Source: Galbibacter orientalis DSM 19592
GTDB taxonomy: Bacteria > Bacteroidota > Bacteroidia > Flavobacteriales > Flavobacteriaceae
Assembly: GCF_000260115.1 (NCBI RefSeq)
Contig: NZ_JH651379.1
Location: 1,678,501-1,742,500 of the forward strand
Length of the DNA: 64,000 nucleotides
Reading direction: 5' to 3'
Of the stretch, positions 1-64,000 are shown piece by piece; the stretch's first letter is position 1; every line of letters starts with the position of its first letter. The position numbers were made by a program, and so were the translations under genes. Below the pieces are notes generated by a model. The model was given only the letters and a program-made list of their open reading frames with translations, had not been told where the DNA came from and did no database searches.

Positions 1-165
1 CCTGAAGGAGTAACTTCCGCAGAAAAATTTATTGATGATATATTGTATGATAAAAGCATATTTATAACTCCAGGAACCATTTTTGGGAGTAATGGAGAAG
101 GATATATCCGGTTTTCACTTTGTGTAAAAGAAGACAAAATAAAGGAAGCAATAGATAGATTTTAG
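1..165 (+). CDS. Aminotransferase class I/II, C-terminal fragment
   Basis: The window opens inside this gene; 54 codons and the TAG stop remain. The visible residues include a TPGTIFG segment followed by GEGYIRFSLC, the typical C-terminal signature of PLP-dependent fold-type I aminotransferases, where the Arg of YIRFSL binds the substrate carboxylate. It lies directly upstream of tyrA and a DAHP synthase/chorismate mutase, so transamination of phenylpyruvate/hydroxyphenylpyruvate (or prephenate) is the likely role; this is inferred from context. The PLP lysine lies outside the window. Confidence 0.8.
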   Translation, partial: PEGVTSAEKFIDDILYDKSIFITPGTIFGSNGEGYIRFSLCVKEDKIKEAIDRF

Positions 166-338
166 AGGAGGGGGAAAGAAGGTCAAAAAGATAGAGTAGA
201 GGGAATAGAAAATAGAAAATAGAGAAGAGAGGATAGAGAAGAGAGAAGAGTGTACAGAGAGAGTAGATTGAAGAGTAATGAAAATAGAGAAGATAGAAGA
301 TAGAAGAGAGTAAAGAGAAATGGAAAAAGAGAAAAAAT
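166..338. repeat. Purine-rich low-complexity spacer
   Basis: The plus strand between the aminotransferase stop and tyrA is almost entirely A and G, with loosely repeated GATAGA / AGAAGA units. No promoter or hairpin is evident. It resembles a degenerate simple-sequence tract that expands by slippage. Because of it, a long but meaningless pyrimidine-coded frame opens on the minus strand. Confidence 0.6.
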
Positions 339-392
339 GATGGATTTGTTAATTCTAAATTGTGTGTCAGAACTTGTAAATAAAAATTCAAA

Positions 393-1253
393 ATGAATGT
401 ATTTATAATAGGGTTAGGGCTCATAGGAGGGTCGATGGCAATCGACATGAAAGCTGCCAATAACGATATTAAAATTATTGGGTTTGATGCAGACCAAAAC
501 CATATGGAAGAAGCCTTAGCGCTTGGTTTTATAGATGAGAAGGGAGTTTTTGAAGATGTAAAGAATGCTGATGTAGTTATAATTTCTATTCCTGTAAATG
601 TGTCTATAGATGTAACTCCTAAGGTGTTGGACATCGTAAAAGACGATACTTTGGTTTTTGATGTTGGTTCCACAAAAGTTAATATTTGTAGTGTTATAGA
701 AAATCATCCAAAGCGAAGAAATTTTTTAGCAACACATCCAATTGCTGGGACAGAATTTTCTGGACCTAAAGCAGCAATTAAAGGATTGTATAAAGACAAA
801 ACAAATATTATTTGTGAGGTTGAAAAAACGGCTTTTAAGTTGCAAGAGCGTGCATTTACAATTTTTAACGATTTAGGAATGCGAATTAGGTATATGGAAC
901 CAAAAGCACATGATAGGCACATTGCATATGTATCGCATTTATCGCACATAAGTTCATTTATGTTAGGGAAAACGGTAATTGAAAAAGAAAAAAATGAACG
1001 AGATATTTTCGATATGGCAGGCAGTGGATTTGAGAGTACAGTACGTTTAGCCAAGAGTTCGCCCGCAATGTGGAGTCCTATTTTTGAGCATAATAAAGAA
1101 AATGTAATAGAAACATTAGACGAATATATTACCAATCTTCTGAGATTTAAGCAATTGATGGAAGAAGATGATTTTGAAGCTATTTATAAAGAAATGGCAG
1201 AAACAAATAGAATAAAAGAAATATTAAAAGGAATTTCAATCAAAACTTCATAA
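393..1253 (+). CDS. tyrA: Prephenate dehydrogenase
   Basis: A 286-residue protein that oxidatively decarboxylates prephenate to 4-hydroxyphenylpyruvate in tyrosine synthesis. The N-terminus is a Rossmann dinucleotide site (GLGLIGGS, residues about 7-14). The motif ATHPIAGTE (around residue 113) and the later HDRHIAYVSHLSH segment carry the histidines expected for the TyrA active site. Length is normal for a monofunctional TyrA. The ATG at 393 places the Gly-rich loop at the usual distance from the N-terminus. The next gene (DAHP synthase/chorismate mutase) begins 11 nt after the stop, so the two are surely co-transcribed. Confidence 0.95.
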   Translation: MNVFIIGLGLIGGSMAIDMKAANNDIKIIGFDADQNHMEEALALGFIDEKGVFEDVKNADVVIISIPVNVSIDVTPKVLDIVKDDTLVFDVGSTKVNICSVIENHPKRRNFLATHPIAGTEFSGPKAAIKGLYKDKTNIICEVEKTAFKLQERAFTIFNDLGMRIRYMEPKAHDRHIAYVSHLSHISSFMLGKTVIEKEKNERDIFDMAGSGFESTVRLAKSSPAMWSPIFEHNKENVIETLDEYITNLLRFKQLMEEDDFEAIYKEMAETNRIKEILKGISIKTS

Positions 1254-1264
1254 GTAAAATTAAA

Positions 1265-2347
1265 ATGGAAAATTCAGCAGGATTAAGAACATGGTTAGAC
1301 AAGATGAACTTAGATCATCCGCTAGTAATAGCAGGTCCATGTAGCGCAGAAACAGAAGAACAAGTATTAAAAATTGCTCACGAGCTTAAAGACAGCGATG
1401 TAAACTACTACCGTGCTGGAATTTGGAAGCCTAGAACTCGCCCAGGGAATTTTGAAGGTGTTGGTGCTATTGGTTTAGAGTGGTTAAAGAAAGTTAAAGA
1501 AGAAACGGGTTTAAAAACAGCTACCGAGGTTGCTAATAGAGCACACGTAGAATTAGCATTGGAGAACGATGTAGATTTATTATGGATTGGAGCACGCTCT
1601 ACCGTAAGTCCGTTTATTATTCAAGAAATTGCAGACGCACTTGAAGGAACCGATAAGATTGTATTGGTAAAAAACCCAGTTAATCCAGACCTTTCTTTAT
1701 GGTTAGGAGGGGTGGAACGTTTGTACAGCAAAAACATTAAAAACTTAGGAGTTATTCACAGAGGGTTTTCAACTTATGAGAAATCTAAATACCGTAATAA
1801 TCCAGAGTGGCAATTGGCTATTGAACTTCAGAATAAATTTCCAGATTTACCTTTAATTTTAGATCCATCTCATATTACAGGAAATAGAGAAATGATTTTT
1901 GATGTTTCTCAAACTGCTTTAGATTTAAATTATGATGGATTAATGATTGAAACTCATAATAATCCTGATAAAGCATGGAGTGATGCTGCACAACAAGTTA
2001 CTCCAGAGTCTTTAAAACAGATTATGCGTGATTTAAAAATTAGAAAAGAGACAGACGAAGAAGCAGATTATAATAATAAATTAACTAATTGTCGTGCTCA
2101 GATTGATGTTATCGATAATTCATTAGTAGAAATGCTAGGAAAAAGAATGAAGGTTTCTGATGAAATTGGAAAACTTAAAAAATCGCGTAACGTAGCCGTT
2201 CTTCAGTCTAAAAGATGGAATGAAATTCTTGGAAAAATGATAATGGATGGAGAAGAAAAAGGATTAAGTGAAGAATTTATTTTACGTATTTTTAAAGCAA
2301 TTCACCAAGAATCTATTAACCACCAAGAAAAGGTAGTAAAAGGATAA
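1265..2347 (+). CDS. Bifunctional DAHP synthase / chorismate mutase
   Basis: A 360-residue fusion. Residues about 1-260 are a class I DAHP synthase of the KDPG-aldolase-like type (PCSAETEEQ, KPRTRPG, and DPSHITG near the metal site), condensing phosphoenolpyruvate and erythrose 4-phosphate. Residues about 265-355 are a type II (AroQ) chorismate mutase helix bundle (CRAQIDVIDNSLVEMLGKRM, then IGKLKKSRN and IHQES). The fusion joins the first step of the shikimate pathway to the branch towards phenylalanine and tyrosine. This architecture is standard in Bacteroidota, where the mutase domain can mediate feedback control of the synthase. It forms an operon with tyrA. Confidence 0.95.
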   Translation: MENSAGLRTWLDKMNLDHPLVIAGPCSAETEEQVLKIAHELKDSDVNYYRAGIWKPRTRPGNFEGVGAIGLEWLKKVKEETGLKTATEVANRAHVELALENDVDLLWIGARSTVSPFIIQEIADALEGTDKIVLVKNPVNPDLSLWLGGVERLYSKNIKNLGVIHRGFSTYEKSKYRNNPEWQLAIELQNKFPDLPLILDPSHITGNREMIFDVSQTALDLNYDGLMIETHNNPDKAWSDAAQQVTPESLKQIMRDLKIRKETDEEADYNNKLTNCRAQIDVIDNSLVEMLGKRMKVSDEIGKLKKSRNVAVLQSKRWNEILGKMIMDGEEKGLSEEFILRIFKAIHQESINHQEKVVKG

Positions 2348-2363
2348 TTAAATTGTATAAATG

Positions 2364-2421
2364 GAAGTCAAAAGTACAGACGAAGAAGATCGCTAACTTC
2401 TAAATTTGTACTTTTGACTTC
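2364..2421 (+). repeat. Perfect 15-bp inverted repeat between aroF/CM and rsgA
   Basis: GAAGTCAAAAGTACA at 2364-2378 is repeated as its exact reverse complement at 2407-2421, with a 28-nt loop, followed by TTACTTTTT. It can fold into an A/T-rich stem ending in a T tract just after the aromatic operon, so it may act as a terminator; the loop is long for that. It fits an intergenic palindromic repeat, but no second copy was seen in this window. Confidence 0.6.
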
Positions 2422-2433
2422 TTACTTTTTAAT

Positions 2434-3381
2434 ATGACGGGAATTGTTTATAAATCAACAGGAAGTTGGTATAGTGTTAAAACGGAAAATGGCAAGTTTT
2501 ACAATTGTAGAATAAAGGGGAAGTTTAGAATTCAAGGTATAAAGAGTACTAATCCCATTGCTGTTGGAGATATTGTTACGCTAGACCTAGAAACTATTGG
2601 CGATGAAACTTTAGGGGTAATTAAAGATATCCACGAACGAAAAAATTATATCATTCGTAAATCGGTTAATCTTTCCAAAAGAACCCATATTATTGGCGCT
2701 AATATTGATAATGCTTTTCTGCTAATTACACTTAACAATCCCACTACATTTACCGATTTTATAGATCGTTTTTTGGTTACTTCAGAAGCATACCATGTAA
2801 CTCCTATATTACTTTTTAATAAAATAGACACCTATACCGAAGCGGAATTAATAGACGTTCGTTACTTAATAAGTGTATATGAGCAAATAGGGTACAAGTG
2901 TATTGAAGTTTCTGCCAAAACTGGATTAAATATAGAAGAAGTTAAGTCTTTAATGACTGGTAAAACAAGTATTTTTTCTGGGCACTCAGGGGTAGGGAAA
3001 TCTACATTAATAAATACAATAGAACCAGCGTTGGACTTAAAAACTTCTGAAATTTCAGAGCAACATAAGCAAGGGCAGCATACTACAACCTTTGCCGAAA
3101 TGTTTGATCTTAGTTTTGATGCACGTATTATTGATACGCCAGGAATAAAAGGTTTTGGAATTGTGAATATGGAAAAATATGAAGTAGGAAATTATTTTCC
3201 AGAATTTTTTAAGCTGAAAAGTGAATGTAAGTTTAATAACTGTTTGCATATAGACGAGCCAAAGTGCGCTATTAAAGATGCTTTAGAAGAAGATAAAATA
3301 GCTTGGAGTCGTTATAAAAGTTATTTACAAATAATAGAAGGAGAAGAAGAAAATTATAGAACCGATATTTACGGCGATTGA
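2434..3381 (+). CDS. rsgA: Ribosome small subunit-dependent GTPase A
   Basis: A 315-residue circularly permuted GTPase that acts in late 30S subunit maturation. An N-terminal OB-fold (about 1-70) precedes the permuted G domain: the G4 motif FNKID comes first, then the P-loop GHSGVGKST, then the G3-type DTPG. The C-terminal zinc module is present as CKFNNCLHIDEPKC. All hallmarks are intact and the length is normal. The ATG at 2434 lies 13 nt beyond the inverted repeat, so the gene probably has its own promoter or is read through. Confidence 0.95.
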   Translation: MTGIVYKSTGSWYSVKTENGKFYNCRIKGKFRIQGIKSTNPIAVGDIVTLDLETIGDETLGVIKDIHERKNYIIRKSVNLSKRTHIIGANIDNAFLLITLNNPTTFTDFIDRFLVTSEAYHVTPILLFNKIDTYTEAELIDVRYLISVYEQIGYKCIEVSAKTGLNIEEVKSLMTGKTSIFSGHSGVGKSTLINTIEPALDLKTSEISEQHKQGQHTTTFAEMFDLSFDARIIDTPGIKGFGIVNMEKYEVGNYFPEFFKLKSECKFNNCLHIDEPKCAIKDALEEDKIAWSRYKSYLQIIEGEEENYRTDIYGD

Positions 3382-3446
3382 TTTTGGAAGCTGAAAAATG
3401 CTAAATAATTAGTTTTTGTTGTATGGTAAAGCCAAATAAGTTTCAA

Positions 3447-3532
3447 ATCAATACTAACAACCAATCATCTATTAACTATTAACCAATAACCAATAACTAA
3501 CAACCTATCAACTATCAACTATTAACCAAATC
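3447..3532. repeat. G-free low-complexity spacer upstream of dtd
   Basis: A run of degenerate units such as CAACTATTAACC and AATAACCAATAACTAAC with almost no G on the plus strand ends directly at the dtd start codon. It probably arose by slippage. No promoter motif can be made out within it. Confidence 0.5.
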
Positions 3533-3985
3533 ATGCGTATAGTTATACAAAGAGTTACAGAAGCTAGTGTTACCATAGAAGGCAAAGTAAAATCTGAAAT
3601 TAAAAAAGGGTTGCTTGTTCTTTTAGGAATAGAGGATGCCGATACACAAGAAGATATAGCATGGCTTTGTCGGAAAATAGTAGGACTCCGTATTTTTAAC
3701 GATGCAGAAGGCGTAATGAATTTGTCAATAAAAGATGTTGATGGAGATGCAATAGTTGTGAGTCAGTTTACCTTGCATGCTTCTACAAAAAAAGGAAACA
3801 GACCTTCCTATTTAAAAGCAGCAAAACCAGAGGTGTCAATTCCTTTGTACGAAGCCTTTGTTAATCAGCTTGAAAATGAATTAGGAAAAAAAGTTGGAAC
3901 AGGAGAATTTGGTGCAGATATGAAAGTTTCTTTACTAAATGATGGCCCTGTAACGATTATAATTGATTCTAAAAATAGGATTTAA
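3533..3985 (+). CDS. dtd: D-aminoacyl-tRNA deacylase
   Basis: A 150-residue DTD that hydrolyses D-aminoacyl-tRNA (for example D-Tyr-tRNA) in the cytoplasm. The family motifs are visible: MRIVIQRV at the start, SQFTLHAST in the middle, and NDGPVTIIID at the C-terminus, where the Gly-Pro pair is the chirality-selective element. Full length. The ATG at 3533 gives the canonical N-terminus. The gene stands alone between rsgA and the DUF3857 pair. Confidence 0.95.
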   Translation: MRIVIQRVTEASVTIEGKVKSEIKKGLLVLLGIEDADTQEDIAWLCRKIVGLRIFNDAEGVMNLSIKDVDGDAIVVSQFTLHASTKKGNRPSYLKAAKPEVSIPLYEAFVNQLENELGKKVGTGEFGADMKVSLLNDGPVTIIIDSKNRI

Positions 3986-4053
3986 TCAATGAAAATGTTG
4001 CTTATTTAAAGAAGTTTTATATTTTTATTCCCCAACTAATCCTAAACACCCAA

Positions 4054-5973
4054 ATGAGGTTAAAAAACCTATTAGGCTTTATATGTCTATTTGTATCGCT
4101 AAGTGCTTCTTATTCACAAGAATCTATTGAATTACAATCTGTATTACTTCAAAATGAATCTCTAAAAAATGCTGATGCTGTAGTACGGTATGATAGCATC
4201 TCTGTAAACATGTCATCTTTTGATGAGATGAAAATATATAAGGAATATACCATAACAGTACTCAATAAGGCAGGGAATAGCCATATTGATACGTATGAAT
4301 ATTATAATGAGGGTAGAAGAATTAATTCATTAGAAATAAGTATTTATAATCAACTAGGGCAAGAGATAAAGAAATATAAAAAAAGAGATTTTATAGACAA
4401 AAGTGCGGTTCCGAATGGAACACTTTATTCTGACCATAGAATGCTTTATGTTGATTATACGCCTACAACATATCCATATACTTTAAAATTTGTATCTGAA
4501 ATAGAAACTTCCAATACAGCTTATATTCCTTCTTGGTATTTTATCTCTGGGTATAATTTAAGCGTAGAAAAAAGTGTATACCATATTGCTTATCAAAAAG
4601 ATACAGAATTGAGGTTTAAAGAAGATAATTTTGATGGGTATGATATTAAAAAGATATCAGATGATAATATAATTACATATAAAGCCAATTCCTTGCCTGC
4701 CATTGAAAGGGAAGAATTAGCGCCAAGTTTATTAAATAGAATTCCTAAAATTCAAGTTGCATCGAATCATTTTAGTGTAAATGGAATAGAGGGAAATGCT
4801 TCAAACTGGAATGAGTTGGGGCAATGGATGTACGACAAGATTTTGGCGGATAGAACTAACCTATCAGGAGCTTCTGTTCAGAATGTAAAACAATTAGTTG
4901 CAGGAATTGAAGATCCTCTCATAAAGGCTCAAAAGGTATATGAATATGTGCAAGAGCAAACACGTTATATAAGTGTTCAAGTAGGAATAGGGGGAATTCA
5001 GCCAATAGCGGCAGAAGAGGTTGATATGGTAAAGTATGGCGACTGTAAAGGGCTTTCAAATTATACAAAAGCGTTATTGGAAAAAGTAGGTGTAGAGGCT
5101 TATTATACCCATGTGGAAGCTGGAAGTAATTTAGTAGATTTTGATAAAGAATTTGCTTCTTTAGCACAAGGGAATCATGCAATTTTAGCTATTCCTTCTG
5201 ATAATGGATACTTATGGATAGATTGTACCTCAAGAATTCATCCATTTAACTTTGTGGGAGATTTTACAGATAATAGGAATGTGTTAATAATGAAGCCAGA
5301 AGGAGGGGAAATAGTAAAAACAGTGTCTTATTTAAATGAACATAACTCTAAGGAAACTATTGGTGCGTTTGAATTAATGGGAGATGGCGGGATTAAAGGA
5401 CAAGTAGAGATAGTGTCCAAAGGGATTGTTTATGATAATCATTTTATATTGGAAGGAAATAATCATGAAGATTTATTAAATTATTATAAAGAGTATTGGG
5501 GTTATATAAATAATTTGAATTTAGAAAACATCAGTTTTGAAAACGATAAAGACAATGTAGTTTTTACTGAGAAAGTAGATGTTTCTGCTAAAAAATATGG
5601 ATCAATATCGGGAAGTCGTATGATTTTTAATTTGAATTCTTTTGACAGAAACATGTACATCCCATCTCGATATAGAGATCGAAAATCACCATTTGAAATA
5701 GAACGAGGATTTCAACATTCCGATACATATAAAATAAAAATTCCAGAAGGGTATCAAATTGAGGCAATGCCGAGTAACGAATCATTTGAGAATGAATTTG
5801 GAAGTTATTCATTTGAATTAGAAAAAACAGAAGACAATAATCTTTTATATAAAAAGAAGTTTTTTTTGAAAAATGGTATTTATCCTAAAGAAAAGTACAA
5901 TCAATATAGAGATTTTAGGAAGAATATATCAAAACTTGAAAACGCTAAAATAGTATTAATCAACAACAGTTAA
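4054..5973 (+). CDS. Secreted DUF3857 / transglutaminase-like protein (intact triad)
   Basis: A 639-residue exported protein. A signal peptide (about 1-22, ending SYSQ) is followed by a DUF3857 beta-rich domain, a transglutaminase-like cysteine-protease fold and a C-terminal DUF3858-like beta domain. The putative catalytic triad is readable: C331 in YGDCKGLS, H375 in GNHAIL and D390 in WIDCTS. Substrate is unknown; the family is common in Bacteroidota and probably acts in the periplasm or at the cell surface. It is followed after 2 nt by a paralogue, so the two are co-expressed. Confidence 0.85.
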   Translation: MRLKNLLGFICLFVSLSASYSQESIELQSVLLQNESLKNADAVVRYDSISVNMSSFDEMKIYKEYTITVLNKAGNSHIDTYEYYNEGRRINSLEISIYNQLGQEIKKYKKRDFIDKSAVPNGTLYSDHRMLYVDYTPTTYPYTLKFVSEIETSNTAYIPSWYFISGYNLSVEKSVYHIAYQKDTELRFKEDNFDGYDIKKISDDNIITYKANSLPAIEREELAPSLLNRIPKIQVASNHFSVNGIEGNASNWNELGQWMYDKILADRTNLSGASVQNVKQLVAGIEDPLIKAQKVYEYVQEQTRYISVQVGIGGIQPIAAEEVDMVKYGDCKGLSNYTKALLEKVGVEAYYTHVEAGSNLVDFDKEFASLAQGNHAILAIPSDNGYLWIDCTSRIHPFNFVGDFTDNRNVLIMKPEGGEIVKTVSYLNEHNSKETIGAFELMGDGGIKGQVEIVSKGIVYDNHFILEGNNHEDLLNYYKEYWGYINNLNLENISFENDKDNVVFTEKVDVSAKKYGSISGSRMIFNLNSFDRNMYIPSRYRDRKSPFEIERGFQHSDTYKIKIPEGYQIEAMPSNESFENEFGSYSFELEKTEDNNLLYKKKFFLKNGIYPKEKYNQYRDFRKNISKLENAKIVLINNS

Positions 5974-5975
5974 AC

Positions 5976-7997
5976 ATGACCAAAACTTATTACCTACTAT
6001 TACTACTACTCTTAACTTTAAACGGAATATTTGCTCAAGATTATGAATTTGGAAAGATATCCGAAGAAGAGTTGGCCTTAAAAAATCATAAACTAGATTC
6101 TTCTGCTGTAGCATCTGTTCTTTATGAAAAACAAAATTCTACTATTGAATATAAAGATGGACTCGGATTTGTATTGGTTACTTATATTCAAAAAAGGGTA
6201 AAAATATTTGATGAGAAAGGATTTGGTTATGGAGTAGCCAAAGTTTATTTGTATACAGGCGGAACAGATGAAGAAAATTTATCAAGTTTAAGAGGGTATA
6301 CCTATAATTTAGAAGATGGAAAAATCAAGGAATCTAAACTATCAAGAGATGCCATTTTTAAGAATGATGAATCCAGATATTGGAAGAGTCAAACTTTTAC
6401 TTTTCCAGATATAAAAGAAGGGAGTATCATAGAGTATAAGTATACTATTACATCGCCTTACGTTTCTAATATTCAAACGGTAAATATACAAAAAGAAGTT
6501 CCTGTGGATTTTATAGAAGCTACTTATGAATTTCCAGAGTATTACTATTTTAAGCCTGTAGTAAAGGGGTATTTAGATATAGGATTGAAAACTAGTTCTG
6601 GTAGTGAATCTGTAAATTATATGAATAAACAAAGATCGGGAGGTACTTCTGCTTACGATCAAGTAAGAACTAGCTATCAAAGTGGCAAAATAGATTACTT
6701 AGTTAATATAAGTTCTATAAGTCTTACAGATATTCCTAGCATGAAAGATGAGCCATTTGTAAATAATATAGATAATTATAGAGCAAGTTTAGATTATGAA
6801 TTGTCTTATATTAAATATCCTAATTCTTCAATAGAAAGTTATAGTACCACATGGGAGGATGTTACAAAAAAAATATATGAGGATCCAGATTTTGGTACAG
6901 AATTAAAAAAGACAGGTTATTTTGAGGATGAAATAGATCAACTCATTAATCAAACATCTAATGTAAAAGATAAAATGGCATTAGTCTTTGAGTTTGTAAA
7001 GAATAAAATGTCATGGAATGGAGTTTACGGTTATACATGTAATGATGGGGTGAGAAATGCTTATAAAGATAATACAGGTAATGTAGCTGAGATTAATTTA
7101 ATGTTTACAGCAATGCTTCAATATTCTGGGATAGAAGCATATCCAGTTTTAGTTAGTACACGTTCAAATGGAATCCCACTTTTTCCAACACGTGAAGGCT
7201 TTAACTATGTAATTACTGCAGCCGTTGTTGGAGAGGATGTAATCTTGTTGGACGCTACAAGTAAATACTCAAAACCTAATTTATTGCCAACTAGAGCTTT
7301 AAATTGGAATGGAAGGTTGATAAAAAAAGGGGGAGAATCTTTGAAAGTAGATTTGGCTCCTCATACAATTTCTAATGAAATGGTTTTTATGAATGTGGAA
7401 TTAAATGATGATGGTTCGGTAAAAGGTAAAGTAAGAGGACAATATTTAGATTATAATGCCTATAATTATAGAGTGAAAAATGATCAAAAGAGCAAGGATG
7501 ATTTAATAAAAAGTATTGAAGATAGGTATTTGGGGGTTGAGATAGATGAATACGAAGTTAAAAACCAATATGATGTTAATAAACCACTTATTGAACAATA
7601 TAGTTTTTATAAAGAAAATGCCTATGATCAAATTGCAGATAAGATATATGTTTCGCCATTGTTTTTCTTTACACAATTAGAAAACCCATTTAAATTAGAA
7701 AAAAGAGAGTTTCCAATTGATTTTTCTTATCCTCATAAAGAAAAATATGCTATTAATATTGCTATACCAGAAGGTTATAAGGTTGAATCGTTGCCAGAGT
7801 CAACAAAGTTAGTTTTACCAGACGGAATAGGTAGTTTTTCTTATATGGCTGGAACAAGTACAGGCAATTTGCAACTTAGTGTTGAATTAGAAATTTCATC
7901 AGCAATTGTTCCATCGCTTTATTATGATTCAATAAAGCAGTATTTTAGCAAAATAATTGAAAAAGAATCAGAAAAAGTAGTATTAAGTCAAAGTTAA
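5976..7997 (+). CDS. Secreted DUF3857 / transglutaminase-like paralogue lacking catalytic residues
   Basis: A 673-residue paralogue of the preceding protein with a signal peptide (about 1-20, ending IFAQ) and the same domain order. At the position of the catalytic Cys there is N369 (NTGNVAEIN), and the His position reads Y411 (GFNYVI), while the Asp of LLDATS is kept. It is therefore probably not a cysteine hydrolase; a binding or structural role beside its active neighbour is an inference. The start lies 2 nt after the upstream stop and the stop lies 2 nt before the next start, so it is in an operon with both. Confidence 0.85.
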   Translation: MTKTYYLLLLLLLTLNGIFAQDYEFGKISEEELALKNHKLDSSAVASVLYEKQNSTIEYKDGLGFVLVTYIQKRVKIFDEKGFGYGVAKVYLYTGGTDEENLSSLRGYTYNLEDGKIKESKLSRDAIFKNDESRYWKSQTFTFPDIKEGSIIEYKYTITSPYVSNIQTVNIQKEVPVDFIEATYEFPEYYYFKPVVKGYLDIGLKTSSGSESVNYMNKQRSGGTSAYDQVRTSYQSGKIDYLVNISSISLTDIPSMKDEPFVNNIDNYRASLDYELSYIKYPNSSIESYSTTWEDVTKKIYEDPDFGTELKKTGYFEDEIDQLINQTSNVKDKMALVFEFVKNKMSWNGVYGYTCNDGVRNAYKDNTGNVAEINLMFTAMLQYSGIEAYPVLVSTRSNGIPLFPTREGFNYVITAAVVGEDVILLDATSKYSKPNLLPTRALNWNGRLIKKGGESLKVDLAPHTISNEMVFMNVELNDDGSVKGKVRGQYLDYNAYNYRVKNDQKSKDDLIKSIEDRYLGVEIDEYEVKNQYDVNKPLIEQYSFYKENAYDQIADKIYVSPLFFFTQLENPFKLEKREFPIDFSYPHKEKYAINIAIPEGYKVESLPESTKLVLPDGIGSFSYMAGTSTGNLQLSVELEISSAIVPSLYYDSIKQYFSKIIEKESEKVVLSQS

Positions 7998-7999
7998 TA

Positions 8000-8326
8000 A
8001 TGGACATAAAAAACGCACAACTCGAAGTTGATAAATGGATAAAAGAGCATGGAGTTCGCTATTTTAATGAACTTACCAATATGGCGCAACTTACAGAGGA
8101 AGTAGGAGAAGTAGCCCGTATTATTGCACGTAGATATGGAGAACAAAGCGAGAAAGAAAGCGATAAAAATAAAGATTTAGGTGAAGAACTTGCCGATGTT
8201 GTTTTTGTAGTTTTGTGCTTAGCAAACCAAACTGGAATCGACTTACAAGCTTCTTTTGATAAAAAAATGGGCATTAAAACAGAGCGTGACCACGATAGAC
8301 ACCATAATAACCAAAAATTGAAATAA
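8000..8326 (+). CDS. MazG-like nucleotide pyrophosphohydrolase
   Basis: A 108-residue all-alpha NTP pyrophosphohydrolase. The metal-binding EExxE (TEEVGEVARIIARR) and the second acidic helix EELADVVFVV match the MazG / iMazG superfamily, which hydrolyses NTPs or dNTPs to NMP and PPi. It is much shorter than tandem-domain MazG of about 260 residues. It begins 2 nt after the DUF3857 paralogue. The exact substrate cannot be told from sequence. Confidence 0.85.
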   Translation: MDIKNAQLEVDKWIKEHGVRYFNELTNMAQLTEEVGEVARIIARRYGEQSEKESDKNKDLGEELADVVFVVLCLANQTGIDLQASFDKKMGIKTERDHDRHHNNQKLK

Positions 8327-8365
8327 TTTATTTCATCAATAAAAACCATCAGAAATTTTATAATA

Positions 8366-9592
8366 GTGAACTTACTTTTATCTTCCAATCAGCATAACAT
8401 ACATCAACATATAACCATAACAGGTTCTAAAAGTGAAAGTAATAGAGCATTGCTTTTACAGGCTTTATATCCAACTATTAGTATTGAGAATTTATCAAAT
8501 TCTGATGATTCTCAAGTAATGCAAAAAGGACTTCAGGTGCATAACGGAACGGTAGATATTCATCATGCGGGTACTGCTATGCGTTTTTTAACTGCTTTTT
8601 TTGCAACCCAAGAAGGAAGAGATGTAGTTTTAACAGGGTCTCAACGAATGACCGAACGCCCTATAAAGATTTTGGTAGACGCACTTGGTCAATTAGGAGC
8701 CGATATTACTTATGAAAAAAATGAGGGGTATCCGCCATTAAAAATTAAAGGAAAAAAAATTACAAAGCATCAGGTTTCATTGGCTGCCAATGTAAGTAGT
8801 CAGTATATTTCTGCTTTGTTATTAGTAGCACCAACTTTAGAAAACGGATTGGAGCTTACTTTAGAGGGTAAAATTACTTCTGTTCCATACATTAAAATGA
8901 CCTTGGCTTTGCTTGAAGAAATTGGGGTTTCAACCAGTTTTAATGGCAATGTTATCTCTGTTAATCCACTTGCTAAAATATCAGAAAAAACATTGGTGGT
9001 AGAATCCGATTGGAGTTCGGCTTCTTACTTTTATAGTATTGCTTCATTGGTAGAAGTAGGTTCGGAAATTTCTATTGCGAGTTATAAGGCTACAAGTTTG
9101 CAAGGTGATAGTGTCTTACAAGAAATTTATAAGCAATTTGGTGTAGAAACTTCTTTTAATAAAAATGTTGTTAAACTTAAAAAAGTAAAAGAAATTCCGC
9201 AGGAAACAGTTATAAATATAGATTTGGCAAATGCTCCAGATATTGCACAGACAATAGCGGTAAGTTGTTTTGGATTAGGATTAAAATGTGAGCTTTCTGG
9301 ACTTCATACCTTAAAAATTAAAGAAACAGATAGATTGGAAGCCTTAAAAACAGAATTAACCAAACTAGGAGCAAACATTTCTGTAACCAATAAAGAACTG
9401 TTTTTGGAACCATCAGAAATTATAAAAGAAAAAATAGCCATAGATACTTATAATGATCATAGAATGGCAATGGCATTTGCGCCATTAGCATTAAGAGTTC
9501 CAATTGTAATTAACGATGCCGAAGTGGTTTCTAAATCATATCCAGATTTTTGGAAAGACATGGAATCTCTTAAAATTAAGGTTCAAGGTTAA
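8366..9592 (+). CDS. aroA: 3-phosphoshikimate 1-carboxyvinyltransferase (EPSP synthase)
   Basis: A 408-residue EPSP synthase transferring the enolpyruvyl group of PEP to shikimate 3-phosphate. Visible signatures: TGSKSESNRALLL near the N-terminus, HAGTAMRFLTAF, TGSQRMTERPI, KETDRLEAL and YNDHRMAMA near the C-terminus. GTG at 8366 is the start; no better ATG precedes the conserved N-terminal strand. It complements the aromatic genes at the start of the window. A MITE-like repeat follows 16 nt after the stop. Confidence 0.93.
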   Translation: MNLLLSSNQHNIHQHITITGSKSESNRALLLQALYPTISIENLSNSDDSQVMQKGLQVHNGTVDIHHAGTAMRFLTAFFATQEGRDVVLTGSQRMTERPIKILVDALGQLGADITYEKNEGYPPLKIKGKKITKHQVSLAANVSSQYISALLLVAPTLENGLELTLEGKITSVPYIKMTLALLEEIGVSTSFNGNVISVNPLAKISEKTLVVESDWSSASYFYSIASLVEVGSEISIASYKATSLQGDSVLQEIYKQFGVETSFNKNVVKLKKVKEIPQETVINIDLANAPDIAQTIAVSCFGLGLKCELSGLHTLKIKETDRLEALKTELTKLGANISVTNKELFLEPSEIIKEKIAIDTYNDHRMAMAFAPLALRVPIVINDAEVVSKSYPDFWKDMESLKIKVQG

Positions 9593-9607
9593 AAATCTAT
9601 AAAAAAC

Positions 9608-9826
9608 TATTAGTGTCCGAGTAAAAATGTAATTCCGCTTCACTATAAGAACAAAGAACAGATATTAACTATCGTAAAATAAGTAGTCTAAAAGAAATAA
9701 TATTGCTAAATCCTCTTTATATTCATTTTTATTAATACAAGAGAGCTATTTTGAAAACCTCATTTTAACCGTGATATAAGTGGAGTCCAATAAATTTTGT
9801 TAACTTTTATCGGATAATAATAATAA
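9608..9826. mobile_element. MITE-like element, copy 1
   Basis: A non-coding element of about 215 bp with inverted ends: TGTCCGAGTAAAAA on the left and TTTTATCGGA on the right (reverse complement TCCGATAAAA). Internal landmarks shared with the copies at 23744-23966 and 50277-50489 are CCGCTTC(A/G)CT near one end, GAGCTATTTT-like text in the middle and GATATAAGTGGAGTCCAATAAATT near the other end. It carries no open frame, so it would need a transposase supplied in trans. Confidence 0.7.
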
Positions 9827-9892
9827 AAAAGAGTCTTTTTTTAGTTTTTGATGAGCTAATTCCTTGAAAACAAGAAATAATTGTCGATTTAC

Positions 9893-9924
9893 TTGACAAC
9901 CCCTATCTCCATATTGTATATTTG
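9893..9924 (+). promoter_or_regulatory. Bacteroidota-type promoter
   Basis: TTGA at 9893-9896 and TATATTTG at 9917-9924 fit the flavobacterial -33 TTG / -7 TAnnTTTG promoter. The expected transcript would start near 9930, about 185 nt before queA, at the beginning of a series of hairpins. Confidence 0.55.
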
Positions 9925-9928
9925 CAGC

Positions 9929-10075
9929 TCGCAAAAATGCGATGGTTGGAATTTAGTATTTAAAAAATAAGAATTCCTTATAATTCATAACAGATTTGAA
10001 TCTAAAAGAATACGTTTAAATTAATTGCCGATTTTTCTATAATCAATGTAGGTGTAGGATATCGGTTTTTTATTT
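9929..10075 (+). ncRNA. Candidate small RNA or structured queA leader
   Basis: Downstream of the promoter the sequence holds a perfect hairpin TCGCA-aaaa-TGCGA (9929-9942) and a composite hairpin with GGAATT (9948-9953) pairing with AATTCC (9972-9977) and TATTT pairing with AAATA inside it. A final CCGAT...ATCGG pair is followed by a run of six T. There is no open frame. This could be a free small RNA ending at the T run or a long 5' leader of queA. It does not match a riboswitch class I recognise. Confidence 0.35.
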
Positions 10076-10115
10076 GTGCTCTTTAGACTTCTGAAAAAAA
10101 GATAAATATTTACAG

Positions 10116-11165
10116 ATGAAATTATCACATTTTAATTTTGAACTTCCTAAAGAATTATTAGCAGAATATCCTTCGGAGCACAGAGATGAATCTCGTTTAA
10201 TGGTGCTTCATAGAAAAGAGCAAAAAATTGAACACAAAATGTTTAAGGATTTGATCGATTATTTTGATGAAGGAGATGTAATGGTACTTAATAATACCAA
10301 AGTTTTCCCTGCTAGATTATTTGGGAACAAAGAAAAAACAGGAGCTCGTATTGAAGTTTTTCTCTTAAGAGAATTGAATGAAGAGCAACGTCTTTGGGAT
10401 GTTTTAGTGGATCCTGCTAGAAAAATTAGAATTGGGAACAAACTTTATTTTGGAGATGATGAGAGTTTAGTTGCTGAGGTTATAGATAATACAACATCTA
10501 GAGGAAGAACGCTTCGTTTTTTATATGATGGATCTTATGAAGAGTTCAGAAAAAAATTAAACGATTTAGGAGAAACTCCACTTCCAAAGTACATCAAAAG
10601 AGAAGTTGAAGAAACAGACGAGGAGCGTTACCAAACTATTTATGCAAAAACAGAAGGGGCTGTTGCAGCGCCAACTGCGGGACTTCACTTTTCTAAACAT
10701 TTATTAAAGCGTTTAGAAATTAAAGGAATTGATTTTGCTGAACTTACTTTGCATGTTGGTTTAGGAACTTTTAACCCAGTGGAGGTTGAGGATCTTTCTA
10801 AGCATAAAATGGATAGCGAAGAACTATTTATTAATGATAAAGCAGTAGAAATTGTAAATAGTGCTAAAAAGAACAAACGTAAAGTGTGTGCTATTGGTAC
10901 CACTGCAATGCGTGGATTGGAAAGTTCGGTTTCTTCAGACCTTAAATTAAATCCATATGAAGGATGGACTAATAAATTTATCTTCCCTCCATACGATTTT
11001 AGTATTGCAAACTGTATGGTAACAAACTTCCATACACCAAAGTCTACTTTATTAATGATGATTTCTGCTTTTGCAGGTCATGATTTTGTAATGAAAGCAT
11101 ATAAAGAAGCCATCAAAGAAGGATATAAATTCTATTCTTACGGAGATGCTATGCTTATTTTATAA
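10116..11165 (+). CDS. queA: S-adenosylmethionine:tRNA ribosyltransferase-isomerase
   Basis: A 349-residue QueA that builds epoxyqueuosine on tRNA by transferring and isomerising the ribosyl part of SAM onto preQ1 at position 34. Conserved blocks are present: [20 protein letters not shown] at the start, [33 protein letters not shown] and [18 protein letters not shown]. Full length. The ATG at 10116 follows a long leader. A strong hairpin terminator lies just downstream, so the gene appears monocistronic. Confidence 0.95.
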
Positions 11166-11181
11166 TTAAAGATTAGTATCT

Positions 11182-11217
11182 AAAAAAGTCCTGTTTTTTA
11201 TTGAGCAGGACTTTTTT
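11182..11217 (+). terminator. Rho-independent terminator after queA
   Basis: AAAAAAGTCCTG (11182-11193) pairs with CAGGACTTTTTT (11206-11217) around a 12-nt loop; the 3' arm ends in a T run. It lies 17 nt after the queA stop. Confidence 0.85.
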
Positions 11218-11227
11218 GCGTTTTTAA

Positions 11228-11350
11228 TTTCTCATTGAGGGTTTTATTTCCCAGAGCCTGTTCTGAGTATATCGAAGTGTTCTATGTCGAAATGGATTAT
11301 ATTATTTTTCCTTTTGAATACCTCATAGGCTTGCCTCGAGGTAGTTGATT
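11228..11350. repeat. Intergenic repeat of about 120 bp, copy 1
   Basis: From CTCATTGAGGGTT through CCTGTTCTGAGTAT, TCGAAGTGTTCTA, GTCGAAA and TTTTGAATACCT to GAGGTAGTTGATT this spacer matches 42271-42391 over its whole length with scattered differences. It includes a variant of the CCTGTCCTGAGC..GTCGAAGG type of dispersed sequence that recurs in bacterial intergenic regions. It is non-coding. A related hairpin follows ftsZ. Confidence 0.65.
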
Positions 11351-11455
11351 GGGACACTTTATTAACGCTATTCAGCTTCTTTTCTAGAAGTAGCTACTTT
11401 GATTGTTATAAAACCTTCTATGAGGGTTTATTAGTGATAAATTATAATCAAAACG

Positions 11456-11463
11456 TATCTTTG
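11456..11463 (+). promoter_or_regulatory. -7 element TATCTTTG of rlmN
   Basis: TATCTTTG ends 5 nt before the ATG of rlmN at 11469. With the usual spacing the transcript would begin at or next to the start codon, so the mRNA is probably leaderless. Confidence 0.5.
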
Positions 11464-11468
11464 CACCT

Positions 11469-12509
11469 ATGCAAGCAGCAAAAAAAGACATACGCGCACT
11501 AACAAAAGAGCAACTTAGAGATTTTTTCGTTTCTCAAGGAGATAAAGCTTTTCGTGGTAATCAGGTTTATGAGTGGTTATGGGGAAAAGCAGCATACTCT
11601 TTTGAGGCCATGACAAATATTTCTATGGAAACTAGAAAGATGTTAGAAGATAATTTTGTTATTAACCATATCAAAGTGGATCAAATGCAGCGCAGTAATG
11701 ATGGTACTATAAAAAATGCAGTGCGTCTTCATGATGATTTAATTGTAGAATCGGTTTTAATTCCTACAGCTTCTAGAACTACAGCTTGCGTTTCTAGTCA
11801 GGTTGGATGTAGTTTAGACTGTAAATTTTGTGCTACTGCTAAGTTAAAACGGATGCGAAATCTAAATCCTGATGAAATTTATGATCAAGTAGTAGCAATT
11901 GATAATGAAAGTAGGTTGTATTTTGATAAACCACTTTCTAATATTGTTTTTATGGGAATGGGAGAACCGCTCATGAATTACAATAATGTATTAGCTGCTA
12001 TTGAAAAAATAACTTCCCCAGAGGGTTTAGGAATGTCTCCACGGAGAATTACAGTATCTACTTCTGGAGTGCCAAAAATGATTAAAAAAATGGCAGATAC
12101 CGAAGTGAAGTTTAAATTGGCAGTGTCATTACATTCTGCAATAGATGAGGTTAGAACTTCAATAATGCCGTTTAATGCAACTTTTCCGTTAGCCGATTTA
12201 AGAGAGGCATTACAATATTGGTACGATAAAACTAAAAGTAGAATTACCTATGAATATGTAGTTTGGAGAGGAATAAACGACACCCGTAAGGATGCAGATG
12301 CCTTAGTTAAATTTTGCAAGTTTGCGCCTTCTAAAGTAAATATTATAGAGTACAATCCAATTGGAGATGAAGTTTTTAATCAGGCCGATACTAGTGCAAT
12401 AGAAATGTATCAGCAAATATTAGAACGGAACGGAATTACAGTCACCGTTAGACGCTCTCGAGGCAAGGATATTGATGCGGCATGCGGGCAACTAGCCAAT
12501 AAATCGTAA
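11469..12509 (+). CDS. rlmN: 23S rRNA (adenine(2503)-C(2))-methyltransferase
   Basis: A 346-residue radical-SAM methyltransferase that modifies A2503 of 23S rRNA and A37 of some tRNAs. The 4Fe-4S motif CSLDCKFC is seen around residue 117. GMGEPLMNYNNV and the C-terminal HTH-like and catalytic Cys regions (AACGQLA) are also intact. Length is typical. The ATG at 11469 sits immediately after a TATCTTTG -7 element. Confidence 0.95.
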   Translation: MQAAKKDIRALTKEQLRDFFVSQGDKAFRGNQVYEWLWGKAAYSFEAMTNISMETRKMLEDNFVINHIKVDQMQRSNDGTIKNAVRLHDDLIVESVLIPTASRTTACVSSQVGCSLDCKFCATAKLKRMRNLNPDEIYDQVVAIDNESRLYFDKPLSNIVFMGMGEPLMNYNNVLAAIEKITSPEGLGMSPRRITVSTSGVPKMIKKMADTEVKFKLAVSLHSAIDEVRTSIMPFNATFPLADLREALQYWYDKTKSRITYEYVVWRGINDTRKDADALVKFCKFAPSKVNIIEYNPIGDEVFNQADTSAIEMYQQILERNGITVTVRRSRGKDIDAACGQLANKS

Positions 12510-12559
12510 TTGATATAGTCTTTAAAAATTCTTAAATTGTAGGAACTAACTCTATAGTC

Positions 12560-12967
12560 ATGCAATTACAAATAGGAGAATTAAAAATTATTGACAATGC
12601 ACTTCATATAAATGACGGACAAAAACGCCAATATATATTTCTGAAAATAGTATTGTCTTTGGGATTAATAAACGGAACTCTTAATTTATACCATTATTTT
12701 AAAGGAGAAACACATTATAGTTTTTTACTTATTGTAATTGGGCTTATTTGTGCTTTTGCATTGATTTGGATTTTTCAATTCTCCAATAAAGAGATTATAG
12801 CTTTTGAAGAAATAAAAAAGGTAAAGCTTAAGAAGCTATTAAAACGAAAATCTTTTATTATTTATTTAAAATCTGGACGAAAAAGAGAAATTCTCCTTCC
12901 AAAATATAAAACAGACTCCCAAGAATTAATTTCTATATTTAGAGATAGAGGTTTTCTTCAAAAATAA
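12560..12967 (+). CDS. Small membrane protein with two TM helices
   Basis: A 135-residue protein not assignable by recognition. Two hydrophobic segments (about residues 28-47 and 53-73) are followed by a basic cytoplasmic tail with KKVKLKKLLKRKSFIIYLKSGRKREILLP, a pattern similar to bacterial PH-like YdbT/PH_2 membrane proteins; that resemblance is only suggestive. It sits 50 nt after rlmN and 39 nt before the polyprenyl synthase, so it may be co-transcribed with either. Confidence 0.6.
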   Translation: MQLQIGELKIIDNALHINDGQKRQYIFLKIVLSLGLINGTLNLYHYFKGETHYSFLLIVIGLICAFALIWIFQFSNKEIIAFEEIKKVKLKKLLKRKSFIIYLKSGRKREILLPKYKTDSQELISIFRDRGFLQK

Positions 12968-13006
12968 AGAGGAGGTTTTTATAACTTCATTATCTTTATG
13001 CTCTTT

Positions 13007-13984
13007 ATGAAGGTAGTAGAACAAATTAAAGAACCTATACGTGCCGAGATGGAACTTTTTGAAAAAAAGTTCCATGAATCGATGTCTTCCAAAGTAGCTT
13101 TACTTAATCGGATTACTTATTATATAGTAAATCGAAAAGGAAAGCAAATGCGACCAATGTTTGTTTTTTTGGTTGCCAAAATGGTTTCTGGAGGAAAAGT
13201 AAACGAGCGCACTTACCGTGGAGCAAGTGTTATTGAACTTATTCATACCGCTACTTTAGTGCATGATGATGTGGTGGACGATAGCAATCGGAGACGAGGT
13301 TTCTTTTCTATCAATGCCCTTTGGAAAAATAAAATTGCCGTTTTGGTGGGAGATTACCTGCTTTCAAAAGGTTTATTACTTTCTATAGATAATGAAGATT
13401 TTGATTTGCTTAAAATCATTTCAGTAGCAGTTCGAGAAATGAGCGAAGGGGAGTTACTTCAAATAGAAAAAGCCCGACGTTTAGATATTACAGAAGAGGT
13501 TTACTACGAGATTATCCGACAAAAAACAGCCACATTAATAGCAGCCTGTTGTAGTTTGGGGGCTTGTTCTGTAAAACCTCAATCCGAAGAAGTTGAGCAG
13601 ATGCGAAAATTTGGAGAGCTTATAGGAATGGCTTTTCAGATAAAAGACGATTTGTTTGATTATACAGATGGCCCTATTGGAAAACCTACTGGTATAGATA
13701 TAAAAGAGCAAAAAATGACCTTGCCTCTAATTTATAGCTTGAATAATGCTACTAAAGAGGATAAAAAATGGCTTATTAATTCTGTAAAGAAATATAATAA
13801 AGACAAAAAGCGTGTTCAAGAAGTTATTGCTTTTGTGAAAGAAAAAGGAGGTTTGCAATATGCTGAAGAGAAAATGATTTCTTTCCAAAAAGAAGCACTT
13901 TTACTACTGTCCAACTTTCCAGACTCCGTTTACAAAGATTCATTAGAGTTAATGGTGAATTATGTAATAGAAAGGAAAAAGTAG
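13007..13984 (+). CDS. Polyprenyl diphosphate synthase
   Basis: A trans-isoprenyl diphosphate synthase of about 325 residues that extends allylic diphosphates with IPP, probably for the quinone side chain. The first aspartate motif DDVVDD (with LVHDDVVDDSNRRRG) and the second DDLFDYTD are both present, with GKQMRPMF near the N-terminus and KPTGIDIKEQKMTLPL near the second motif. Two in-frame ATGs are possible (12998 and 13007). I chose 13007 because a TATCTTTA -7-like element overlaps the first. Chain length cannot be read with confidence. Confidence 0.88.
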   Translation: MKVVEQIKEPIRAEMELFEKKFHESMSSKVALLNRITYYIVNRKGKQMRPMFVFLVAKMVSGGKVNERTYRGASVIELIHTATLVHDDVVDDSNRRRGFFSINALWKNKIAVLVGDYLLSKGLLLSIDNEDFDLLKIISVAVREMSEGELLQIEKARRLDITEEVYYEIIRQKTATLIAACCSLGACSVKPQSEEVEQMRKFGELIGMAFQIKDDLFDYTDGPIGKPTGIDIKEQKMTLPLIYSLNNATKEDKKWLINSVKKYNKDKKRVQEVIAFVKEKGGLQYAEEKMISFQKEALLLLSNFPDSVYKDSLELMVNYVIERKK

Positions 13985-14157
13985 AATTACTTATTCTCTA
14001 AGTAAACTGTAGGGTGTTGAAATAGTATAAAAGAATATAATTATAATTGATAACCAATAGTATGTATTTTCTTATAACTTTTTAGCAAGGAGTTTTAAGG
14101 GAGAAAGATAAGTGCTATTGTGTTTATATATATGTTAGGTGTCATTAAAAGTAATCA

Positions 14158-15138
14158 TTGGGAAAAGACAAAAAAAAGGGAGAAAAAATACTAGCAGGCA
14201 TTAATAGAAACGTAAAAGCTATTCAATGGGATTGCCTAATTGAAGAATGTTCTGAAAAAGCTATAAATTCCCACATTCTTCAAAAAAATGGAGTTTTAAG
14301 TAATATTGAATCTAGTGGGCATATTTATGAAATAAAACCCATTGATGTTTTTAAATGGACTGGAAAGAATTTTGGCTCTATAACTGCTTTTAAAAAAATA
14401 GGATTGAATCAAGCACATTCATATCCAACTTTATGTAATCAACACGATACAGACATATTTCTTCCAATCGAAACTCATCCATTAGATTTTAATGAATATC
14501 AAATCAACTTGCTTTTTGCTTTTAGAACATTATTGTCTATGATTCGTAAAGAGCAAATCATAAAAGAAAGAGAAACTAGAACTATAAATTCTGCAATACT
14601 TAAATCTAATCCAAATACTGTAAGTGCTCTACAATATTCAAAACAAAATTTAATTGTAATTGAAGAACTATTAAAATCAAGAAATAAAGAGTTTTCTAAG
14701 TTTAAAGTTGACCTTGAAAGCGAAAACAAGAATTTTGACTTCATCTCTTTAAGTTACCCTCTCAAAGAAGCATATGCTAGTTCTATACATATCAGCCCAA
14801 ATAAATTAGAATCTATTTACACTAATATTTTCCCTTATGAAGGCAAATCTAAAATATTAATATTTTATCCTATTAACACTACTGACAAGTGGACTCTTGA
14901 ATATTTGGAGAGTTGGAAATCATTAAACGAAAACGAATTAGAAATGAGACTTTCAACTCATTTGATTATGCAATGTGAAAATTGGGGAATTTCTGAAAAG
15001 GTTTATGAAAATCTTTCTATTGAAAAACAAAAGGACTTGATTAAAATTTCTCAAAATAATTTATTCAATATGTACCCAAAACTTGACCTTAAATACCGAG
15101 TAGATTTCAATTTGTTTAATGAGGAAAACGCCACCTAA
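14158..15138 (+). CDS. Orphan protein with CxxxxC / CxxH zinc-binding motif
   Basis: A 326-residue protein of unknown function opening the accessory island. Residues C26 and C31 (WDCLIEEC), SHIL at 38-41, and C93/H96 (LCNQHDTDIF) look like a split zinc ribbon or HNH-like treble-clef N-terminus. The rest is a lysine- and asparagine-rich, mostly helical body. A TTG start at 14158 is used because a stop lies two codons upstream and no ATG is available near the conserved start. Codon use is more A+T-rich than in the flanking housekeeping genes. The stop codon is the TAA of ACCTAAC, at the edge of a structured spacer. Confidence 0.55.
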   Translation: MGKDKKKGEKILAGINRNVKAIQWDCLIEECSEKAINSHILQKNGVLSNIESSGHIYEIKPIDVFKWTGKNFGSITAFKKIGLNQAHSYPTLCNQHDTDIFLPIETHPLDFNEYQINLLFAFRTLLSMIRKEQIIKERETRTINSAILKSNPNTVSALQYSKQNLIVIEELLKSRNKEFSKFKVDLESENKNFDFISLSYPLKEAYASSIHISPNKLESIYTNIFPYEGKSKILIFYPINTTDKWTLEYLESWKSLNENELEMRLSTHLIMQCENWGISEKVYENLSIEKQKDLIKISQNNLFNMYPKLDLKYRVDFNLFNEENAT

Positions 15139-15335
15139 CACTATATATAGCAAATAAGGCGATTAGTGTTTAACCGAAAGGTATGTGCTTATTTGCAAAG
15201 TCGCCAAATCTTTTGATTTGGTATTAAAAAAGAAAAAATTAAAACAAAATGCAAAAGATATGGCTTGTGACTAAATCGAAAATAATCGCTTGTTTTTCGC
15301 CCAACTTGCCATGTATTTAACGTTGTACAACAGTT
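15139..15335. other. Structured non-coding spacer, possible cassette-like recombination site
   Basis: The spacer after the orphan gene is rich in inverted repeats: GCAAATAAG (15150-15158) pairs with CTTATTTGC (15188-15196), CCAAATC-TTTT-GATTTGG is a perfect hairpin (15204-15221), and it ends in AACGTTGTACAACAG with the palindrome GTTGTACAAC. It begins with ACCTAAC, which fits RYYYAAC and contains the upstream stop codon, as seen in integron cassettes. No integrase gene is visible, so this is only a suggestion. Confidence 0.3.
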
Positions 15336-15355
15336 TTAAAAAATTCACGTAAAAA

Positions 15356-15385
15356 TTGAATGATAGAATTAAATTTGTAACTTTG
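15356..15385 (+). promoter_or_regulatory. Promoter of the toxin-antitoxin operon
   Basis: TTG at 15356-15358 and TAACTTTG at 15378-15385 are separated by 19 nt, matching the Bacteroidota -33/-7 consensus. The antitoxin ATG is at 15391, so its mRNA would have almost no leader. Confidence 0.6.
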
Positions 15386-15390
15386 ATATT

Positions 15391-15624
15391 ATGGATTTAA
15401 GTTTAGAAAATAAAAAAATCGAGTTAATTCAATGGTTGTCAACATTAAACGATAAGTATTTGATTGATAAACTGATGGAATTAAGAGAAAAAGAAAAAAC
15501 TGATTGGTGGAACGAAATTTCAGCGGACGAAAGAGAATCTATTGAGAAAGGAATTCAAGATGCTGACAACGGAAAATTGACTTCTCACTCAACCGTGAAA
15601 GGGATTTATGAAAAGTGGTTATAA
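15391..15624 (+). CDS. Addiction-module antitoxin
   Basis: A 77-residue acidic protein resembling the antitoxins found before ParE/RelE toxins in Bacteroidota. A helical N-terminus is followed by WWNEISADERESIEKGIQDADNGKLTSHS and a C-terminal YEKWL that would wrap the toxin. It overlaps the downstream toxin start (15608) by 17 nt, the usual antitoxin-toxin coupling. It has its own good promoter. Its partner is frameshifted here, so it may now be an orphan antitoxin. Confidence 0.75.
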   Translation: MDLSLENKKIELIQWLSTLNDKYLIDKLMELREKEKTDWWNEISADERESIEKGIQDADNGKLTSHSTVKGIYEKWL

Positions 15625-15911
15625 AATACTGTGGACTGACCACGCAATATCTGAACTTAAAGAAACTATTGAATACCTTGAAACCAATTGGACTGAAAAA
15701 GAATTAAGAAAGTTTACTGCAAAATTAGATCACACAATCGAACTGATTTCAAAAATGCCTGAAATTTTTCTTGAATCAATCGAAATAAAAGAATATCCAA
15801 AAAGCTGTCGTTGAAAAGAACAACAATCTATACTATAGAATCAATAAAAATACAATTGAGATTGTTTCTTTATTTTCAAATAAAAAGAATCCAAATAAGA
15901 AAAAATTATAA
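15608..15911 (+). pseudogene. ParE/RelE-family toxin, frameshifted
   Basis: The first 67 codons encode a ParE-like toxin start (ILWTDHAISELKETIEYLETNW) but end early at TGA. In the +1 frame the sequence continues as KAVVEKNNNLYYRI followed by NTIEIVSLFSNKKNP, exactly the expected C-terminal half of this toxin family, to a TAA at 15909. Removing one A from the AAAAA run at 15799-15803 joins the two parts as EYPKAVVEKN. The break is either a real inactivating slippage event or a homopolymer sequencing error. Confidence 0.8.
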
Positions 15912-15955
15912 AACAGTTGCACAAGCCATTAATTTTATAAAAACAAGATAGATTT

Positions 15956-15975
15956 AAGCCCTTTTAAGGGCTTTT
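15956..15975 (+). terminator. Terminator after the toxin-antitoxin pair
   Basis: AAGCCCTT pairs with AAGGGCTT around a 2- to 4-nt loop and is followed by TTATTTTA. It lies 45 nt after the toxin reading frame ends. Confidence 0.7.
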
Positions 15976-16140
15976 ATTTTACAATCTAATTAAGTTGTAT
16001 GTTAAAATTAGGGAGCTTTAAACAGCATAGAATATGTTTTTGAAGGGCTTTTAAAAAAGAATACGAGACTTTATCTGACTTATTTCTCCACTATTAAATA
16101 GGTATGTTTGGTAAATTAGTATATTAGATTTGTATAACAA

Positions 16141-16212
16141 GAGCCGTATGATGGGAGACTATCACATACGGTTCTGTGAGAGGCTCGGGTGAAACTCCCC
16201 TTGTCTACTCGA
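16141..16212 (+). mobile_element. Group II intron 3' remnant (domains V and VI)
   Basis: Positions 16141-16174 have the 34-nt domain V pattern: GAGCCGTATG at the 5' side pairs with CATACGGTTC at the 3' side around GGGAGA. The following text (GAGAGGCTCGGGTGAAACTCCCC, split as GAGGCTCGGG and GAAACTCCCC) resembles domain VI, ending near CTACTCGAC. No reverse transcriptase or other ribozyme domains are found upstream, so only the 3' end of an intron survives. It abuts CCGTTGGCAAC, the start of the next orphan gene unit. Confidence 0.75.
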
Positions 16213-16247
16213 CTACAAACCGTTGGCAACAATGAAAAACTACTTTA

Positions 16248-16784
16248 ATGAAAATTTTAGATTTCTTAATTAAATATTGGTCTCAAACAACAGTTTTGAT
16301 TTTTGCTTTTGGTTATGTTTTAAGAACTATTTTTGAATTTTATATAAGAAAAGCCGAAATAAAATTTACTTTCATCCACAAAGAAAGAGCTGAAATAATT
16401 AAGGGAATTCATTTAGACATTATTAAACTTTCACGAGAATTAGAATTTTTAGCACTTGGACATACTCTTGCTGAACAAAATATGGGACCAACAATCGAGG
16501 AAGGAAGAAACGTGTTTGGAAAAGTCCTTGAGTTGAACAAAAAAATTAAAATAAAAATAGAAGAAAATGAAATATATTTTTCAGAAAAATTTATTTCTCT
16601 ATTTAATGAATTATTTACAAAAATTAGTGACAACATTATTCTGACAAGTCTAAATAAAAACTTAACAAAAGATTCTAATCAAAAATTTGAATTTAATAAC
16701 TCTGAATTATTCTTTAAATATTACAAAAAGGAATTTCCAAAATTGAAAAAGAAATTAGTAAAAGAATATCGGAGATATATATAA
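16248..16784 (+). CDS. Orphan membrane-anchored protein
   Basis: A 178-residue protein I do not recognise. One N-terminal hydrophobic helix (about residues 10-28, TTVLIFAFGYVLRTIF) is followed by a lysine- and glutamate-rich helical domain, probably cytoplasmic. Base composition is very A+T-rich like the rest of the island. The ATG at 16248 is favoured because the TM helix begins soon after. CCGTTGGCAAC lies just upstream and CAGTTGTCAACA just downstream, suggesting the unit was acquired as a block. Confidence 0.5.
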   Translation: MKILDFLIKYWSQTTVLIFAFGYVLRTIFEFYIRKAEIKFTFIHKERAEIIKGIHLDIIKLSRELEFLALGHTLAEQNMGPTIEEGRNVFGKVLELNKKIKIKIEENEIYFSEKFISLFNELFTKISDNIILTSLNKNLTKDSNQKFEFNNSELFFKYYKKEFPKLKKKLVKEYRRYI

Positions 16785-16891
16785 ATGGAAAACACAGTTG
16801 TCAACAAAGCATATAATTTATTGCTAAAGCTCTAGTTTACTTCTTAAAATCCTCGCGGACTTTTTATTCAGTTTCTATTTACTAAATTAGA

Positions 16892-16925
16892 CGCTTAAAC
16901 ACACAATAAAACATATAAACACGTT
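16892..16925. repeat. Spacer repeat, copy 1
   Basis: CGCTTAAACACACAATAAA and the following CATATAAACACGTTA recur in slightly changed form at 18083-18116 (TGCTTTAAATACACAATAAA, CCATAAACATAATTA). The two copies bracket the 64-residue gene, the GNAT pseudogene and the HigA fragment, so they may mark the ends of an acquired block. Confidence 0.5.
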
Positions 16926-16990
16926 AGCGGTCAGCCAAAAAAAAACGTTACGAGCCTAAAATAATTATTAACAAATAAAACAACAGTAAA

Positions 16991-17185
16991 ATGAAGAATT
17001 TTCATCCTTTTTTTACCATCGGAACCTTAGGAATGATTGTAATTGCTTGCTTACATATGTTTTTAGCAGTAGGCTTATCATTAACCTCAATGCACACAAC
17101 ATTTTTTGTATTGTATCCCATATTCTTGACATTCCTAATACTCGGAGTTGTGCTAACAGTTAAAGATAAAAAGACTCTTGTTTAA
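16991..17185 (+). CDS. Small two-helix membrane protein
   Basis: A 64-residue protein of unknown function with two hydrophobic helices (about 8-30 and 37-57) and a short basic C-terminus (KDKKTLV). AAAACAACAGTAAA precedes the ATG at 16991. It lies in the accessory island between two spacer repeats; no family is recognised. Confidence 0.45.
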   Translation: MKNFHPFFTIGTLGMIVIACLHMFLAVGLSLTSMHTTFFVLYPIFLTFLILGVVLTVKDKKTLV

Positions 17186-17198
17186 GGAAAAGACATCA

Positions 17199-17645
17199 GA
17201 TTTAGCAATTCGAGAATATGTCTAACCAGATGAAAATGAAATCATTCATCTATTACGTTTGAATACGCTTAAGTTTTTTGCTGTTGATGAAGAAGAAGAT
17301 TAAAAAAGATATTTAGAGACCGAAAGAGAACTCTATTATGTATTACTCTGTGACAATAAAATTGTGGGTTGTGGTGGAATCAATTTTGCAGACGGAAAAA
17401 CTATATGTAAAATTAGTTGGGATATATTTCATCCCGACTATCAAGGGAAATTTTTAGGGACAAAATTATTAAAATATAGAATAGATAAATTAAAATCTAT
17501 TAAAACCATCCGAAAAATAACTGTTAGGATTTCACAAGTTGCTTATAAATATTACGAGAAACAAGGTTTTGAACTGTTTGAAATTCAAAAGGACTTTTGG
17601 GCAGACGGATTTGATATGTGCAATATGATATATAAACAACTATGA
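17199..17645 (+). pseudogene. GNAT N-acetyltransferase, two in-frame stops
   Basis: One continuous frame reads as a GNAT acetyltransferase: DLAIREYV, stop, PDENEIIHLLRLNT, then FFAVDEEED, stop, KRYLETERELYYVLLCDN, and on through IFHPDYQGKFLGTKLL (the acetyl-CoA binding motif A) to YYEKQGFELFE and the TAA at 17643. The TAA codons at 17223 and 17301 interrupt it, so it is inactivated. An intact downstream frame from a GTG near 17364 would lack the N-terminal third of the fold. Confidence 0.8.
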
Positions 17646-17829
17646 AACAATGCTAGCTAAAGAAGCCTGAATCGCTAACAAGTATATAAAAAATAGGCGA
17701 AACAGTAGTGAAATCAAGAGTTTTTGACTTTTACTTCTAAAACAAACTTAATTGAGTGGTACAAGAAAAAATATGGAGCTACACAGGCTCTTGGTCAAAG
17801 AATGTATATAGAAGATTCAATTGGAATAA

Positions 17830-18069
17830 AACAAGTTTGCCGAATACATTGGAATTAGACCATCGAATTTAACTAAACTCATAAAAGAGGAACGTTCTTT
17901 AAATCACGAATTAGCCCTTGTCTTTGGTGCTATCTTTGAGAATGATCCAATGCTTTGGTTAGATATTCAAGATAAAAATAAACTTTATGAATTGTCTAAG
18001 CTTAAGAGCTTAAGAGCAATATTCGCTAGACGATTTAATAGAGCAATAAAATTGTGCGCTACCATGTAA
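17830..18069 (+). pseudogene. HigA-type antitoxin fragment
   Basis: The frame after the TAA at 17827 reads NKFAEYIGIRPSNLTKLIKE, then HELALVFGAIFENDPMLWLDIQDKNKL, the helix-turn-helix and C-terminal parts of Bacteroidota HigA-like antitoxins. The N-terminal part is missing or out of frame; just upstream (17712-17826) a different frame encodes an unrecognised fragment (LIEWYKKKYGATQALGQRM). No HigB toxin is present. Probably a decayed toxin-antitoxin remnant. Confidence 0.65.
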
Positions 18070-18082
18070 ATTAATTATTAGG

Positions 18083-18116
18083 TGCTTTAAATACACAATA
18101 AACCATAAACATAATT
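18083..18116. repeat. Spacer repeat, copy 2
   Basis: Second copy of the A+T-rich spacer seen at 16892-16925, same orientation, with about three quarters of positions alike. The stretch from here to dnaG contains no gene. It holds only a fragment of the MITE-like element (about 18238-18296, TTCTTGTAGTGAAGCGGTC) and a terminator hairpin. Confidence 0.45.
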
Positions 18117-18237
18117 ATTACCACACATGCAAAAAAAACAAAACTATGAATTAAGTTAAGGTATTAAAAGAATACGAAATAAAGAAGAAGCCCCTGTTAT
18201 TTTTAAAAATTGACGATAAGTATTTACCTGCCTTATA

Positions 18238-18296
18238 ATATTCAATCTTTATTCTTATTTCTTGTAGTGAAGCGGTCTTTTATTTTTCCTAAGTTT
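18238..18296. mobile_element. MITE-like element fragment
   Basis: The text around TATTCAATCTTTATTC and GTAGTGAAGCGGTCTTTTA matches one end of the MITE copy at 50277-50489 (TTATAGCGAAGCGGTCTTG). Only this end is kept; the GTCCG terminus is no longer recognisable. Confidence 0.5.
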
Positions 18297-18422
18297 TTTC
18301 TTAAATTCCTGACAAATTTTTTGATATAAATCTCATCTATCATCCTTAGGGATAATTACAATGACCTCAGCATGAATAAAACATCTTCAATATTACTTTG
18401 AGAGAATAATTACTTACTTTTG

Positions 18423-18446
18423 ATTCCCACTTTTTTCAGTGGGAAT
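18423..18446 (+). terminator. Hairpin before dnaG
   Basis: ATTCCCACT (18423-18431) and AGTGGGAAT (18438-18446) form a perfect 9-bp stem with a 6-nt loop followed by TGTTATTTTT. It would isolate dnaG from transcription coming from the island. Confidence 0.7.
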
Positions 18447-18475
18447 TGTTATTTTTATAAAAAGGCATTTAGATT

Positions 18476-20479
18476 TTGATTGCAAAAGAAACCATAGATA
18501 AAGTTTTTGATGCTTCCCGAGTAGAGGAAGTTATTGGCGATTTCGTTCAGTTAAAAAGATCAGGGTCAAATTATAAAGGTTTAAGTCCCTTTTCGGATGA
18601 GCGTACCCCTAGTTTTATGGTATCTCCAGTTAAGCAGATATGGAAGGATTTTAGTAGTGGAAAAGGAGGGAATGTTGTTGCTTTTTTAATGGAACATGAG
18701 CATTATACCTATCCAGAGGCTATTAAATATTTGGCAAAAAAATACGGAATTGAAGTTGAAGAAACCGAGCAGACTAATGAAGAAAAGGAAAAGTCTAGCG
18801 AACGGGAGAGTATGTATTTGGTGTCTGAATTTGCACAATCTTATTTTCAAAAAACATTAAAAAATTCAGAATTAGGAAAAGCAATAGGAGGTACTTATTT
18901 TAAGGAACGTGGCTTTACCAAAGAAACCATAGATAAATTCAAGCTAGGATATTCTTTAGATCAATGGGATGCTTTTACAAAAGAGGCATTAGGAGCTGGG
19001 TATCAACTTGAATATTTGGAAAAAACTGGACTTACTATTGTTAAGGAGAAAGAGGGATCTGATGATAAGAGGATGTTCGACCGCTTTAAAGGGCGGGTTA
19101 TGTTTCCTATACATTCTATGAGTGGTCGTGTTTTAGGTTTTGGAGGTCGTATTTTAACTTCTGATAAAAAAGCAGCTAAATATCTAAATTCTCCTGAAAG
19201 TGACATTTACCATAAAAGCAAAGTGCTTTATGGAATTTACCATGCTAAACAGGCTATTGCTAAACAAGATAATTGTTTTTTAGTTGAGGGTTATACAGAT
19301 GTTATTCAATTTCATCAAAGTGGAATTGAAAATGTAGTAGCCTCTAGTGGAACTGCATTAACACCAGATCAGATTCGGTTAATTAATAGGTTAACAAAAA
19401 ATATAACTGTTTTATTTGATGGGGATGCAGCTGGATTACGTGCCTCGTTGAGGGGTATTGATCTTATTTTGGAACAGGGCATGAATGTAAAAGTTTGTAC
19501 CTTCCCCGAAGGTCAGGATCCCGATAGTTACGCCCGTGCCAATAGCGAGGAAGATCTAGTTTCTTTTTTAGAAGAAAATGCTACAGATTTTATCCGTTTT
19601 AAAGCTTCGTTACTTGTTAAAGATGCTCAAAACGATCCTATAAAAAAAGCGGATACTATTAGAGAAATTGTAAATAGTATTTTTAAAATCCCAGATCGAA
19701 TTCAGCGTGAAATTTATGTTCAGGAATGTTCTAGAATTATGGATATTTCTGAAGATGTGCTTTATAATACCCTAGCTCAATTGGGTAATAAAGAAGTGGC
19801 AGATGCTAATAAAAAGCATAAAGAAGAGCGTAAGAAAAATAACTTTAATGTTGTTAGACCTGGAGAGGGAACTAGCTCGAAAAAAGTAAACCAGTTAAAT
19901 GAACTAGAAAAATCTATTATTGGTATTTTATTATTTCATGGCGATAAAACCGAAACATTTAATGATATTGTTTTGGAAGATGATGACAATGGAGATATGA
20001 TTCAGAAAGAAATTAAAGTAGACATGAAGGTTTATGAAAAGATTTTTTTGGATTTACAAGCCGATGAAATTGAGTTTGCAAATAAAGATTTTCATGCTAT
20101 TTATACAATATTAATAGAAATGTTTAACGTTGAAGGGGTATTGAAAATGGATAGTTTCCTTCAGAAATTAACATTTGAACAAAATGCATCTGTAGTAGAT
20201 ATTTTGATGAACGAAGAAAAGTATGCGCTTTCAAACTGGGAGAGTAAAGATATTTTAGTAAAAGATAAAAGTATGTCTGTTCACTTATTAGTTTTTCAAA
20301 CCATATCTATGCTCCGTTTAAAGTTATTAAATATGCTGGTAGATAGTATCCATGAAGTAATTGGAGCTAATAATAATGCAACTACAGAACAGCTAGAAGA
20401 CATTAAAAACTACTGGGATTTAAGAAAAACACTGTCAGATAGATTTGGATTGGTAACCAATACTACATTTTATAGTTAA
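18476..20479 (+). CDS. dnaG: DNA primase with degenerate zinc-binding domain
   Basis: A 667-residue primase that makes RNA primers at the replication fork. The TOPRIM core is intact (FLVEGYTDVI with the catalytic Glu, LFDGDAAGLRA with the DxD-type acidic pair), and a DnaB-interacting C-terminal domain follows. In the N-terminal CHC2 domain the expected ligands read S37, S40, D58 and S61 (GLSPFSDERTPSF, KDFSSGKGG), so it should not bind zinc. I recall similar sequences from other flavobacteria, so this is probably a lineage trait. The start is TTG at 18476. A bidirectional terminator follows. Confidence 0.93.
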   Translation: MIAKETIDKVFDASRVEEVIGDFVQLKRSGSNYKGLSPFSDERTPSFMVSPVKQIWKDFSSGKGGNVVAFLMEHEHYTYPEAIKYLAKKYGIEVEETEQTNEEKEKSSERESMYLVSEFAQSYFQKTLKNSELGKAIGGTYFKERGFTKETIDKFKLGYSLDQWDAFTKEALGAGYQLEYLEKTGLTIVKEKEGSDDKRMFDRFKGRVMFPIHSMSGRVLGFGGRILTSDKKAAKYLNSPESDIYHKSKVLYGIYHAKQAIAKQDNCFLVEGYTDVIQFHQSGIENVVASSGTALTPDQIRLINRLTKNITVLFDGDAAGLRASLRGIDLILEQGMNVKVCTFPEGQDPDSYARANSEEDLVSFLEENATDFIRFKASLLVKDAQNDPIKKADTIREIVNSIFKIPDRIQREIYVQECSRIMDISEDVLYNTLAQLGNKEVADANKKHKEERKKNNFNVVRPGEGTSSKKVNQLNELEKSIIGILLFHGDKTETFNDIVLEDDDNGDMIQKEIKVDMKVYEKIFLDLQADEIEFANKDFHAIYTILIEMFNVEGVLKMDSFLQKLTFEQNASVVDILMNEEKYALSNWESKDILVKDKSMSVHLLVFQTISMLRLKLLNMLVDSIHEVIGANNNATTEQLEDIKNYWDLRKTLSDRFGLVTNTTFYS

Positions 20480-20494
20480 GAATCGGTCATAAAA

Positions 20495-20519
20495 AAAGCA
20501 CTCTATCAAAGAGTGCTTT
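20495..20519. terminator. Bidirectional terminator between dnaG and the response regulator
   Basis: AAAGCACTC (20495-20503) and GAGTGCTTT (20511-20519) form a perfect stem with a 7-nt loop, flanked by A on the left and T on the right. It can serve both converging genes. Confidence 0.8.
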
Positions 20520-20542
20520 GTAGCGTAAAAAGCCTATATTTT

Positions 20543-21172
20543 TTAGTATAATTCTAGGGCTTTAGCTTGTTGAAGCATATCGACCATATTATCTACATTT
20601 AGCTTTTTCATAAGTCTAGCTTTGTAGGTGCTTACTGTTTTTTCATTCAGTCCAAGCTCCTCTGCTACTTGCTTATTCCTTCTACCAGAAGCTAGAAGTT
20701 TTAAAACTTCGATTTCCCGAGTCGATAATTTCCTAAATAATTTTCTAGGTTTGTTTGTGCTCTCGTCAAATGCTAATCGTTGCGCAAGTTCATTTGTAAT
20801 AAACATACCGCCATTAGCTACTCTTTTGATAGCATCAATTAGGGTGTCTAAAGAGGCTGTTTTAGATACATAGCCAGAAGCTCCAGCTCTTAGTGTGCTT
20901 AGGGCGTAAACGTCCTCAGCTTGTGTACTGTAAATAAGAACCTTTATATCACTTTGGTCCTTTTTAAGTCTTCGAAGGGCAGTGATACCGTTTACTTCAG
21001 GAATATCCATTTCCAATAAAATCACATCAGGATTTTTTGTTGAAAGTGCGTTGAATAATTCTGTTGTTGTACTTACACTACCAATTACTTCGGTAATTCC
21101 ATTGTTGTTCAAGGCTGTCTCTAATCCTATTCTTACGATAGGGTGGTTATCAGCAACTAAAACTTTAATCAT
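20543..21172 (-). CDS. LuxR/FixJ-type response regulator with Glu at the phosphoacceptor site
   Basis: A 209-residue regulator with a receiver domain (1-120) and a C-terminal LuxR HTH (about 145-205, LSTREIEVLKLLASGRRNKQVAEELGLNEKTV). At the position of the phosphorylated Asp (consensus LLDxxMP) the sequence is LLEMDIP, giving E54. The N-terminal acidic pair is reduced to one residue (ADNHP, D8), while the Lys of YVSKTA is kept. No histidine kinase lies nearby. It may act without phosphorylation, with Glu mimicking the active state; this is an inference. It is convergent with dnaG. Confidence 0.9.
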   Translation of the reverse strand: MIKVLVADNHPIVRIGLETALNNNGITEVIGSVSTTTELFNALSTKNPDVILLEMDIPEVNGITALRRLKKDQSDIKVLIYSTQAEDVYALSTLRAGASGYVSKTASLDTLIDAIKRVANGGMFITNELAQRLAFDESTNKPRKLFRKLSTREIEVLKLLASGRRNKQVAEELGLNEKTVSTYKARLMKKLNVDNMVDMLQQAKALELY

Positions 21173-21331
21173 AATTGAGGTATTTTAAAGTTTGTTTCAA
21201 ATAAGCCACAACAAATTTTCTCGTAGATAATATACGTCATATGAGCTTGGGGGATTTTACTCTATTTGTAAGTAAATATAGTAAAAATTAGTCTTATAAT
21301 CAAGTATAGGAAAAAACTTTCTTAAAAATAT

Positions 21332-22123
21332 TTATTTTTTTAATTCCGCAGGGATTATACACACTGGGATTGGATCCATTTTGTGCTTATTTGCTCGGTT
21401 TAAGCGAGTATAAATTTCCATGACTATTTTCTCTCTATTGTCGAAATCTGTTGTTGATTTTCCTTTTTCAGTCTGTTCCATTGCCCATTCCAATTCTGGG
21501 TAAGATGCTCCTATTTGGTCTTCGTCAGTTCTATTGTCTCCCCATAAACCATCAGTAGGAGCTGCTTTTTGTATGTCTTGATTAATGCCAAGGACTTTTG
21601 CTATTTCATATACTTCTGTTTTTAATAGGTCGGCAATCGGACTTAAATCTACTCCGCCATCACCATATTTTGTGTAGAAACCAACCCCAAAATCCTCCAC
21701 TTTATTTCCAGTGCCAGCTACTAAATATTTTTCTAGGGCAGCAAAATAATATAAAGAGGTCATTCGTAAACGAGCTCTAGTGTTTGCTAAAGCCATAAAA
21801 CGCTCCTCTTCACTCTCTACTTTTGGGAAAGAAGCTACTAAACTATCAAAAACAGTAGTTAGATTAACTTGCTTGGTGTCCACATTAGAATAATTTTTTT
21901 GTAACCAACTAATGTGGTTTAAAGCACGACTTACTTGGTTTTCGGCTTGATGGATAGGCATTTCTAAGCATAAAACATCCAATCCAGTTTTAGCGCATAA
22001 GGTAGAGGTAACTGCAGAGTCAATTCCTCCAGAAATTCCAATAACAAAACCATTCATTTTTGCATTGGTAGCATAATCCTTAAGCCAATCTACAATATGA
22101 GTTATTACTTTTTCTGTATTCAT
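21332..22123 (-). CDS. nadE: NAD(+) synthase, ammonia-dependent type
   Basis: A 263-residue enzyme amidating nicotinic acid adenine dinucleotide to NAD with ATP. The PP-loop GISGGIDSAV (about 28-37) and the later VAGTGNKVEDFGVGFYTKYGDGGVDLSPIADL region are intact. There is no N-terminal nitrilase domain, so free ammonia is the expected nitrogen donor. The ATG at 22123 fits. It is divergent from gldB, with the two promoters sharing about 165 bp. Confidence 0.93.
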   Translation of the reverse strand: MNTEKVITHIVDWLKDYATNAKMNGFVIGISGGIDSAVTSTLCAKTGLDVLCLEMPIHQAENQVSRALNHISWLQKNYSNVDTKQVNLTTVFDSLVASFPKVESEEERFMALANTRARLRMTSLYYFAALEKYLVAGTGNKVEDFGVGFYTKYGDGGVDLSPIADLLKTEVYEIAKVLGINQDIQKAAPTDGLWGDNRTDEDQIGASYPELEWAMEQTEKGKSTTDFDNREKIVMEIYTRLNRANKHKMDPIPVCIIPAELKK

Positions 22124-22215
22124 AATTTGTGTGTATAATGGGTTATTAAAAAGTAAGTGTAAAGAAAAATGTAATTTGTGTACCTTAAAAATTTAGGTGT
22201 AATTTTACATTCGGT

Positions 22216-22223
22216 TAACTTTG
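22216..22223 (+). promoter_or_regulatory. -7 element TAACTTTG of gldB
   Basis: TAACTTTG matches TAnnTTTG and is followed after about 65 nt by the gldB ATG. No clear -33 TTG was placed with certainty. Confidence 0.5.
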
Positions 22224-22290
22224 CAAACAAATGTAACAGATTCTTAAATTTTTAAAAAACGAAAAGACTAAAGGTTTTAAAATATTGTGT

Positions 22291-23247
22291 ATGAGTAAAT
22301 TTTTGTGCTTACTTCTTGTTATATTGTTAATTGCATGCTCCAATGAGGCGAAAGTTGAAAGGGAGGTAGCTAAAATAGATTTGAATGTAAAAATTGATAG
22401 ATTCGATAAGGCTTTTGCAAATGCTAGTCCGTTAACGCTTCCCGATTTAAAAAATAAATATCCTTATTTGTTTCCAAAATCTTATAACGATAGTATTTGG
22501 GTGCAAAGAATGAACGATTCTTTGCAGAGGGATATGTATGCTGAGATTCAGAAAAAATTTAAAAATTTTGAAGATAATTCCTCTGAGATAAAATCGGTTT
22601 TTCAGCATGTTACTTATTATTTTAACGACTTTAAATCGCCTAAAATTATTACTGTAATCTCAGATGTGGATTACAAGAACAGGGTTATTTATGCTGATAG
22701 TTTGTTGCTCTTAGGCTTAGATAATTATTTAGGAGCTACACATAGGTATTATGGCGGAATTCAAGAGTATTTAAAGAAAAATTTTGAAGCTTCCAAAATT
22801 CCTGTAGATATAGCAAGAACTATTGCTAGGAGTAAGGTAAAGGCGCCAAGTAATAGAAGCTTTTTAGCACAATTAATTTATTACGGAAAGCTGTATTATC
22901 TTTTAGATTTGTTTTATCCTTCAGCAGAGAAAGAGAGTGTTATTGGATATAATAAGTCTGAATATAATTGGGCGTTGGCTAATGAAAATTATATTTGGCG
23001 GTATTTTATAGAGAAAGAATTGCTTTTTTCTACGGATGCAAAACTGGGAGAACGCTTTATAAATCCAGCTCCATTCTCTAAATTTTATTTAGAATTAGAC
23101 AATGAATCTCCTGGAAGAATAGGACAATTTATAGGATGGCAAATTGTAAATTCCTATATGCAAAATAATGAAGTATCTTTGCAGCAAATGCTGAACACTT
23201 CAGCAGAAGAAATTTTTAATAAATCAAAATATAAACCTGAAAAGTAA
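22291..23247 (+). CDS. gldB: Gliding motility lipoprotein GldB
   Basis: A lipoprotein of about 318 residues required for gliding in flavobacteria. A short signal ends in a lipobox (LLLVILLIAC, Cys about residue 16), followed by the GldB domain with YLFPKSYNDSIW and GQFIGWQIVNSYM. An in-frame TTG two codons earlier also exists, but the ATG at 22291 gives a standard signal peptide. gldC starts at the last base of its stop codon, as in other gliding species. The operon shows that the organism is, or descends from, a glider. Confidence 0.9.
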   Translation: MSKFLCLLLVILLIACSNEAKVEREVAKIDLNVKIDRFDKAFANASPLTLPDLKNKYPYLFPKSYNDSIWVQRMNDSLQRDMYAEIQKKFKNFEDNSSEIKSVFQHVTYYFNDFKSPKIITVISDVDYKNRVIYADSLLLLGLDNYLGATHRYYGGIQEYLKKNFEASKIPVDIARTIARSKVKAPSNRSFLAQLIYYGKLYYLLDLFYPSAEKESVIGYNKSEYNWALANENYIWRYFIEKELLFSTDAKLGERFINPAPFSKFYLELDNESPGRIGQFIGWQIVNSYMQNNEVSLQQMLNTSAEEIFNKSKYKPEK

Positions 23248-23582
23248 TGGCTAAAACACATAGCTCAGATATAAAATTACATATTGAACTTGACGAAAAT
23301 AAAGTTCCTGAAAAACTAAATTGGACAGCAAAAGATGGTGGAATTGAAAACGAAAAAGCAAAAGCTTTTTTACTCTCAGTTTGGGATAGCGAGCAACAAG
23401 AAACGTTAAAAATAGATCTGTGGACAAAAGATATGCCTGTGGATGAAATGAAGAAATTTATGCATCAAACATTAGTTTCTTTGAGTGATACTTACCAACG
23501 GGCTACGCAAGATGAGAAAATGACAGCTACGATGCGCGACTTTTGCGATTATTTTGCAGAAAAACTAGAACTCAAAAAATAA
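23247..23582 (+). CDS. gldC: Gliding motility protein GldC
   Basis: A 111-residue soluble protein, the usual partner of GldB. It has no signal peptide. The sequence HSSDIKLHIELDENKVPEKLNW and the central AKAFLLSVWD match GldC. The TAATG overlap with gldB indicates translational coupling. A hairpin terminator follows 20 nt after the stop. Its molecular role in gliding is not established; it is not part of the Gld motor core. Confidence 0.9.
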   Translation: MAKTHSSDIKLHIELDENKVPEKLNWTAKDGGIENEKAKAFLLSVWDSEQQETLKIDLWTKDMPVDEMKKFMHQTLVSLSDTYQRATQDEKMTATMRDFCDYFAEKLELKK

Positions 23583-23602
23583 TATAAAACACTATATTTT
23601 TT

Positions 23603-23633
23603 ATGCCTCGATTTATATCGGGGCATTTTTTTT
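23603..23633 (+). terminator. Terminator after gldC
   Basis: ATGCCTCGAT (23603-23612) pairs with ATCGGGGCAT (23617-23626) with one wobble pair around a TTAT loop, followed by a T run. Confidence 0.85.
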
Positions 23634-23743
23634 CTATTTTTTTATCTCTATAAAAAAAACTTTTGTCCGTGCTGTAACAAAAAATCTTGCTGTTCGTCTG
23701 TAAAGTATAATCAACGTAATTCTAAACTAGAGCATAAAAAAAT

Positions 23744-23966
23744 ATTAATGTCCGAGTAAAAATACAAGACCGCTTCGCTGTAAGAGAAAAGAACAAAGAA
23801 TAAATCTTAACTGTTACAAAAAGAGTAGCTTAGGGAAGTAACATTACTAAACTCCTCTTTTTATTCATTTTTCTTAATAGTAAGGGGGCTATTTTAAAAA
23901 CCTCTATTAACCCTTGATATATGTGGAATGCAATGAACGCTGTCTGCTTTTATCGGACAACAATAA
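23744..23966. mobile_element. MITE-like element, copy 2
   Basis: About 220 bp starting ATGTCCGAGTAAAAATACAA and ending TTTTATCGGACAACAATAA. It shares CCGCTTCGCT, GGGGGCTATTTT and GATATATGTGGA with the other copies. The ends are inverted repeats (TGTCCGA.TAAAA). It lies 14 nt before the DUF4252 start codon, so that gene's leader, and perhaps its promoter, comes from or was displaced by the element. Confidence 0.75.
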
Positions 23967-23980
23967 AAAACAATAAACAG

Positions 23981-24451
23981 ATGAAAAAAGTTTTAATTAT
24001 TGCAGTTGTAGCTACATTCTTTGCTTCATGTGGGGCGTCTACTCCTTATGATTCCTTTAGAAAAGAAAATAAAGAAGATATTGCCTTTTCTTTAAGTGCG
24101 TCTAATTTTTTAGTAAATATGTTTGTAGACGATGACGATTTTAAAGAGTTGAATCAAGTGGTAAGTGGGATATCTCGTTACCGTGTATTGGTGGGAGCAG
24201 AAGTTGGGACAGAAAATCTAGAGCGTAAATTTAATAAATTTGTAAGTCAAAAAGGCTATGAGTCTTTAATGTTTGTAAATAGCGACGGTGCTAGAGTTGG
24301 ACTGTATTATTTTGAAAAACGAAATAAAATTAAAGAGGTAATTATGAAGGTCAAAGACGATAAAGACTTCGTAATTATTAGTGCTGAAGGAAATATTAAA
24401 ATTAAAGATATAGACGGATTAATGAATAAGGCAATTGTGAAATTGAATTAA
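23981..24451 (+). CDS. DUF4252 lipoprotein
   Basis: A 156-residue lipoprotein: MKKVLIIAVVATFFASC gives a signal peptide with lipobox FASC, followed by a DUF4252 domain (FVSQKGYESLMFVNSDGARVGLYYFEK). The function is unknown; such proteins are common in Bacteroidota, sometimes next to sigma factors. The frame stays open upstream to 23921 but that part is MITE sequence, so the ATG at 23981 is the real start. It ends 3 nt before the convergent yihA stop. Confidence 0.85.
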   Translation: MKKVLIIAVVATFFASCGASTPYDSFRKENKEDIAFSLSASNFLVNMFVDDDDFKELNQVVSGISRYRVLVGAEVGTENLERKFNKFVSQKGYESLMFVNSDGARVGLYYFEKRNKIKEVIMKVKDDKDFVIISAEGNIKIKDIDGLMNKAIVKLN

Positions 24452-24454
24452 AAA

Positions 24455-25063
24455 TTAAGCGTTATTGTACTCTTTATTTATTTGATCGATATATTCTAAA
24501 AGTTCATCTTTTCCAGTGCCAGACGTAGAAGAAGTGATAAAATAATTAGGAGCTTCTTCCCAAACATCTGCTATTAAAACGTCTAAGTATTTCTTAACGT
24601 CACGTTCAATGGCTTTTGGCTTTAACTTGTCGGCTTTTGTAAATATTATAGAAAACGGGATTTGATGTTCTCCGAGCCATTGCATAAATTCCATGTCTAT
24701 TTTTTGTGGATCATGCCGGATATCTATCAATACAAAGGCAGAGACTAATTGCTGTCTTTCTTCAAAATATTTAGTGATAAATTTCTGAAATGTACTCTTT
24801 ACTTTTTTAGAAACTTTTGCGTATCCATAACCAGGTAAATCTACTAAAAACCAATTTTCATTTATTTTAAAATGGTTAATAAGTTGTGTTTTCCCAGGTC
24901 TTCCAGAGGTTTTAGCTAAGCTCTTACGCTCAGTGAGCATGTTAATGAGAGAAGATTTTCCTACATTAGACCGACCAATAAACGCATACTCAGGAAGCGG
25001 TTCATTAGGACATTTTTTTACATCCGAATTACTCATTACAAAAGTGGCGGATTTAATGTGCAT
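24455..25063 (-). CDS. yihA: Ribosome biogenesis GTP-binding protein YihA/YsxC/EngB
   Basis: A 202-residue TrmE-Era-EngA-EngB-type GTPase needed for 50S maturation and often linked to division. P-loop GRSNVGKSSLIN (about 28-39), G3 DLPGYGYAKV, G4 TKADK and the G5-like ITSSTSGTG are all present. The ATG at 25063 is used. The alpha/beta hydrolase upstream ends 17 nt before it, suggesting co-transcription on the minus strand. Confidence 0.93.
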   Translation of the reverse strand: MHIKSATFVMSNSDVKKCPNEPLPEYAFIGRSNVGKSSLINMLTERKSLAKTSGRPGKTQLINHFKINENWFLVDLPGYGYAKVSKKVKSTFQKFITKYFEERQQLVSAFVLIDIRHDPQKIDMEFMQWLGEHQIPFSIIFTKADKLKPKAIERDVKKYLDVLIADVWEEAPNYFITSSTSGTGKDELLEYIDQINKEYNNA

Positions 25064-25080
25064 GGTCTTCTTTTTGTTGT

Positions 25081-25845
25081 TTATAAACTTCTCTTTTTAA
25101 GCCATTCATCTAAAATAGCATTAAAATCATTTGGGTGCTCCATCATTGGTGCGTGTCCGCATTTCTCAATCCAAAATAAATCTGAATCTGGAAGTAGTTC
25201 GTGGAACTCTTTAGCAACTGTTGGAGGAGTAACGGAGTCGTTTTCTCCCCAAATTATACAAGTAGGTGTGTGCATATGAGGTAAGTCTTTCGCCATATTA
25301 TGACGAATAGCACTCTTAGCAATTGCTAATGTTTTTATTAACTTATGTCGGTCGTTTACCGTTGCAAATACTTCATCTACAATTTCTTTAGTTGCAACAG
25401 CAGGATCGTAGAATACATCTTCGCTTTTTTTCTTTATAAACTCATAATCCCCACGTTTTGGATAGCCGTCTCCCATTGCATTTTCATACAAGCCAGAGCT
25501 TCCAGTAATAACTAAAGCTTTTACTTTTTGTGGGTATAATTTAGTGTGTAAAAGACCGATATGTCCTCCTAAGGAGTTTCCTAATAAGATAACTTCTTCT
25601 AAACCTTTGAACTCTATAAATTTCTCTACGTAATTTGCAAAACTCTTTACATTAGTCTTTAATAAAGACATGCTGTAGATCGGTAATTCAGGAATTAATA
25701 CTTTGTATCCTCTTTTAGAAAAATAGTTGGCAACATCACTAAAATTGCTCAATCCACCCATTAATCCGTGTAAAACTATCATGGGGGTTCCTTCTCCAAC
25801 TTCTAAATAAGTAAATTTACCTTCCTTCTTTAAATCGTGTGCCAT
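25081..25845 (-). CDS. Alpha/beta-fold hydrolase
   Basis: A hydrolase of about 254 residues. The oxyanion HG motif (VLHGLMGGLSNF) is near the N-terminus, the nucleophile elbow GNSLGG in the middle, and acid/His residues IWGENDSVTP and CGHAPMMEHP near the C-terminus complete the triad. The substrate is unknown; it resembles esterases and MhpC-type hydrolases. The frame is open to 25875, but I start at the ATG at 25845 (MAHDLKKEGKF) because the ten residues before it look non-conserved. It is divergent from mraZ. Confidence 0.85.
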   Translation of the reverse strand: MAHDLKKEGKFTYLEVGEGTPMIVLHGLMGGLSNFSDVANYFSKRGYKVLIPELPIYSMSLLKTNVKSFANYVEKFIEFKGLEEVILLGNSLGGHIGLLHTKLYPQKVKALVITGSSGLYENAMGDGYPKRGDYEFIKKKSEDVFYDPAVATKEIVDEVFATVNDRHKLIKTLAIAKSAIRHNMAKDLPHMHTPTCIIWGENDSVTPPTVAKEFHELLPDSDLFWIEKCGHAPMMEHPNDFNAILDEWLKKRSL

Positions 25846-26053
25846 TAAGGGGTTGTTACATTTCTTTGGAAACAAATATAGGCATTTCGAATTTATAAAA
25901 AACGATTTCTCTTCAATGCTAATATTTGAACTTTAATAAACCGCAAAATTAAGCTTTTTCTCAAGCAAAATCTCAGTCGTGAGGTTATTAACAATTTTAT
26001 AACTATTGGATTTGCTGCTATTTAAGCGATAACGACATGAATTTATTAACAAA

Positions 26054-26092
26054 GTGGTAAAAAGTGACAAAAAGTGGTAAAAAGTGGTAAAT
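26054..26092 (+). promoter_or_regulatory. MraZ operator: four 10-bp repeats
   Basis: GTGGTAAAAA, GTGACAAAAA, GTGGTAAAAA and GTGGTAAATA follow one another with an exact 10-bp period. MraZ is known to bind direct G-rich pentamers spaced by one helical turn upstream of its own gene; this array sits 8-46 bp before the -7 element, so binding would block transcription of the dcw cluster. Confidence 0.8.
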
Positions 26093-26099
26093 AATTCTC

Positions 26100-26107
26100 T
26101 ATATTTG
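26100..26107 (+). promoter_or_regulatory. -7 element TATATTTG of the dcw cluster
   Basis: TATATTTG matches TAnnTTTG exactly and lies 28 nt before the mraZ start. Its -33 region falls within the MraZ repeats. Confidence 0.65.
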
Positions 26108-26134
26108 AAAAGTTAACAGTAAAAACGGATTGGG

Positions 26135-26614
26135 GTGATTCAGTTTTCAGAAGAGTATGAGTGTAAGGCAGATAGCAAAGGACGGATTATGGTTCCTGCT
26201 ACTTTGCGCGCTAAATTAGCTCCTGTTTTGCAGGACGGTTTGGTGTTAAAACGCTCTATTTTTCAAAAATGCCTCGAAATTTATACCATGGCCGCTTGGG
26301 AGAAAGAAATGAAGCAAGTGGGAAAATTAAATCGTTTTGTAAAGAAAAATAATGACTTCATTCGTCAGTTTACTGCTGGAGTTCGTGTAGTGGAGATCGA
26401 TGCAAGCGGAAGGCTTTCTATTCCTAAAAACTTAATGTCGTTTGCAAATATTGCAAAAGAAGTGGTGCTTTCGGAGTCTATTGATAGAATTGAAGTGTGG
26501 GATAAACAGAAATATTATGATGTGCTTGACGAAGGTGCTGATTCTTTTTCTGATTTAGCTGAGGATGTAATGGGTGGTTTTGAATTAAATGATGACGAAG
26601 ATGGAGTATCATAA
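26135..26614 (+). CDS. mraZ: Division/cell wall cluster transcriptional repressor MraZ
   Basis: A 159-residue protein with two SpoVT/AbrB-like repeats (KADSKGRIMVPATLRAKL and EIDASGRLSIPKNLMSF). It forms a ring that binds the repeat operator upstream and represses the cluster. GTG at 26135 is the start; it precedes FSEEYECKAD, the usual N-terminus. Its end overlaps rsmH by 26 nt. Confidence 0.93.
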   Translation: MIQFSEEYECKADSKGRIMVPATLRAKLAPVLQDGLVLKRSIFQKCLEIYTMAAWEKEMKQVGKLNRFVKKNNDFIRQFTAGVRVVEIDASGRLSIPKNLMSFANIAKEVVLSESIDRIEVWDKQKYYDVLDEGADSFSDLAEDVMGGFELNDDEDGVS

Positions 26615-27497
26615 TCCAGTATTGTTGAAGGAGACCGTGGAGGGTTTGAATATTAAAGAAGATGGGGTGTATGTTGACGTTACTTTTGGTGGCGGTGGGC
26701 ATTCCAAAGAGATATTAAGAAGATTAGGGCCTAACGGAAGATTGATAGCTTTTGATCAAGATGAGGATGCGGTGAATAACGCTCTGCAAGATGAAAGGTT
26801 TACGTTGATTGAAGAGAATTTTAGGTTTATTAAACGTTTTTTGAAATTCTATGGAATAAAAGAAGTTGACGGTATTTTAGGCGATTTCGGAGTTTCTTCG
26901 CATCAATTTGATGTGGCTGAACGTGGTTTTTCTACACGTTTTGATGCTGATTTAGATATGCGAATGAGTAAGAAAAATCCGATTTCTGCTTTTGAGGTGG
27001 TAAATGATTATGATGAAGGGCAGCTTAAAAGTGTGTTGGGTTTGTATGGAGAGCTTCGTAATGCTGGTTCTTTAGCAAAAGCTATTGTAGAGAAAAGAGC
27101 GGAGGCGCCAATAAAAACTTCCGAAGAGTTAAAAACTGCACTTAGAAAGTTTTTGCCGCAATATAAAGAGCATAAAATATTAGCGCAGATTTATCAGGCT
27201 ATTAGAATAGAGGTAAATCAGGAGGTGGAAGTTTTGAGAGAATTTTTAGAACAAACTCCTGAGTTGTTAAAACAAGGCGGAAGGTTAAGCTTGATAAGTT
27301 ATCATTCTTTAGAAGATAGATTGGTAAAAAGGTTTATAAGAAGTGGAAAGTTTGAAGGAGAGCCTGAAAAAGATTTTTATGGAAATATTGAAGTTCCATT
27401 AAAAAAAGTAGGGGGTTTAATAACTCCTACTTCAGAAGAAATAAAAGAGAATAATAGAGCGCGTAGCGCAAAGTTGAGGATAGCAGAAAAGTTGTAA
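26589..27497 (+). CDS. rsmH: 16S rRNA (cytosine(1402)-N(4))-methyltransferase
   Basis: A 302-residue SAM-dependent methyltransferase (MraW). Signatures: HNPVLLKETVEGL, the SAM site VDVTFGGGGHSKEIL, DFGVSSHQFD, the RFDADLDMRM block and ISYHSLEDRLVKRF near the C-terminus. The first codons overlap mraZ; ATG at 26589 or the second Met three codons later (MEYHNPV) could be used. It is translationally coupled within the dcw cluster. Confidence 0.95.
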   Translation: MMTKMEYHNPVLLKETVEGLNIKEDGVYVDVTFGGGGHSKEILRRLGPNGRLIAFDQDEDAVNNALQDERFTLIEENFRFIKRFLKFYGIKEVDGILGDFGVSSHQFDVAERGFSTRFDADLDMRMSKKNPISAFEVVNDYDEGQLKSVLGLYGELRNAGSLAKAIVEKRAEAPIKTSEELKTALRKFLPQYKEHKILAQIYQAIRIEVNQEVEVLREFLEQTPELLKQGGRLSLISYHSLEDRLVKRFIRSGKFEGEPEKDFYGNIEVPLKKVGGLITPTSEEIKENNRARSAKLRIAEKL

Positions 27498-27504
27498 GCG
27501 TATT

Positions 27505-27822
27505 ATGAAGAAAGGGATTTTAGATTTATTGAAAGGTAGATTTTTAGTTAGTGAGGACTCGGTTAAAAACTGGAGGTTTATACTTTTTATATCCATTTTG
27601 GCTGTAATAATGATTTCTAGCGCGCATCATGCAGATAAAAAAGTGCATGAGTTAGCAAAAATTAATAATGAAGTTTTAGAATTAAGGAGTGAGTTTGTAG
27701 ATGTAAGAACTAAAGTGCAGCAAGTAAAATTAGAATCTAATGTAACAAGTCAAGTAGCCGCATCGGGATTGAGACCCTCGTTAATTCCGCCAAAAAAAAT
27801 AATGGTCGCCAAAAAAAAATAA
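27505..27822 (+). CDS. ftsL: FtsL-like cell division protein
   Basis: A 105-residue bitopic protein: a short basic cytoplasmic end, one TM helix (about 26-41, FILFISILAVIMISSA) and a periplasmic coiled coil (KKVHELAKINNEVLELRSEFVDVRTKVQQV). This topology and its place between rsmH and the PBP gene identify it as the FtsL of this cluster; sequence identity between FtsLs is always low. It would join FtsQ and a FtsB-like partner at the septum. Confidence 0.8.
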   Translation: MKKGILDLLKGRFLVSEDSVKNWRFILFISILAVIMISSAHHADKKVHELAKINNEVLELRSEFVDVRTKVQQVKLESNVTSQVAASGLRPSLIPPKKIMVAKKK

Positions 27823-27825
27823 ATT

Positions 27826-29835
27826 ATGCCAATAACTGATAAAAACATATTAAGCCGTTTGTACTTCGTTGCCGGGTGTATGTTTTTCTTCGCTTTGGCT
27901 GTAGTGGTAAAACTTGTTACCATTCAGATGGTTGATGGAGAAAAATACAGAGCTTTGGCGGAGCAGCGTACCATTAAGAATTTTACAATTGGACCAAAAA
28001 GAGGGAATTTGTATTCGGATGATGGGAGTTTGTTGGCTACTTCTGTAACGAAATATGATATTCGTTTTGATGCAATTACTCCGCAACATAAAGTTTTTGA
28101 ACAGCATATAAAACCACTTTCCGATTCTTTATCTAAAGTGTTGGGGAGGTCTTCTTCGTATTATCAGAATTTACTTCGTAAAGCAAGAGTTAATAAAAAT
28201 AGGTATTTGCTAATTGCTAAGGATTTGGGGTATACGGAGTATGTGCGAATTAAAAATTTCCCACTTTTCAATTTAGGGCCTTATAAAGGAGGGGTAATTG
28301 TAGAGCAAGAAACTAAAAGAGAATATCCTTTAGGAGGAATGGCGCATCGTAGCGTGGGTTACGAGCGAGTAGATGATAAAGGCTATTATACAAGAGTTGG
28401 TTTGGAAGGGGCTTTTGGAAGTTATTTACGAGGAACAGAAGGGCATCGATTAAAGCAAAAAATAGCAAAAGGACAATGGAAACCCATTACAGATTATAAT
28501 GAGGTGGAGCCAAAAGATGGGTATGATGTGGTGTCTACCATTAATGTTAATATTCAGGATATTGCGCATCATGCATTGTTAACTCAGTTAGAGAAATATA
28601 ATGCAGATCATGGTTCTGTTGTGGTTATGGAAGTAGCTACTGGAGAAATAAAAGCGATTTCAAATTTAGGGAGAACAAAAGGAGGAAATTACTACGAGCG
28701 ATTAAATTATGCTGTAGGAGAATCTCATGAGCCAGGTTCTACATTTAAATTGATGTCGATGATTGCGGCGCTTGAAGATAAAGCGGTAGATACTAGTGAT
28801 GTTGTTGACACTGAAAATGGGATAATTTCTTTCTATGGGAAAAAAGTACGCGATTCTAAAAGAGGGGGGTATGGAAAAATAACAGTATCTGAAGTTTTGG
28901 AACGCTCCTCCAATGTAGGAATCGTAAAAATTATAGATAATTATTATAAGAATCAGCCTGAAAAATTTGTTAATCGCCTATATAATATGGGACTTAATGA
29001 AAAATTAGGAATGTCTATAAAGGGAGAAGGAGCGCCAATTATTCCACATCCAAATGATAAAAGTAGATGGAGTGGAATTGCTTTGCAATGGATGGCTTAT
29101 GGTTACGGAGTTTCACTAACGCCTTTACAAACGCTTACTTTTTATAATGCAGTGGCAAATGGTGGGGAAATGGTAAAACCACGATTAATAAAAGAGGTTA
29201 GGGAATGGGATAAGGTAATTTATAAGTTTGATAAAGACGTTATTAATCCTTCTGTCTGTTCAAAAGAAACTATTTCTAAAGTTCAGGCTATGCTTAAAAA
29301 TGTGGTTGAAGATAAGCACGGTACTGGACATAGGTTGTACTCTCCTAATTTTTCCATGGCAGGAAAAACAGGGACTGCTCAAAAGGATTATGCGGACAAA
29401 AGTAAGATGAATTATATCTCAAGTTTTGTAGGGTATTTTCCAGCTGATGAGCCTAAATATTCTTGCATCGTAGTAATTCATAATCCTGATAAAAGTGTTG
29501 GGTATTACGGAGCAGATGTTTCTGGGCCTGTGTTTAAAAGTGTTGCTCAGAAAATATATACCAATTCGCCATTAATAGATACAATTGAAGAATTGGATAA
29601 CGAGAGTGAGCAAACAGAAAAAGACTACAAAGCTTATTATGCGAAAGTGAAGAAGCGAAACGAAATAATTCCAAATGTAGAAGGGATGAGTGGAATGGAT
29701 GCTATTTCTATTTTAGAAAACTTAGGCGTTCGAGTAAAAGTTGAAGGAGATGGAATAGGGAAAGTTAAAAGTCAGTCTATAAAAAGTGGACAAAAAATAG
29801 AGTCGAATCAAACAATCGTATTGCAGTTGTCATGA
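27826..29835 (+). CDS. ftsI: Penicillin-binding protein, septal transpeptidase (FtsI/SpoVD type) with PASTA domain
   Basis: A 669-residue class B PBP. After an N-terminal TM helix (about 11-28) and the dimerisation region come the transpeptidase motifs: SxxK (GSTFKLM), SxN (RSSNVGI) and KTG (GKTGTAQ). A single C-terminal PASTA domain (IPNVEGMSGMDAISIL) is present, as in SpoVD-like proteins. It crosslinks peptidoglycan at the septum and should depend on FtsW, encoded downstream. It overlaps murE by 4 nt (ATGA). Confidence 0.93.
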   Translation: MPITDKNILSRLYFVAGCMFFFALAVVVKLVTIQMVDGEKYRALAEQRTIKNFTIGPKRGNLYSDDGSLLATSVTKYDIRFDAITPQHKVFEQHIKPLSDSLSKVLGRSSSYYQNLLRKARVNKNRYLLIAKDLGYTEYVRIKNFPLFNLGPYKGGVIVEQETKREYPLGGMAHRSVGYERVDDKGYYTRVGLEGAFGSYLRGTEGHRLKQKIAKGQWKPITDYNEVEPKDGYDVVSTINVNIQDIAHHALLTQLEKYNADHGSVVVMEVATGEIKAISNLGRTKGGNYYERLNYAVGESHEPGSTFKLMSMIAALEDKAVDTSDVVDTENGIISFYGKKVRDSKRGGYGKITVSEVLERSSNVGIVKIIDNYYKNQPEKFVNRLYNMGLNEKLGMSIKGEGAPIIPHPNDKSRWSGIALQWMAYGYGVSLTPLQTLTFYNAVANGGEMVKPRLIKEVREWDKVIYKFDKDVINPSVCSKETISKVQAMLKNVVEDKHGTGHRLYSPNFSMAGKTGTAQKDYADKSKMNYISSFVGYFPADEPKYSCIVVIHNPDKSVGYYGADVSGPVFKSVAQKIYTNSPLIDTIEELDNESEQTEKDYKAYYAKVKKRNEIIPNVEGMSGMDAISILENLGVRVKVEGDGIGKVKSQSIKSGQKIESNQTIVLQLS

Positions 29836-31295
29836 TGTTATTAAAAGACATATTGTATAAAGTTAGTATCAACGCAGTGGCTGGTAACACGGTTGCTTTT
29901 GTTAATGATATTCATTTTGATTCGCGAAAAGTATCGTTGGATGATGTGTTTGTTGCAATTCCTGGAACTGTAGTAGATGGACATGATTATATTACAAAGG
30001 CGGTGGAATCTGGGGCTATTGCAGTAATTTGTGAGAAGCTTCCTGCGCAATTGGTTAATGGAATTACCTATGTAGAAGTTGAAAATGCCCATAAGGCTTT
30101 GGCTATTATGGCTTCCAATTTTTATAAAAATCCTTCTGAAAATTTAAAATTAGTAGGAGTAACAGGAACCAATGGAAAAACCACAGTAACCACACTCTTG
30201 TATAATTTGTTTAAAAAGGCCGGTTATAAAGTAGGGTTATTGTCTACCGTAAAAGTTATGGTGGGGGCTAAAGAGTATCCAGCAACGCATACTACACCAG
30301 ATTCTTTAACAATAAATAAGTATTTAAAGTTGATGAATGATGAAGGAGTTGAGTTTTGCTTTATGGAAGTGAGCTCTCACGGAATTCATCAACAGCGTAC
30401 GGCCGGATTACATTTTGCAGGGGGCGTATTTACAAACCTTAGTCACGATCATTTAGATTATCATAAAACATTTGCGGAGTATAGAGATACTAAAAAAGTA
30501 TTTTTTGATGAACTCCCAAAATCGGCATTTGCATTGGTGAATGTGGACGATAAAAATGGATCGGTAATGATTCAGAATACCAAAGCTAAGAAAGTGAGTT
30601 ACGCTTTAAAGTCGTATGCCGATTATAAAGCACAGATTCTAGAAAATCAGTTTACAGGGTTATTACTGAAGGTGAATGATAATGAAGTCTGGTCAAGATT
30701 AATAGGAAGTTTTAATGCTTATAATTTGCTGGCTGTTTATGCGGTGGCAGATCTTTTTGAATTAGGAACAATTGAAACGCTTCAATATTTGAGTGAATTA
30801 GAAAGTGTAGGAGGGCGTTTTCAGTATTTTATTTCAGAAGAAAAAATTACAGCAATAGTGGATTATGCGCATACTCCAGATGCTTTGAAAAATGTTTTGG
30901 AAACTATAAACACCATCCGTACAGGAAATGAGAATTTAATAACAGTTGTTGGTTGTGGTGGAGATAGAGATAAGACAAAGCGACCAGTAATGGCAAATAT
31001 TGCTTCAACTCTTAGCACAAAAGCCATTTTTACTTCGGATAATCCACGTACGGAAGATCCGAAAAAAATTATAGAAGAAATGGAGGCAGGAGTAGAGCCA
31101 CAAAATTATAATAAAACCATTTCTATTGAAGATAGAAAGCAAGCCATAAAAACAGCTTGTCAATTTGCAACATCAAATGATATTATTCTAATTGCTGGAA
31201 AAGGTCACGAAACCTATCAGGAGGTAAATGGAGTTAAAAATGATTTTGATGATTTGAAAGTTGTAAAAGAATTATTGATAAACGTAAAAAAATAA
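29832..31295 (+). CDS. murE: UDP-N-acetylmuramoyl-L-alanyl-D-glutamate--2,6-diaminopimelate ligase
   Basis: A 487-residue Mur ligase adding the third residue of the stem peptide. ATP site GVTGTNGKTTVTTL is at about residue 110, the central SSHGIHQQRT and DHLDYHKT blocks follow, and the DNPR motif (TSDNPRTEDP), diagnostic of meso-diaminopimelate specificity, is present. The start overlaps the PBP stop. Confidence 0.95.
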   Translation: MMLLKDILYKVSINAVAGNTVAFVNDIHFDSRKVSLDDVFVAIPGTVVDGHDYITKAVESGAIAVICEKLPAQLVNGITYVEVENAHKALAIMASNFYKNPSENLKLVGVTGTNGKTTVTTLLYNLFKKAGYKVGLLSTVKVMVGAKEYPATHTTPDSLTINKYLKLMNDEGVEFCFMEVSSHGIHQQRTAGLHFAGGVFTNLSHDHLDYHKTFAEYRDTKKVFFDELPKSAFALVNVDDKNGSVMIQNTKAKKVSYALKSYADYKAQILENQFTGLLLKVNDNEVWSRLIGSFNAYNLLAVYAVADLFELGTIETLQYLSELESVGGRFQYFISEEKITAIVDYAHTPDALKNVLETINTIRTGNENLITVVGCGGDRDKTKRPVMANIASTLSTKAIFTSDNPRTEDPKKIIEEMEAGVEPQNYNKTISIEDRKQAIKTACQFATSNDIILIAGKGHETYQEVNGVKNDFDDLKVVKELLINVKK

Positions 31296-31333
31296 TGCAG
31301 TCGACTCCAAATTAGGAGTAAATAGAAGTTTAT

Positions 31334-32566
31334 ATGTTATACTATTTATTTGAATTTTTAGAGAAAAATTACCAATTGCCTGGAGCTGGATTGTTTCAAT
31401 TCATCACCTTCAGAGCTTCTGCTGCAGTTATTTTATCCTTGTTAATTTCTACAATTTACGGGAAAAGAGTTATTAATTATTTGCGAGCAAAACAAGTAGG
31501 AGAGAGTGTTAGAGAATTAGGATTGGAAGGGCAATCACAAAAAGCGGGGACTCCAACAATGGGAGGAATAATTATAATAATGTCAACGCTTATTCCTGTG
31601 TTGCTATTTGCTAAGCTAGAAAATATTTACATCCTTCTTTTAATAATTACCACGCTTTGGATGGGAGCAATTGGTTTTGTTGATGATTACATCAAAATTT
31701 TTAAAAAGGATAAAGAAGGTTTAAAAGGAAAATTTAAAGTTTTAGGGCAAATTGGAATCGGAATTATAGTTGGAGCTACTTTATATTTTCATCCAGAAGT
31801 AACGGTGAAAGAAGAGTTGAAAGCTCCAAATAGTATAGAGATTGTTGCAGGGGGAGATGTTTCAAAAGAATATGGGAAAGAAGAAAAGTCAACAAAAACA
31901 ACAATTCCTTTTGTAAAGGATAATGAGTTTGATTATGCAGATTTACTCACTTGGATGGGGGATAATTATAAAACCTATGCTTGGTTGATTTTTATACCGA
32001 TTGTGGTTTTTATAATTACAGCGGTTTCCAATGGAGCAAACCTAACCGATGGAATTGATGGTTTGGCTGCAGGAACATCTGCAATAATAGTATTGACATT
32101 GGGGATTTTTGCTTGGGTGTCTGGGAATATAATTTTCTCAGATTACCTAAATATTATGTACATCCCCCGTGCTGGAGAAATTACAGTTTTTATAGCTGCT
32201 TTTGCTGGAGGTTTAGTTGGTTTTTTATGGTACAATACCTTTCCTGCACAAGTTTTTATGGGAGATACAGGGAGTTTAACAATTGGGGGGATAATTGCGG
32301 TAATAGCAATTGCAATTCGTAAAGAATGGTTAATACCTATTCTGTGTGGAATTTTCTTAGCAGAGAATTTATCGGTGGTAATGCAGGTGAGTTACTTTAA
32401 GTATACCAAGAAAAAGTTTGGAGAAGGAAGACGCATATTCTTAATGTCGCCATTGCATCATCATTATCAGAAAAAAGGATATCACGAAAGTAAAATTGTA
32501 ACCCGTTTCTGGATTATAGGAATTTTATTAGCCGTAATAACTGTGGTGACATTAAAATTAAGATAA
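31334..32566 (+). CDS. mraY: Phospho-N-acetylmuramoyl-pentapeptide-transferase
   Basis: A 410-residue integral membrane enzyme making lipid I from UDP-MurNAc-pentapeptide and undecaprenyl phosphate. GTPTMGGI, the acidic [19 protein letters not shown] and the [12 protein letters not shown] loop are intact. Between the fourth and fifth helices is an insertion of about 70 residues (around residues 155-215) that makes it longer than proteobacterial MraY of about 360; this is usual in Bacteroidota. Confidence 0.95.
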
Positions 32567-32575
32567 ACCTAGAAA

Positions 32576-33910
32576 ATGAAAAGATTAGTAGTCTTAGGAA
32601 GTGGAGAAAGTGGTGTTGGTGCCGCTGTATTAGGGAAGAAGGAGGGGTTTGAAGTTTTTGTTTCTGATAAAGGAAATATAAAAGAAAAATATAAAAACGT
32701 TCTTAAAAATAGTGAGATTGATTGGGAGGAAGGAATGCATTCTGAAGTAAAAATATTGAATGCAGACCTTGTTGTGAAAAGTCCTGGAATTCCAGATAAA
32801 GTTCCGATGATTAAAAAGTTGGTGGAGCTTGGAATTTCGGTAATTTCTGAAATTGAGTTTGCATCGCTTTATACAGATGCAACTCTTATTGGAATTACAG
32901 GAAGTAATGGTAAAACTACCACTACCATGTTAACAAATCACATTTTAAAAAGTGAAGGTTTAAATGTGGGAATGGCTGGAAATATAGGCGATAGTTTTGC
33001 ACAGATGGTGGCAGAGCAAACCAAAGATTTTTATGTGTTGGAGATTAGTAGTTTTCAATTAGATGGAATTAAAAAGTTTGCGCCAAATATTGCAATAATT
33101 ACCAATATAACCCCCGATCATCTCGATCGATATGATTATAAGTTTGAAAATTACATAGCTTCTAAATTTAGAATTGCTATGAATCAAACTGAAAAGGATT
33201 ATTTGATTTATGATGCCGATGATGAAGTTATAGAAGACTGGTTAAAAAAGCATCCTATAAAATCAAAACTTATTCCATTTTCTGTTCAAAAAGAATTAGG
33301 ATATGGAGCTTTTTTAAAAGAAGATAAAATAATAATTAACCTAGATAAACAGCATTTAGAAATGGCTACAGATACATTAGCTTTAGAAGGAAAACATAAC
33401 ACGAAGAACGCTATGGCGGCTTCAACTGTGGCGCAGTTATTAAAAATAAGAAAGGCTACAATTAGAGAAAGTTTAGAGAACTTTCAAGGAGCTTCACACC
33501 GACTTGAAAATGTATTGAAAATTCAAAATGTTCAGTATATAAACGACTCCAAAGCAACAAATGTTAATGCAACCTTTTATGCTTTGGATAGTATGAAAAC
33601 ACCAACAGTATGGATTGTTGGAGGGCAAGATAAAGGAAACGATTATCTATCGTTAATGCCCCTTGTAAGAGAGAAGGTAAAAGCAATTGTGTGTTTAGGG
33701 CTTGATAATGCTAAGATAATTGAGGTTTTTGGAGGGGTTGTAGATTTTATTGTAGAGACCACCTCAATGGCAGATGCAGTAAAAATTAGTAAAGAGGTGG
33801 CAGAAAAGGGAGATACTGTATTATTATCGCCAGCTTGTGCGTCTTTTGACTTGTTTACTAATTACGAGGATAGAGGGAATCAATTTAAAGAAGCAGTTCA
33901 GAAATTATAA
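32576..33910 (+). CDS. murD: UDP-N-acetylmuramoylalanine--D-glutamate ligase
   Basis: A 444-residue Mur ligase adding D-Glu to UDP-MurNAc-L-Ala. An N-terminal Rossmann-like domain (VLGSGESGVGAA) is followed by the ATP site ITGSNGKTTTTML, the ITPDHLDRY motif, and the C-terminal NDSKATNVNA and LSPACASFDLF blocks. It begins 9 nt after mraY. Confidence 0.95.
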   Translation: MKRLVVLGSGESGVGAAVLGKKEGFEVFVSDKGNIKEKYKNVLKNSEIDWEEGMHSEVKILNADLVVKSPGIPDKVPMIKKLVELGISVISEIEFASLYTDATLIGITGSNGKTTTTMLTNHILKSEGLNVGMAGNIGDSFAQMVAEQTKDFYVLEISSFQLDGIKKFAPNIAIITNITPDHLDRYDYKFENYIASKFRIAMNQTEKDYLIYDADDEVIEDWLKKHPIKSKLIPFSVQKELGYGAFLKEDKIIINLDKQHLEMATDTLALEGKHNTKNAMAASTVAQLLKIRKATIRESLENFQGASHRLENVLKIQNVQYINDSKATNVNATFYALDSMKTPTVWIVGGQDKGNDYLSLMPLVREKVKAIVCLGLDNAKIIEVFGGVVDFIVETTSMADAVKISKEVAEKGDTVLLSPACASFDLFTNYEDRGNQFKEAVQKL

Positions 33911-33922
33911 AAAAGAGGTTAA

Positions 33923-35119
33923 GTGCAGCAATTATTTAACAAATTAAAAGGAGATAAAGCTATATGGGCAGTAGTGGCCATATTAGCGCTATTTTCTTTT
34001 TTGCCAGTTTATAGCGCCAGTACAAATTTGGTGTATGTAGTTGGTAGTGGAACTACTTTTGGTTACCTATTAAAGCATGCTGTTTTGCTATTTTTAGGAA
34101 TCGGGGTAATCTATGCTGTACATAAAATTCCATATAGATATTTTAAAGCATTATCTATTTTGGCAATGCCAATAGTAATACTTTTATTAATCTATACTTT
34201 GGCGCAAGGAACTACAATTGGAGGAGCTAATGCAAGTAGGTGGATCCAGGTTCCTTATGTAGGAATAACATTTCAAACGTCCACTTTTGCTTCTATTGTT
34301 TTACTAATTCATGTTGCTAGATATCTTTCCAAAATAAAAGATAAGGCAGTTACTTTTAAAGAAACTATAATTCCGCTTTGGGCACCTGTTTTTATAGTAT
34401 TAGCGCTTATTTTACCAGCAAACTTTTCCACAACGGCAATTATATTTTTAATGGTATTGGTTTTATGTTTTATTGGAGGTTATCCATGGAAATATTTAAT
34501 GGGGATTGTTGGAGCTGGACTTTTAAGTTTAACCATGTTTATATTAACGGCAAAAGCATTTCCAGGATTGCTTCCAAACCGTGTAGATACTTGGATAAGC
34601 AGAATTGAAAGTTTTACAGATAAAGGAGATACAGAGGCAGACTATCAAATTGAAAGAGCAAAAATAGCCATTGCTACCGGAGGAATAGTTGGTGTTGGAG
34701 CCGGAAAAAGTGTAATGAAGAATTTTCTTCCGCAGAGTTCATCAGATTTTATTTATGCAATTATAATTGAAGAATACGGTTTAATAGGAGGGCTAATATT
34801 AATATTTATTTATTTGTTGCTCCTTTTTAGAATAGTGGTTGTGGCGCATAAGGCAGATTCGTCTTTTGGGAAATTGTTGGTGCTAGCCGCTGGCTTACCA
34901 ATAATAGTTCAAGCATTTATAAATATGGCTGTAGCTGTAGAGTTATTCCCTGTTACTGGGCAGACATTACCGTTAATAAGTAGTGGAGGGACCTCTATTT
35001 GGATGACCTGTCTAGCTATTGGAATTATTTTAAGTGTAAGTGCAAAACGACAAGAAGACATAGAATTAGAAGAAGTTGAAAATCAAAATCCATTAGATAT
35101 TTTAAGTGAGCAATTATAA
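33923..35119 (+). CDS. ftsW: Peptidoglycan glycosyltransferase FtsW
   Basis: A 398-residue SEDS polymerase with about ten TM helices that makes septal glycan strands with the PBP encoded upstream. Family signatures include [22 protein letters not shown] and the final [11 protein letters not shown] motif. GTG at 33923 is the start. The last 14 nt overlap murG. Confidence 0.93.
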
Positions 35120-36203
35120 ATTCATATTATCTGGAGGTGGAACAGGAGGGCATATATATCCTGCAATTGCTATAGCCAATGAGCTTAAGCACAGGTTTCC
35201 TGATGCTGAATTTTTGTTTGTAGGAGCAGAAGATAGAATGGAAATGGAGAAAGTGCCACAAGCAGGATATAAAATAGAAGGGTTATGGATTTCTGGAATT
35301 CAACGGAAGTTAACATTGAAAAATTTAATGTTTCCTTTTAAGTTGATAAGTAGCATCTGGAAAGCTAAGAAAATTATAAAATCTTTTAAACCAGACGTTG
35401 CAATAGGTACAGGAGGGTATGCAAGCGGTCCATTATTAAAAGCGGCTGCAGGAAAAGGAATTTCATGCGTATTACAAGAGCAAAATTCCTTTCCAGGAAT
35501 TACTAATAAATGGCTAGCAAAAGAGGTAAGAAAAATTTTTGTAGCCTATGATAATTTGGAGCGCTTTTTTCCAGCTGATAAAATTGAGAAAACTGGGAAT
35601 CCAGTAAGGCAAGATTTGTTAGAAATAGCGGATAAAAAAGAAGCTGGAATTAAATTTTTCAACCTAGATGAAAATCGTAAAACGTTGTTTGTCATGGGAG
35701 GGAGTTTAGGAGCACGAAGAATTAATCAATTAGTGGAAAAAGAGCTCAACTTTTTTAAGGAAAATAACGTACAACTAATATGGCAATGTGGGAAGTTATA
35801 TTATGAGGAGTATAAAAAGTATGAAAGCGACTTGGTAAAAGTAAATGCTTTTATAAACGATATGAAACTAGCGTATGCCGCCGCTGATATAATTATATCT
35901 AGAGCGGGTGCTATTTCGGTTTCTGAATTGGCTATTGTAGGGAAACCAACAATTTTTATTCCCTCGCCAAATGTTTCGGAGGACCATCAAACTAAAAATG
36001 CTATGGCAGTTGTAAACAAAGATGCAGCTGTATTATTGAGAGAAAATGAGCTGGATGAAAAGTTTGAAAATGAATTTTTAACGCTATGGAATTCAGAAGA
36101 AAAAAGAGAAATGCTAGGAAGTAATTTTAAAAAGTTAGCGCTTCCAAATGCAACTAAAGATATTGTTGATGCTATTGAGAAATTATTAAAAAAAGCAGCT
36201 TAA
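35106..36203 (+). CDS. murG: UDP-N-acetylglucosamine--lipid I GlcNAc transferase
   Basis: A 365-residue GT28 enzyme completing lipid II at the inner face of the membrane. The N-terminal G-loop [32 protein letters not shown] and [10 protein letters not shown] blocks are all seen. GTG at 35106 lies inside the end of ftsW; no alternative start keeps the first G-loop. Confidence 0.95.
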
Positions 36204-36215
36204 TTAATTTTAATT

Positions 36216-37571
36216 ATGAATTTAAATACTATAAATAACGTATACTTTTTAGGCATAGGCGGCATTGGGATGTCTGGCTTAGCACGTTATTTTAAATTCA
36301 TAGGTAAGGAAGTTGCAGGTTATGATAAAACACCAAGCGATATAACTCGAGAGTTAGAAATGTTAGGAGTAGAAATTCATTTTGATGAAGCTATTCATAA
36401 AATCCCAGCAGCATTTAGAAACATAGAAAACACTTTAATAGTTTATACTCCAGCAGTTCCTGTTACCCATAAGGAATATGTTTATTTTACTGAAAACGGC
36501 TATGAGGTTCAAAAAAGAGCTGCTGTTTTAGGCTTAATCACAAAAGATTCCTATTGTTTTGCAGTAGCTGGAACGCATGGAAAAACTACTACAAGTGCTA
36601 TTTTAGCGCATCTTTTAAAAGAAACAGGGACAGCTATTACTGCTTTCTTGGGAGGTGTTTCAGAGAATTTTAATAGTAATTTTTTAATAGAAGGAGATGA
36701 ATTTACGGTGGTAGAAGCCGATGAATTTGATCGTTCATTTTTACACTTATCTCCAACAGTAGCTTGTATTACTTCAATTGATGCCGATCATTTGGATATT
36801 TATGGCAATGCAGAAGAAATGGAGCGAACTTTTGTTGAGTTTTCAAAAAAGGTAAAACCTGAGGGGAAACTGTTTGTTAAAAACGGATTGCCAATAGCAG
36901 GTATAACCTATGGAATAGAAGATGATTCTGATTTTTCAATCAGAAATATAACAATAACAAACTCGACCTACCTATTCGATTTATTTACTCCTACTGAAAC
37001 TATCAGAGGAGTTAGGTTTAACAAGCCAGGAAAACACAATTTGTTAAACGCATTGGCAGCATTGGCAATGGCGACAACCCTAGACACCCCTCTAAGTCGC
37101 CTTGCCGAGGCCCTTGCCACATTTAAAGGAATAAAACGTAGATTTTCATATCAAATAAATAAAGAGAATCTTATTTATATAGATGATTATGCACATCATC
37201 CAACAGAAATTGAAGCAGCACATGAAGCTGTAAGAAGTGCACACCCAAATAAAAAAGTAACTGTAATCTTTCAGCCCCATCTTTTTTCAAGAACGAAAGA
37301 TTTTGCCCCAGAATTTTCAAAGAGCTTAGCCCGTTTTGATGAGATAATTTTATTAGACATTTACCCAGCCAGAGAAGAACCTATTGAAGGAATTACCTCA
37401 AATTGGTTATTAGAAATGATACCCAATGATAAAAAACAGAAGGTAGCCAAAAGTCATTTACCTAAAGTTTTATCAGAAAGTAATTCAGAAGTGTTTTTAT
37501 CATTAGGAGCTGGAGATATTGGACTAGAAGTTAATACCATAAAAAAAACGTTAAGTGAAAAAATATGTTAA
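36216..37571 (+). CDS. murC: UDP-N-acetylmuramate--L-alanine ligase
   Basis: A 451-residue Mur ligase adding the first amino acid. The UDP-binding GIGGIGMSGLA opens the protein; the ATP site AGTHGKTTTSA is at about residue 113, with EADEFDRSFL, DADHLDIYG and DDYAHHPTE following. The 3' end overlaps ftsQ by 17 nt. Confidence 0.95.
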   Translation: MNLNTINNVYFLGIGGIGMSGLARYFKFIGKEVAGYDKTPSDITRELEMLGVEIHFDEAIHKIPAAFRNIENTLIVYTPAVPVTHKEYVYFTENGYEVQKRAAVLGLITKDSYCFAVAGTHGKTTTSAILAHLLKETGTAITAFLGGVSENFNSNFLIEGDEFTVVEADEFDRSFLHLSPTVACITSIDADHLDIYGNAEEMERTFVEFSKKVKPEGKLFVKNGLPIAGITYGIEDDSDFSIRNITITNSTYLFDLFTPTETIRGVRFNKPGKHNLLNALAALAMATTLDTPLSRLAEALATFKGIKRRFSYQINKENLIYIDDYAHHPTEIEAAHEAVRSAHPNKKVTVIFQPHLFSRTKDFAPEFSKSLARFDEIILLDIYPAREEPIEGITSNWLLEMIPNDKKQKVAKSHLPKVLSESNSEVFLSLGAGDIGLEVNTIKKTLSEKIC

Positions 37572-38274
37572 TCATATAAAAATAATTATTGTGCTGATAG
37601 CATTGATTTTCTTGTATTCATTTTCGAATAAAAGAAATGAAAATCGTGTTTTGAGTAAGAATTGTCGCATTGAATTTTTAAATGATGACGGACATTTTAT
37701 TACCCGAAATACAGTTAATAAATTGTTGATACAAAATCAGGACTCGCTTACGAGCGTGTCAAAAGAAAAATTAGCTTTGAATAATATAGAGGAGTCTCTC
37801 AATGCAAATGCGATGGTTCAAGTTGCAGATGTGTATGTGTCTATTACTGGGGAGATTGGGGCAAAAATTCGCCAGCGCACGCCAATAGCGCGAGTAGCGG
37901 GCAATCAGTCATTTTATATAGACATGGATGGAGAAATGATGCCATTATCTCCAGTTCATTCAGCTCGAGTTCCATTAATTACTGGAACTGGACTGAAAAA
38001 ATCTATGTCAGATTTATATGAGCTTGCAAAATATATATACTTTGATGATTTTCTAAAAAAGAACATTATTGGAATTCATCAAAATAAAAATCATTTTGAA
38101 TTAAAGTTAAGAACGGAAAGTTTTGTAGTAGACCTTGGTGAGATGAAGAACTTATCGGCTAAGTTCAATAATTTTAAAGCTTTTTATCAAAAAGGATTGC
38201 ATGATAAAACTTTAGATAGTTATAAAGTTGTTAATCTCGGATTTGATAATCAAGTGGTGTGTACCAAAAAATAA
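37555..38274 (+). CDS. ftsQ: Cell division protein FtsQ
   Basis: A 239-residue bitopic protein: a short cytoplasmic tail, one TM helix (about 8-22, IKIIIVLIALIFLYSF), then a POTRA-like and beta domain in the periplasm (NALNxxxIE replaced here by NNIEESLNANAMVQVADVYVS, and QRTPIARVAGNQSFYID). The identity is supported by its place between murC and ftsA. GTG at 37555 is the start. Confidence 0.88.
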   Translation: MKKYVNHIKIIIVLIALIFLYSFSNKRNENRVLSKNCRIEFLNDDGHFITRNTVNKLLIQNQDSLTSVSKEKLALNNIEESLNANAMVQVADVYVSITGEIGAKIRQRTPIARVAGNQSFYIDMDGEMMPLSPVHSARVPLITGTGLKKSMSDLYELAKYIYFDDFLKKNIIGIHQNKNHFELKLRTESFVVDLGEMKNLSAKFNNFKAFYQKGLHDKTLDSYKVVNLGFDNQVVCTKK

Positions 38275-38277
38275 GTT

Positions 38278-39612
38278 ATGGAAAATACTAAATACGCGGT
38301 AGGATTAGACATAGGAACCACAAAGATTGTGGCTATGATAGGTCGTGAAAACGACTACGGAAAGATTGAAATTTTAGGTATTGGTAAATCCAAAAGTTTG
38401 GGAGTACATAGAGGAGTGGTTAATAATATTACGCAAACCATTCAATCAATACAACAAGCAGTTCAAGAGGCAGAAAGTATTTCTGGATTAAAAATAGACG
38501 ATTGTGTAGTAGGAATTGCTGGGCAACATATTAGAAGCTTACAGCATAGCGATTATATAACGCGTCCAGATTCTGAAGAGGTAATTAGTGAAGCCGATTT
38601 AGATAAACTTTGCAACCAAGTATATAAATTGGTAATGCTACCTGGAGAAGAAATTATACATGTACTTCCGCAGGAATATAAGGTAGATGGACAAGCAGAA
38701 ATAAAAGAGCCAATTGGAATGTATGGAGGGCGGTTGGAAGCCAACTTTCATGTAGTAGTGGGGCAGGTTTCTTCTATTAGAAATATTGGAAGATGTGTAA
38801 AAAGTTCTGGATTAGATTTAGCAGGAATTACACTAGAACCTTTGGCAGCAGCAAATGCAGTGCTAAGTCAGGAAGAAAAAGAAGCAGGAGTAGCACTTAT
38901 AGATATAGGAGGAGGAACAACCGATTTAGCCATTTTTAAAGATGGAATAATTCGGCATACAGCAGTAATTCCATTTGGAGGAAATGTGGTTACAGAAGAT
39001 ATTAAAGAAGGATGCTCAATTATTGAAAAGCAGGCAGAACTCTTAAAAATTAAATTTGGTTCTGCATGGCCAGGAGAAAATAAGGACAACGAGATTGTTT
39101 CCATACCTGGATTAAGAGGAAGAGAACCAAAAGAAATCACCTTAAAAAATCTGTCAAAAATAATTCACGCTAGAGTAGTGGAGATTGTAGAGCAGGTTTA
39201 TATGGAAATTAAAAATTACGGTCACGACGATCAGAAGAAAAAACTAATCGCTGGAATTGTATTAACAGGAGGTGGGAGTCAGCTTAAACATTTAAAGCAA
39301 CTTGTTGAATATATAACAGGCATGGATACTCGAATTGGATATCCAAACGAACATTTGGCAGGAGATTCTGATGCTGAAGTTGCAAGTCCTGTATATGCCA
39401 CAGCAGTTGGATTAGTAATGAATGCTATTCAATTAGAAAAGAAAAATGGACCAAAGCGAATAGAAGCAGAGCAAAAACCAACTATAGAAGAGAAAGAAGA
39501 ACAACCAACAAATAATCAAGAACCCCAATCAACTGAACCACAAGAAGAGCGTAAATCTTTTCTTGAAAAATGGTCAGAGAAATTAAAAGATTTTTTAGAC
39601 AATGCCGAATAG
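38278..39612 (+). CDS. ftsA: Cell division protein FtsA
   Basis: A 444-residue actin-like ATPase that tethers FtsZ to the membrane. Phosphate-1 motif GLDIGTTKIVAMIG, the SHS2/1C subdomain, phosphate-2 IDIGGGTTDLAIF and the adenosine motif GIVLTGGGSQLKHL are present. A charged, Glu/Gln-rich linker ends in FLEKWSEKLKDFLDN, an amphipathic helix that would insert into the membrane. Confidence 0.95.
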   Translation: MENTKYAVGLDIGTTKIVAMIGRENDYGKIEILGIGKSKSLGVHRGVVNNITQTIQSIQQAVQEAESISGLKIDDCVVGIAGQHIRSLQHSDYITRPDSEEVISEADLDKLCNQVYKLVMLPGEEIIHVLPQEYKVDGQAEIKEPIGMYGGRLEANFHVVVGQVSSIRNIGRCVKSSGLDLAGITLEPLAAANAVLSQEEKEAGVALIDIGGGTTDLAIFKDGIIRHTAVIPFGGNVVTEDIKEGCSIIEKQAELLKIKFGSAWPGENKDNEIVSIPGLRGREPKEITLKNLSKIIHARVVEIVEQVYMEIKNYGHDDQKKKLIAGIVLTGGGSQLKHLKQLVEYITGMDTRIGYPNEHLAGDSDAEVASPVYATAVGLVMNAIQLEKKNGPKRIEAEQKPTIEEKEEQPTNNQEPQSTEPQEERKSFLEKWSEKLKDFLDNAE

Positions 39613-39687
39613 TTTTACCACACTATAAGGCATCTAAGAAAATAAAGTAAGTAGTAAATAGGAAAAATAGGGTAAAAAAGAATTATT

Positions 39688-41625
39688 ATGAGTAGCAACA
39701 CAGATTTAGGGAACATCTCATTCGACTTACCGAAGAATCAAAGTAATGTAATTAAAGTTATTGGCGTTGGAGGCGGCGGTAGTAATGCAATTAATTACAT
39801 GTTTCAACAAGGTATCAATGGTGTGGATTTTGTGGTTTGTAATACAGACTCACAGGCACTGCAAAACACAGGAGTGCCAAATAAGGTACAACTTGGAGTT
39901 TCTTTAACAGAAGGGCTTGGAGCAGGTGCCAATCCAGAAGTTGGAGAAAAAGCAGCTATAGAAAGTTTAGAAGAACTACAGTCTATGTTAGATACCAATA
40001 CAAAAATGGTATTTATTACTGCCGGAATGGGAGGTGGAACTGGTACTGGAGCTGCGCCAGTTATAGCAAAGCTAGCCAAAGACATGGATATCTTAACAGT
40101 TGGAATTGTAACGATACCTTTTCAGTTTGAAGGGAAAATGCGTAATGAGCAAGCACAACGTGGGGTAGAAAAACTACGTGCACATGTGGATTCGCTTATT
40201 ATGATAAACAATAATAAGTTAAGAGAAGTATATGGAAATCTTGGTTTTAAAGCAGGATTCTCCAAAGCAGACGAAGTATTAGCAACTGCAGCCAAAGGGA
40301 TTGCAGAGGTAATAACACATCACTACACGCAAAATATTGACTTGCGTGATGCTAAAACAGTACTTTCAAATAGTGGAACAGCAATCATGGGGTCTTCAAC
40401 TGCTACTGGAGCAAACCGTGCGCCTGAAGCTATTATGAAAGCCTTAGATTCTCCTTTATTAAATGATAATAAAATTACAGGTGCCCAAAACGTACTGCTA
40501 CTTATAGTTTCTGGCGCTGAAGAAATTACCCTAGACGAAATTGGAGAAATCAACGATCATATTCAAAATGAAGCTGGCCATAATGCAAATATTATTATGG
40601 GAGTTGGAGAAGATGAAAGCTTAGGAGATGCTATTGCAGTAACTGTTATTGCTACAGGTTTTAATGCCGAGCAACAACATGAAATTGTAAATACAGAAGC
40701 TAAAAAAATTATCCACACTTTAGAGGATGAGCAAAAAGCTTTTCACGATTTAACACCAAAAAGCAATAACAAAAGATATACAGACTTTGATGAAGTGCAA
40801 TCTCCAGAGGCTAGCCCTGAACAGCCAAAAGAGAAAAAAGTAGTTAAGCATACGTTAATGGATGAAACTGAAGAGGAAAATGAGATGGAATTAATTCCTA
40901 CTTCAGAATTAATAAAAAATATGAATGTTGTTTATGATGAAGTAACATTAGAAAACGACGAGGATTTTGTAATTATTGATACTACAGCACAAATAAAAGA
41001 TATTGATGTTGTAGATCCAGAGATATTGAAACCACAGCCAAAAAAGCAGACTACTTTATCTTTTGATATGCCTTTACATGAAGAAGAGAAAGAGGAAGAG
41101 GAAAACGTGGTGACTTTCGATTTCTCCGATACTATAAACGATGTAGAAGTTAATGACCATGTGGAAGTGGTTCCAGTAACAGAAGTTTCTCAAGATGGTA
41201 CTAAACGATACAGTTTAGACGATTATATGGAAATGGAAGATCAGTTAAATAATGCAAAGCCTGAAGCAAAAAAAGCAGAGAAAGTAGAGGAAGAATTGGC
41301 TTTTGAAAAGAAGGTTGTTGAAGAAAAACCTTCTCAAGAAAACGATTCAGAGGAGATAGATCCAATGAATAGTTCTATAGAAGACAGTTTGCGTAATAGA
41401 GCAGAAGAACGCAGACGTAAATTGAAGGATTTTAATTATAAATTCCATAATAATGCTTCTAAAATTGAAGAAATAGAAAAGCAACCTGCTTACAAACGAA
41501 TGGGAATTGATTTAGAAGACAGAAGAGCTGATGGGAATACTTCTCGAATGAGTGTAGGAACCGATAGTAATGAGGATGTACAGTTAAGAAGTAACAATTC
41601 TTTTTTACATGATAATGTAGATTAA
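39688..41625 (+). CDS. ftsZ: Cell division protein FtsZ
   Basis: A 645-residue tubulin-like GTPase forming the Z ring. The tubulin signature GGGTGTG (AGMGGGTGTGAAPVIA, about residue 112) and the T7 loop NxDxxD-type helix are in the first 330 residues. An unusually long acidic C-terminal region of about 300 residues follows, as is typical for Bacteroidota, ending in a conserved-looking tail (AYKRMGIDLEDRR). It closes the dcw run; two hairpins follow. Confidence 0.95.
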   Translation: MSSNTDLGNISFDLPKNQSNVIKVIGVGGGGSNAINYMFQQGINGVDFVVCNTDSQALQNTGVPNKVQLGVSLTEGLGAGANPEVGEKAAIESLEELQSMLDTNTKMVFITAGMGGGTGTGAAPVIAKLAKDMDILTVGIVTIPFQFEGKMRNEQAQRGVEKLRAHVDSLIMINNNKLREVYGNLGFKAGFSKADEVLATAAKGIAEVITHHYTQNIDLRDAKTVLSNSGTAIMGSSTATGANRAPEAIMKALDSPLLNDNKITGAQNVLLLIVSGAEEITLDEIGEINDHIQNEAGHNANIIMGVGEDESLGDAIAVTVIATGFNAEQQHEIVNTEAKKIIHTLEDEQKAFHDLTPKSNNKRYTDFDEVQSPEASPEQPKEKKVVKHTLMDETEEENEMELIPTSELIKNMNVVYDEVTLENDEDFVIIDTTAQIKDIDVVDPEILKPQPKKQTTLSFDMPLHEEEKEEEENVVTFDFSDTINDVEVNDHVEVVPVTEVSQDGTKRYSLDDYMEMEDQLNNAKPEAKKAEKVEEELAFEKKVVEEKPSQENDSEEIDPMNSSIEDSLRNRAEERRRKLKDFNYKFHNNASKIEEIEKQPAYKRMGIDLEDRRADGNTSRMSVGTDSNEDVQLRSNNSFLHDNVD

Positions 41626-41657
41626 GTATTAGTTACTATAGTCTAATCCAAAATTTT

Positions 41658-41682
41658 ATTAACCCCTTACAGAGGGGTTAAT
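41658..41682 (+). terminator. Terminator after ftsZ
   Basis: ATTAACCCCT (41658-41667) and AGGGGTTAAT (41673-41682) form a perfect 10-bp stem with a 5-nt loop, 32 nt after the ftsZ stop. The 3' T tract is weak. Confidence 0.65.
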
Positions 41683-41720
41683 TACCAGTAACTCTGTTTC
41701 GAAATGAATTAGATTTATTT

Positions 41721-41761
41721 TAATCAACTACTTCGAGGGTTTGCCCCGAAGTAGTTGATTA
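41721..41761. repeat. Long perfect hairpin between ftsZ and the YqeY-like gene
   Basis: TAATCAACTACTTCG (41721-41735) is exactly mirrored by CGAAGTAGTTGATTA (41747-41761); GGG and CCC in the loop extend the stem. Its right arm (GTAGTTGATT) matches the end of the intergenic repeat at 11228-11350, so it is probably related to that dispersed element. It may also act as a second terminator. Confidence 0.7.
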
Positions 41762-41819
41762 ATATTTCGGGTTATTTTTTTATATTCGCACAGCAAAAGT
41801 TTTACAAAAAATAAAAGTT

Positions 41820-42269
41820 ATGAGTTTACAAGATAAAGTAATGGGAGAAATGAAAGCTGCAATGAAAGCTAAAGATACCGCAGCTTTAACAGCATTAAGA
41901 GCAGTAAAATCTGAACTTTTATTAGCACAAACTAATGCAGCTACAAAAGAAGGTTTATCTGAGGAAGAAGAGATTAAACTTTTGCAGAAACTTGTAAAGC
42001 AACGAAAAGATAGTGCTGCAATTTATACCGAACAAGGACGTGCAGACCTTGCTGAGCCAGAAATTGCTGAAGCAGCTATTATAGAGAAATTCTTACCAGA
42101 GCAATTAAGTGAAGATGAAATAGCAGTTATTGTTGAAGAAGTGATTGCAAAAACTGGAGCAGAAGGAATGAAAGATATGGGAAAAGTAATGGGCATGGTG
42201 TCTAAAGAGCTTGCAGGAAAAGCAGATGGTAAAACAATTTCTACAGTAGTAAAGAGTAAGCTTTCTTAA
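41820..42269 (+). CDS. GatB/YqeY domain protein
   Basis: A 149-residue helical YqeY-like protein (SLQDKVMGEMKAAMKAKDTAALTALRAVKSEL, IEKFLPEQLSEDEI, MKDMGKVMG). The fold matches the tail domain of GatB, which binds tRNA in the amidotransferase, but free YqeY proteins have no proven function. It commonly follows ftsZ in flavobacteria. A TATATTCG element at 41781-41788 could be its promoter. Confidence 0.9.
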   Translation: MSLQDKVMGEMKAAMKAKDTAALTALRAVKSELLLAQTNAATKEGLSEEEEIKLLQKLVKQRKDSAAIYTEQGRADLAEPEIAEAAIIEKFLPEQLSEDEIAVIVEEVIAKTGAEGMKDMGKVMGMVSKELAGKADGKTISTVVKSKLS

Positions 42270-42270
42270 A

Positions 42271-42391
42271 TCTCTCATTGAGGGTTATATTCCCCAGGGT
42301 TTGTCCTGAGTATTTTGAAGGGTTCTACGTCGAAAAGGATTAAATTATTTTCTTTTGAATACCTAGTAGGCTTGTCTTGAGGGAGTTGATT
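42271..42391. repeat. Intergenic repeat of about 120 bp, copy 2
   Basis: Same element as 11228-11350: CTCATTGAGGGTTA, GTCCTGAGTATT, TTGAAGGGTTCTA, TCGAAAAGGATT, CTTTTGAATACCTAGTAGGC and GGGAGTTGATT in the same order and spacing. Non-coding; placed between the YqeY-like gene and tRNA-Arg. Confidence 0.65.
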
Positions 42392-42403
42392 TAAAAATAT
42401 TTT

Positions 42404-42480
42404 GGCCGCGTGGCGCAACTGAATAGCGCATCAGATTTCGGCTCTGAGGGTTGGGGGTTTGAATCCCTTCGCGGTCACCA
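42404..42480 (+). tRNA. tRNA-Arg (anticodon TCG)
   Basis: A full cloverleaf of 77 nt with encoded CCA. The acceptor arms GGCCGCG and CGCGGTC pair (one G-U), the anticodon stem TCAGA/TCTGA encloses the loop TTTCGGC giving anticodon TCG, and the T arm contains GGTTTGAATCC. A terminator hairpin follows directly. Confidence 0.93.
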
Positions 42481-42520
42481 AAGGGGAAAAGTCAATTTTA
42501 TTTGATTTTTCCCCTTTTTT
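42481..42520 (+). terminator. Terminator after tRNA-Arg
   Basis: AAGGGGAAAA plus TCAA pair with TTGA plus TTTTCCCCTT, followed by T residues. The rest of the gap to 42805 holds no gene or clear signal. Confidence 0.88.
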
Positions 42521-42805
42521 ATTTTCTTGTAAGTGTTTGTTAATCATGGTAGTTAGAGCTAAAGCTTCGTTGATTTTAGGTGTTCGAATTTTTCCAGAAA
42601 TAATTGTCAATTTTTGAGGGAAAAGAGGCGAAATTAACTTTATTATTAAGAAGTTATCTTTTCTTTCTTGGAAGTTTAAAATTCACATCCTGTTACTTAG
42701 GATAAAACCATAGGGACGCCTCATATTTTAATTAACATTTATTTAGTTTATAGAAAACAATATTATCTACTTTACAATGTTATCTCGAATCAGGATGTTA
42801 TTACT

Positions 42806-43327
42806 ATGGAGAATGTGAAACTCATTAAAAATTTAAAGAAGGGGAAAGAATCGGCCTTCAAGGAGGTTTACTTTACATATTATGATAAGTTGTATAATGT
42901 AGCGAAGCGATTTAATTTTAAATTCCTTACGCCAGACGACTTCGTACAAGAGAGTTTCTTAAAACTATATAATAAAAGAGCATTGCTAAAAGAGGATGTT
43001 GTTTTTGAAAAACAATTGTTTGTTATATGTAAGCATATCATCATTAACCATATCAATAGGGAAAATAAGGTAATTCCATTAGATACTTCAAAACTTGAAA
43101 TGATAGAAGAAGATGCTGAATTAGAGTCTTTGGAGGAGATGAGAATTAAACTGTATTTTCTCATAGATCAATTACCAGCCCAACAGCAAAAAATATTTAC
43201 ATTACATAAATTAGAGAATCTTACTTACCAAGAAATAGCAGCAATTACCAATCTTTCCGAAAAGACAATTGCCAATCATATATACCTTGCCAATAAATTT
43301 ATTCAAAAAAAGATAGCAGGAGCTTAG
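42806..43327 (+). CDS. ECF RNA polymerase sigma factor (FecI-like)
   Basis: A 173-residue sigma-70 family factor with region 2 (SAFKEVYFTYYDKLYNVAKRF, PDDFVQESFLKLY) and region 4 HTH (LPAQQQKIFTLHKLENLTYQEIA, LSEKTIANHI). It is followed by FecR and a TonB-dependent receptor, the standard cell-surface signalling order in which outer-membrane ligand binding releases the sigma factor. Because the receptor is broken by an IS, this signal chain is probably severed here. Confidence 0.9.
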   Translation: MENVKLIKNLKKGKESAFKEVYFTYYDKLYNVAKRFNFKFLTPDDFVQESFLKLYNKRALLKEDVVFEKQLFVICKHIIINHINRENKVIPLDTSKLEMIEEDAELESLEEMRIKLYFLIDQLPAQQQKIFTLHKLENLTYQEIAAITNLSEKTIANHIYLANKFIQKKIAGA

Positions 43328-43360
43328 GAACTTTTAATTTCTCGTTTGTTATATATATAA

Positions 43361-43582
43361 ATGGGAAATAAAATGAATATCGAAATTTATAAAACGAGTG
43401 TAGAAACTAGGGATCAGGCAACATATCTTCTGAGACTTTTACAACAACATATTTCTGATTGTGTCATGAACTTCGACTTAGAAGATTGTGATCGAATTCT
43501 CCGTATTGAAAGTAATAGAGATATTTCTGAAATAGTAAGTGGGATGTTTGTAAAGCACGGATTTCAATGTCAAAAACTATAA
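43361..43582 (+). CDS. Small protein, ferredoxin-fold-like
   Basis: A protein of 69-73 residues (ATG at 43361, or 43373 for MNIEIYKTSVET). The pattern IEIYKTSV...LLRLLQQHI...NFDLEDCDRILRIES resembles a small family common in flavobacteria with a beta-alpha-beta heavy-metal-associated-like fold but no CxxC. Function unknown. It lies between the sigma factor and FecR genes, so it shares their transcript. Confidence 0.6.
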   Translation: MGNKMNIEIYKTSVETRDQATYLLRLLQQHISDCVMNFDLEDCDRILRIESNRDISEIVSGMFVKHGFQCQKL

Positions 43583-43592
43583 TTTTCTAGCT

Positions 43593-44432
43593 ATGGATAA
43601 AAAGAAACTGGCAGAGAAATATAGAAAAGCCTGGGAAGAAAAGCCTATGGCTATTTCCAATAACATAAAAGAAGCTTCTTGGAATAAATTTCAATCCAAA
43701 GCCTTCCCAACTAAAAAGAGAATTAAGATGCCTTGGCGTTATGCAGCGGCAGCCATTTTAATTATTTCCCTTTCTGCGGGAGGTCTTTTTGTATATCAAA
43801 ACACACAACAAGATACATATAAAATAGCTGAAAATGTTATTGAAAATCCAACTTCAGAATGGAAAACAATCACCTTACCAGATAGTTCTAAAGTCGAATT
43901 AAGTGCAAATTCTAAGTTGGTCTACGCAACAGATTTTGTACATAATAGAAAGATTGAACTCAATGGAGAAGGGTTTTTTAAAGTTAAAAAGGATAAAGAA
44001 CATCCTTTTCAAGTGGTGTGTAATGAAACAACTACTACTGTTTTGGGAACTTCATTTACAGTTAGGGAAGATCTAAAGGACGGTGTAAGTGTCAAACTTT
44101 ATGAAGGAAGTGTACAGATGAGTGTGAAAGACAGTACACAGAACTGGTTGTTAGCTCCTGGTGAAAAATTCATTTATAGTAAACAAACAGTATCAATAGA
44201 AGCCTTTAATAGGTTTGTGGATTTTGATAATGAAAAATTTGTAAATGTTGTCCAGTATATAGAAGATGGATACCACTATAAAATAACAATACCAGAGGCG
44301 TATTTAAATAAGCGAATTACGTTACGAATTAATAAAAAAGAAGATATAACTACTATTGTTAAACTACTATCAAAACTACACAACCTGAATTATGAGATAA
44401 ATGAATCCTTAAAACAAATCACTTTTCAATAA
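43593..44432 (+). CDS. FecR-family anti-sigma factor
   Basis: A 279-residue inner-membrane regulator: a cytoplasmic N-terminus that would hold the sigma factor (about 1-48), one TM helix (AAAAILIISLSAGGLFVY), the periplasmic FecR domain (WKTITLPDSSKVELSANSKL, GEGFFKVKKDKEHPF, VLGTSFTV) and a C-terminal DUF4974 secretin-like domain (TLRINKKEDITTIVKLLSKL). It pairs with the ECF sigma upstream and the receptor downstream. Confidence 0.92.
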   Translation: MDKKKLAEKYRKAWEEKPMAISNNIKEASWNKFQSKAFPTKKRIKMPWRYAAAAILIISLSAGGLFVYQNTQQDTYKIAENVIENPTSEWKTITLPDSSKVELSANSKLVYATDFVHNRKIELNGEGFFKVKKDKEHPFQVVCNETTTTVLGTSFTVREDLKDGVSVKLYEGSVQMSVKDSTQNWLLAPGEKFIYSKQTVSIEAFNRFVDFDNEKFVNVVQYIEDGYHYKITIPEAYLNKRITLRINKKEDITTIVKLLSKLHNLNYEINESLKQITFQ

Positions 44433-44531
44433 AAAAGAAAAGGATGTCTTAGCTACAACACTGTACATCCCTTTCCATATCAAAATAGAATGTATTATCC
44501 ATTTTAATATAATTAAAAAACATAAAACTTT

Positions 44532-44549
44532 ATGAAGCATATCATTTCA
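44532..44549 (+). pseudogene. First six codons of the TonB-dependent receptor
   Basis: ATG AAG CAT ATC ATT TCA encodes MKHIIS. Joined to the sequence after the IS (45784 onward, CFLLLSLNIVAQ) it restores a perfect signal peptide in frame. This shows where the receptor gene originally began. Confidence 0.8.
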
Positions 44550-44597
44550 TTACACTACTCCCCATCTGTAAGACAGTTTAAATATATATCTAATTAT

Positions 44598-45446
44598 TTA
44601 TGATGCTATTCTTTTTGTATTATAAATTTGATCAGGTGGTACTTTTCCTATTTCAGTATGCCTTCTTTTGGTGTTATAGAATTCAATATATTCCGTGACC
44701 ATTTGATAGAGATCTAGACCTCCGTTTGGTGGGTTTAGATAGATCTTTTCATATTTAAGAGACTTCCAGAAGCGCTCAATAAAAATGTTATCCAAAGCTC
44801 TTCCTTTGCTGTCCATAGATATTTGAATATCATGTTCTTTAAGCACTTCAATATATTCGGAGCTGGTATATTGTGACCCTTGATCGGAGTTATGGATCTC
44901 CGTATTGCCATATTGAGCGATAGTGTCTCTAAGAAGCTCGATACACCACTGTTTGTCCATTGAGTTTGAAATACTCCAATTAAGTATTTTTCTACTATAT
45001 ACATCAATGATAGCATTCATATACATAAAGCCACGGAACATAGGAATATAGGTGATGTCAGTCTGCCATACTTGGTTAGGGCGGTCTATTACTAAGCCCT
45101 TCAAGAGATAAGGGTACTTATAGTTTTTAGGATCCCTGATGGTGGTTTTAGGTTTTCTATATATGGTCTGTAATCCCATAATTTTATACAGCCGTCTTAT
45201 TCTTTTCACATTTACGTGGTAGCCAAGATCAAGGATGAGATAATCAGTCATCCGTTCGACTCCATAATAGGGGTGTTCCAGGAACTGCGCATCTATTGCC
45301 TTCATCAGTTCTAAATTCAATGGACTCTCACTTTTAGGCTTATAATACAGACCAGAGCGATGAATGTTAAGGATTTTACATTGTTGTGCAAGACTCAGCC
45401 TTGGATGAGATTTTACTACCTTTTGTCTTCTTTCAGTAGTACTCAT
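44598..45446 (-). CDS. IS3-family transposase OrfB (DDE integrase)
   Basis: A 282-residue rve-type transposase. An HTH_21-like N-terminus (HPRLSLAQQCKILNIHRSGLYY) precedes the catalytic core with WQTDITYIP (first D), NSDQGSQYTS (second D) and the E of IERFWKSLKYE, then the C-terminal YIEFYNTKRRH signature. Its ATG overlaps the orfA stop as ATGA, so coupling or frameshifting yields the active product. Full length. Confidence 0.95.
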   Translation of the reverse strand: MSTTERRQKVVKSHPRLSLAQQCKILNIHRSGLYYKPKSESPLNLELMKAIDAQFLEHPYYGVERMTDYLILDLGYHVNVKRIRRLYKIMGLQTIYRKPKTTIRDPKNYKYPYLLKGLVIDRPNQVWQTDITYIPMFRGFMYMNAIIDVYSRKILNWSISNSMDKQWCIELLRDTIAQYGNTEIHNSDQGSQYTSSEYIEVLKEHDIQISMDSKGRALDNIFIERFWKSLKYEKIYLNPPNGGLDLYQMVTEYIEFYNTKRRHTEIGKVPPDQIYNTKRIAS

Positions 45447-45721
45447 TTGCCCAAGACTTTCTTTAAAAAATCATTCTCAACTTGTAATTGACCGATCTTA
45501 CTATAAAGCGGTGCGGTATCCACAGCTGGAGTATCTTTTTCTGATTTGGACTCGAAAGCAAGTTCTGCGTTTTTTAAAAACTCTCGCTTCCAATTGGATA
45601 TTTGGGCTGGATGCAATTCAAATTTGGCAGCAAGTTCAGGTATACTTGTCTGCTCTTTTATCGCTTCAATGGCTACTTTGGCCTTAAAGGATGCGCTGAA
45701 TTTTCTTCTTGATGTTTTCAT
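45443..45721 (-). CDS. IS3-family transposase OrfA
   Basis: A 92-residue DNA-binding protein: HTH (FSASFKAKVAIEAIKEQTSIPELAAKF, HPAQISNWKREFL) followed by a leucine-zipper-like segment (IGQLQVENDFLKKVLGK). It is the typical OrfA of IS3 elements, encoded just inside the right inverted repeat. Confidence 0.93.
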   Translation of the reverse strand: MKTSRRKFSASFKAKVAIEAIKEQTSIPELAAKFELHPAQISNWKREFLKNAELAFESKSEKDTPAVDTAPLYSKIGQLQVENDFLKKVLGK

Positions 45722-45780
45722 ATTGACAGGGTTAAAATTACAACTTAATTTCCTGTCCTAAATTTGGGGAGTATTATACA

Positions 45781-48375
45781 TCATGCTTTTTATTACTTAG
45801 TTTAAATATAGTTGCACAAAACATATCGGTTACTATTAATAAAACCGTTACACTAAAAGAATTATTTAAACAAATAGAAACACAAACAGATTATAAATTT
45901 GCATTTACCAGTCAAATAGATACCAATCAAAAATACTTTAAAGAAAGTAAAGACTTCAATGCTGTCGAAATTAATGAATTAATTTCCTTGTTAAATCAAA
46001 AATTGCCTTTTAGTTTCTCTTTACAAGGTGCTAATATTTTTGTAAAAGAGCAAATAAAAAGTGCAAATCAGAGAACACACACATTTTCTGGGACTATCTT
46101 AGATGAAATTAACCAACCAATTTTAGGTGCCAATATTTTTATAAAAGAAAAAGGAACAGGGACTACAACTGATGAAAATGGACAGTTCTCTATACAGTTG
46201 CCCCAAGGGAACTATTCGGTTTTAATTAGTTATATAGGTTTAAAAAGTGAAGAAAAACAAATTTCACTCTTTAAAGATGTTCAAATAAAATATAGCATGG
46301 AAGCAGATAGCCAAGACTTGGAAGAAGTAATTGTAACTCAAGATAGGGCTGTGAGTATTAAAAAGCCGCAAATGAGTATTAACAGTCTTTCTATGCAGGA
46401 AATTAAACAAATTCCAGTGGCTATGGGAGAAGCAGATCCTTTAAAATCTTTATTGACTTTACCTGGTGTGACCAATGCAGGAGAAGCCTCTTCAGGATTT
46501 AATGTAAGGGGGGGAGCAGCAGATCAGAATTTAATCCTTTTAGATGGAACGCCAATTTATAGCGACTCACATATGTTCGGTTTTTTCTCAGTATTTAATG
46601 CAGATGCTGTAAATAGCCTAGATTTATACAAGGGAGGAATTCCTTCTAAATACGGAGGGCGCGTTTCCTCGGTGCTTGATGTAAAGCAACAAACGGGAGA
46701 CTATGAGAATTTTAAGGTAAATGGAGGTATAGGTTTGATATCTAGTAGACTTTTGTTACAAGGGCCTGTAAAAAAACAAAAAAGCTCATTTATGGTAGCT
46801 GGAAGAGCTTCCTATGCTCATTTATTTTTGAAGTTGGCAGACAACAATAATTCTGCAATGTTTTATGATCTTAATGCTAAATTTAATTATCGGATTAATA
46901 AGAATAACAGTCTTCATTTTTCAGGGTATCTAGGGAATGATATATTCGATTTAAATGAACAATTTGCTAGTACCTATGGGAACACCATGGGAAGTATAAA
47001 TTGGAAGCATAAATTTTCAGATAATTTAAGCACTAACTTAACTGCATTTTATAGTGATTATACGTTTAATTTAGGATTGACAACTGAAAATTTTGAATGG
47101 GATAGTGCCATTAAAAGTTATGGACTAAAATACGATTGGATGTATTTTGCATCTGAAAAAATAAAACTTAATTACGGGATTGATGCTACATACTATGATT
47201 TTAATCCAGGAACTTTAAAACCTACCAACAGCGATTCGCAATTTAATTATGATCAGCTTGATAAAAAGTATGCACTAGAGTCCTCGGCTTATATAGATGT
47301 AGAGCAGGAAGTTTCAGAAAAACTACATCTTCGTTATGGCTTGCGCTATAGTTTATTTTATCGTTATGGAGCACAAGAAATAAATACCTACCAAGATAAC
47401 AATCCAGTGGTTTACAATCCAACTTATGATATTTATGAAAAAGCAGACCCTATAGGTACAACCTCCTATGATAATGGGGAGAAAATGGCAGATTTTAATA
47501 ATCTAGAACCAAGAGTATCCCTTTCATATGCATTTAACGAAGAGAATTCCATTAAAGCCAGCTATAATAGGATGGCACAGTACATCCATATAGTGTCCAA
47601 CACACAATCTCCAACGCCAATGAATATTTGGACACCAAGTGGGCCGTTTATCAAACCGCAAATACTAGATCAATACGCTATCGGGTATTTTAAAAATTTT
47701 AATAACCGGATGTATTCAATTGAAACGGAGGTTTTTTATAAGGATATTAAAAATAGATTGGATTATATAGATGGAGCAGACCTCTTGGCAAACAATAATA
47801 TAGAACAAGTAATTCTCAATGGTAAAGCTAGAGCATATGGTTTTGAATTATTGTTTCGAAAAAATATGGGTAATTTAACAGGATGGGTCTCTTATACCCT
47901 TTCTAGAGCAGAACAAAAAACTTCAGGAAGAACAGCAGAAGAACCCGGAATTGCTAATGGAGATTGGTACTTGTCTCCGTATGATAAGTTACATAATTTA
48001 AGTGTTACTGGAAATTATGAGTTCAGTCCAAAATGGTCGTTTAGTGGTAATTTCTCATTGCAATCTGGGCAGCCTGTAACCTATCCAAATGGATATTATG
48101 AATTTGGAGATATCCATATTCCTAATTATTCACTAAGGAATGAAAACCGATTACCGCTATACCATCACTTGGATATAGCCGCTACTTATACGCCTAAACC
48201 AAATAAAAAGCGAGGTTGGCAAAGTTATTGGGTTTTTAGTATCTACAATGTGTACAATAGAAAAAATGCAGCCTCTATTAGATTTACCACCAATGAGGAT
48301 ACTGGCTTTAATGAAGCAAGGCGGTTGTCAATTTTCGGAATAATACCAAGTGTTTCTTATAATTTTAAATTTTAA
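45781..48375 (+). pseudogene. TonB-dependent receptor, 5' end cut off by IS3
   Basis: The frame is open from just after the IS, reading SCFLLLSLNIVAQ (signal peptide end), an STN/secretin-like domain (TVTLKELFKQIETQTDYKF), a carboxypeptidase-regulatory-like beta sandwich (FSGTILDEINQPILGANIFI), the plug (LTLPGVTNAGEASSGFNVRG, LLDGTPIY) and a beta barrel to the C-terminal F. About 870 residues in the original. The start codon now lies 1.23 kb upstream; only weak TTG starts (for example 45988) remain, and these would lack the signal peptide. It is therefore probably non-functional. The STN domain fits sensing through FecR. Confidence 0.85.
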
Positions 48376-48379
48376 TGTG

Positions 48380-49219
48380 ATGAAGTATTTTATTAAATAT
48401 AGTTTTAAAAGAATATCGTTTATATATATAAGTTCCTTGCTGGTTGTACTCTTAGCTTCTTGTGAAGATGTTGTAGAAGTTGATTTAGATGCTGGAGCGT
48501 CTAAACTTGTAATAGATGCAGAAATAGTTTGGATTAAAGGAACCGATGGAAAACAGCAAACCATAAAAATTAGTAGAATGACAGATTATTATAATGAGGT
48601 TGTTCCTAAAGTATCGGGAGCTCAAGTTTATATAGAAAATAGCGAAGGAGAAACATTTAATTTTGATGAGTCTGAGGCTGGTTTTTATGTGTGCGAGGAT
48701 TTTATCCCTGAACTTTATAAGAATTATACGCTCTATGTTGCTGTAGATGGTCAAAGTTTTACCGCTACGGAACAATTAACCTCAGTAACAGCAATTAATA
48801 AGATAGAACAACGTACTGTCTTAGATTTTTCAGATGAAGAGGAAATAGAAGTAGAGATTTTTTATGATGACCCTATTGATGAAACTAATTATTACCTCTC
48901 AGATTTTAAAAGTGAAAATTTCCTTTATCCAGAATATATTTTAAGTGATGATAGCCTGAATAATGGGAATGAACTTAATGATAGTCATTCGGATGAAGAT
49001 ATATTTGCTGGAGATACATTGGAAATCACACATCGTGGCATTTCTCAACAGTTTTATAATTATATGAATTTGATATTGGATGCCTCAAGTGCAAATCCAT
49101 TTGCTGCCCCACCTGCTAATATTAGAGGTAATATTGTAAATCAAAACGACCCTAATAACTTTGCTTTAGGTTATTTTAGACTGTGTGAAGCCAATCACGT
49201 TTTATATGTAGTGGAGTAA
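48380..49219 (+). CDS. DUF4249 lipoprotein
   Basis: A protein of about 279 residues. MKYFIKYSFKRISFIYISS then LLVVLLASC gives a lipoprotein signal (Cys about residue 29), followed by a DUF4249 domain (VVEVDLDAGASKLVIDAEI, VYIENSEGETFNF, YTLYVAVDGQSFTA). DUF4249 proteins regularly follow TonB receptors in Bacteroidota and may act as surface partners of the receptor. The frame is open upstream to 48350 but that part overlaps the receptor; the ATG at 48380 is the better start. Confidence 0.85.
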   Translation: MKYFIKYSFKRISFIYISSLLVVLLASCEDVVEVDLDAGASKLVIDAEIVWIKGTDGKQQTIKISRMTDYYNEVVPKVSGAQVYIENSEGETFNFDESEAGFYVCEDFIPELYKNYTLYVAVDGQSFTATEQLTSVTAINKIEQRTVLDFSDEEEIEVEIFYDDPIDETNYYLSDFKSENFLYPEYILSDDSLNNGNELNDSHSDEDIFAGDTLEITHRGISQQFYNYMNLILDASSANPFAAPPANIRGNIVNQNDPNNFALGYFRLCEANHVLYVVE

Positions 49220-49326
49220 TGAGAGATTAGGTTAAAAAACTATTTTAAACTTACTTAAAAGGAAGTCAATATTATAATTATCTCTCAACAACTTTATGTT
49301 AGGTTTTTATAATAGCCGATGCAGGT

Positions 49327-49381
49327 TGTAGGGAAAAGGGGATAATAAAAATTTCAAATAAAATTATCCTCTTTTTCTACA
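49327..49381 (+). terminator. Hairpin after the DUF4249 gene
   Basis: TGTAGGGAAAAGGGGATAAT and ATTATCCTCTTTTTCTACA form a long stem with a few mismatches around a 16-nt A-rich loop. It lies about 107 nt after the stop, in the gap before the convergent TSUP gene. The rest of that gap shows nothing else. Confidence 0.5.
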
Positions 49382-49530
49382 GCAGCCAAAAGTTCTAAAT
49401 CTTTAATAAAATGTTCAGAAATTTGTATTTTAAAATACTAACTAAAAAATAAAAAGATAGTTTAAGGATATTGGGCTGGTATTTTTATTGAAAAATATTA
49501 TTGTACGCAATTTTTTTAATTTCTTTATTT

Positions 49531-50265
49531 TTAAAAAAAGGATTGACCTAATAATACAATGCCCACCCCTATTAAACCTAAATACACGTATTTTAAAAAT
49601 ACACCATCCTTTAATTGGTGATTAAAATACCTACCAAGAAGAATGGCAGGAATTATAGCGGGAATAGAAATTAAAAAATAGTATGTTACTGTAGAAATCC
49701 AAAGCCCTTGGTACCAATAGCCAAACATAGCTAAAGTGCTTGCAGGTAAAAAATAAGCCTGTAAAGTTGCCCTAAAATGTTTAGCGGTCCAATTACGCAT
49801 ATTACCATAAATAACAAGTGGAGGCCCGTTTAAGCCATATGCTCCGCCAAATACACCAGAAAAGAAACCACATAAAAATAACCAATATTTATGATCTGTT
49901 TCTAATCTAAAATTACTTTTATATAGCAAGGAATAAATAGAATACAAAATAATAAGTATTCCTAAAACTAATTTAGTCAGGTTTTCATTTCCATAAATTA
50001 GGAGTAATAATCCAAAGGGGATTCCCAGAGCTGCAAAAATAACCAACCATTTAGCGCTGTTAAAGTGTATTTGTTTTCGGTCTTGTACAACTACAAAAGC
50101 TGCAATTAAAATCGAGATTAAAACAGAAAGGGGAACGGCAATTTCAATAGGTATTAAAAGAACAAGTAAGGGAACAGCTACCAAAGATTCTCCAAAGCCA
50201 AAAGTTGAACGAACTAATGTTGCAATAAAAACAATTGCTAAAACGTAAAAGGTTAGTAAACTCAT
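49531..50265 (-). CDS. TSUP-family membrane permease (TauE/SafE)
   Basis: A 244-residue protein with about eight TM helices and the two repeated TSUP motifs (FGFGESLVAVPLLVLLIPIEIAVPLSVLIS and FFSGVFGGAYGLNGPPLVIYG). Members export or import small anions such as sulfite, sulfoacetate or sulfite-derived organosulfonates; the substrate cannot be told here. A MITE copy lies 12 nt upstream of its start, as with the DUF4252 gene. Confidence 0.88.
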   Translation of the reverse strand: MSLLTFYVLAIVFIATLVRSTFGFGESLVAVPLLVLLIPIEIAVPLSVLISILIAAFVVVQDRKQIHFNSAKWLVIFAALGIPFGLLLLIYGNENLTKLVLGILIILYSIYSLLYKSNFRLETDHKYWLFLCGFFSGVFGGAYGLNGPPLVIYGNMRNWTAKHFRATLQAYFLPASTLAMFGYWYQGLWISTVTYYFLISIPAIIPAILLGRYFNHQLKDGVFLKYVYLGLIGVGIVLLGQSFF

Positions 50266-50276
50266 ATTTTATTTTA

Positions 50277-50489
50277 TTGTTGCCCGATAAAAGTTAACGG
50301 AATTTATTGGACTCCACTTATATCAAGGTTTAAATGAGGTATTAAAAAATAGCCCCCTTGCTATTAATAAAAAGAAGATTTCAGTAATGTTGTTTCTTTA
50401 AACTACTTATTTCATGATAGTAAATATTTAGTCTTTGCTCTTTTTTCTTATAGCGAAGCGGTCTTGTATTTTTTCACGGACAACAATAA
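50277..50489. mobile_element. MITE-like element, copy 3 (inverted)
   Basis: About 213 bp, opposite in orientation to copies 1 and 2. It starts TTGTTGCCCGATAAAA and ends CACGGACAACAATAA, giving inverted ends TTATTGTTG(T/C)CCG. GGACTCCACTTATATCAAGG, AGCCCCCTTG and AGCGAAGCGGTCTTG are the internal hallmarks. No open frame. Confidence 0.75.
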
Positions 50490-50595
50490 TTTTATTTAAA
50501 TTCACTTCTTAAAATTTCAAGTTAATTAACTTTTAAAATGAAGTTTATCACACGGAAAATAATAATATGGGTATTAATTTTTCAAAGTTTCTAAC

Positions 50596-50624
50596 TTTAA
50601 TTAACCACCCCTTTTAGGGGTTAA
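50596..50624 (-). terminator. Terminator of the D-amino acid operon
   Basis: On the minus strand, directly after the oxidase stop, AATTAACCCCT and AGGGGTGGTTAATT form a stem with a small loop and a GG/– bulge. The same AACCCCT/AGGGGTT core occurs after ftsZ. The 106 bp between the MITE and this hairpin show no gene. Confidence 0.6.
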
Positions 50625-51563
50625 TTATCTAGCATCTATTATTTCTGTAAGTTCTATGGCACAACCCCAAGCTACTGTAAAACCAGCGCCACCATGTCCG
50701 TAGTTATGAAAAATAGCAGGATATTGACTATCAAACTCAAAACGCACCTCACTTCTTTTAGGGCGGAGACCTACAATTTCTTCAATTATTTCAGGCTGCT
50801 TTTGGGATAAACTAGTTTGTAAAAGTCTTTTAATTATGAGATCTGTATCGCTTTTTTCTATATTTAGATTCCAATCGTCTAAATAGTCTGTACCCCCAAC
50901 AACACAATCTTCACTTCGATTAATAACATAACTCAGAGCACCTTTTTTTGTGGAGTCGGCACATGAAGGAATATTCATTTTTTTACAACGTAAAATTTGT
51001 CCGCGCATAGGCTGTAGATCCTTGTCGTTACAGAGCTTTTTTGCTCCTAATCCTGTGCAGTTTATAATAAACCCATCTAGCTTTGATGCTTCTTCTAAAC
51101 TGGAAATTTCATGCTGTAAAAACGTTCCGTCAGATTCTATAAATCGTTGAAAAAGATATGGTAAATATAATAATGGTTCTGCTAATGGAACTCTAGAGAT
51201 AAAAGCCTTTTGTATCCCTTTTGGTAATTCCTCTTTAGAAGCTTTTTTGGTGGTTCCTTCGGGCATTTTTAGTGTCCAATCGATATTACTATTATCGTTA
51301 TAAGCAGTTATAAACGGAATAAATGATACTCCATTTTTAGGTTTAATATCACGTTGGTATTCTTGATAAGCGAGTGTAGCCCAATGATTTGTTTTTTCTT
51401 TAGGATAAATTTCAAATGGAAACCAAATGGCTCCCACTTTGCTAGACAAGGTTTTATTAAAATGTTCCTTAGCTATAATGGTAACTTTAAAACCTTTCTC
51501 TTGTAGTTTAATGGCGGTGGTTAGTCCTACAATTCCACAGCCGATAACTGTTATAGATCTCAT
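50625..51563 (-). CDS. FAD-dependent D-amino-acid oxidase
   Basis: A 312-residue DAAO-family flavoenzyme that would oxidise D-amino acids to keto acids, ammonia and peroxide. FAD site GCGIVGLTTAIKL opens the protein; SSKVGAIWFPF, GLRPKRSEVRFE (with the Arg that binds the substrate carboxylate) and the family signature NYGHGGAGFTVAWGCA follow. It lacks a signal peptide, so it acts in the cytoplasm. It overlaps the upstream amidohydrolase by 4 nt and is the last gene of the operon. Confidence 0.88.
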   Translation of the reverse strand: MRSITVIGCGIVGLTTAIKLQEKGFKVTIIAKEHFNKTLSSKVGAIWFPFEIYPKEKTNHWATLAYQEYQRDIKPKNGVSFIPFITAYNDNSNIDWTLKMPEGTTKKASKEELPKGIQKAFISRVPLAEPLLYLPYLFQRFIESDGTFLQHEISSLEEASKLDGFIINCTGLGAKKLCNDKDLQPMRGQILRCKKMNIPSCADSTKKGALSYVINRSEDCVVGGTDYLDDWNLNIEKSDTDLIIKRLLQTSLSQKQPEIIEEIVGLRPKRSEVRFEFDSQYPAIFHNYGHGGAGFTVAWGCAIELTEIIDAR

Positions 51564-53017
51564 AGTTGTATTTCGCTTTTTATAGCTTTTCCTGGGAATG
51601 TATTAACTTGTAACTCCCCATTTTCAATAAGTATTTTTCCGTTTATAATTACATAGTCCATCCCTGATGATCTTTCAAATCCGCTAGCATAAGTAGCATT
51701 GTCCTTTACCTTGTTTTGATCAAATAGTAATATGTCTGCGTAACATCCTTTTTTAATTCTACCTCTTAACTTCATTTCGGGAACTATAGATTCCAAGACC
51801 TTTGCGGGCATGAGGGTCATTTTTTTTATAGCAGTATTGATACTTAATAGTTTTTTTTCATTTACATATTCACGAATAACTTTAGAAAAGGTTCCAGATG
51901 ATCTTGGGTGTCCTAAAAGGGAATAACCACCGCCATCACTAGCAATCATTGTAGCGTTAGAAGTTATTGCACTGTCAATCCAACTTTCTTTCATCATATG
52001 CACAATTACAGAACCTCCTTGTTTTCGGTACATTTCAAAAGTCTTTGCTGTTAATCGTTCTCCAGTTTCAATCCATTGCAAGTCTTGGTAAGTACAACCT
52101 AATCGCTCTTGCCAACCTTCATTGAAAATAGCAGATCCAATTTCGGTATTTCCAGCAGTGTATGGATATAACTCGGTAGTAATAGGAAAGCCTAAGGCCT
52201 GTGCTTTTTCAACCGCTTGTAAGCAGAAATCAATATCCTTACGCGCCATGCTTGGTAAGTGGCAAAGGTGAAGCTGTGTTTTATTTAAAATGGCATCGCT
52301 TATTGCTTGCTGAAAGGCAATGGCGCCGCCTTCGCGAATGTGTGAAAAAACGGGTAAGTTGTGTTCTCCAGCAAAAGCATATACATCGGCAATTTCTTTG
52401 ATAGATGCGTTTGGTAAATAGCCAACTGGAATGCCAATACCTATTGCACCATCGTTTAGAGCATCTTTGAGCTTATTTCTTAGTGTTGGAAATTTGTTTT
52501 CGGTTAAAGCTAATGAGGCAGCAGAATCTTTTAGCTCTTCATAAATAGTATTGTAAACCCTGTCGCTATTAGAAATAACTTTGTTTCTGTAAGCTAATTG
52601 GCAGGCAGAGGCGCCAAAATTGACTAAAGCTTTTTCTTTTCTAGCTTCATAATATTGTTTAAGAGTGTCAATCCCAATTTCTAATTCTAATGCTGTTGTA
52701 ACGCCATCAAATACTTGATATTCATTCTCTTTATTGGTTTGCCCATGGGCATGCAAGTCTATAAATCCAGGGGATAATATTTTTCCGCTGCCATCTATAA
52801 CTTTTTCGCCTAGGAGTTTATGAGTACTTATTTCTGCTATTTTATCATCAGAAATAGCCAAATTTAATACTTGGTCAGTGTTGGTTTCTGGGTTGATTAC
52901 TCTGGCGTTTTCAATAACAATATCATAGGTAATAGATGCGTTTTCTTTTTTTTGAGAACAAGAAACAATAAATACGGTAAGAGTTAAAAAAATAATATTT
53001 TTAATAATAGTACGCAT
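51560..53017 (-). CDS. Amidohydrolase, N-acyl-D-amino-acid deacylase-like lipoprotein
   Basis: A 485-residue metal-dependent hydrolase. The N-terminus (LTLTVFIVSCSQ) is a lipoprotein signal, so it is exported. The amidohydrolase fold shows the metal HxH (FIDLHAHGQ), later histidines (FSHIREGG, LCHLPS) and the aspartate region ASDGGGYSLLGHPRSSGTF typical of D-aminoacylase / dihydroorotase relatives. Cleavage of N-acyl-D-amino acids or related cyclic amides is likely; the D-amino acid oxidase gene overlapping its 3' end supports this. Confidence 0.85.
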   Translation of the reverse strand: MRTIIKNIIFLTLTVFIVSCSQKKENASITYDIVIENARVINPETNTDQVLNLAISDDKIAEISTHKLLGEKVIDGSGKILSPGFIDLHAHGQTNKENEYQVFDGVTTALELEIGIDTLKQYYEARKEKALVNFGASACQLAYRNKVISNSDRVYNTIYEELKDSAASLALTENKFPTLRNKLKDALNDGAIGIGIPVGYLPNASIKEIADVYAFAGEHNLPVFSHIREGGAIAFQQAISDAILNKTQLHLCHLPSMARKDIDFCLQAVEKAQALGFPITTELYPYTAGNTEIGSAIFNEGWQERLGCTYQDLQWIETGERLTAKTFEMYRKQGGSVIVHMMKESWIDSAITSNATMIASDGGGYSLLGHPRSSGTFSKVIREYVNEKKLLSINTAIKKMTLMPAKVLESIVPEMKLRGRIKKGCYADILLFDQNKVKDNATYASGFERSSGMDYVIINGKILIENGELQVNTFPGKAIKSEIQL

Positions 53018-53020
53018 AAC

Positions 53021-54796
53021 TTATTTTTTTGTAGCAGTAAAGGTTCCATTGGGTTCATGTAGAATTAGTTTTTCATCTTTAAATTCTGCTTTATAGCCAG
53101 ATAATCCTTTGATTATAAATTCATTTTCTTTTACAGGAACTAATGTGTATTCGGGTTGTTGGGGTACAAGAAGTGTTAAGTTTTTGTTTTTTAAGGTGAC
53201 TTTTAATTCTGTGCCCGAAAGGAAATAGCTTCCTTCATATTTCTGTAATTTAGTTTCAGAGATAGCAACTTCATTTGGGCTTCTCTTAAAATAAATAGGA
53301 TCTAAGGTTGGTTCTAATTTTAAATAGACTCCGTCTATATCTCCTAAATCATTAGTTTTAAAATTGAAATTAAAGCCTATACCTTCTTTTAAATCAATTT
53401 TATTATTTTTTATTAAATGAGGTTTAAAAACATCGTAATGGGTATGTTTTAAATATGTTTTTTCTCTAGTAAAATTTGCCCAAAGTGAATCGTTTTCAGC
53501 TTTAACCTTAATTGTGCCATAACCTTTGTTGCTATATTCCCCAGTATATTCTGCCAAATTATGGGTGGGGTTTGTATTAGAAATTTCACTTTCTTCTTCA
53601 GTCTTTTTCTTTTCTTTTTGTTGTTTCTTAAGTTCTCCTACTTTTTCATTATAATAAGCTACCCAGTCTGTCTTTTTTAAATTTAGAATTTCATCAGAAA
53701 TTTCATTCCTTACTAAAGTAGGTAATGCAGAGCCATCTTGGTTTGTTAGCACTACAATTCCTATTCCGTCGGATGGAAAAAATGAGACATTAGCAGCAAA
53801 TCCATCAATATTACCACCATGTTCTAGTCGATAGTGACCTTTATACGAAGAAGTAAACCAAGCATACCCATAACTATTTAAATGTTGTGCTGGAAATTTC
53901 TTATCGGCTATACCATTACCTACTAACATTAACGGATTTATAGCTTTTTCAACATATTGTTGAGGTATAACTTGTTTCCCGTTAAATTTGCCTTCGTTTA
54001 ACCAAATCATTAGCCAGTTTGCCATTTCTTTTGCACTACTATTAATACTTCCTGCAGGGCTAATAGCTGCAATATTATAGTAGGGGGTAAGTTTGTTGGT
54101 AGAGAAATTCTCTAATGTATAACCCTTGGATGCATTTGCAGATTTTTCTAATTCTTTAATAGATAAATTAGAAGTAGACATCTGTAGGGGTTTAAAAAAA
54201 CGTTCCCTTATATTATCTTCCCAACTATTTCCGGTTAGTCTTTCTGCAATTATACCTTGCGCCAAGTACATAAAATTATTATAGTACCATTGTTCTCTTA
54301 TTCCTGTAAAAGGTTTGTGGTATTGTACACGAGCTAGTAGGCTGTCTTTGTTTTCCGTAGGGAATAAATACCATGAAAAATCATGTCTAGGTAAGCCTGT
54401 TCTATGGCTCACCATATCTAATATGGTAATGTTATTGTTTAAATCGTTATTATAAAATTCTAGTTCTGGGATATATTTTTTGGGACTATCAGTAAACTTC
54501 AATCCTTTTTCATCTTCCAGAATTCCTAATAAAGCAGTTGTAAAAGCTTTTGAGGAAGAGCCAATGGCAAAAAGGGTATTTTCATCTACTTTTAATTTAT
54601 TCTCTAAATCTTTATATCCAAATCCTTTAGCGTAAATTACTTTTCTTCCTTGAACAATAGCCACAGAAAACCCTACGGTCTGTGTAGTTTCTTGCAGAAT
54701 TTTTAGTTTTTTATCAAGTTGTTTTTCGTTGAGATTGGTCTGAGCAAAAAGAGTGGTGCTAATAAAGACTGCTAGAAGTAAAATTTTTGTTTGCAT
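53021..54796 (-). CDS. Serine hydrolase, class C beta-lactamase family, with DUF3471
   Basis: A 591-residue exported enzyme of family S12. A signal peptide (about 1-18, ending LFAQ) is followed by the SxxK motif in GSSSKAFT, the YxN motif (YYNNFMY) and an HGGN motif (LEHGGNIDGF) replacing KTG. A charged linker (KKQQKEKKKTEEE) and a C-terminal DUF3471 lipocalin-like domain follow. S12 includes D-aminopeptidases and DD-peptidases; with the two downstream genes 3 nt away and overlapping, release of D-residues from peptides is plausible. Confidence 0.85.
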   Translation of the reverse strand: MQTKILLLAVFISTTLFAQTNLNEKQLDKKLKILQETTQTVGFSVAIVQGRKVIYAKGFGYKDLENKLKVDENTLFAIGSSSKAFTTALLGILEDEKGLKFTDSPKKYIPELEFYNNDLNNNITILDMVSHRTGLPRHDFSWYLFPTENKDSLLARVQYHKPFTGIREQWYYNNFMYLAQGIIAERLTGNSWEDNIRERFFKPLQMSTSNLSIKELEKSANASKGYTLENFSTNKLTPYYNIAAISPAGSINSSAKEMANWLMIWLNEGKFNGKQVIPQQYVEKAINPLMLVGNGIADKKFPAQHLNSYGYAWFTSSYKGHYRLEHGGNIDGFAANVSFFPSDGIGIVVLTNQDGSALPTLVRNEISDEILNLKKTDWVAYYNEKVGELKKQQKEKKKTEEESEISNTNPTHNLAEYTGEYSNKGYGTIKVKAENDSLWANFTREKTYLKHTHYDVFKPHLIKNNKIDLKEGIGFNFNFKTNDLGDIDGVYLKLEPTLDPIYFKRSPNEVAISETKLQKYEGSYFLSGTELKVTLKNKNLTLLVPQQPEYTLVPVKENEFIIKGLSGYKAEFKDEKLILHEPNGTFTATKK

Positions 54797-54837
54797 AAAA
54801 TATTTTGTTTTATTCAGGATAGATTGGAATGTTTAAT

Positions 54838-55166
54838 ACTAAAATACACATTTATTGGGAATCCTTTCTAGGTACTATAAATTTTAGCCACAGATTCACG
54901 GATGTTGAATGAGTTGGTGTTATAGTTATAAGAAGCAACAAAATATATCCGTGAATTCGTGGCCAATCTACTTTTTAGTACAGACAATTGAATATGTCTC
55001 ATAATTATGTAAAAACTATTGTAATGACTACAATACACATTTATAGGAAATCCTTTCTAAGTACTATAAATTTTAGCCACAGATTCACGGATGTTGAATG
55101 AGTTGGTATTATAGTTATAAGAAGCAACAAAATATATCCGTGAATTCGTGGCAAATCTACTTTTTA
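54838..55166. repeat. Tandem pair of 189-bp hairpin repeats (copies A and B)
   Basis: Two direct copies of a unit with a 189-bp period. Each core contains ACACATTTAT, ATCCTTTCTA, a GCCACAGATTCACGGAT arm and, about 45 nt on, its near-perfect inverse ATCCGTGAATTCGTGGC, so each can fold into a long cruciform. Between A and B lies a stretch matching two separate parts of the gene at 55269-55844, as if that gene had been deleted internally. Confidence 0.8.
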
Positions 55167-55268
55167 TACAAGTTTAATTGTCTCACAAAACCGCTAGTGT
55201 GATTATCTTGTTCGTTCCCAGTAGGGGATAGTGGTTCTAAATGGACTTTACTTTGTTATGACTAAGGT

Positions 55269-55844
55269 TTAAAAGATTTCAAAATTTGTATGGATGATTT
55301 TTAATAAATCTGAAATGGATTTAATTTCATCAACGCTTTTAAATTGTGGTAAAAAATATGAAGGGTCTGGATACCGAATTTTGTTATATATACCTTTATC
55401 GTGATCTGTTTTAATTTCAATGACAAAGCTGATGCCATCTACAATTACTTTTTGCTCAGAGAAAATGACAATATCATCTTTTAAATTAATTATTGATGTA
55501 TTGTATTTTAATTTATATTCGATTTTCTCCCAATCTGGTAAATATTGAATATTGGTTATTAAAATTTTTAACCATAATTTTTCGTCTAATCGATTTAATG
55601 TGTCTATAACTATGTTTTTAGTACAGACAATTGAATCTGCCTCATATCTGAAATATTTTACGTTCCATGTTTTGTCGGAATTTAGAAACATTTCAAATGA
55701 TTCAGTTGTTTTGTTATTATAGCCATCTATTTTATCAATTTTTAAATAGTTAGATGAATCATGATAATCTTCAAAAGGTAAGCTTTCCTGTGAAAAGGTT
55801 AGATTAAAAATTAGGAAGAATATTATAATTAGAATGTTTCTCAT
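55269..55844 (-). CDS. Small secreted protein between hairpin repeats
   Basis: A 191-residue protein of unknown function. MRNILIIIFFLIFNLTFSQ is a signal peptide. The mature part is mostly beta-like with SDKTWNVKYFRYEAD and YPDPSYFLPQFKS; no family is recognised. The frame is open to 55880, but those codons lie in repeat sequence, so the ATG at 55844 is preferred. It sits between two tandem pairs of the 189-bp repeat, and its 5' end and an internal piece occur in the repeat units. Confidence 0.6.
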   Translation of the reverse strand: MRNILIIIFFLIFNLTFSQESLPFEDYHDSSNYLKIDKIDGYNNKTTESFEMFLNSDKTWNVKYFRYEADSIVCTKNIVIDTLNRLDEKLWLKILITNIQYLPDWEKIEYKLKYNTSIINLKDDIVIFSEQKVIVDGISFVIEIKTDHDKGIYNKIRYPDPSYFLPQFKSVDEIKSISDLLKIIHTNFEIF

Positions 55845-55869
55845 AATTATGTAAAAACTATTGTAATGA

Positions 55870-56199
55870 CTAAAATACACATTTATAGGGAATCCTTTCT
55901 AGGTACTATAAATTTTAGCCACAGATTCATGGATGTTGAATGAGTTGGTATTATAGTTATAAGAAGCAACAAAATATATCCGTGAATTCGTGGCCAATCT
56001 ACTTTTTAGTACAGACAATTGAATATGTCTCATAATTATGTAAAAACTATTGTAATGACTACAATACACATTTATAGGAAATCCTTTCTAAGTACTATAA
56101 ATTTTAGCCACAGATTCACGGATGTTGAATGAGTTGGTATTATAGTTATAAGAAGCAACAAAATATATCTGTGAATTCGTGGCCAATCTACTTTTTAGT
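55870..56199. repeat. Tandem pair of 189-bp hairpin repeats (copies C and D)
   Basis: Same arrangement and period as 54838-55166 and nearly identical, with the same inverted arms (GCCACAGATTCA(C/T)GGAT and ATC(C/T)GTGAATTCGTGGC) and the same gene-derived stretch between the copies. Pairs A-B and C-D are direct repeats flanking the secreted-protein gene about 1.03 kb apart, so recombination between them could delete it. Confidence 0.8.
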
Positions 56200-56268
56200 A
56201 CAAGCTTAATTATTCCAGAAAAACATCTTTTTTAAACATTTGGTAACTTAAAGGTAATTTTAAAAACA

Positions 56269-56322
56269 TTACAAATAGTAATTATTTATCGAATTTTACA
56301 TCCATAAATTTACTATTTGTAA
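56269..56322 (+). promoter_or_regulatory. Paired operator-like dyads upstream of the DUF5690 operon
   Basis: TTACAAATAGTAA at 56269-56281 is repeated as its exact inverse TTACTATTTGTAA at 56310-56322, 41 bp apart centre to centre. Each copy is itself a TTAC-N5-GTAA dyad. The second ends 5 nt before the TTG start of the first gene. A close variant (AGTAACTATTAGTAAAC) occurs upstream of susC at 60131-60147. It is a good candidate for the binding site of the XRE-cupin regulator encoded in between. Confidence 0.55.
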
Positions 56323-56327
56323 ACATT

Positions 56328-57617
56328 TTGAAATATACAAAAACAGATATTAAAACATTATTATATGGTTCTTTTGCTGCCTTTGGTACTTACTTTTGTA
56401 TGTATGCCTTTAGGAAGCCATTTACTGTTGCTACTTATGAGGGGCTGAGTTTTTGGGAGGTAGATTATAAAATTATTCTTATAATAGCGCAGGTTCTTGG
56501 ATATATGCTTTCAAAGTTTATTGGGATTAAACTTATTTCAGAACTCAGAAATAATCAGCGTTTATTGCTATTAATAACAATGATTGCAGTGGCAGAAATT
56601 AGCTTGGTGTTATTTGCCGTTGTACCAGCTCCCTATAATCTTGTTTTTATGTTTTTAAATGGACTTCCGTTGGGAGTGATTTGGGGGATTGTTTTTTCAT
56701 ATTTAGAAGGGAGAAAAACTACAGAGATATTGGGAGTAGTATTGTGCTCTAGTTTTATAGTTTCTAGTGGAGCCGTAAAGTCTGTGGGACTTATTTCAAT
56801 GAGGTGGATTGGTGTTAATGAGTTTTGGATGCCTGCGGTGACTGGAGCAATATTTATAGTTCCTTTTTTAATATTCTCTTATCTTTTAGAACGAATCCCC
56901 TCACCAACACCAGAAGATATTTCCTTACGAACAGAAAGAAAACCAATGAGTAAAGTAGATAGGGCTAATTTGATTAAAACCTATTTTTTTCCAATTGTAA
57001 TATTAGTGTTTTTTTATGCGGCTCTTACGGCATTAAGAGATTATAGAGATAATTTCTCTCGAGAGATATGGGATGCATTAGGGCTCAGGGATAGTATAGC
57101 TATTTACACATTTTCTGAGATTCCAATAGCTATTTTAGTGCTTGTTATTTTAGGACTATTTGCTTTTATAAAAAGCAATTTTAGAGTTTTTATTTATTAC
57201 CATTATTTGCTTTTTGGGGGAGCGTTCGTAATAGGGTTGCTTACGGTATTCTATCAATTAGAATTGATTAGCGAAATTTTCTGGATGATAAGCGTAGGCT
57301 TCGGATTATATATATGTTATGTGCCTTTTAATTGTATATTTTTTGACAGAATGATAGCAGCTTTTAGAATTAAAGGAAATGCTGGATTTCTTATTTATAT
57401 AGCAGATGCTTTTGGCTATTTAGGAAGTATTGCCGTGTTGCTTTATAAGAATTTTGGTCAGGGAGGAGTATCCTGGTTAAACTTTTTCATTTATGGATGT
57501 TACCTTATTGCAGCGCTGGGTTGTATTGTTGCTGTGGCTTCTCTAAATTATTTTAAAAAGAAATATAAGTCTTCAGAAAAAAAAATATCACATCTTTTAA
57601 ATATAGCTTATGAATAA
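56328..57617 (+). CDS. DUF5690-family MFS-like transporter
   Basis: A 429-residue protein with about 12 TM helices. The first loop motif YAFRKPFTVA resembles the YxxRKxF segment of organophosphate/phosphate antiporters (GlpT/UhpT), so it may move a phosphorylated or phosphonate compound across the inner membrane; this is an inference from a short motif and from context. TTG at 56328 starts the frame. The end overlaps the FAD oxidoreductase gene by 8 nt, so transport and catabolism are coupled. Confidence 0.8.
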   Translation: MKYTKTDIKTLLYGSFAAFGTYFCMYAFRKPFTVATYEGLSFWEVDYKIILIIAQVLGYMLSKFIGIKLISELRNNQRLLLLITMIAVAEISLVLFAVVPAPYNLVFMFLNGLPLGVIWGIVFSYLEGRKTTEILGVVLCSSFIVSSGAVKSVGLISMRWIGVNEFWMPAVTGAIFIVPFLIFSYLLERIPSPTPEDISLRTERKPMSKVDRANLIKTYFFPIVILVFFYAALTALRDYRDNFSREIWDALGLRDSIAIYTFSEIPIAILVLVILGLFAFIKSNFRVFIYYHYLLFGGAFVIGLLTVFYQLELISEIFWMISVGFGLYICYVPFNCIFFDRMIAAFRIKGNAGFLIYIADAFGYLGSIAVLLYKNFGQGGVSWLNFFIYGCYLIAALGCIVAVASLNYFKKKYKSSEKKISHLLNIAYE

Positions 57618-58773
57618 TATCGAGAAGTATGATCTTGTTGTTATTGGAGGGGGAGTATTGGGGAGTTTTCATGCTTATCATGCCATTAATAAAGGATTAA
57701 AAGTAGCATTAATAGAGAAAAATAAAATACTTCAAGGGGCTACTGTTAGAAATTTCGGACAAGTAGTTCCTTCTGGAATGAACACGAAATGGCAGACTTT
57801 TGGTAGGGAGAGTCTGAAAATATATAAGGAGATTCAATCAAAATTTGATATTTCTGTACGCCAAGAAGGATCGGTTTATATAGCTTCTAATGAGGAGGAA
57901 GTTAAATTATTACACGAGTTAAAAAAAATTAATCAAGCAAATAATTATACGTCCGAATTGTGGACTAAAGAAAAAACAATTAATAATTATGCAGGCATAA
58001 ATGAGGCTTATGTAAAAGAGTCTTTATTCTTTCCTGATGAGGTTTTAGTAGAACCTCGAGTTATGATAAGTAAGCTTCATGCTTATTTACAAACAAAGGG
58101 ATTAGCACTTTTTTCTGGAAAGACAGTGGTAAGAAATGAATCTGTAGGAGAATGTGTAAAAGTATTTACAGCAGACGGAATGGTTGTTACAGCCGAAAAA
58201 GTGATTATTTGTAATGGAAGTGATTTTGAGAATTTATATCCTGAATTATTTTCTGAAAGTGAATTAATAATCTCCAAATTACAGATGATGGCAACCAAGC
58301 CTCAACCATTAAATTATAAAATGAAGGGGGCAATTCTTACGGGACTTTCTATAAGAAGATATGAAGCTTTTTCCGAATGCCCTTCATTTAAAAAGATAAA
58401 AGAAAAAGAATCTTCTGAGAGTTTAGAAAAAAAATGGGGAGTGCATATTTTGTTTAAGCAAGCAGTAGATGGTTCTGTAATTATAGGCGATTCTCATGAG
58501 TATGCATCAGTTAAAGAAAAGGAAAGTTTAGGTTTTGATTTAAATATGAATATAGATCAATTTATTATTGAGGAGGCTAAAAAAATATTCTATTTACCAA
58601 ATTATGCCATTCAGGATAGGTGGTATGGAATGTATTCGCAGTGCAAGGAAAGCGATATTTATTTGAAAACAATAGATAAAAATATTCATATCGTAACTGG
58701 AATTGGAGGAAAAGGAATGACAGGAAGCGCAGGTTTTTCTAAAGAAAATATTAATTCAATTTTTAATTTTTAA
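57610..58773 (+). CDS. TIGR03364-type FAD-dependent oxidoreductase
   Basis: A 387-residue DAO-superfamily flavoprotein. The Rossmann FAD motif IGGGVLGSFHAYHA is at about 12-25; ATVRNFGQVVPSGM just after it is typical of TIGR03364, and GIGGKGMTGSAGFS ends the FAD-binding fold. TIGR03364 members are tied by genome context to phosphonate catabolism and related to glycine oxidases, so oxidative deamination of an aminoalkylphosphonate (giving an aldehyde) is a reasonable role. It lies 8 nt inside the transporter gene's end and 1 nt before the HAD gene. Confidence 0.85.
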   Translation: MNNIEKYDLVVIGGGVLGSFHAYHAINKGLKVALIEKNKILQGATVRNFGQVVPSGMNTKWQTFGRESLKIYKEIQSKFDISVRQEGSVYIASNEEEVKLLHELKKINQANNYTSELWTKEKTINNYAGINEAYVKESLFFPDEVLVEPRVMISKLHAYLQTKGLALFSGKTVVRNESVGECVKVFTADGMVVTAEKVIICNGSDFENLYPELFSESELIISKLQMMATKPQPLNYKMKGAILTGLSIRRYEAFSECPSFKKIKEKESSESLEKKWGVHILFKQAVDGSVIIGDSHEYASVKEKESLGFDLNMNIDQFIIEEAKKIFYLPNYAIQDRWYGMYSQCKESDIYLKTIDKNIHIVTGIGGKGMTGSAGFSKENINSIFNF

Positions 58774-58774
58774 A

Positions 58775-59452
58775 ATGCAAAATAAAATAAAACTTGCCGT
58801 TTTTGATATGGCTGGAACTACAGTGAACGAAGGTAATGTTGTATATAAAACCTTACAGAAAGCAATAAATAATGCAGGGTATAAAGTAGAATTAGACTTT
58901 GTGCTTACACATGGCGCTGGGAAAGAAAAGCATCAAGCTATTAAAGATGTTTTAGAAGAATTAAATGAAGATAAAAGTAAGTCGGATGTTATTTTTGAAG
59001 ACTTCAAAGTATTACTGGATAATGCATACAAAAAATTAGCGGTCAAAGCTTGTAACGGTGTTGAAGAGTTATTTAAATTACTAAAAAGTAACAATATTAA
59101 AGTTGCATTAAATACAGGGTACAATAAAGAAATTGCAACCTTGTTGTTGAATAAATTAAACTGGACAAAGGGAGAACAATATGATGCTTTAATTACTGCC
59201 GATGATGTAATAAATGGAAGGCCATGTCCAGACATGATTTCTAAGGCAATGGAATTAACCAATGTTCTTGAGGCAGATAAGGTGTTAAAGGCTGGAGATT
59301 CTATTATAGATATTGAAGAAGGAAAAAATGCAAACTGTGCAATTACGGTAGGGGTTACTACGGGAGCTCATACAAAAGAGCAATTACTGAGCGCTCATCC
59401 TACTTATGTAGTAGCATCTTTATTAGAATTAAAAGATATATTGCTTAAATAA
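58775..59452 (+). CDS. Phosphonatase-like HAD hydrolase (TIGR03351 type)
   Basis: A 225-residue HAD hydrolase. The nucleophile motif is FDMAGTT (D11), as in PhnX (DxAGT). In the cap region the segment GAGKEKHQAI carries K50 and H53, aligning with the Schiff-base Lys and nearby His of phosphonoacetaldehyde hydrolase (GxxKxxH). Motif III and the acidic motif (KAGDSIIDIEEG) are intact. Cleavage of the C-P bond of phosphonoacetaldehyde or an analogue is plausible. It is the last gene of the three-gene operon and is convergent with the regulator. Confidence 0.85.
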   Translation: MQNKIKLAVFDMAGTTVNEGNVVYKTLQKAINNAGYKVELDFVLTHGAGKEKHQAIKDVLEELNEDKSKSDVIFEDFKVLLDNAYKKLAVKACNGVEELFKLLKSNNIKVALNTGYNKEIATLLLNKLNWTKGEQYDALITADDVINGRPCPDMISKAMELTNVLEADKVLKAGDSIIDIEEGKNANCAITVGVTTGAHTKEQLLSAHPTYVVASLLELKDILLK

Positions 59453-59457
59453 AGGTA

Positions 59458-60024
59458 TTATATAAAGAAGTAAACAACTAGCATTTTAGAAGGTTGTTTA
59501 CTTCTATTTTCTGGTACGTGTGGAATTCTACCATCAAAAAATATGGAATCTCCTTCTTTTAGTAAAACTTCTTCTTCTCCAATAATATAGTAACATTCTC
59601 CTGAAAGAATGTATTTAAATTCAAATGCATCGGTAGTTACTTTTTCTCTTTTAGAATTTGGTTTTACTTCTAAGAGAACTGTTTCAAAACCAAGGGAAGA
59701 AAGTTGTTTGCTAAATATAAAGTTGTAGGTAAAGCCTTCTGCCTCTTCCTCTTTATCAATAGGGGTATTTTCTTCTTTTCTTGAAACAATAAAATTAGCG
59801 CCACTACCTTTTGGTATTCCTTTAAAAAAATCGGTTACTTCAACTTCAAGCGCATTTACTATTTTTATAAATACTGGGAGGGAAGGTATTGTTCTTCCAT
59901 TTTCAATACGAGAAATAAGTCCGCTAGTTACTTCTGCTTTTACAGCAACATCATTAATGGTTTTACCATCATTTTTTCTAATTTCTTTAATTCGCTTACC
60001 AATACCTATAAGATAATCTTCCAT
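59458..60024 (-). CDS. XRE-family regulator with C-terminal cupin
   Basis: A 188-residue regulator: a Cro/CI HTH at residues about 8-62 (IGKRIKEIRKNDGKTINDVAVKAEVTSGLISRIENG) and a cupin sensor domain at about 115-185 (YILSGECYYIIGEEEVLLKEGDSIFFDGRIPHVPEN). Such proteins control nearby amine, amino acid or phosphonate catabolism by binding a small ligand in the cupin. It lies between the enzyme operon and susC, so it probably controls both. It ends 5 nt from the convergent HAD stop. Confidence 0.9.
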   Translation of the reverse strand: MEDYLIGIGKRIKEIRKNDGKTINDVAVKAEVTSGLISRIENGRTIPSLPVFIKIVNALEVEVTDFFKGIPKGSGANFIVSRKEENTPIDKEEEAEGFTYNFIFSKQLSSLGFETVLLEVKPNSKREKVTTDAFEFKYILSGECYYIIGEEEVLLKEGDSIFFDGRIPHVPENRSKQPSKMLVVYFFI

Positions 60025-60059
60025 TTAGTAGAATTTTTTACACCTCAAAATTAAAAGAA

Positions 60060-60185
60060 ATACTGTAAATTATTTACCCTATTTTATGCTTTTGATTCTG
60101 TTATTTATTCAAATTAATGAAAAACAGAAAAGTAACTATTAGTAAACTAAGGTTGTTAACTTTTTGTTAACTGAATTTACAGTAT
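60060..60185. promoter_or_regulatory. Regulatory region between the XRE-cupin gene and susC
   Basis: ATACTGTAAATT (60060-60071) recurs as its exact inverse AATTTACAGTAT (60174-60185). The first overlaps the perfect palindrome GTAAATTATTTAC (60065-60077). Between them lie AGTAACTATTAGTAAAC (60131-60147), similar to the dyads at 56269-56322, and two GTTAAC palindromes (around 60154 and 60165). This density of dyads suggests autoregulation and control of susC. Confidence 0.5.
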
Positions 60186-60234
60186 GATTGCAATGATTTA
60201 ATAGTGCATGTAGTTTAACTTAACTTACCTCTTC

Positions 60235-60242
60235 GATATTTG
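60235..60242 (+). promoter_or_regulatory. Possible -7 element of susC
   Basis: GATATTTG differs from TAnnTTTG only at the first base; the susC ATG is 40 nt further on. No convincing -33 element was found, which would fit a regulated promoter. Confidence 0.35.
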
Positions 60243-60282
60243 CATAACTAAATAACTTAATAAAGTTTACAAATACGAAAAA

Positions 60283-63200
60283 ATGAATAAGCGGAAATTA
60301 TTATGTGTATTTGCGTTCTTCGCATTTATTACAAGTTACTCTCAAACCTTATTTAAAGGGAGTGTATTAGATGAAAATAGCACACCTTTACCAGGTGCAT
60401 CCATTATGATAAAAGGTCAAAATAATGGAGTTGCTACAGATTTTGACGGAAATTTTGAGATAGAGCTCCCCCAAGGCAACGAAATATTGATAATTTCTTA
60501 CGTTGGGTATCTTTCTCAAGAAATTAATTCAGCATTAGAGAATGGAGTAAAAGTTGTTTTACAACCAGATTCTCAACAATTAGATGCAGTGGTAGTAACT
60601 GCTCTAGGTATTGAAAGAGAAAAGAAGTCGTTAGGATATGCTTCTCAAGAACTTGATAGCGACCAAATTAGTTCGGCAAGAGAACCTAATCTATTAAATA
60701 GTATTTCTGGTAAAGTAGCAGGACTTCAAGTAACTAATAGTCCTTCAGGAATTGGAGGGTCTGCTAGAGTTTCTATTCGTGGAGATGCGTCGTTAAATAT
60801 TAATGGAAACTCTCCTTTATTTATTATAGATGGTACTCCTATTAGTAATGAAATAGTTGGATCTTCTGGAGCTGGGACTCAAGATGTGGATTATGGAAAT
60901 GGAGCTGCTGAGATAAACCCAGAGAATATTGAGTCGATGAACGTTTTAAAAGGGCCAGCGGCGGCAGCTTTATATGGTTCTAGAGCGGCAAACGGGGCTA
61001 TCATCATCACAACAAAAAAAGGAACTTCTAAAGATGGAAAAATAGGGGTTACCATAAATACTGGAGTAACAGTAGATAATATTTTAATGTTACCAGATTG
61101 GCAAAATGAATATGGTCAAGGTAATAATCAACAATTCTCTTTTGTAGATGGAAAAGGAGGAGGAATTGCAGATGGTGTTGACGAAAGTTGGGGGCCAAGA
61201 TTAGATACAGGACTTTTAATTCCGCAGTTCGATTCGCCTAGACAAGACGGAACTCGTGGGGGAGATTTAATAAGTAATTCTCCAATTATAGCAACTCCTT
61301 GGGTTTCTAATCCAGATAACACAAAAGATTTTTTTAATACTGGATTTACCAAAACCAATAGTATTTCTATTTCTAAAGCTGGAGATTTAGGGAATATCCG
61401 TTTCAGCTATCAGAATTTTGATCAAGAAGGAGTTGTTCCTAATACAGATTTAGAGAGAAATACATTTAATTTAAGTGCGGGTCTTAATTTAACTGATAAA
61501 GTTAAGGTTAATGCAAATGTAAATTATGTAAAAAGTGATAGTGGCAACAGACCGTCGTTGAGTTATGGAACAGAAAGTATTATGTATCTTTTTATTTGGT
61601 ACGGAAGACAATTAAATACCAATAGTTTAAGAGATTATTGGATGCCAGGGCAAGAAGGCGTGCAGCAGTTTAATTACAATTACAATTACCATGATAATCC
61701 TTTCTTTAATGTATATGAAAATACAAATTCTCAAGACAAAGATCGGGTATATGGAAATGTAAATTTAACCTATGATATTTCCGATAATTGGAAACTGTTA
61801 CTTCGTACAGGACGCGATTTTTACCGAGATTTAAGAGCTAAAAAGAGAGCTTTTAGTACGCAACGTTTTCCGTTAGGATATTATAGAGAAGATAATGTGT
61901 TTTTTGAAGAGATTAATACAGACTTCCTATTGTCATACGATAAAACTTTTAATGAAAAATGGAATGTAAACTTTTCTGTAGGAGCTAATCAACTTAGACA
62001 AAATCAAGAGTACGACCAAACGGTAGCGCCAGAACTGATAAATCCAGGGGTGTATTCTTTTAATAATAATAGAAAACCATTAGAAGTTACTTCCATAGAT
62101 CAAAATAAACGTATTAATAGTGTGTACGGTTTTGCTCGTTTAGCCTATAATAATTATCTGTTTTTAGATATAACAGGAAGAAACGATTGGTCTAGTACGC
62201 TTCCTTCTAATAATAATTCATATTTCTATCCTTCTGTAACATTGAGTACAGTATTTAGCGATATGTTTGTGTTGCCAGAGTTTGTAAGTTTTGCCAAATT
62301 GAGAGCAGCTTATGCAGAAGTTGGTAATGATACAGATCCTTATAAATTATCTAGTTTTTACACCAATGAGAATCCGTTTGGAGAGTATCCGGTGTTAACA
62401 GAATCTTCTTTAATACCAAATGCAAATTTAAAACCAGAGATTACTTCTTCTTATGAATTTGGGGTTGACTTACGCTTTTTTCAGAGTCGCTTAAATATAG
62501 ATGCTACTTATTATAGCTCCTTAACAAAGAACCAGATTATTTCTATTGATGCAGATATTGCTAGTGGTTACGCTAGTAAACTTATCAATGCTGGGGAGGT
62601 TAAAAATTATGGTTTTGAAGCTATTTTAGGAATAACTCCAGTTAGAAATGATAATTTTTCATGGAAAGCAACCTTCAATTTTGCTAAAAACCAAAGTGAG
62701 GTTACAGATTTGGGAGGGGTAGATTATACCTTAACCGAAAGAAATTCAGCTTTTATTCAAGCAAGAGAAGGAGGTTCTATTAGTGCAATTTACGGAAGAG
62801 GATTTCAAAGAGTAGAAGATGAGAATAGCCCGTACTTTGGGGAAATGATTATTGATGCAAATGGAATTCCGTTACGTACAGATGATTTGGTGTATCAAGG
62901 AGATTATGCTCCAGATTATACGCTTGGGTTTCAGAATAGCTTTAGATATAAGGCTTTTGATTTTGGATTTCTATTAGATACCCGCCAAGGAGGAATTGTA
63001 GTGTCTAGAACAAAAACAATTGGAAGTACTTCTGGACAATTAAAGGAAACTTTAGTAGGAAGAGAAACAGGAATTGTTGCAGATGGAGTTGTACAAGTAT
63101 CGGATGGGTTTTATGAACCTAATACTACTAATGTAGATGCTAGAACTTATAATAACAGATATTACGAAAGAGATAATGTGGAGGCTGCAAAATATGATGC

Positions 63201-63444
63201 TTCTTACACAAAACTAAGAGAGGTAACATTGGGGTACACTATTCCTAAGCGCTTTATAAAGCAGTTGCCAATTACAAATGCTAGATTTTCTCTTAGCGGA
63301 AGAAACTTACTTCTGTGGACAGAAAACCCACATTTTGACCCAGAAACAGTAGCTGTTTCGGGAGGGACATTGCAACCTGGAATCGAAAACATGTCGTATC
63401 CAAGTACAAGATCATTCACTTTTAATTTACGAGTAGACTTTTAA
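60283..63444 (+). CDS. SusC/RagA-family TonB-linked outer membrane transporter
   Basis: A 1053-residue outer-membrane protein: a signal peptide (about 1-20, ending SYSQ), a carboxypeptidase-D regulatory-like domain (FKGSVLDENSTPLPGASIMIKG), a TonB box region, the plug with the family signature (LLNSISGKVAGLQV, FIIDGTPI, VLKGPAAAALYGSRAANGAIIITTKKG) and a beta barrel ending FNLRVDF. It forms a pedal-bin importer with the SusD lipoprotein just downstream. In this context the cargo may be a phosphonate-containing glycan, lipid or peptide rather than a plain polysaccharide. Confidence 0.95.
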   Translation: MNKRKLLCVFAFFAFITSYSQTLFKGSVLDENSTPLPGASIMIKGQNNGVATDFDGNFEIELPQGNEILIISYVGYLSQEINSALENGVKVVLQPDSQQLDAVVVTALGIEREKKSLGYASQELDSDQISSAREPNLLNSISGKVAGLQVTNSPSGIGGSARVSIRGDASLNINGNSPLFIIDGTPISNEIVGSSGAGTQDVDYGNGAAEINPENIESMNVLKGPAAAALYGSRAANGAIIITTKKGTSKDGKIGVTINTGVTVDNILMLPDWQNEYGQGNNQQFSFVDGKGGGIADGVDESWGPRLDTGLLIPQFDSPRQDGTRGGDLISNSPIIATPWVSNPDNTKDFFNTGFTKTNSISISKAGDLGNIRFSYQNFDQEGVVPNTDLERNTFNLSAGLNLTDKVKVNANVNYVKSDSGNRPSLSYGTESIMYLFIWYGRQLNTNSLRDYWMPGQEGVQQFNYNYNYHDNPFFNVYENTNSQDKDRVYGNVNLTYDISDNWKLLLRTGRDFYRDLRAKKRAFSTQRFPLGYYREDNVFFEEINTDFLLSYDKTFNEKWNVNFSVGANQLRQNQEYDQTVAPELINPGVYSFNNNRKPLEVTSIDQNKRINSVYGFARLAYNNYLFLDITGRNDWSSTLPSNNNSYFYPSVTLSTVFSDMFVLPEFVSFAKLRAAYAEVGNDTDPYKLSSFYTNENPFGEYPVLTESSLIPNANLKPEITSSYEFGVDLRFFQSRLNIDATYYSSLTKNQIISIDADIASGYASKLINAGEVKNYGFEAILGITPVRNDNFSWKATFNFAKNQSEVTDLGGVDYTLTERNSAFIQAREGGSISAIYGRGFQRVEDENSPYFGEMIIDANGIPLRTDDLVYQGDYAPDYTLGFQNSFRYKAFDFGFLLDTRQGGIVVSRTKTIGSTSGQLKETLVGRETGIVADGVVQVSDGFYEPNTTNVDARTYNNRYYERDNVEAAKYDASYTKLREVTLGYTIPKRFIKQLPITNARFSLSGRNLLLWTENPHFDPETVAVSGGTLQPGIENMSYPSTRSFTFNLRVDF

Positions 63445-63454
63445 TTCAATAGAA

Positions 63455-64000
63455 ATGAAGAAAAATCAATTTATAAAGAAGCTATTTTTAGGGGCTACAA
63501 TGATACTTTCATTAAATGCCTGTACTAAAGATTTTGAAGAAATAAATGCAAATCCTAATTATCCTGAAAAGGCAGCATCAGAATTATTATTGCCAGGGAT
63601 TTTAAGACAAATGTCTTACAATTGGGGTAATATGGGCTGGGAACAAGGCTTTACAGTTGCACAATATGGAGCAAGACTACAGTTTACAAGTGGAGATCGC
63701 TATAATTGGTCGCCAACAGGAAACCCATATAACGATGCCTATGATGCGCTTAGAGATGTTGAGAATATTATAGAATCTACGGTAGGTGTAAAAGGACAAG
63801 AAAATTACTTAGCTGTTGCTTTAATAGTAAAATCTTGGATTTATTCTTACTTAACAGATGCTTATGGAGATGTGCCATACACACAAGCAACAAAAGGAAT
63901 AAGAGAAGATAATATTACACCAGAATTTACACCACAGAGTGAAATTTATGATGGACTAATTACAGATCTTACTGTTGCAAATAATTTATTAAAAGGAGCT
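63455..64000 (+). CDS. SusD/RagB-family lipoprotein, N-terminal part
   Basis: The first 182 codons are in the window and the frame is still open at the edge. The signal ends in a lipobox (LGATMILSLNAC, Cys about residue 21), then comes the SusD-like start (TKDFEEINANPNYPEKA, ELLLPGILRQM) with TPR-type helices (YSYLTDAYGDVPYTQA). It begins 10 nt after susC and would be the surface lid that captures substrate. The form is closest to the SusD-like_2 type. Confidence 0.9.
   Translation, partial: MKKNQFIKKLFLGATMILSLNACTKDFEEINANPNYPEKAASELLLPGILRQMSYNWGNMGWEQGFTVAQYGARLQFTSGDRYNWSPTGNPYNDAYDALRDVENIIESTVGVKGQENYLAVALIVKSWIYSYLTDAYGDVPYTQATKGIREDNITPEFTPQSEIYDGLITDLTVANNLLKGA

What the first reader, a model, noticed from the sequence alone, without database searches (positions are those of the whole stretch)
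56328..64000. Candidate SusCD-fed aminoalkylphosphonate catabolic system
Four kinds of part sit together: an outer-membrane SusC/SusD importer, a DUF5690 inner-membrane transporter with an organophosphate-antiporter-like YxxRKxF segment, a TIGR03364 amine-oxidising flavoprotein, and a PhnX-like HAD that keeps D11, K50 and H53. A cupin-XRE regulator lies between them. No PhnW transaminase and no C-P lyase are seen, so the flavoenzyme would supply the aldehyde for the HAD. Known: these enzyme families cluster with phosphonate genes. Inferred: that SusCD belongs to the system and that the cargo is a phosphonate-bearing macromolecule or N-substituted aminoethylphosphonate.
Basis: partly seen in the sequence, partly recalled or inferred. 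Interest (0 to 1): 0.78.

Follow-up and report, generated by a model that had tools for sequence, protein, structure and literature searches.

The report
Outer-membrane-fed aminophosphonate breakdown locus
A flavobacterium carries a gene cluster that appears to free amino-phosphonate groups from larger molecules outside the cytoplasm, import them and break their carbon-phosphorus bond for nitrogen and phosphorus, and the same comparison gives a likely job to a membrane protein family (DUF5690) of unknown function.

Summary
DUF5690, TIGR03364 flavoprotein and TIGR03351 HAD lie back to back, beside an XRE-cupin regulator and SusCD. The operon runs past the window: SusD, NPP-type phosphodiesterase, metallo-beta-lactamase-fold protein, PbfA ((R)-HAEP ammonia-lyase, 709 bits, cut-off 525), two more phosphoesterases. 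PbfA yields phosphonoacetaldehyde, so the chemistry no longer rests on the flavoenzyme alone. In 346 genomes of the order, DUF5690 and the HAD occur in the same 32. Of 45 Bacteroidota PbfA loci, 39 carry SusCD; of 28 HAD loci without PbfA, 1 does. The 13 PbfA genomes without the HAD all carry PhnA; 0 of 30 with the HAD do. DUF5690 also precedes PhnX-PhnW in Bacteroides and Parabacteroides and has an organophosphate-antiporter-like fold. Corrected: the Schiff-base lysine is K52, not K50. A putative operator recurs upstream of cluster genes. The cargo, a larger molecule bearing AEP or HAEP, is inferred; nothing was assayed. A new variant of the known hydrolytic aminophosphonate pathway.

The parts
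56257..56334 (.). Inverted repeat (25-nt arms 56257-56281 and 56310-56334) overlapping a copy of the conserved site (56312-56327), at the start of the DUF5690 operon: candidate operator/promoter
   Evidence: 84% complementary arms, 28 nt between; 3 mismatches to the 16-mer; 1 mismatch to the core GTATTTGTAAAC; sequence
56328..57617 (+). DUF5690 membrane protein, proposed inner-membrane importer of aminophosphonates, organophosphate:phosphate-antiporter-like MFS fold
57610..58773 (+). TIGR03364 FAD amine oxidoreductase (PbfD type): proposed AEP / N-methyl-AEP to phosphonoacetaldehyde
   Evidence: 397.7 bits, cut-off 285.1; PbfD1 is annotated as TIGR03364 and tested PbfD enzymes make phosphonoacetaldehyde (PMC10590968)
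58775..59452 (+). TIGR03351 PhnX-like HAD hydrolase, D11 in DxAGT, K52 at the Schiff-base position: proposed phosphonoacetaldehyde to acetaldehyde + phosphate
   Evidence: 237.1 bits, cut-off 218.9; K52 aligned with PhnX K53
59458..60024 (-). XRE-cupin transcriptional regulator
   Evidence: PF07883, PF12844, PF01381; present in 29 of 31 HAD loci
60262..60277 (-). Conserved site CGTATTTGTAAACTTT just upstream of SusC: candidate operator
   Evidence: exact in window; core site 76 of 85 times within 350 bp upstream of a cluster gene in 74 loci, permuted cores mean 2.0, max 9
60283..63444 (+). SusC-type TonB-dependent outer-membrane transporter
   Evidence: TIGR04056 675.6 bits, cut-off 368.25
63455..64000 (+). 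SusD-type protein (cut by window end; complete at L009:7456-9036). Same operon continues outside the window: NPP phosphodiesterase with CHB_HEX and PA14 domains L009:9042-10679, MBL-fold protein L009:10687-11949, PbfA L009:11936-13273, purple-acid-phosphatase-like L009:13276-14874, alkaline-phosphatase-superfamily protein L009:14977-16053 (L009 position + 55999 = window position)

Best explanation
It is a two-operon locus for catabolism of aminoethylphosphonates that are bound to larger molecules. Proposed steps: (1) SusD/SusC bind and import an ester of an aminophosphonate (AEP, N-methyl-AEP or (R)-1-hydroxy-AEP on a glycan or lipid head group) [inferred]. (2) A surface or periplasmic NPP-type phosphodiesterase with PA14 and chitobiase-type accessory domains, with an exported MBL-fold protein beside it in about half of the PbfA loci, cuts the phosphonate ester and frees the aminophosphonate; purple-acid- and alkaline-phosphatase-like proteins deal with phosphate esters [inferred from families]. 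(3) DUF5690, an organophosphate-antiporter-like permease, carries the free aminophosphonate inwards, perhaps in exchange for phosphate [association and fold shown, transport inferred]. (4) PbfA deaminates (R)-HAEP, and the PbfD-type flavoprotein oxidises AEP/N-methyl-AEP, both giving phosphonoacetaldehyde [family membership shown, activity inferred]. (5) The HAD, through Schiff-base K52 and D11, gives acetaldehyde and phosphate [residues shown, activity inferred]. (6) The XRE-cupin regulator acts at TATTTGTAAAC sites before both operons [site recurrence shown, binding inferred].
For: PbfA curated HMM 708.9 vs cut-off 525. DUF5690 and HAD in the same 32 of 346 genomes. PbfA in 3 of the 346, all three in this cluster. 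45 Bacteroidota PbfA loci: NPP-type gene in 43, SusC and SusD in 39, PbfA next behind MBL (23) or NPP (20). Back-end swap: 12 Arenibacter and Kriegella keep NPP and PbfA (13 of 13) and mostly SusCD (9 of 13) and DUF5690 (11 of 13), have no TIGR03351 HAD (0 of 13), but PhnA 13 of 13 and PhnW 13 of 13; 30 of 30 others have the HAD and 0 of 30 PhnA. In Kriegella PhnA, PhnY, PhnW and a PgtP/GlpT-like MFS follow PbfA in one run, and Murphy 2021 lists AepP, a GlpT-related AEP permease, in Kriegella (PMC8316502 passages). DUF5690 next to PhnX-PhnW in Bacteroides and Parabacteroides, and to TIGR03364-PhnX in Novosphingobium. K52 invariant. Operator sites. PbfD2 oxidises AEP in an organism without PhnW (PMC10590968).
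Against: No activity, growth or expression data. DUF5690 gives no sequence-level match to solved structures, and hhalign to one AepP-like protein was not significant. 12 of 39 DUF5690 loci outside the order have no recognised phosphonate gene near, and in 3 more the only neighbour is a flavoprotein. Four Arenibacter loci show no SusCD: L077, L079, L101, and L078 at a contig end. No glycoside hydrolase or lipase domain in the own cluster points to the carrier. The HAD scores far below the PhnX equivalog cut-off (106.7 vs 220). 12 of 55 loci with the XRE gene lack the site, and the SusC-side site has no long inverted repeat.
Confidence: 0.77

Rival explanations
1. A general organic-phosphorus scavenging locus (PusCD-like): SusCD, NPP, purple-acid- and alkaline-phosphatase-like proteins target phosphate diesters such as phosphoethanolamine- or glycerophospho-glycans, and the aminophosphonate enzymes are a side branch.
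For: Three phosphoesterase-type proteins plus an MBL-fold protein in one operon; SusCD clusters that are phosphate-regulated are described in Flavobacterium (PMC8812569 passage).
Against: PbfA is next behind the NPP or MBL gene in 43 of 45 loci; SusCD tracks PbfA (39 of 45 vs 1 of 28); the neighbouring regulator is XRE-cupin. Phosphate control itself was not tested.
Confidence: 0.2
2. The cytosolic enzymes are as described but serve free small aminophosphonates that pass porins; SusCD imports something else and is a passenger in the same operon.
For: 27 of 28 HAD loci without PbfA have no SusC-SusD pair in the stretch; AEP and HAEP are small enough for porins (general knowledge).
Against: 20 of those 28 have a 935-969-residue ORF in the same place, which is a TonB-dependent receptor in the two that were scanned; SusCD-NPP-PbfA keep together in 15 named genera with SusC proteins that differ much (about 500 to 1900 bits against the own one).
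Confidence: 0.17
3. The TIGR03351 HAD acts on another 2-oxoalkylphosphonate (for example hydroxyphosphonoacetaldehyde) or a non-phosphonate, and the TIGR03364 flavoenzyme makes that compound.
For: TIGR03351 is distinct from PhnX; the text of TIGR03364 quoted in PMC10590968 suggested HAEP as substrate.
Against: PbfA yields phosphonoacetaldehyde, and PhnA was found in 0 of 30 HAD-bearing PbfA genomes (PhnY was not searched there); the HAD is missing in the 13 PbfA genomes that have PhnY-PhnA.
Confidence: 0.08

Closest known systems
Hydrolytic AEP pathways with PbfA / PbfD ancillary enzymes (Zangelmi et al. 2021, PMC8154272; 2023, PMC10590968)
   Same: PbfA and PbfD-type enzymes converge on phosphonoacetaldehyde, hydrolysed by a PhnX-type HAD; PhnW can be missing, as reported for the PbfD2 host M. 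fucicola.
   Different: HAD is TIGR03351 rather than TIGR01422; DUF5690 in the transporter place; SusCD and NPP/MBL/PAP genes in the operon; XRE-cupin regulator.
PusCD phosphate-utilisation SusCD clusters of Flavobacterium (PMC8812569 passage)
   Same: SusCD in clusters that serve organic phosphorus use.
   Different: Here tied to C-P chemistry and an XRE-cupin regulator; phosphate control not tested.
AepP, GlpT-related AEP permease (Murphy et al. 2021, PMC8316502 passages)
   Same: MFS-fold carrier found in aminophosphonate clusters; a GlpT/PgtP-like MFS holds the transporter place in Kriegella, where that paper reports AepP.
   Different: DUF5690 is a separate family without detectable sequence similarity.
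Teichoic-acid phosphorylcholine esterase (PDB 1wra; MBL fold)
   Same: Nearest solved relative of the cluster's MBL protein by profile (E 3.7e-6); by its name an esterase of phosphocholine on a polymer.
   Different: Weak, two short stretches (the first holds the HxHxDH metal motif), neither significant alone; Foldseek instead ranks the MBL domain of ComEC first (model pLDDT 66).

Membership tests
Hydrolytic aminophosphonate (AEP) catabolism | HAD phosphonoacetaldehyde hydrolase with DxAGT and Schiff-base lysine | tested here: met
   K52 aligns with PhnX K53; K in 52 of 52 rows. The role of K53 itself is recalled.
Hydrolytic aminophosphonate (AEP) catabolism | Enzyme that makes phosphonoacetaldehyde (PhnW, PbfA, PbfB, PbfC or PbfD) | tested here: met
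   By family: PbfA NF049939 708.9 vs 525; TIGR03364 397.7 vs 285.1. PhnW itself: no match at E 1e-20.
Hydrolytic aminophosphonate (AEP) catabolism | Phosphate released from an aminophosphonate | not testable with these tools
   needs enzyme or growth assay
PhnX equivalog (TIGR01422) | score above curated cut-off | tested here: not met
   106.7 vs 220; over the cut-off of TIGR03351 (237.1 vs 218.9)
PbfA | score above curated cut-off of NF049939 | tested here: met
Organophosphate:phosphate antiporter (OPA) MFS, for DUF5690 | MFS fold closest to OPA members | tested here: met
Organophosphate:phosphate antiporter (OPA) MFS, for DUF5690 | phosphate-binding arginines (GlpT R45, R269; recalled) | tested here: inconclusive
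   R28-K29 invariant in the 26 rows of A2, but RR in several copies outside the order; the aligned range (model 1 to GlpT 18) would put R28 on R45 if ungapped; R236/R239 invariant but not mapped
Polysaccharide utilisation locus (PUL) | SusC-SusD pair | tested here: met
Polysaccharide utilisation locus (PUL) | carbohydrate-active enzymes (GH/PL) in the cluster | tested here: not met
   no GH or PL Pfam domain in the eleven cluster proteins scanned; only CHB_HEX_C, PA14 and a Rha78A-like Ig domain
PusCD (phosphate-starvation SusCD) | regulation by phosphate | not tested
   no expression data; no Pho-box search was made
C-P lyase pathway | PhnJ | tested here: not met
   0 of 10 genomes incl. own; E. 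coli control rings

The most novel reading that the evidence does not exclude
A phosphonate-utilisation locus in the style of a PUL: Bacteroidota shave aminophosphonate head groups (AEP, N-methyl-AEP, (R)-HAEP) off glycans or lipids outside the cytoplasm with a dedicated NPP/MBL set, import through SusCD, and hand the free phosphonate to DUF5690, an aminophosphonate:phosphate exchanger shared by marine and gut Bacteroidota. This would imply that HAEP-bearing polymers are a common substrate of marine flavobacteria.
Probability: 0.5. Interest if true: 0.8.

Novelty: new variant of a known kind. Interest (0 to 1): 0.63.

Why it matters
Bacteroidota are leading degraders of polymers in the sea (general knowledge), but how they reach C-P-bonded phosphorus is little described. 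In the held open library no paper holds aminoethylphosphonate with SusD and phosphonate, none holds it with TonB-dependent and phosphonate catabolism, and none holds DUF5690; five hold phosphonate, SusC, Bacteroidetes and aminoethylphosphonate together, of which I saw passages of two and the listing of three. If right, the locus (a) links SusCD-type uptake to phosphonate catabolism, (b) gives a function to DUF5690 and a direct test of it, also in gut Bacteroides where it precedes PhnX-PhnW, and (c) predicts that (R)-HAEP, on whose natural abundance information is limited (first isolated from Acanthamoeba polysaccharide, PMC8154272 passage), is a regular component of polymers that flavobacteria eat.

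Tried and rejected
K50/H53 as catalytic pair: rejected. Before that alignment I took the K50-to-M change seen in most loci of genus g31 for loss of the catalytic lysine; K52 is kept there, so it is not.

DUF5690 by sequence: hmmsearch of its profile against PDB sequences gave nothing, hhalign against one AepP-like protein was not significant; only the fold comparison was informative.

Canonical PhnX in Arenibacter: no TIGR01422 match over the cut-off in 14 genomes. PEP mutase: none in 10 genomes at E 1e-20 (no control genome was over that cut-off, so the absence is less firm). The 0 of 30 for PhnA rang in no control, but the same model rang in 13 of 14 genomes. PhnW was searched in only 7 of the 30 HAD-bearing PbfA genomes, plus G000: none over the cut-off, one weak match (G387, 205 bits vs 360.8). 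One of the 13 PhnW matches has a stop inside (G348).

MBL protein fold: model of low confidence (pLDDT 66); Foldseek finds ComEC's MBL domain first; function left open.

In the 45 and the 30 they are counted. L091 and L098 are short contigs, not tested for HAD or PhnA genome-wide. L060's DUF5690 was missed by my ORF caller but placed. L213's DUF5690 was masked by an antisense ORF and is counted as linked by hand (PhnW and PhnX follow it). In one search, G629 (below the cut-off) and a second weak match in G719 were not fetched. One plasmid hit of four (H3) was not read.

Limits of the tallies: genes were called by a simple longest-ORF script, so starts and overlaps are approximate; labels are best phmmer matches to the own proteins. 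HAD stretches ran about 6.5 kb upstream to 13 kb downstream of the HAD, PbfA stretches 10 kb either side, so 39 of 45 against 1 of 28 is not a fully matched comparison. The HAD/PhnA exclusivity rests on one genus plus one species against the rest: one or two swaps rather than 43 independent cases. The operator motif was found in the same sequences on which it was counted.

Papers: PMC10590968 (outline, section 8, part 1 of section 15, passages); PMC8154272, PMC12366243, PMC8316502, PMC8812569 (passages only); the others in search listings only.


Full report
What is there. Profiles confirm DUF5690 (PF18943, 562.5 bits), a TIGR03364 FAD oxidoreductase (397.7 bits, cut-off 285.1), a TIGR03351 'PhnX-like' HAD (237.1, cut-off 218.9), a cupin-XRE regulator and SusC. 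DUF5690 and FAD overlap by 8 bp and the HAD follows after 1 bp. The genome is held (window = G000:C1:1678501-1742500), so I read on past 64000: SusD; an NPP-type (PF01663) protein with chitobiase-type and PA14 domains and, by eye, a lipoprotein-like leader; an MBL-fold protein (no Pfam match; MBL metal motifs invariant in 15 rows); [quoted passage not shown] a purple-acid-phosphatase-like metallophosphoesterase; an alkaline-phosphatase-superfamily protein. From SusC to the metallophosphoesterase the genes are 10 bp or less apart or overlap.

The HAD. A profile of 19 of these HADs hits B. cereus PhnX structures at E 2.3e-30 and aligns invariant K52 with PhnX K53; the spacing D11-K52 equals D12-K53 (41). 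In a joint alignment of 46 HADs and 6 PhnX proteins the K52 column is K in 52 of 52, and the K50 column varies. That K53 is the Schiff-base residue is recalled knowledge.

Conservation in the order. Among 346 genomes TIGR03351-type HADs (E 5e-41 or better) occur in 31, plus a partial one in G335; DUF5690 occurs in 32, exactly these genomes, broken in G335. PbfA occurs in 3 of 346 (G000, G133, G143), all within this cluster. In 31 HAD loci, DUF5690-FAD-HAD is contiguous in 27 and an XRE-cupin gene lies in the stretch in 29. Where PbfA is missing (28 loci) the outer part differs: 20 have an ORF of 935-969 residues in place of SusCD, a TonB-dependent receptor in the two scanned (L041, L049; the rest by length and place), and in 20 of all 31 loci there is a smaller NPP-type match, with Laminin-G and DUF4983 domains in the two scanned (L041, L053).

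Conservation around PbfA. A scan of one-per-species genomes gave 47 loci, 45 of them Bacteroidota: Arenibacter, Zobellia, Maribacter, Mangrovimonas, Pricia, Euzebyella, Flavobacterium, Lutibacter, Kriegella and others. In the stretches held, mostly 10 kb either side: NPP 43 of 45, SusC and SusD 39 of 45, MBL 23, PAP 30; the gene next upstream of PbfA is MBL (23, overlapping in my calls by 14-86 nt), NPP (20) or SusD (2). SusC and SusD together occur in 1 of 28 HAD loci that lack PbfA. So SusCD goes with the PbfA-NPP module. Flank limits and contig ends cause several of the misses.

A natural back-end swap. Twelve Arenibacter species and Kriegella keep NPP and PbfA (13 of 13), SusCD in 9 and DUF5690 in 11, but have no TIGR03351 HAD (0 of 13 at E 1e-30); all 13 have PhnA and PhnW, with PhnY beside PhnA. 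The other 30 PbfA genomes tested have the HAD (27 in the stretch, 3 outside it) and no PhnA (0 of 30). In Kriegella SusC, SusD and a Laminin-G protein are followed by NPP-PbfA-PhnA-PhnY-PhnW-MFS-flavoprotein; Murphy et al. report AepP, a GlpT-related AEP permease, in Kriegella (PMC8316502 passages), and the MFS here is PgtP/GlpT-like below those families' cut-offs, so that it is that AepP is my inference. A 2025 paper says that the pbfA-phnY-phnA combination is only found in Proteobacteria (PMC12366243 passage); Kriegella is a counter-example. The HAD thus takes the place of the phosphonoacetaldehyde-consuming PhnY-PhnA pair, and the NPP-PbfA front end, mostly with SusCD, belongs with aminophosphonate catabolism whichever back end is used. 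Phylogenetically this is only one or two swaps.

Regulation. The core GTATTTGTAAAC (up to 1 mismatch) occurs 85 times in 74 loci; 76 lie within 350 bp upstream of a cluster gene (45 loci); 40 permuted cores gave on average 15.7 sites and 2.0 upstream, at most 63 and 9. The motif was found in these same sequences, so this is not an independent test. Of 55 loci with an XRE-cupin gene in the stretch 43 have such a site; of 19 without it, 2: against the reading, 12 loci have the gene and no site. In the window the full 16-mer (up to 3 mismatches) has three matches, no more than chance expects in 64 kb (mean 2.26); but two of the three sit at the two operon starts, 56312-56327 and 60262-60277 (exact). 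The first lies inside a 25-nt-arm inverted repeat; no comparable repeat was found at the second.

Mechanism. Shown: gene content, order, family membership, catalytic lysine, co-occurrence, swap, fold. Inferred: substrate binding by SusCD, ester cleavage by NPP/MBL, transport by DUF5690, enzyme activities, operator binding. The NPP keeps the H and D residues expected of the two-metal site invariant in 17 rows (D39, D183, H187, D233, H234, H241, roles recalled). PbfD2 of M. fucicola oxidises AEP only about 4-fold less well than N-methyl-AEP, in an organism apparently without PhnW (PMC10590968), which fits a genome with no PhnW hit. The MBL's weak profile match to teichoic-acid phosphorylcholine esterase hints at head-group removal from a polymer, but rests on two short stretches.

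Verdict. The enzyme families are known; the SusCD feeding, the phosphoesterase module, the DUF5690 carrier and the XRE-cupin control make it a new variant. The cargo remains the open question.

Noticed in passing
window 50625-54796 (-): Three abutting genes: DAO-family FAD oxidase, PRK09061-type amidohydrolase (474.8 bits, cut-off 340) and a class-C-beta-lactamase-like serine hydrolase; perhaps D-amino-acid or N-acyl-D-amino-acid use.
   Followed up: no
L051, L053-L065 (HAD gene): The residue at position 50 of the HAD is M instead of K in 14 of 17 loci of genus g31 (unnamed), all with K52 kept.
   Followed up: yes
G335 contig 16, 113152-115034: DUF5690 in two pieces with a stop and the HAD only partial: a decaying copy of the core.
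   Followed up: no
L185, L187, L188, L206, L209, L211 (and L199): A clade of stand-alone DUF5690 proteins (motif FGFRKS[FY] in six of seven) without recognised phosphonate neighbours; three genomes carry both kinds: possibly another substrate.
   Followed up: partly
   Followed up: partly
plasmids records NZ_OY725756.1, NZ_OY725933.1: Records called plasmids bear chromosomal-type genes (glycine--tRNA ligase in one, lepB and dapB in the other); probably chromosome fragments.
   Followed up: no
L049:5542-11219: Next to XRE: TonB receptor, PhoD-like phosphatase and zinc-dependent dehydrogenase, another variant of the outer part.
   Followed up: no
L093:16123-17364: In Lutibacter sp. B1 the TIGR03364 enzyme is replaced by a sarcosine/N-methyltryptophan-oxidase-like flavoprotein (below those models' cut-offs) beside the HAD.
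   Followed up: partly
L085 (Kriegella aquimaris): PbfA, PhnA and PhnY in one run in a Bacteroidota genome, a combination that a 2025 paper gives as found only in Proteobacteria.
   Followed up: partly
L010:5279-7587: IS21-type transposase pair (IstA/IstB-like, judged by eye) about 10 kb downstream of the locus.
   Followed up: no
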